Below are positions 1 to 10,115 of a stretch of DNA of 10,115 nucleotides, one piece after another (position 1 is the first letter of the stretch; each line of letters begins with the position of its first letter). Location of the stretch: assembly GCA_016177145.1 (NCBI GenBank), contig JACOVV010000140.1, positions 1-10,115 of the forward strand, written 5' to 3'. This DNA is from Candidatus Omnitrophota bacterium (lineage in GTDB: Bacteria; Omnitrophota; Gorgyraeia; JACOVV01). Position numbers and translations under genes: made by a program. The notes under the pieces were generated by a model that saw nothing but the letters and a program-made list of their open reading frames with translations, searched no databases and was not told the origin of the DNA.

Positions 1-918
1 GGCATACTAGATTCTCAGGAGTCTCGTGGGATCGGTGTTGTGTATATGAGAGAGCTCATCTGTCTTATTTACGGCGTTATCTTCGCTCTCGACACCTGGG
101 GCTGGCATTTTTCCTTTCCTAAGAACATCACCTATGCTTTCCGCTGGCGGAGCCTCTTTGGAAGCCGGCTTGCCGGAGAAGCCATTAACTATGTCACTCC
201 TTTTGCCGCACTTGGGGGAGAACCCGTCAAAGCGCAAATTTTGAAGGACCGGCACCAAGTCTCATGGAGTGATGGACTGGCGTCAGTCATCGTCGCCAAA
301 ACCTCGCTGACTTTCGGGCTTCTCCCTTTGATCCTTTCGGGGCTTGGGGTGGCGTTATGGAATTCTCCATTATCCCAGCGGTTGAAGCTGGCGACCCTCG
401 GGATGACGCTCTTCTTGACTCTCTTAATCTCGCTTTTCTTTTACCTACAGCACGGAGGGCTGGCGAATCGAAGCTGGCTTGCCTTAAAAAAATGGATCCC
501 TCTTGCCTGGATCGAAAAAACCTCTAATTTTGCCGGAAGGAGGACCGATCAGAGCTTGACTGGGTTTTACCGTAATCACCGGAGACGGTTTCTCTTGTCG
601 ATCCTGTTTCATTTTCTGGGCTGGGCGCTGGGAATTGTTGAAATCTATCTCATCATGAGATTTCTTCATATCGAAATTTCGTGGGGGCAGGCGTGGATTC
701 TGGAAAGTCTCTTGCAGTTAGTCAAAGCGCTCTCTTTTCTGATTCCCGCCGCTTTAGGGACCCAGGAAGGTGGAGCGCTTCTTCTCTGTACGGGTTTAGG
801 CCTTGGCTCTGCCAGCGGTATCTCCCTGGCTCTGGTCCGGCGATTCCGCGAATTGGTCTGGGCGGGGGTTGGGTTATTGCTCTGGGTGTGGTTGATGCGG
901 CCGAAAATAGCGCGATGA
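1..918 (+). CDS. Flippase-like / HpnL-type (LPG synthase TM, UPF0104 family) membrane protein, 5' partial
   Basis: Integral membrane protein of the lysylphosphatidylglycerol-synthase transmembrane/UPF0104 family, whose members (including HpnL of hopanoid clusters) are proposed to move or modify lipids in the inner membrane. The frame is open back to base 1, so the real start probably lies outside the window; the first in-frame ATG is at 46. Of 305 visible residues, hydrophobic segments lie at about 16-35, 94-120, 131-150, 197-224, 233-262 and 285-301. Family hallmarks are the G-E-A-I-N-Y-V-T-P stretch followed by L-G-G-E-P-V-K-A (about residues 60-80) and the late I-P-A-A-L-G-T-Q-E-G-G segment. 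The stop overlaps the hpnA start as ATGA (915-918), so the two are translationally coupled. The hopanoid context supports an HpnL-like role in membrane lipid handling, but the substrate cannot be read from the sequence. Family assignment is firm; the HpnL subfamily is likely but unproven. Confidence 0.78.
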   Translation, partial: GILDSQESRGIGVVYMRELICLIYGVIFALDTWGWHFSFPKNITYAFRWRSLFGSRLAGEAINYVTPFAALGGEPVKAQILKDRHQVSWSDGLASVIVAKTSLTFGLLPLILSGLGVALWNSPLSQRLKLATLGMTLFLTLLISLFFYLQHGGLANRSWLALKKWIPLAWIEKTSNFAGRRTDQSLTGFYRNHRRRFLLSILFHFLGWALGIVEIYLIMRFLHIEISWGQAWILESLLQLVKALSFLIPAALGTQEGGALLLCTGLGLGSASGISLALVRRFRELVWAGVGLLLWVWLMRPKIAR

Positions 919-1946
919 GTGATCTTATTCTTGTCACAGGCGGCACCGGGTTTGTCGGACGGCACCTCGTCCAGAAACTTGTGGCGCGCGGTGAGAAGGT
1001 GCGGGTGTTGGCACGGCCGAAAAATGTAGGGGCGGGCCCCCGTGCCCGCCCTGATAATAAGGGCAACCACGGGGGGTTGCCCTTACAAAATGTCGAAATC
1101 TGCCAAGGGGACCTCACCGATCCTTCTTCTCTTCGCCAGGCGCTCCAAGGATGTCGTTTTCTCTATCACGTCGCGGCCGATTACCGGCTTTGGAGTCTTC
1201 ATTCTGAAGAACTCTATCAATCGAATGTGGAAGGAACACGAAATATCCTGCAGGCGGCCAAAGAAGCCGGCATTGAAAAAATTGTCTACACCAGCACTGT
1301 CGGAGCTCTAGGAAACACCGGAGAGGGGACTCCCGGGAATGAAGAAACGCCTGTCTCTTTGAAAGAAATGACCGGCCATTATAAACGTTCTAAGTTCCTG
1401 GCGGAAAAAATCGCCCTTGATTTTGCCGCTCACGGGACGCCGATTATCATTGCCAATCCAAGCACTCCCGTGGGGTCCTGGGATGTGAAGCCGACGCCGA
1501 CGGGACAAATGATCGTCGATTTCCTGAAAGGAAAAATGTTTGCCTATCTTGACACCGGGCTTAACCTTGTTGACGTCGAAGACGTTGCCGAAGGACATAT
1601 CCTGGCTATGCAAAAAGGAAGAACCGGTGAGAAATATATCTTGGGCCACCGCGACCTTCCACTAATCGAAATTTTCCAGATCTTGAGCCGGATCACGGGG
1701 CGCCCCGCGCCAGCCCGACGGATGCCTTTCGCGGTCGCTTTCGCGTTCGCTGCCTTCTCCACCGCTTACGCTAATTGGATCAGCAAGAAACCGCCGATGA
1801 TCTCTCTGGAAGGAGTCCGATTGAGCAGGAAATACATGTATTTCGACTCGTCGAAAGCGGCCCGCGAACTCGGATTCCGGCCGGGCCCGGTCGAACAGGC
1901 GCTTGAGAAAGCGGTCCGCTGGTTCCAAGAACATCATTATGTCTAA
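915..1946 (+). CDS. hpnA: Hopanoid-associated NAD(P)-dependent sugar epimerase/reductase HpnA, with an in-frame repeat insertion
   Basis: Extended short-chain dehydrogenase/reductase (dihydroflavonol-reductase-like) of the HpnA type, a cytoplasmic enzyme of hopanoid gene clusters; its exact reaction is not firmly established. The 343-residue protein starts at ATG 915, because the Rossmann motif G-G-T-G-F-V-G (9-15) needs only the usual short N-terminus. The T-S-T-V-G-A-L-G strand and the catalytic Y-K-R-S-K (YxxxK) motif follow. The segment with N-P-S-T-P-V-G, then K-P-T-P-T-G and D-T-G-L-N-L-V-D-V is highly typical of HpnA. Residues 37-58, between the second strand and the V-E-x-x-x-G-D-L motif, are encoded by a palindromic element (1025-1087) and give an odd Gly/Pro/Arg-rich loop longer than in the family. 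The loop is on the coenzyme side, so its effect on activity is uncertain. It overlaps the upstream gene by 4 bases and hpnG by 8. Confidence 0.9.
   Translation: MSDLILVTGGTGFVGRHLVQKLVARGEKVRVLARPKNVGAGPRARPDNKGNHGGLPLQNVEICQGDLTDPSSLRQALQGCRFLYHVAADYRLWSLHSEELYQSNVEGTRNILQAAKEAGIEKIVYTSTVGALGNTGEGTPGNEETPVSLKEMTGHYKRSKFLAEKIALDFAAHGTPIIIANPSTPVGSWDVKPTPTGQMIVDFLKGKMFAYLDTGLNLVDVEDVAEGHILAMQKGRTGEKYILGHRDLPLIEIFQILSRITGRPAPARRMPFAVAFAFAAFSTAYANWISKKPPMISLEGVRLSRKYMYFDSSKAARELGFRPGPVEQALEKAVRWFQEHHYV
1025..1087. repeat. 63-bp double-hairpin palindromic element inserted in frame in hpnA
   Basis: The element begins TGTAGGGGC and ends GCCCTTACA; the end, reverse-complemented, matches the start at 8 of 9 positions. 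Inside are two perfect hairpins: GGGCGGGC (1030-1037) with GCCCGCCC (1044-1051), an 8-bp stem with a 6-base loop, and an 11-bp stem formed by 1058-1068 with 1075-1085, again with a 6-base loop. The heptamer AAAATGT occurs at 1021-1027 and at 1087-1093, flanking the element as a direct repeat. The repeat-to-repeat distance is 66 bases (22 codons), so insertion or excision keeps the frame. No protein of its own is encoded; it resembles REP/MITE-like non-autonomous elements. Whether the heptamer is a target-site duplication or partly belongs to the element cannot be decided from one copy. Confidence 0.85.
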
Positions 1947-2586
1947 TCCCGTTTTAATCTTCGCCGCCACGCGCTGGGAGGTGAGCCCGGAGATCTATCA
2001 ATTGCCAAACACCGCTGTAATTCTTACTGGGATGGGGATGGACAACGCCTATCATGTAGGGGCACATTGCAATGTGCCCCTACATGGCGAACGCACCGTG
2101 CCCCTGCCAGGGCAATCCCTTTTCCTCTCCATCGGTTTCTCCGGCAGCACCCATGAATCCCTTCGTCCTTATGATATCGTCTTAGCAAATGCGGCTTACC
2201 CGATTACTTACTCAAAGCGATGGGAAACAAAAAAAGAATTTAAATTCCCTGAATGGAATCTTTCTCTTTACCATAATACTCCTTTTGAAAAATCCCGCGT
2301 CGTATGGGGACGGATCGGAACTGTGCCCAGGGTCATTTGGTTAACGCGCACTAAAAAAATCCTAGGAAACGCCGGAGGGGTCTGCGCTGTTGACATGGAA
2401 TCTTGCGCTGTCGCCCGCGCCGCGCAAGAACGCTATTTGCCTTTTCTGGCAATCCGTATTATCCTAGACTCCATTGATGAGCCGCTTATCGGCTGGCGGC
2501 CGTGGGAATTTCCCAGTCGTGTTTTCAAAGCAAGAAAAATCCTTGGAAGGTTTGTGTCACGCAACATATCACATATAGTATCATGA
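1939..2586 (+). CDS. hpnG: Hopanoid-associated phosphorylase/nucleosidase HpnG, carrying an in-frame palindrome
   Basis: Purine-nucleoside-phosphorylase-superfamily protein of the HpnG type. In hopanoid producers HpnG removes adenine from adenosylhopane, made by HpnH, to give (phospho)ribosylhopane, the route to bacteriohopanepolyols; it is cytoplasmic. The 215-residue product starts at ATG 1939, overlapping hpnA by 8 bases, with M-S-N-P-V-L-I-F-A-A-T as the first strand. Visible motifs are T-G-M-G-M-D-N-A (about 30-37), S-I-G-F-S-G (about 65-70) and the nucleoside-binding V-D-M-E-S (151-155; D152, E154). Residues 39-50 are encoded by a perfect 34-bp palindrome, and the following residues look repeat-derived as well. 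This stretch sits where the family has a helix after the GMG-NA loop, so this enzyme may be structurally altered even though the frame is intact. The partner hpnH is not in the window. Confidence 0.83.
   Translation: MSNPVLIFAATRWEVSPEIYQLPNTAVILTGMGMDNAYHVGAHCNVPLHGERTVPLPGQSLFLSIGFSGSTHESLRPYDIVLANAAYPITYSKRWETKKEFKFPEWNLSLYHNTPFEKSRVVWGRIGTVPRVIWLTRTKKILGNAGGVCAVDMESCAVARAAQERYLPFLAIRIILDSIDEPLIGWRPWEFPSRVFKARKILGRFVSRNISHIVS
2053..2086. repeat. Perfect 34-bp palindrome of the TGTAGGGGC family inside hpnG
   Basis: Bases 2053-2086 form an uninterrupted palindrome centred between 2069 and 2070, with half-site CATGTAGGGGCACATTG. Its ends share TGTAGGGGC with the element in hpnA, about 1 kb upstream, so both probably belong to one repeat family with different cores. 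It begins exactly on a codon boundary and encodes H-V-G-A-H-C-N-V-P-L-H-G without a stop. A degenerate half-copy follows: GTGCCCCT at 2074-2081 recurs at 2098-2105. As RNA it could form a very stable hairpin within the hpnG message. Confidence 0.85.
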
Positions 2587-2602
2587 CAAAAGGGGCTGTA
2601 AA

Positions 2603-3346
2603 ATGAGGGCCATTCTTTTAGCGGCTGGCAGAGGCCGGCGGCTCGGGCCGTTAGCGACGCAAGGACCAAAGTGCATGATGGAAGCAGCGGGAGAACCGTT
2701 GTTGAAGCGGACTCTTGAGGGGCTCGTCAACTGCGGGGTCCGTGAAATCGTGATTGTGATTGGTTACCAAAAGGAAAAGATATTGGCCCTGCTGGACTCG
2801 GAACAGAAACTTCTTGCCGGGACGAAAGTAATTCCTGTTGAGAATCCGGATTTTACTAAAGGAAATATCATTTCTCTCTGGTCCAGCGCTTCCTATTTTG
2901 ACAGTGATCTTTTAATCATGGACGCCGATGTTTATTTTGAATTCCCTCTCTTAAAGCGCCTGCTCGATTCTCCATTGAAAGATTGTTTTCTCTTGGACGC
3001 CGGCTTCAAGAATACCGGAGAAGAGGTCGTCCTGATGACTCGTCAGGGGCGCGTTCTCGACCTCGCTAAGGTCACTTCTCTGCCCGCCGGCTACGATCTT
3101 CTTGGTGAATCGGTCGGTTTTTTGAAACTGTCCCAGGAACCCGCTTCCTTGTTAAAAGAGATTCTCCAAGAAATGGTCACGGATGGCTTTATCCAATCCG
3201 AGTATGAGCAAGCGTACCAGCGATTACTCCAAAAAATACCGGTCGGGTATGAAGCCGTAGGGAATCTTTTCTGGATGGAAGTTGATTTCCCGGAAGACCT
3301 GGCAAAATTGCACGCGAGACTGAAGTCTCATGCCGCAAAATCTTAA
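2603..3346 (+). CDS. LicC/IMPCT-like nucleotidyltransferase (putative CDP-alcohol-forming)
   Basis: Nucleotidyltransferase of the NTP-transferase fold (247 residues) that would join an NTP, probably CTP, to a phosphorylated alcohol or sugar in the cytoplasm. The nucleotide-binding signature L-A-A-G-R-G-R-R-L-G-P (6-16) with K23 is complete. The metal-binding D-A-D (D107, D109) and the C-terminal M-E-V-D-F-P-E-D-L (E226, D228; equivalent to the E/D-x-D-x-x-E-D of the family) are present. Overall layout resembles phosphocholine cytidylyltransferase LicC and the inositol-1-phosphate cytidylyltransferase half of archaeal IMPCT-DIPPS. The start at ATG 2603 is preceded by GGGG. The end overlaps the CDP-alcohol phosphatidyltransferase by 17 bases, which strongly suggests that its product is the CDP-alcohol used by that enzyme. 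The alcohol itself (inositol, glycerol, choline or other) cannot be determined here. There is a 16-base gap to hpnG, so it is in the same operon. Confidence 0.8.
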   Translation: MRAILLAAGRGRRLGPLATQGPKCMMEAAGEPLLKRTLEGLVNCGVREIVIVIGYQKEKILALLDSEQKLLAGTKVIPVENPDFTKGNIISLWSSASYFDSDLLIMDADVYFEFPLLKRLLDSPLKDCFLLDAGFKNTGEEVVLMTRQGRVLDLAKVTSLPAGYDLLGESVGFLKLSQEPASLLKEILQEMVTDGFIQSEYEQAYQRLLQKIPVGYEAVGNLFWMEVDFPEDLAKLHARLKSHAAKS

Positions 3347-3971
3347 TCGTCTCCTCGCTCGTCCGTTGACCCGCCTGCTGCTGCAAACCCGCCTCTCAGC
3401 CAATCAAGTAACTTTTTTAAGTCTGGCCGTTGGATTAACCGCAGGGCCACTGTTTGCGCAACAGCAGTATGCCCTTAACATCGCAGGAGCTCTCTTATTC
3501 CAGCTCTATTACCTTCTCGATAACTGCGATGGGGAGATTGCCCGTTTAAAGAACCAAAGGAGTTCCTTCGGCGGCTGGTTTGACATCACCACTGACGCAG
3601 TCGTTCATACCTCTCTTTACCTCTGGCTCGCCTTGTGGACAAAAAACACGCATCCGGAATTGACCCATATTTCACTAGCCGCTCTGGCGGGAATTTCCCT
3701 CTGCCATACTCTCGGTTTATTGGCTCGTTTTAAGGGATTTACGATCGCTTTAAATCCAACCGCGTGGAAAGAATCTACTGGGCCATCGGGTCTGCGCCAG
3801 CAGATTCGGTTGAACCTGGACAATGAGAATTTTTCCCTCCTCCTCTTGGCGGTAATTTTCTTCGATTTGAAAATTCCCTTCCTTCTCGCCACCGCGATTG
3901 GGGCTAATTTCTTCTGGATTTGGATCCTATGGGTCCATAGAAAGAAATTTTTCCTTTTCCAATCAACTTGA
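3330..3971 (+). CDS. CDP-alcohol phosphatidyltransferase family membrane enzyme
   Basis: Integral membrane enzyme (213 residues) that transfers a phospho-alcohol group from a CDP-linked donor to an acceptor alcohol with release of CMP. The full class signature D-x2-D-G-x2-A-R-x8-G-x3-D-x3-D is present without deviation: D64, D67, G68, A71, R72, G81, D85 and D89. Hydrophobic segments surround it (about 27-43, 48-63, 90-105, 112-130, 165-205). The family includes phosphatidylinositol-, phosphatidylglycerol- and cardiolipin-type synthases and the DIPP-synthase half of IMPCT-DIPPS. The start at ATG 3330 lies inside the upstream nucleotidyltransferase gene, which implies coupled translation and shared function. 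A role in adding a polar head group to a membrane lipid is inferred; the hopanoid neighbourhood makes a hopanoid or associated lipid a possible but untested acceptor. Confidence 0.85.
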   Translation: MPQNLNRLLARPLTRLLLQTRLSANQVTFLSLAVGLTAGPLFAQQQYALNIAGALLFQLYYLLDNCDGEIARLKNQRSSFGGWFDITTDAVVHTSLYLWLALWTKNTHPELTHISLAALAGISLCHTLGLLARFKGFTIALNPTAWKESTGPSGLRQQIRLNLDNENFSLLLLAVIFFDLKIPFLLATAIGANFFWIWILWVHRKKFFLFQST

Positions 3972-3996
3972 TTTTTCGCTGCCATACTGTTATGGT
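3968..3996 (+). promoter_or_regulatory. Possible weak sigma70-like promoter before ispH
   Basis: TTGATT at 3968-3973 and TATGGT at 3991-3996 are separated by 17 bases and each match the -35/-10 consensus at 4 of 6 positions. The -10 region overlaps a small hairpin, CCATA (3982-3986) with TATGG (3991-3995). Transcription from here would begin only a few bases before ATG 4007, giving a nearly leaderless ispH message. The match is weak and may be chance. Confidence 0.22.
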
Positions 3997-4006
3997 AGTC
4001 TGGGAT

Positions 4007-5221
4007 ATGACGAACCAAGGGACAACAACTTTTAATAAAGGATTTGGCCTTAAGTCATTTATACAAGATGAGTTAGAGAATGACTACAGGAGCCGATTGA
4101 TCGAGGAGATCCGCGTTGCCGGCAACACACTGAGCGTTGGCGGCTTGCGGTTTCATATCGCTAAAGAGTTCGGCTTTTGCTACGGAGTCGAGAAAGCGAT
4201 TGATTACGCCTACCAGACCCGGCGTCAATTTCCAGACCGCCCTATTTATCTCACTGCTGAACTTATTCATAATCCACGAGTCAATCACCGGCTGCGCCAA
4301 ATGGGAATCCGTTTCTTAAATGGCCGCGGTGACGGTGATAAACCGGTGGAGACCGTGACCCCGCAAGACGTCGTTGTGATTGCCGCTTTTGGCGCCCCTA
4401 CCAGTCAAATGGAGCTTTTGCAAAAAAAGGGGTGTGTTCTTGTTGATACTACCTGTGGTTCAGTCGTCCATGTTTGGAAGCGCGTCGAAAAATATGCTCA
4501 GGATGGGTTTACCGCGGTCGTTCATGGGAATTATCGGCATGAAGAAACCCAAGCCACCATTTCCCGAGCGACCCAATTCCCCAATGGCCGTTACCTTGTC
4601 ATCTGGGACAAGGGAGAGGCTGAGAAAGTTTGTCACTTTATTCGCAACGGGGGAAATGAACAAGAGTTTCTATCCTCCTTTGGCGTTAAATGTTCCAAAG
4701 GGTTTTCCCCGAACAAGGACCTTGAACAGATCGGGATCGCGAACCAAACCACCATGCTTGCCAGTGAATCTCTTTATATTGCGCAGATGCTGCGCCAAGC
4801 GTTGGCCGATCGATATGGTGAACCAGCCATAGCCAGCCACTTCCACAGCTTCGATACCATCTGCAGCGCCACACAGGACCGTCAAGACGCGATGAAGGAG
4901 CTGCTTGAAAAACGATTGGATATTGTGCTGGTCATCGGTGGATTCAATAGCAGCAACACCACTCATCTTGCCGAAATGAGTTCACAGAAAGTCAAAAGTT
5001 ATCACATCGATGATTCTGAATGCATTATTTCCAGGGACCAAATCCGCCATAAACCCGTGGGAGCACAGCACCCTGTTATCAGTCATGATTGGCTGGTCAA
5101 GGAACCGGCCGATATCGGACTGACGGCCGGCGCGTCAACGCCGAACCAAGTCATTGATGATACACTCAAGAAAGTGCTGTCGTGCTACGGCTATTCCATT
5201 GACCAAATCCGCTTGGCGTGA
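4007..5221 (+). CDS. ispH: 4-hydroxy-3-methylbut-2-enyl diphosphate reductase IspH (long cyanobacterial/plant type)
   Basis: Iron-sulfur reductase of the last MEP-pathway step, converting HMBPP to isopentenyl and dimethylallyl diphosphate in the cytoplasm. The three cluster-ligating cysteines are present: C58 (in F-G-F-C-Y-G-V-E), C150 (in V-D-T-T-C-G) and C286 (in T-I-C-S-A-T). H-G-N-Y-R-H-E-E-T supplies the conserved active-site region, and the C-terminal G-L-T-A-G-A-S-T-P motif is intact. With 404 residues and an N-terminal extension of about 45 residues before the first strand, it matches the longer cyanobacterial/plant-type enzymes rather than the about 315-residue E. coli type. ATG 4007 was chosen; ATG 3992 and TTG 3968 are in frame but have no better ribosome site. 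It ends the plus-strand string and supplies precursors for the hopanoid genes upstream. Confidence 0.93.
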   Translation: MTNQGTTTFNKGFGLKSFIQDELENDYRSRLIEEIRVAGNTLSVGGLRFHIAKEFGFCYGVEKAIDYAYQTRRQFPDRPIYLTAELIHNPRVNHRLRQMGIRFLNGRGDGDKPVETVTPQDVVVIAAFGAPTSQMELLQKKGCVLVDTTCGSVVHVWKRVEKYAQDGFTAVVHGNYRHEETQATISRATQFPNGRYLVIWDKGEAEKVCHFIRNGGNEQEFLSSFGVKCSKGFSPNKDLEQIGIANQTTMLASESLYIAQMLRQALADRYGEPAIASHFHSFDTICSATQDRQDAMKELLEKRLDIVLVIGGFNSSNTTHLAEMSSQKVKSYHIDDSECIISRDQIRHKPVGAQHPVISHDWLVKEPADIGLTAGASTPNQVIDDTLKKVLSCYGYSIDQIRLA

Positions 5222-5252
5222 CGCAAAAAACAGGGTTGTGAACGCGGGCTTT
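5222..5252. other. Convergent junction between ispH and the NIL gene
   Basis: Only 31 bases separate the two converging operons. There is an A-run (5225-5230) but no GC-rich hairpin followed by a T-run on either strand, so no intrinsic terminator is visible; transcription may overlap or rely on Rho. Confidence 0.5.
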
Positions 5253-5495
5253 CTAATTACTGACAACATCCCCCTCTACCGGCTGCACTTTGACGCCGGC
5301 TCTTTTAAGGTAGGCAATTCCTTTCTCCAAATCGGCGTCGGTCCCCTCTAATTCCAGCGTTACCTCTCCCACAGTCTCGGTGACTTTGGCCCGCCGGATA
5401 TTGGGAATGACGTTACATTCCTTGGCCATTTTGTAAATGACCGGTTCTTTGATTAACTCCTGTGGGAAGAACAATGTGATTCTTCGTTTTGCCAT
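5253..5495 (-). CDS. Stand-alone NIL-domain protein
   Basis: Small 80-residue protein consisting almost entirely of a NIL domain, the ferredoxin-like fold found at the C-terminus of the methionine-transporter ATPase MetN and in ferredoxin fusions linked to homocysteine formation in methanogens. Visible features are the R-I-T-L-F-F-P opening strand, I-Y-K-M-A-K-E-C helix, the N-I-R-R-A-K-V strand and the V-G-E-V-T-L-E-L-E-G hairpin ending in a second helix and V-K-V-Q-P-V. No Fe-S cysteine motif is present; there is one cysteine. The start at ATG 5495 has a perfect AGGAGG (5501-5506) five bases upstream. It lies 15 bases after the CysO-type carrier, so it is the last gene of the sulfur operon. 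A methionine-sensing or sulfur-transfer accessory role is inferred. Confidence 0.82.
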   Translation of the reverse strand: MAKRRITLFFPQELIKEPVIYKMAKECNVIPNIRRAKVTETVGEVTLELEGTDADLEKGIAYLKRAGVKVQPVEGDVVSN

Positions 5496-5510
5496 AAACT
5501 CCTCCTTTAA

Positions 5511-5789
5511 TCAAACTCCCCCTGCGATTGCCGGGATGATGGAAACTTCATCCCCGGATTTCAGCGCCGTTTTTTCTCCCTGTAAGAACCGAATGTCTTC
5601 ATCGTTAATGTAAATGTTCACGAATCTTCGCAGCTTGCCGTCTTTTTCACAAAGGCGGTCCTTGAACCCGGGATATTCTTTTTCCAGCTGGTCTATCATC
5701 TGGGTGACCGTCGCTGCTTGGCAGGTTACTTCTGCTTGATTCTTGGTCATTTTCTGAAGCGGCGTTGGGATCCTAACTTTAACACTCAT
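5511..5789 (-). CDS. cysO: CysO-type ubiquitin-like sulfur carrier protein (MoaD/ThiS family) ending Gly-Gly-Val
   Basis: Beta-grasp sulfur carrier of 92 residues that is adenylated and then thiocarboxylated at its C-terminal glycine to donate sulfur. It is very close in layout to mycobacterial CysO: S-V-K-V-R-I-P-T-P at the N-terminus, the K-L-R-R-F-V-N-I-Y-I-N-D-E-D-I-R-F core, and S-I-I-P-A-I-A-G-G at the end. Unlike canonical carriers it does not finish in Gly-Gly: a Val codon (5514-5516) precedes the TGA, so the protein must be trimmed before activation. The JAMM protease gene of the same operon is the likely trimmer. The start is ATG 5789, fixed by GGAGG five bases upstream; a GTG 24 bases earlier would add eight residues partly from a repeat and has no ribosome site. 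The gene lies between thrC and the NIL gene. The activating E1-like (MoeB-type) enzyme is not in the window. Confidence 0.88.
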   Translation of the reverse strand: MSVKVRIPTPLQKMTKNQAEVTCQAATVTQMIDQLEKEYPGFKDRLCEKDGKLRRFVNIYINDEDIRFLQGEKTALKSGDEVSIIPAIAGGV

Positions 5790-5794
5790 GGTTT

Positions 5795-5799
5795 CCTCC
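5795..5799 (-). promoter_or_regulatory. cysO: Shine-Dalgarno site deciding the cysO start
   Basis: On the minus strand GGAGG is followed by five bases (AAACC) and ATG 5789. The spacing is optimal and rules for this start over the GTG at 5813, which has no such site. Confidence 0.8.
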
Positions 5800-5810
5800 A
5801 AATATAAGAA

Positions 5811-5895
5811 CACAGAAGACAGAAGTCAGAGGATAGAAGACAGCTTCTTCGACTCTCCTTCTGTTTTCTGTCCTCTCTCTTCTGACTTCTGATCT
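5811..5895. repeat. Purine-rich imperfect inverted repeat spanning the end of thrC and the thrC-cysO gap
   Basis: On the plus strand CAGAAGTCAGA (5820-5830) is matched by its exact reverse complement TCTGACTTCTG (5881-5891), with further degenerate AGAAGACAG / CTGTTTTCTG pairing between them. The arms are built from variants of CAGAAG, which look like a short-period repeat. The thrC stop (5826-5828) lies inside the left arm, so about 22 terminal codons of thrC are repeat-derived. The element could fold in the RNA between thrC and cysO; there is no T-run that would make it a classical terminator. Confidence 0.7.
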
Positions 5896-7118
5896 TGATG
5901 AAAACAAGCTTCAAAAGCGGCTAGATTCGGTTTAATCACTTTCGCTCCGCCTACATGGTTTTGTACCGCTTCTTGCGTTTTCAATCCCTGTCCAGTGATC
6001 GACACCACAATGGATTCATTCTTAGGAATCTTGCCTTGTTCGATCAATTTCTTAGTCACCGCCAGCGTGACACCACCGGCGGTCTCGGTAAACACCCCTT
6101 CGGTGCTGGCTAAAAGCTTGATCGCATCAATGATTTCCTGGTCACTGGCTTCTTCTCCCCATCCCCCTGTCTTGCGCACGGTGTCCATCGCATAGTAGCC
6201 ATCGGCCGGGTTCCCAATCGCCAGTGATTTAGCGATTGTTTTCGGCTTGATCGGCTTGATCACTTCGCTTTTCTCTTTAATGGCCGTCACCACTGGAGAA
6301 CATCCTTGCGGCTGTGCGGCGTAAACTTTCGTTTTGAGCTCCGGGATAAGCTCCAAATCGTGGAATTCCTTAAACGCTTTCCAGATCTTGGAGATCAGCG
6401 ACCCTCCAGCAATGGGAACAACGATATTTTGAGGCGCTCTCCAGCCCATCTGTTCCAAGATTTCATAGCCGTAGGTCTTGGATCCTTCAGCGTAAAAGGG
6501 CCGAATATTGATGTTCACAAAAGCCCATTGATACTTGGCGGCAATCTCCGTACAGAGGCGATTGACTTCATCATAGTTTCCTTCGACACCAATCAGATAA
6601 GCTCCATAAACCAGCGAGCCGATAATCTTGCCCAGCTCCAGATCCGCCGGGATAAACACGTATCGCTTGAAGTTTCCGATGGCGCCGTGAGAAGCCACCG
6701 CATTGGCCAAGTTCCCTGTGGAAGCGCACGCCACGGTATCAAATCCGAACTCTCTGGCCTTAGAAAGAGCCACGGCCACAACCCGGTCCTTGAAAGAGAG
6801 CGTCGGGTGACTGACAGAATCATCTTTAACGTACAATTCCTTAACCCCCAGCGCTTTAGCCAGGTTATTGGCTTTGAAAAAAGGGGTGTGCCCCGATTGC
6901 AGGCCACAGGTGGGATCTCCATCGATGGGAAGCAGTTCACGATACCGCCAGAGGCTTTTGGGGCCGGAGAGAATCTTTTCCTTGGTCAGAACTCTCTTGA
7001 TGGCGGCGTAGTCATAAGTAACTTCCAATGACCCGAAACAGTATTCGCAGACATAGACCACCTCTTTTGGATACTCTCGACCACATTCCCGGCATCTGAG
7101 ACCTTTGACAAAACTCAT
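5826..7118 (-). CDS. thrC: Threonine synthase (PLP-dependent) with a repeat-derived C-terminal tail
   Basis: PLP enzyme of fold type II that converts O-phosphohomoserine to threonine in the cytoplasm. A rubredoxin-like zinc ribbon opens the protein (C9-x2-C12 and C24-x2-C27), followed by S-G-H-T-P-F (75-80), the Schiff-base lysine K110 in T-L-S-F-K-D-R, and A-S-T-G-N-L-A-N-A-V for phosphate and cofactor binding. Length is 430 residues. ATG 7118 was chosen because AGGTG lies about five bases upstream; a GTG at 7124 overlaps the cysK stop and would add two residues. The last about 22 residues (D-Q-K-S-E-E-R-G-Q-K-T-E...) are charged, low-complexity and come from the inverted repeat at 5811-5895, so the ancestral C-terminus probably ended near F-E-A-C-F-H. 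Its place inside a sulfur-carrier operon raises the possibility of a sulfur reaction on phosphohomoserine, but the sequence itself looks like an ordinary ThrC. Confidence 0.9.
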   Translation of the reverse strand: MSFVKGLRCRECGREYPKEVVYVCEYCFGSLEVTYDYAAIKRVLTKEKILSGPKSLWRYRELLPIDGDPTCGLQSGHTPFFKANNLAKALGVKELYVKDDSVSHPTLSFKDRVVAVALSKAREFGFDTVACASTGNLANAVASHGAIGNFKRYVFIPADLELGKIIGSLVYGAYLIGVEGNYDEVNRLCTEIAAKYQWAFVNINIRPFYAEGSKTYGYEILEQMGWRAPQNIVVPIAGGSLISKIWKAFKEFHDLELIPELKTKVYAAQPQGCSPVVTAIKEKSEVIKPIKPKTIAKSLAIGNPADGYYAMDTVRKTGGWGEEASDQEIIDAIKLLASTEGVFTETAGGVTLAVTKKLIEQGKIPKNESIVVSITGQGLKTQEAVQNHVGGAKVIKPNLAAFEACFHQDQKSEERGQKTEGESKKLSSIL

Positions 7119-7120
7119 GT

Positions 7121-8047
7121 TCACACCTGTTCCATAAAGTACTGTTCAATGTTGTGGTATCTTTCTCCCGTATCTGGAAGAATCACAACAACCCGTTTCT
7201 TCGGCCCTAATTGGCGGGCAATCCGCAGAGCCGCGAACACGGCCGCCCCCGCGGAAATCCCCGATGAAATTCCCTCTTCCCTTGATAATCGCTGGTACAT
7301 TTGGTAAGCGTCTTCATCCGTCACGGGAATTACCTCGTCAATTACCCGGCGGTTCAACACTTCGGGAATAAAACCCGCTCCGATCCCCTGAATTTTATGC
7401 GGCCCAGCGGCTCCGCCGGAGAGCATTTTTGAACTCTCCGGCTCTACCGCAATCACCTTGACCGACGGGTCATTCTGTTTTAGAACTTCTCCGACACCGG
7501 TCACGGTTCCGCCTGTCCCAACACCGGCGACAAAAGCATTCAAGCGTCCTTCCGTGTCTTCCAAAATCTCTTTCGCTGTCGTCCGCCGGTGAATCTCCGG
7601 ATTAGCTGGATTTTTAAACTGCTGAGGCATGAAAGCGTTCGGAATGGACGCCGTCAACGCTTCCGCTTTTTTTACCGCCCCCATCATCCCGTCGATCGCA
7701 GGAGTCAGCACCACCTGCGCCCCGAGCCGTTCCAGGAACCCAACCCGCTCCATACTCATACTCTCCGGCATGGTGAGAATAACCCGGTATCCCTTGATGG
7801 CCCCTATCAACGCCAACCCAATGCCGGTATTCCCGCTGGTAGGTTCCACAAGAGTCCCTCCCGGCTGGATCTTCTTTTCTCGTTCCGCTTCCTGAATCAT
7901 GTTCAGGGCGATCCGGTCTTTAATGCTCCCGCCTGGATTATAGGACTCCAATTTACCCAGAACCTCTGCGGCCCCCTGAGGAACTATTCGATTCAGCCGG
8001 ATCATGGGGGTCTTTCCGATTAATTCTAACACGTTACTATAGATCAA
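7121..8047 (-). CDS. cysK: Cysteine synthase, CysK-type (O-acetylserine or O-phosphoserine sulfhydrylase)
   Basis: PLP-dependent beta-replacement enzyme of 308 residues that makes cysteine from an activated serine and a sulfur donor. The cofactor lysine K43 (in N-P-G-G-S-I-K-D-R), the substrate loop P-T-S-G-N-T-G (69-75), the phosphate-binding G-V-G-T-G-G-T-V-T-G and the I-Q-G-I-G-A-G-F-I-P segment are all complete. The last segment is characteristic of CysK rather than of mycobacterial CysM. Even so, the operon with a CysO carrier and a Mec-like protease suggests that it uses the carrier thiocarboxylate as sulfur source; whether the acceptor is O-acetylserine or O-phosphoserine cannot be told. 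It starts at TTG 8047, overlapping the protease gene by 11 bases, and its stop overlaps the region of the thrC start. Confidence 0.88.
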   Translation of the reverse strand: MIYSNVLELIGKTPMIRLNRIVPQGAAEVLGKLESYNPGGSIKDRIALNMIQEAEREKKIQPGGTLVEPTSGNTGIGLALIGAIKGYRVILTMPESMSMERVGFLERLGAQVVLTPAIDGMMGAVKKAEALTASIPNAFMPQQFKNPANPEIHRRTTAKEILEDTEGRLNAFVAGVGTGGTVTGVGEVLKQNDPSVKVIAVEPESSKMLSGGAAGPHKIQGIGAGFIPEVLNRRVIDEVIPVTDEDAYQMYQRLSREEGISSGISAGAAVFAALRIARQLGPKKRVVVILPDTGERYHNIEQYFMEQV

Positions 8048-8453
8048 CTTTCAACTCCTCAGGCGTGATTTCTTTTTCCACAACCCGGTATCCCCTGGCT
8101 ACAGGACAACGCCGATCCTTTAGGGAGATTATAACATACACAGCGTCCGGGTAAAAAGCTAGATTTATGTCGGTCTGAGAAGGGTAGGGCTCGCTCGCCA
8201 CATGGGAATGGAAAATACCGATCATTTCCTTCTCCTCGCGGCGGATCGATTGAGTGACTTTAAGAAGCTCCAGCGAATCCATCGTATACCTGACCGCGCT
8301 TCCTTTTACGCTTCCATCATCCGCGTTTTTCATGCGGTAGACCTTTTCCACCTTCCCTTTTTTACCCGATAGAATACCGCAGGCCTCCGAAGGATACCAT
8401 TGCAAGCAATGATCGATCATTTGTTGATACAGTTGAGAGGGTATTCGCAACAT
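8037..8453 (-). CDS. mec: JAMM/Mov34 (M67) metallopeptidase, Mec-like
   Basis: Zinc isopeptidase/carboxypeptidase-type protein of 138 residues. The JAMM metal site is complete: E23 (in S-E-A-C-G-I-L), H82 and H84 (F-H-S-H) and the S92-x-x-D95 ending. In mycobacteria the homologous Mec hydrolyses the CysO-cysteine adduct to free cysteine; in other bacteria JAMM proteases trim residues after Gly-Gly of sulfur carriers. Here both activities are plausible, because the carrier in this operon ends Gly-Gly-Val. ATG 8453 was chosen since M-L-R-I-P is the usual family opening; a TTG at 8465 would add four residues. Neither has a clear Shine-Dalgarno site, the upstream minus-strand sequence being anti-SD-like (CTCCTC). 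It is 40 bases downstream of the GGDEF gene and overlaps cysK. Confidence 0.87.
   Translation of the reverse strand: MLRIPSQLYQQMIDHCLQWYPSEACGILSGKKGKVEKVYRMKNADDGSVKGSAVRYTMDSLELLKVTQSIRREEKEMIGIFHSHVASEPYPSQTDINLAFYPDAVYVIISLKDRRCPVARGYRVVEKEITPEELKVDL
8055..8060 (-). promoter_or_regulatory. cysK: Shine-Dalgarno site supporting a TTG start for cysK
   Basis: GAGGAG on the minus strand ends seven bases before TTG 8047. The protein then opens I-Y-S-N-V-L-E-L-I-G-K-T-P as in the family, with no in-frame ATG nearby, so the rare TTG start is well supported. The site lies within the last codons of the upstream protease gene. Confidence 0.7.
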
Positions 8454-8493
8454 GAGATTTAACAATGAGGAGTTATGCTACGGCAACTCGTCT

Positions 8494-9441
8494 TCAAACT
8501 TTTTCATCCGTGAGGCAGACCCGGTTTTTCCCAAGCCGTTTGGCTTCATAGAGCATTTTATCCGCCAGCCCCACGAGTTTCATTTTTTCTTCGGCATCGG
8601 CGGGATAACTGCTAATGCCAATACTGACGGTTATTTTCTGGTCAGTCCCCTCCACTAAATTAGTCTGTTCTACCAGACGGCGCAGGCGTTTGGCGAGATC
8701 GTAAGTGTCTTCTTTGGCGCTCTGCGTCGCGATGATCACAAATTCATCGCCGCCGTATCTCGCGGCGACATCCGCGCGGCGAATGGAGTTCGTCAGGAGC
8801 CCTCCCACTCTCTGGAGGACCCGGTCCCCTGTTAAGTGCCCAAAGGTATCATTGACCAGTTTGAAATTATCAATATCGATCATGAGCAGCCCCAGTTGAA
8901 GCCGGTACCGCTTCGCGCGAACAACTTCCTTTTCCAAAACCTCTTCGAAATACCGTTTATTAAAGAGATCCGTCAATGTGTCTAGGATGGCTAGTTGTTG
9001 AAACTTATCTTTCTGACGGGCGTCCTTCAAAAGGCGCTGTCTCTCGGCAGCGCGATCAACAATGATCCTCATGGTCGCGATATTGAACGGTTTCGTGATG
9101 TAGTCGTAAGCCCCCCGGCGGATCGCCTCTACGGCGGACTCCACGGAAGCATAAGCCGTGATGACAATGACACAGCAATCGTTGTTGAGGTTCTTCACGT
9201 GCTGGATCACTTCCACTCCGCTAATTCCCGGCATCCGCATATCAGTGATGACGATCTCAAACGGGCTTTTCTTAGCCAGTTCGATGGCCTCCTCTCCGCT
9301 GGAAGCAGCCACCACGTCATACCCCTGGCCCTGCAAGACCTCGCTTAAGAGAGTCCTGACGCTTGTCTCATCGTCAACAATTAAAACGCGGATTTTATCC
9401 GTTCCTATCCTGTTTGATTCCATTATGGCAATCTCCGTCAT
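8494..9441 (-). CDS. Response regulator with REC and GGDEF domains (diguanylate cyclase)
   Basis: Two-domain cytoplasmic response regulator of 315 residues that would make cyclic di-GMP when phosphorylated. The REC domain (about 16-135) has the acidic pair D23/D24, phospho-acceptor D67, switch T95 and K117. A helical linker leads to the GGDEF domain (about 150-310), where the catalytic R-Y-G-G-D-E-F (G230-F234) is intact. R221-x-x-D224 lies five residues before GGDEF, so the product-inhibition I-site is also present. The layout is PleD/WspR-like without an EAL domain. The start at ATG 9441 has GGAGG ten bases upstream; a second ATG at 9423 is also possible. It follows the histidine kinase by two bases, making the two a clear cognate pair. 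Confidence 0.93.
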   Translation of the reverse strand: MTEIAIMESNRIGTDKIRVLIVDDETSVRTLLSEVLQGQGYDVVAASSGEEAIELAKKSPFEIVITDMRMPGISGVEVIQHVKNLNNDCCVIVITAYASVESAVEAIRRGAYDYITKPFNIATMRIIVDRAAERQRLLKDARQKDKFQQLAILDTLTDLFNKRYFEEVLEKEVVRAKRYRLQLGLLMIDIDNFKLVNDTFGHLTGDRVLQRVGGLLTNSIRRADVAARYGGDEFVIIATQSAKEDTYDLAKRLRRLVEQTNLVEGTDQKITVSIGISSYPADAEEKMKLVGLADKMLYEAKRLGKNRVCLTDEKV

Positions 9442-9443
9442 GG

Positions 9444-10115
9444 TTAAGCTGCCTCCGCCTGTAAATAGACGGTAAAGGTAGCGCCTTGATTCGGCTCGCT
9501 CTCTACTTTGATCTCTCCCCGATGATCTTGAATGATACCATAACTGATGGAAAGTCCCAATCCAGTTCCCTGTCCTATCGGTTTTGTCGTGAAGAACGGA
9601 TCAAAAATCTTATCCAAGTATTCTGGAATGATCCCGCATCCAGTGTCCTTAAACGAAACAGCCATCATTCCGGGTTTCTCGGAGTTCCTTCGAACAGTGA
9701 CCCAGAGGTCTCCTCCATTAGGCATTGCCTGATCCGCATTCAAAATAATATTGGTGAACACCTGTTGCAATTGATTCCCATCTCCCCGCACAGTAGGAAG
9801 ATTTTCTTCTATCTCCTGGTGTACTTTGATCCGGTGCATTTCTAACTGGTGCTGGGTTAAATTGAATGTATTTTGAAGGACCTCCCTGATCGACGTGGAT
9901 TGGAAAACCGGCTTCTCTTGGATGCCTCCCCTTGAAAACCGAAGCAGGCCGTCAATGATTCGCTTACAGCGCTGTCCCTCCGTCTCAATGGTCTGCAGAT
10001 ATCGTGATATCTGCTCTTTGAGATCGGTAGAATTGATCTGATCTGCTTTCTCGCGAGCCAATTGAGCGTACCCTAACACAGCGCCCATCGGGTTGTTGAG
10101 CTCATGCGCAACCCC
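9444..10115 (-). CDS. Sensor histidine kinase, C-terminal part (HisKA-HATPase)
   Basis: C-terminal 223 residues of a two-component histidine kinase; the sensor region lies beyond the window. The first visible residues hold the phospho-acceptor box A-H-E-L-N-N-P (histidine codon 10104-10106), so translation continues off the right edge and the first in-frame ATG (10088) is not the start. The ATP-binding domain is complete: N box (Q-V-F-T-N-I-I-L-N-A-D-Q-A), G1 box D-T-G-C-G-I, F box F-D-P-F-F-T-T-K and G2 box G-Q-G-T-G-L-G-L-S. The H-E-L-N-N-P form is typical of NtrB/HPK4-like kinases. Its stop is separated from the GGDEF regulator by two bases, so it probably phosphorylates that protein. The signal sensed is unknown. 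Confidence 0.93.
   Translation of the reverse strand, partial: GVAHELNNPMGAVLGYAQLAREKADQINSTDLKEQISRYLQTIETEGQRCKRIIDGLLRFSRGGIQEKPVFQSTSIREVLQNTFNLTQHQLEMHRIKVHQEIEENLPTVRGDGNQLQQVFTNIILNADQAMPNGGDLWVTVRRNSEKPGMMAVSFKDTGCGIIPEYLDKIFDPFFTTKPIGQGTGLGLSISYGIIQDHRGEIKVESEPNQGATFTVYLQAEAA

Follow-up and report, generated by a model that had tools for sequence, protein, structure and literature searches.

GTAG-tagged REPs within protein genes of a Candidatus Omnitrophota bacterium, with signs of loop replacement and core turnover

The palindromic element within hpnA of a Candidatus Omnitrophota bacterium, at positions 1026 to 1086 of the window (the whole 10,115-nucleotide stretch of DNA analyzed here), is a member of a family of GTAG-tagged repetitive extragenic palindromes (REPs) and not a Rickettsia palindromic element (RPE). 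When the element is placed beside its copies in the genome and the corresponding sites in relatives, a joint reading emerges that we regard as very probable: a head-to-head GTAG-REP dimer, spread in a RAYT-like manner, took the place of native loop sequence, and the site is kept while its core is exchanged or re-invaded.

The REP dimer in hpnA and its family

An earlier note, made from the letters of this DNA, had described a translated 63-bp palindrome between 7-bp direct repeats. Both of its hairpins are confirmed at base level (8-bp arms at 1030-1037 and 1044-1051, 11-bp arms at 1058-1068 and 1075-1085), as are the copies of AAAATGT at 1021-1027 and 1087-1093, spaced 66 bases apart, and the reading frame, which stays open across the whole element. 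A palindromic unit is thus present inside hpnA, but the element proper is 61 bp at 1026-1086 on the forward strand, not 63 bp, and encodes VGAGPRARPDNKGNHGGLPLQ, the last codon being finished by host bases. Unit 1 (1026-1051, forward strand) consists of an unpaired GTAG tag, an 8-bp stem, GGGCGGGC/GCCCGCCC, and a 6-base loop. Unit 2 (1061-1086, reverse strand) is inverted, with the stem GGGCAACC/GGTTGCCC and the tag variant GTAA, which is partly paired with the linker (1052-1060); pairing of the linker bases TAA at 1058-1060 with this tag yields the 11-bp stem. Both units are 26 bp long, within the 20-40 bp of REP palindromes, and the two stand head to head with their tags outside, the arrangement expected of GTAG REPs. 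Folded as DNA, positions 1021-1093 reach -23.9 kcal/mol, compared with -13.05 (sd 2.16) for 200 shuffles, of which none was as stable (z -5.0).

The host gene (915-1943, forward strand; 343 codons, stop at 1944-1946) encodes a hopanoid-associated sugar epimerase that scores 449.1 bits against TIGR03466 (cut-off 367.65), with a Pfam Epimerase domain over residues 5-244. Among genomes compared as DNA, the contig scan gave HpnAs at most 55% identical to this one, and the relatives' genomes gave at most 60%. From the alignment and the general fold, we take the REP loop to follow the second strand of the Rossmann fold; its position rests on alignment to the solved chain 3wj7_A, which shows a 13-residue gap there. 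The suggestion of a dispersed, nonautonomous palindrome, in frame and tolerated in a loop of the coenzyme-binding domain, finds support, and the lengthened loop is probably near neutral for the enzyme.

The window contains a second REP in an adjoining gene (1939-2586, forward strand) for an HpnG-like phosphorylase, which matches Pfam PNP_UDP_1 at 49.5 bits and TIGR03468 HpnG at 60.8 bits, under the cut-off of 187.1. At 2056-2083 (forward strand) lies the 28-bp perfect palindrome GTAGGGGCACATTGCAATGTGCCCCTAC, read in frame as VGAHCNVPL, of which 101 contigs of the same genome hold 8 copies, the window copy counted. At E<=1e-20, the HpnG-like gene itself was found only in its own genome among 384 genomes of the class.

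A lack of other genomic copies of the hpnA element, named in the earlier note as grounds for refutation, is not the case. A search of its own genome (G000) with a 73-base query from the element returned 33 matches, and high copy number is evident from the GTAGGGGC-hairpin-GCCC pattern, with 124 forward and 128 reverse occurrences against 1 and 4 for the reversed-pattern control (palindromic copies are counted on both strands). Among 59 genomes, own included, the GTAGGGGC pattern is also abundant in G001, G003, G037, and G056; in most others its counts are close to those of the control or lower, and G007 and G020 have high control counts themselves. The 28-bp two-tagged form is present in 44 of 384 class genomes, with a reversed control of 0 in the same table; the top count, 102 copies, belongs to the class relative G088.

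The ends of the family (GTAGGGGC...) are fixed, and the stems vary with pairing kept. Among the matches listed there are 41 distinct cores, 21 of them perfect palindromes and 37 with 5 or 6 of 6 pairs. The core pattern placed no constraint on the 12 central bases; perfect pairing is expected in 0.02% of random draws. In 121 of the 237 contigs of G000 we counted 115 units in 80 elements, and plain head-to-head dimers make up 8 of 70 elements in 101 contigs. The commonest monomers, of 28-29 bp, carry paired GTAG/CTAC tags at both ends, a departure from the unpaired-tag norm of REPs. Of 125 outer GTAG ends in 121 contigs, 54% are preceded by T and 27% by C (0.38 bit), a weak target or footprint preference. 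REPs also probably break the assembly, since REP-like words occur at 27 of 242 contig ends, compared with 38 of 2420 internal 60-mers.

REPs in protein genes and the lengths of host loops

By placement, 27 of the 80 elements lie inside predicted open reading frames (ORFs), 10 overlap a gene end, 28 are intergenic, and 15 fall within 60 bp of a contig end. The in-ORF share is thus 27 of 65 elements away from contig edges, spread over 22 ORFs, with purH, gatB, rtcB, and recG among the hosts; the gene finder was home-made, and several of the 27 are near an ORF end. Because the finder missed the HpnG-like gene, the second REP of the window is counted among the 28 intergenic elements. The share lies below the coding share of 78.6%, from which it would follow that REPs within genes are selected against but far from excluded.

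The frames of these elements are not evenly used. Read in gene direction, the first base falls in the three frames 21, 6, and 0 times, and for the 24 elements whose first base is the tag the counts are 19 (VGA...), 5 (RG...), and 0, the empty third frame being the one in which the TAG of GTAG is a stop codon. The first open frame is in excess with a p of about 0.006, an excess to which codon-biased gene calling may contribute. A scan of host proteins places REPs in frame inside conserved protein genes, with a Pfam family in 19 of the 20 proteins scanned (19 of the 22 ORFs and the HpnG-like protein). By coordinates, 10 elements lie within a single Pfam domain (HpnA, the HpnG-like protein, purH twice, a trpE-like chorismate-binding enzyme, an acyl transferase, a laccase-like protein, GatB, an amino acid permease, and RtcB) and 4 between domains of one protein (the trpE-like enzyme, a VWA/TPR protein, a SAM hydroxide adenosyltransferase, and RecG), while several other in-ORF elements are near the N or C terminus and may not be truly internal. 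Translation of in-gene REPs into the host protein is predicted from sequence. In one further arrangement (L026 191-2308), a MiaB ORF reads through a REP dimer into a TPR/SPOR protein, and the dimer may have joined the two genes in one frame.

Comparison of loop lengths suggests what an inserted REP does to its host. Insert-free HpnAs, which the earlier note proposed to look for, make up 8 of the 13 aligned (alignment A1), and all eight have 16 residues from R34 to I62. The same stretch counts 29 residues in the window and P0002, 18 in P0001 and P0003, and 26 in P0004. It follows that the 61-nt form (29 residues) and the 28-nt forms (18 residues; their nucleotide length is deduced from protein) imply loss of the same 22 nt of native sequence. 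Deletion of the 66-base unit would leave 7 residues in the loop, nine short of the native 16, and the precise excision of 22 codons envisaged earlier is at odds with this comparison.

In purH (L009 11447-13096), REPs or REP remnants occupy three sites in the genome itself, and P0135 has a fourth. Loops at site A measure 19 residues in five of seven carriers (18 in P0135, 26 in P0136) against 19-21 without a REP, and loops at site B 22 residues in four carriers against 20-23 in five proteins without one, two composite forms reaching 33. Site C, with a REP only in the own genome, has 27 residues against 22-24, and at site D the REP loop of P0135 (21 residues) is shorter than those of REP-free close relatives (26-36) and like those of distant ones (19-20). 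GatB is six codons longer than in 10 of 11 relatives aligned (11 of the 18 relatives with a match yielded loci), which means that 10 of 28 nt are offset, and the SAM hydroxide adenosyltransferase is about 18 nt longer than its counterpart in G001. A clean 28-bp insertion would add +27 or +30 nt, a net gain seen in none of these four genes (HpnA, purH, GatB, and the SAM hydroxide adenosyltransferase); HpnG-like loops without a REP vary from 16 to 29 residues, too much for a length test. Where length can be judged, in these four genes, the alignments place REPs in the stead of roughly 10-30 nt of native loop sequence.

Some REP sites hold more than a standard unit. The longer peptides VGAMPFDSAQGKHMPPL and AGAVRACPEHTRREPPL, at REP sites of P0136 and P0004, look like REPs with extended loops. 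Site B of purH in the own genome (L009, about 12412-12473) begins as a REP and continues with two GGGACAGTCCC-type stretches, encoding a peptide common to P0134; this composite is perhaps another repeat inserted in a REP.

These lengths bear on the idea of a clean mobile insertion with a 5-7 bp target duplication, able to excise precisely, for which the flanking AAAAT/AAAATGT and the 66-base, 22-codon unit would be the signature. The GTAG tag begins at 1026, so the first AAAATGT contributes its GT to the element and only AAAAT (5 bp) is left as a repeat outside, the outer part of the apparent direct repeat, formed by host codons at 1021-1025 and 1087-1091 (forward strand). Among 37 elements tagged at both ends in 101 contigs, the flanks share 0 bases in 28, 1 in 4, 2 in 3, 3 in 1, and 5 in 1, the last being the hpnA element; shuffled flanks predict 27.7, 5.6, 2.7, and 0.7 elements with 0 to 3 shared bases, 0.17 with 4, and 0.04 with 5. 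An exact 5-bp match is thus expected only about 0.04 times in 37 elements, which speaks for the clean insertion; this match is the only one above 3. As a single match of such length among 37 elements, the AAAAT repeat is real and rather unlikely by chance (about 1 in 20), yet it is no family property, and A-rich host codons are a sufficient explanation. No regular target duplication was found, the other 36 elements lacking the pattern, so the 7-bp repeat is not supported as an insertion footprint, and a TIR-type MITE with target duplication was rejected across the same 37 elements. Moreover, P0002 and P0003, with REPs at the same codon, lack the flank residues that AAAAT would give. Together with the 7 residues left upon removal and the absent +27 or +30 nt, this makes clean insertion very unlikely.

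Turnover of REP cores at shared sites

Different cores occur at the same sites in relatives. In HpnA, a single alignment column holds the dimer peptide in the window and P0002, VGAVREPPL in P0001, VGATHASPL in P0003, and a longer form in P0004; at the HpnG-like site, VGAHCNVPL of the window is matched by VGAGLKPAPT in P0124, VGARHAVPL in P0125, and a dimer-like peptide in P0122. Of 11 aligned purH proteins, 7 carry a REP at site A, and at site B four do so in addition to the two composite forms (own genome and P0134). In three genes, REP-like peptides of relatives differ while their starts lie within one codon of each other and share the reading frame. At the DNA level, the REPs in purH of both species of the genus (G000 and G001) begin at an identical codon at site B, and their starts at site A differ by one codon, with the frame kept and the cores different; P0137 is this purH of G001 (538 of 539 residues). 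Exact matches of 8-10 residues link translated REP DNA of G000, G001, or G003 with P0001, P0124, P0125, P0133, P0135 (two sites), and P0138, while the core implied by P0003 was not among the REP matches listed. Next to the SAM hydroxide adenosyltransferase gene, one intergenic site is taken up by a dimer of 58 bp in G000 and by a degenerate monomer of 27 bp in G001, with ATTTT after both; compared ungapped, the flanks agree at 6 of 30 bases on the left and 18 of 30 on the right.

That these peptides could be encoded by palindromes is suggested by four of the 28-bp type, the window's included, whose interior allows a full palindrome, as do 2.2-6.3% of random tetrapeptides. A longest-stem scan of back-translations is too permissive on its own, since REP-free proteins reach equal stems elsewhere, and over whole proteins it did not rank the loops of P0004 and P0122 clearly first. 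The loop of the REP-free P0123, compatible with a 13-bp stem, may be a decayed REP.

Core turnover, which for hpnA and hpnG is read from the protein sequences of relatives, would have its most likely explanation in core exchange of some form, with insertion into hotspots next. A more specific proposal, which we put forward tentatively, is that REPs act as exchangeable in-frame cassettes: the overwritten loop becomes a lasting socket in which the hairpin core is swapped and boundaries and frame are kept.

It could instead be argued that independent insertions have hit hotspot loops repeatedly, with no REP-for-REP exchange. The occurrence of REPs is scattered over the gene trees, where support at some nodes is as low as 0.15, and as it does not follow the trees, repeated gain or loss is as possible as exchange. 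P0125, for example, stands beside the REP-free P0126 (support 0.997), P0002 among REP-free P0006-P0008 (0.896), and P0122 beside P0123 (only 0.239), and the mild T/C preference before the tag points the same way. That preference is, however, far too weak to pick one codon, starts agree within one codon and in frame in three genes, and the dimer and monomer forms of HpnA imply the same 22 nt lost (given the monomer length taken from protein). On balance, we consider hotspot insertion rather unlikely.

Alternatively, each site might hold one ancestral REP whose core drifts, its palindrome being kept by hairpin template correction, in which one arm is copied from the other. Very different cores that are near-perfectly palindromic would fit such a process, near-neighbor cores exist among the matches listed (e.g., GAGGCATGCCTT and AAGGCATGCCTT), and the AAGGGC/GCCCTT stem of the window is consistent with a paired change from AGGGGC/GCCCCT, which the residues of P0002 allow. 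Template correction nevertheless offers no route from a monomer, as in P0001 (91% protein identity), to the dimer in the window, nor to exact copies of REPs present elsewhere, and it appears improbable as the explanation of the pattern.

The very stable fold and the presence in frame in several relatives might also suggest that selection keeps the hairpin in hpnA, as a conserved regulatory RNA or as a functional loop of the protein. Eight of 13 aligned HpnAs do without it, the peptide differs freely among carriers, and these repeats are also met in unrelated genes and in intergenic DNA; selection for such a function is the least plausible of the explanations weighed here.

A possible route of spread and its relation to known systems

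Core exchange or re-invasion at a lasting site could be accommodated in the following scheme. Single-stranded REP hairpins would be spread by an HUH transposase of the RAYT/TnpA-REP kind that reads the GTAG foot, and insertion would remove roughly 10-30 nt of the target. Survival within a gene would require a tolerant loop, either of the two frames in which the TAG of GTAG is not read as a stop, and a net length that is a multiple of three. The site would then persist as a REP site while other REPs of the genome replace or re-invade its core; the enzyme, conversion between hairpins, or repeated insertion could each bring about such displacement. For HpnA, the outcome would be a longer loop after the second Rossmann strand. 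Members of the IS200/IS605 family are not known to need a target duplication. Action of the TnpA-REP type would suit the near-invariant tags, the freely varying stems, and the absent duplications; TnpA-REP is described as binding and cleaving single-stranded REPs via GTAG and hairpin, at dinucleotides beside the structure (PMC8266576).

A search for such an enzyme returned no Y1 transposase (PF01797) in G000, a 60% complete genome. One Y1 protein in G001 reaches 45.8 bits against the NF047646 cut-off of 80, as a domain piece only, and has no REP in the 2.2 kb examined. No REPtron was found at nine Y1 loci of G001, G003, and G037, although at L243 a GTAGGGGC unit lies on one side at a distance of about 0.8 kb; none of the nine has units on both sides, and the Y1 ORFs were compared in the correct frame at five of the nine.

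The closest known relatives are the GTAG-tagged REPs of Di Nocera, De Gregorio, and Rocco 2013 (PMC3733652), whose text describes dimers, mostly head to head with tags outside, and some copies within genes, more than half of these intragenic inserts being dimers or groups encoding 20-30 amino acids. The elements here share the short palindrome with a GTAG foot, the head-to-head dimers, the high copy number, and the intragenic copies. They differ in that the published tag is unpaired at one end, whereas the commonest monomers here are tagged and paired at both ends, and in the large in-ORF share and the failure to find a linked RAYT. The sequence GTAGGGGC is absent from the running text of that article, in which the consensus sequences of its 24 families stand in a figure, outside our comparison. 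The same article mentions two Xanthomonas recB genes in which roughly the same position is taken by different REPs, and it counts the R. conorii intragenic repeats RPE-4 and RPE-6 among CGTC-tagged REPs.

With REPINs and BIMEs (Bertels and Rainey 2011, PMC3116915; PMC8266576) the element shares an inverted REP pair, which is the mobile unit there, and the GTAG and hairpin recognized by TnpA-REP on single-stranded DNA, but at 61 bp in all it is shorter than the GI doublet, with 71 bp between 16-mer starts; no cognate RAYT was seen here, and the consulted portions of those papers do not describe loop replacement. Likening the insert to RPEs, as had been done at the outset, is apt in concept, since RPEs (Ogata 2000, as given in PMC2229807) also lie in frame inside conserved genes and are tolerated by the enzyme; Gmk with an RPE insert stays active (PMC2229807). 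RPE membership itself was dropped, as RPEs are Rickettsia-specific and 105-146 bp long, with no GTAG foot in the description given there, against 61 bp here, and GTAG-tagged REPs are the proper family. ERIC/RU and Correia elements resemble the present ones as miniature elements fused in frame to host ORFs, yet they are about 100-200 bp long with terminal inverted repeats and target duplication (PMC2229807), and no duplication is seen here.

Intragenic GTAG REPs, dimers encoding 20-30 residues, and the same-site remark on recB are already known. Beyond that remark in PMC3733652, the literature searched, as far as its text was accessible, gave no account of loop replacement or core exchange by REPs, and the search returned no paper joining Omnitrophota with repetitive extragenic palindromes. 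In the accessible parts of the literature compared, we did not meet two-tagged monomers, loop replacement measured against REP-free orthologues, or repeated turnover in three genes. Unusual here are the in-gene share, the tags on both monomer ends, the loop replacement, and the core turnover.

REPs are usually treated as extragenic, and 27 of 65 assessable copies in predicted ORFs, including those of purH, gatB, recG, and rtcB, make this genome natural material for studying the insertion of REPs and the limits of what proteins tolerate. From matched sites in relatives the outcome of insertion can be read, with no regular target duplication and roughly 10-30 nt of native sequence missing. The old question of whether REPs move or are rewritten by conversion may now be approachable with strain-level sequencing. 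If the cassette reading is true, the surface loops of housekeeping enzymes would be rewritten repeatedly by a selfish repeat.
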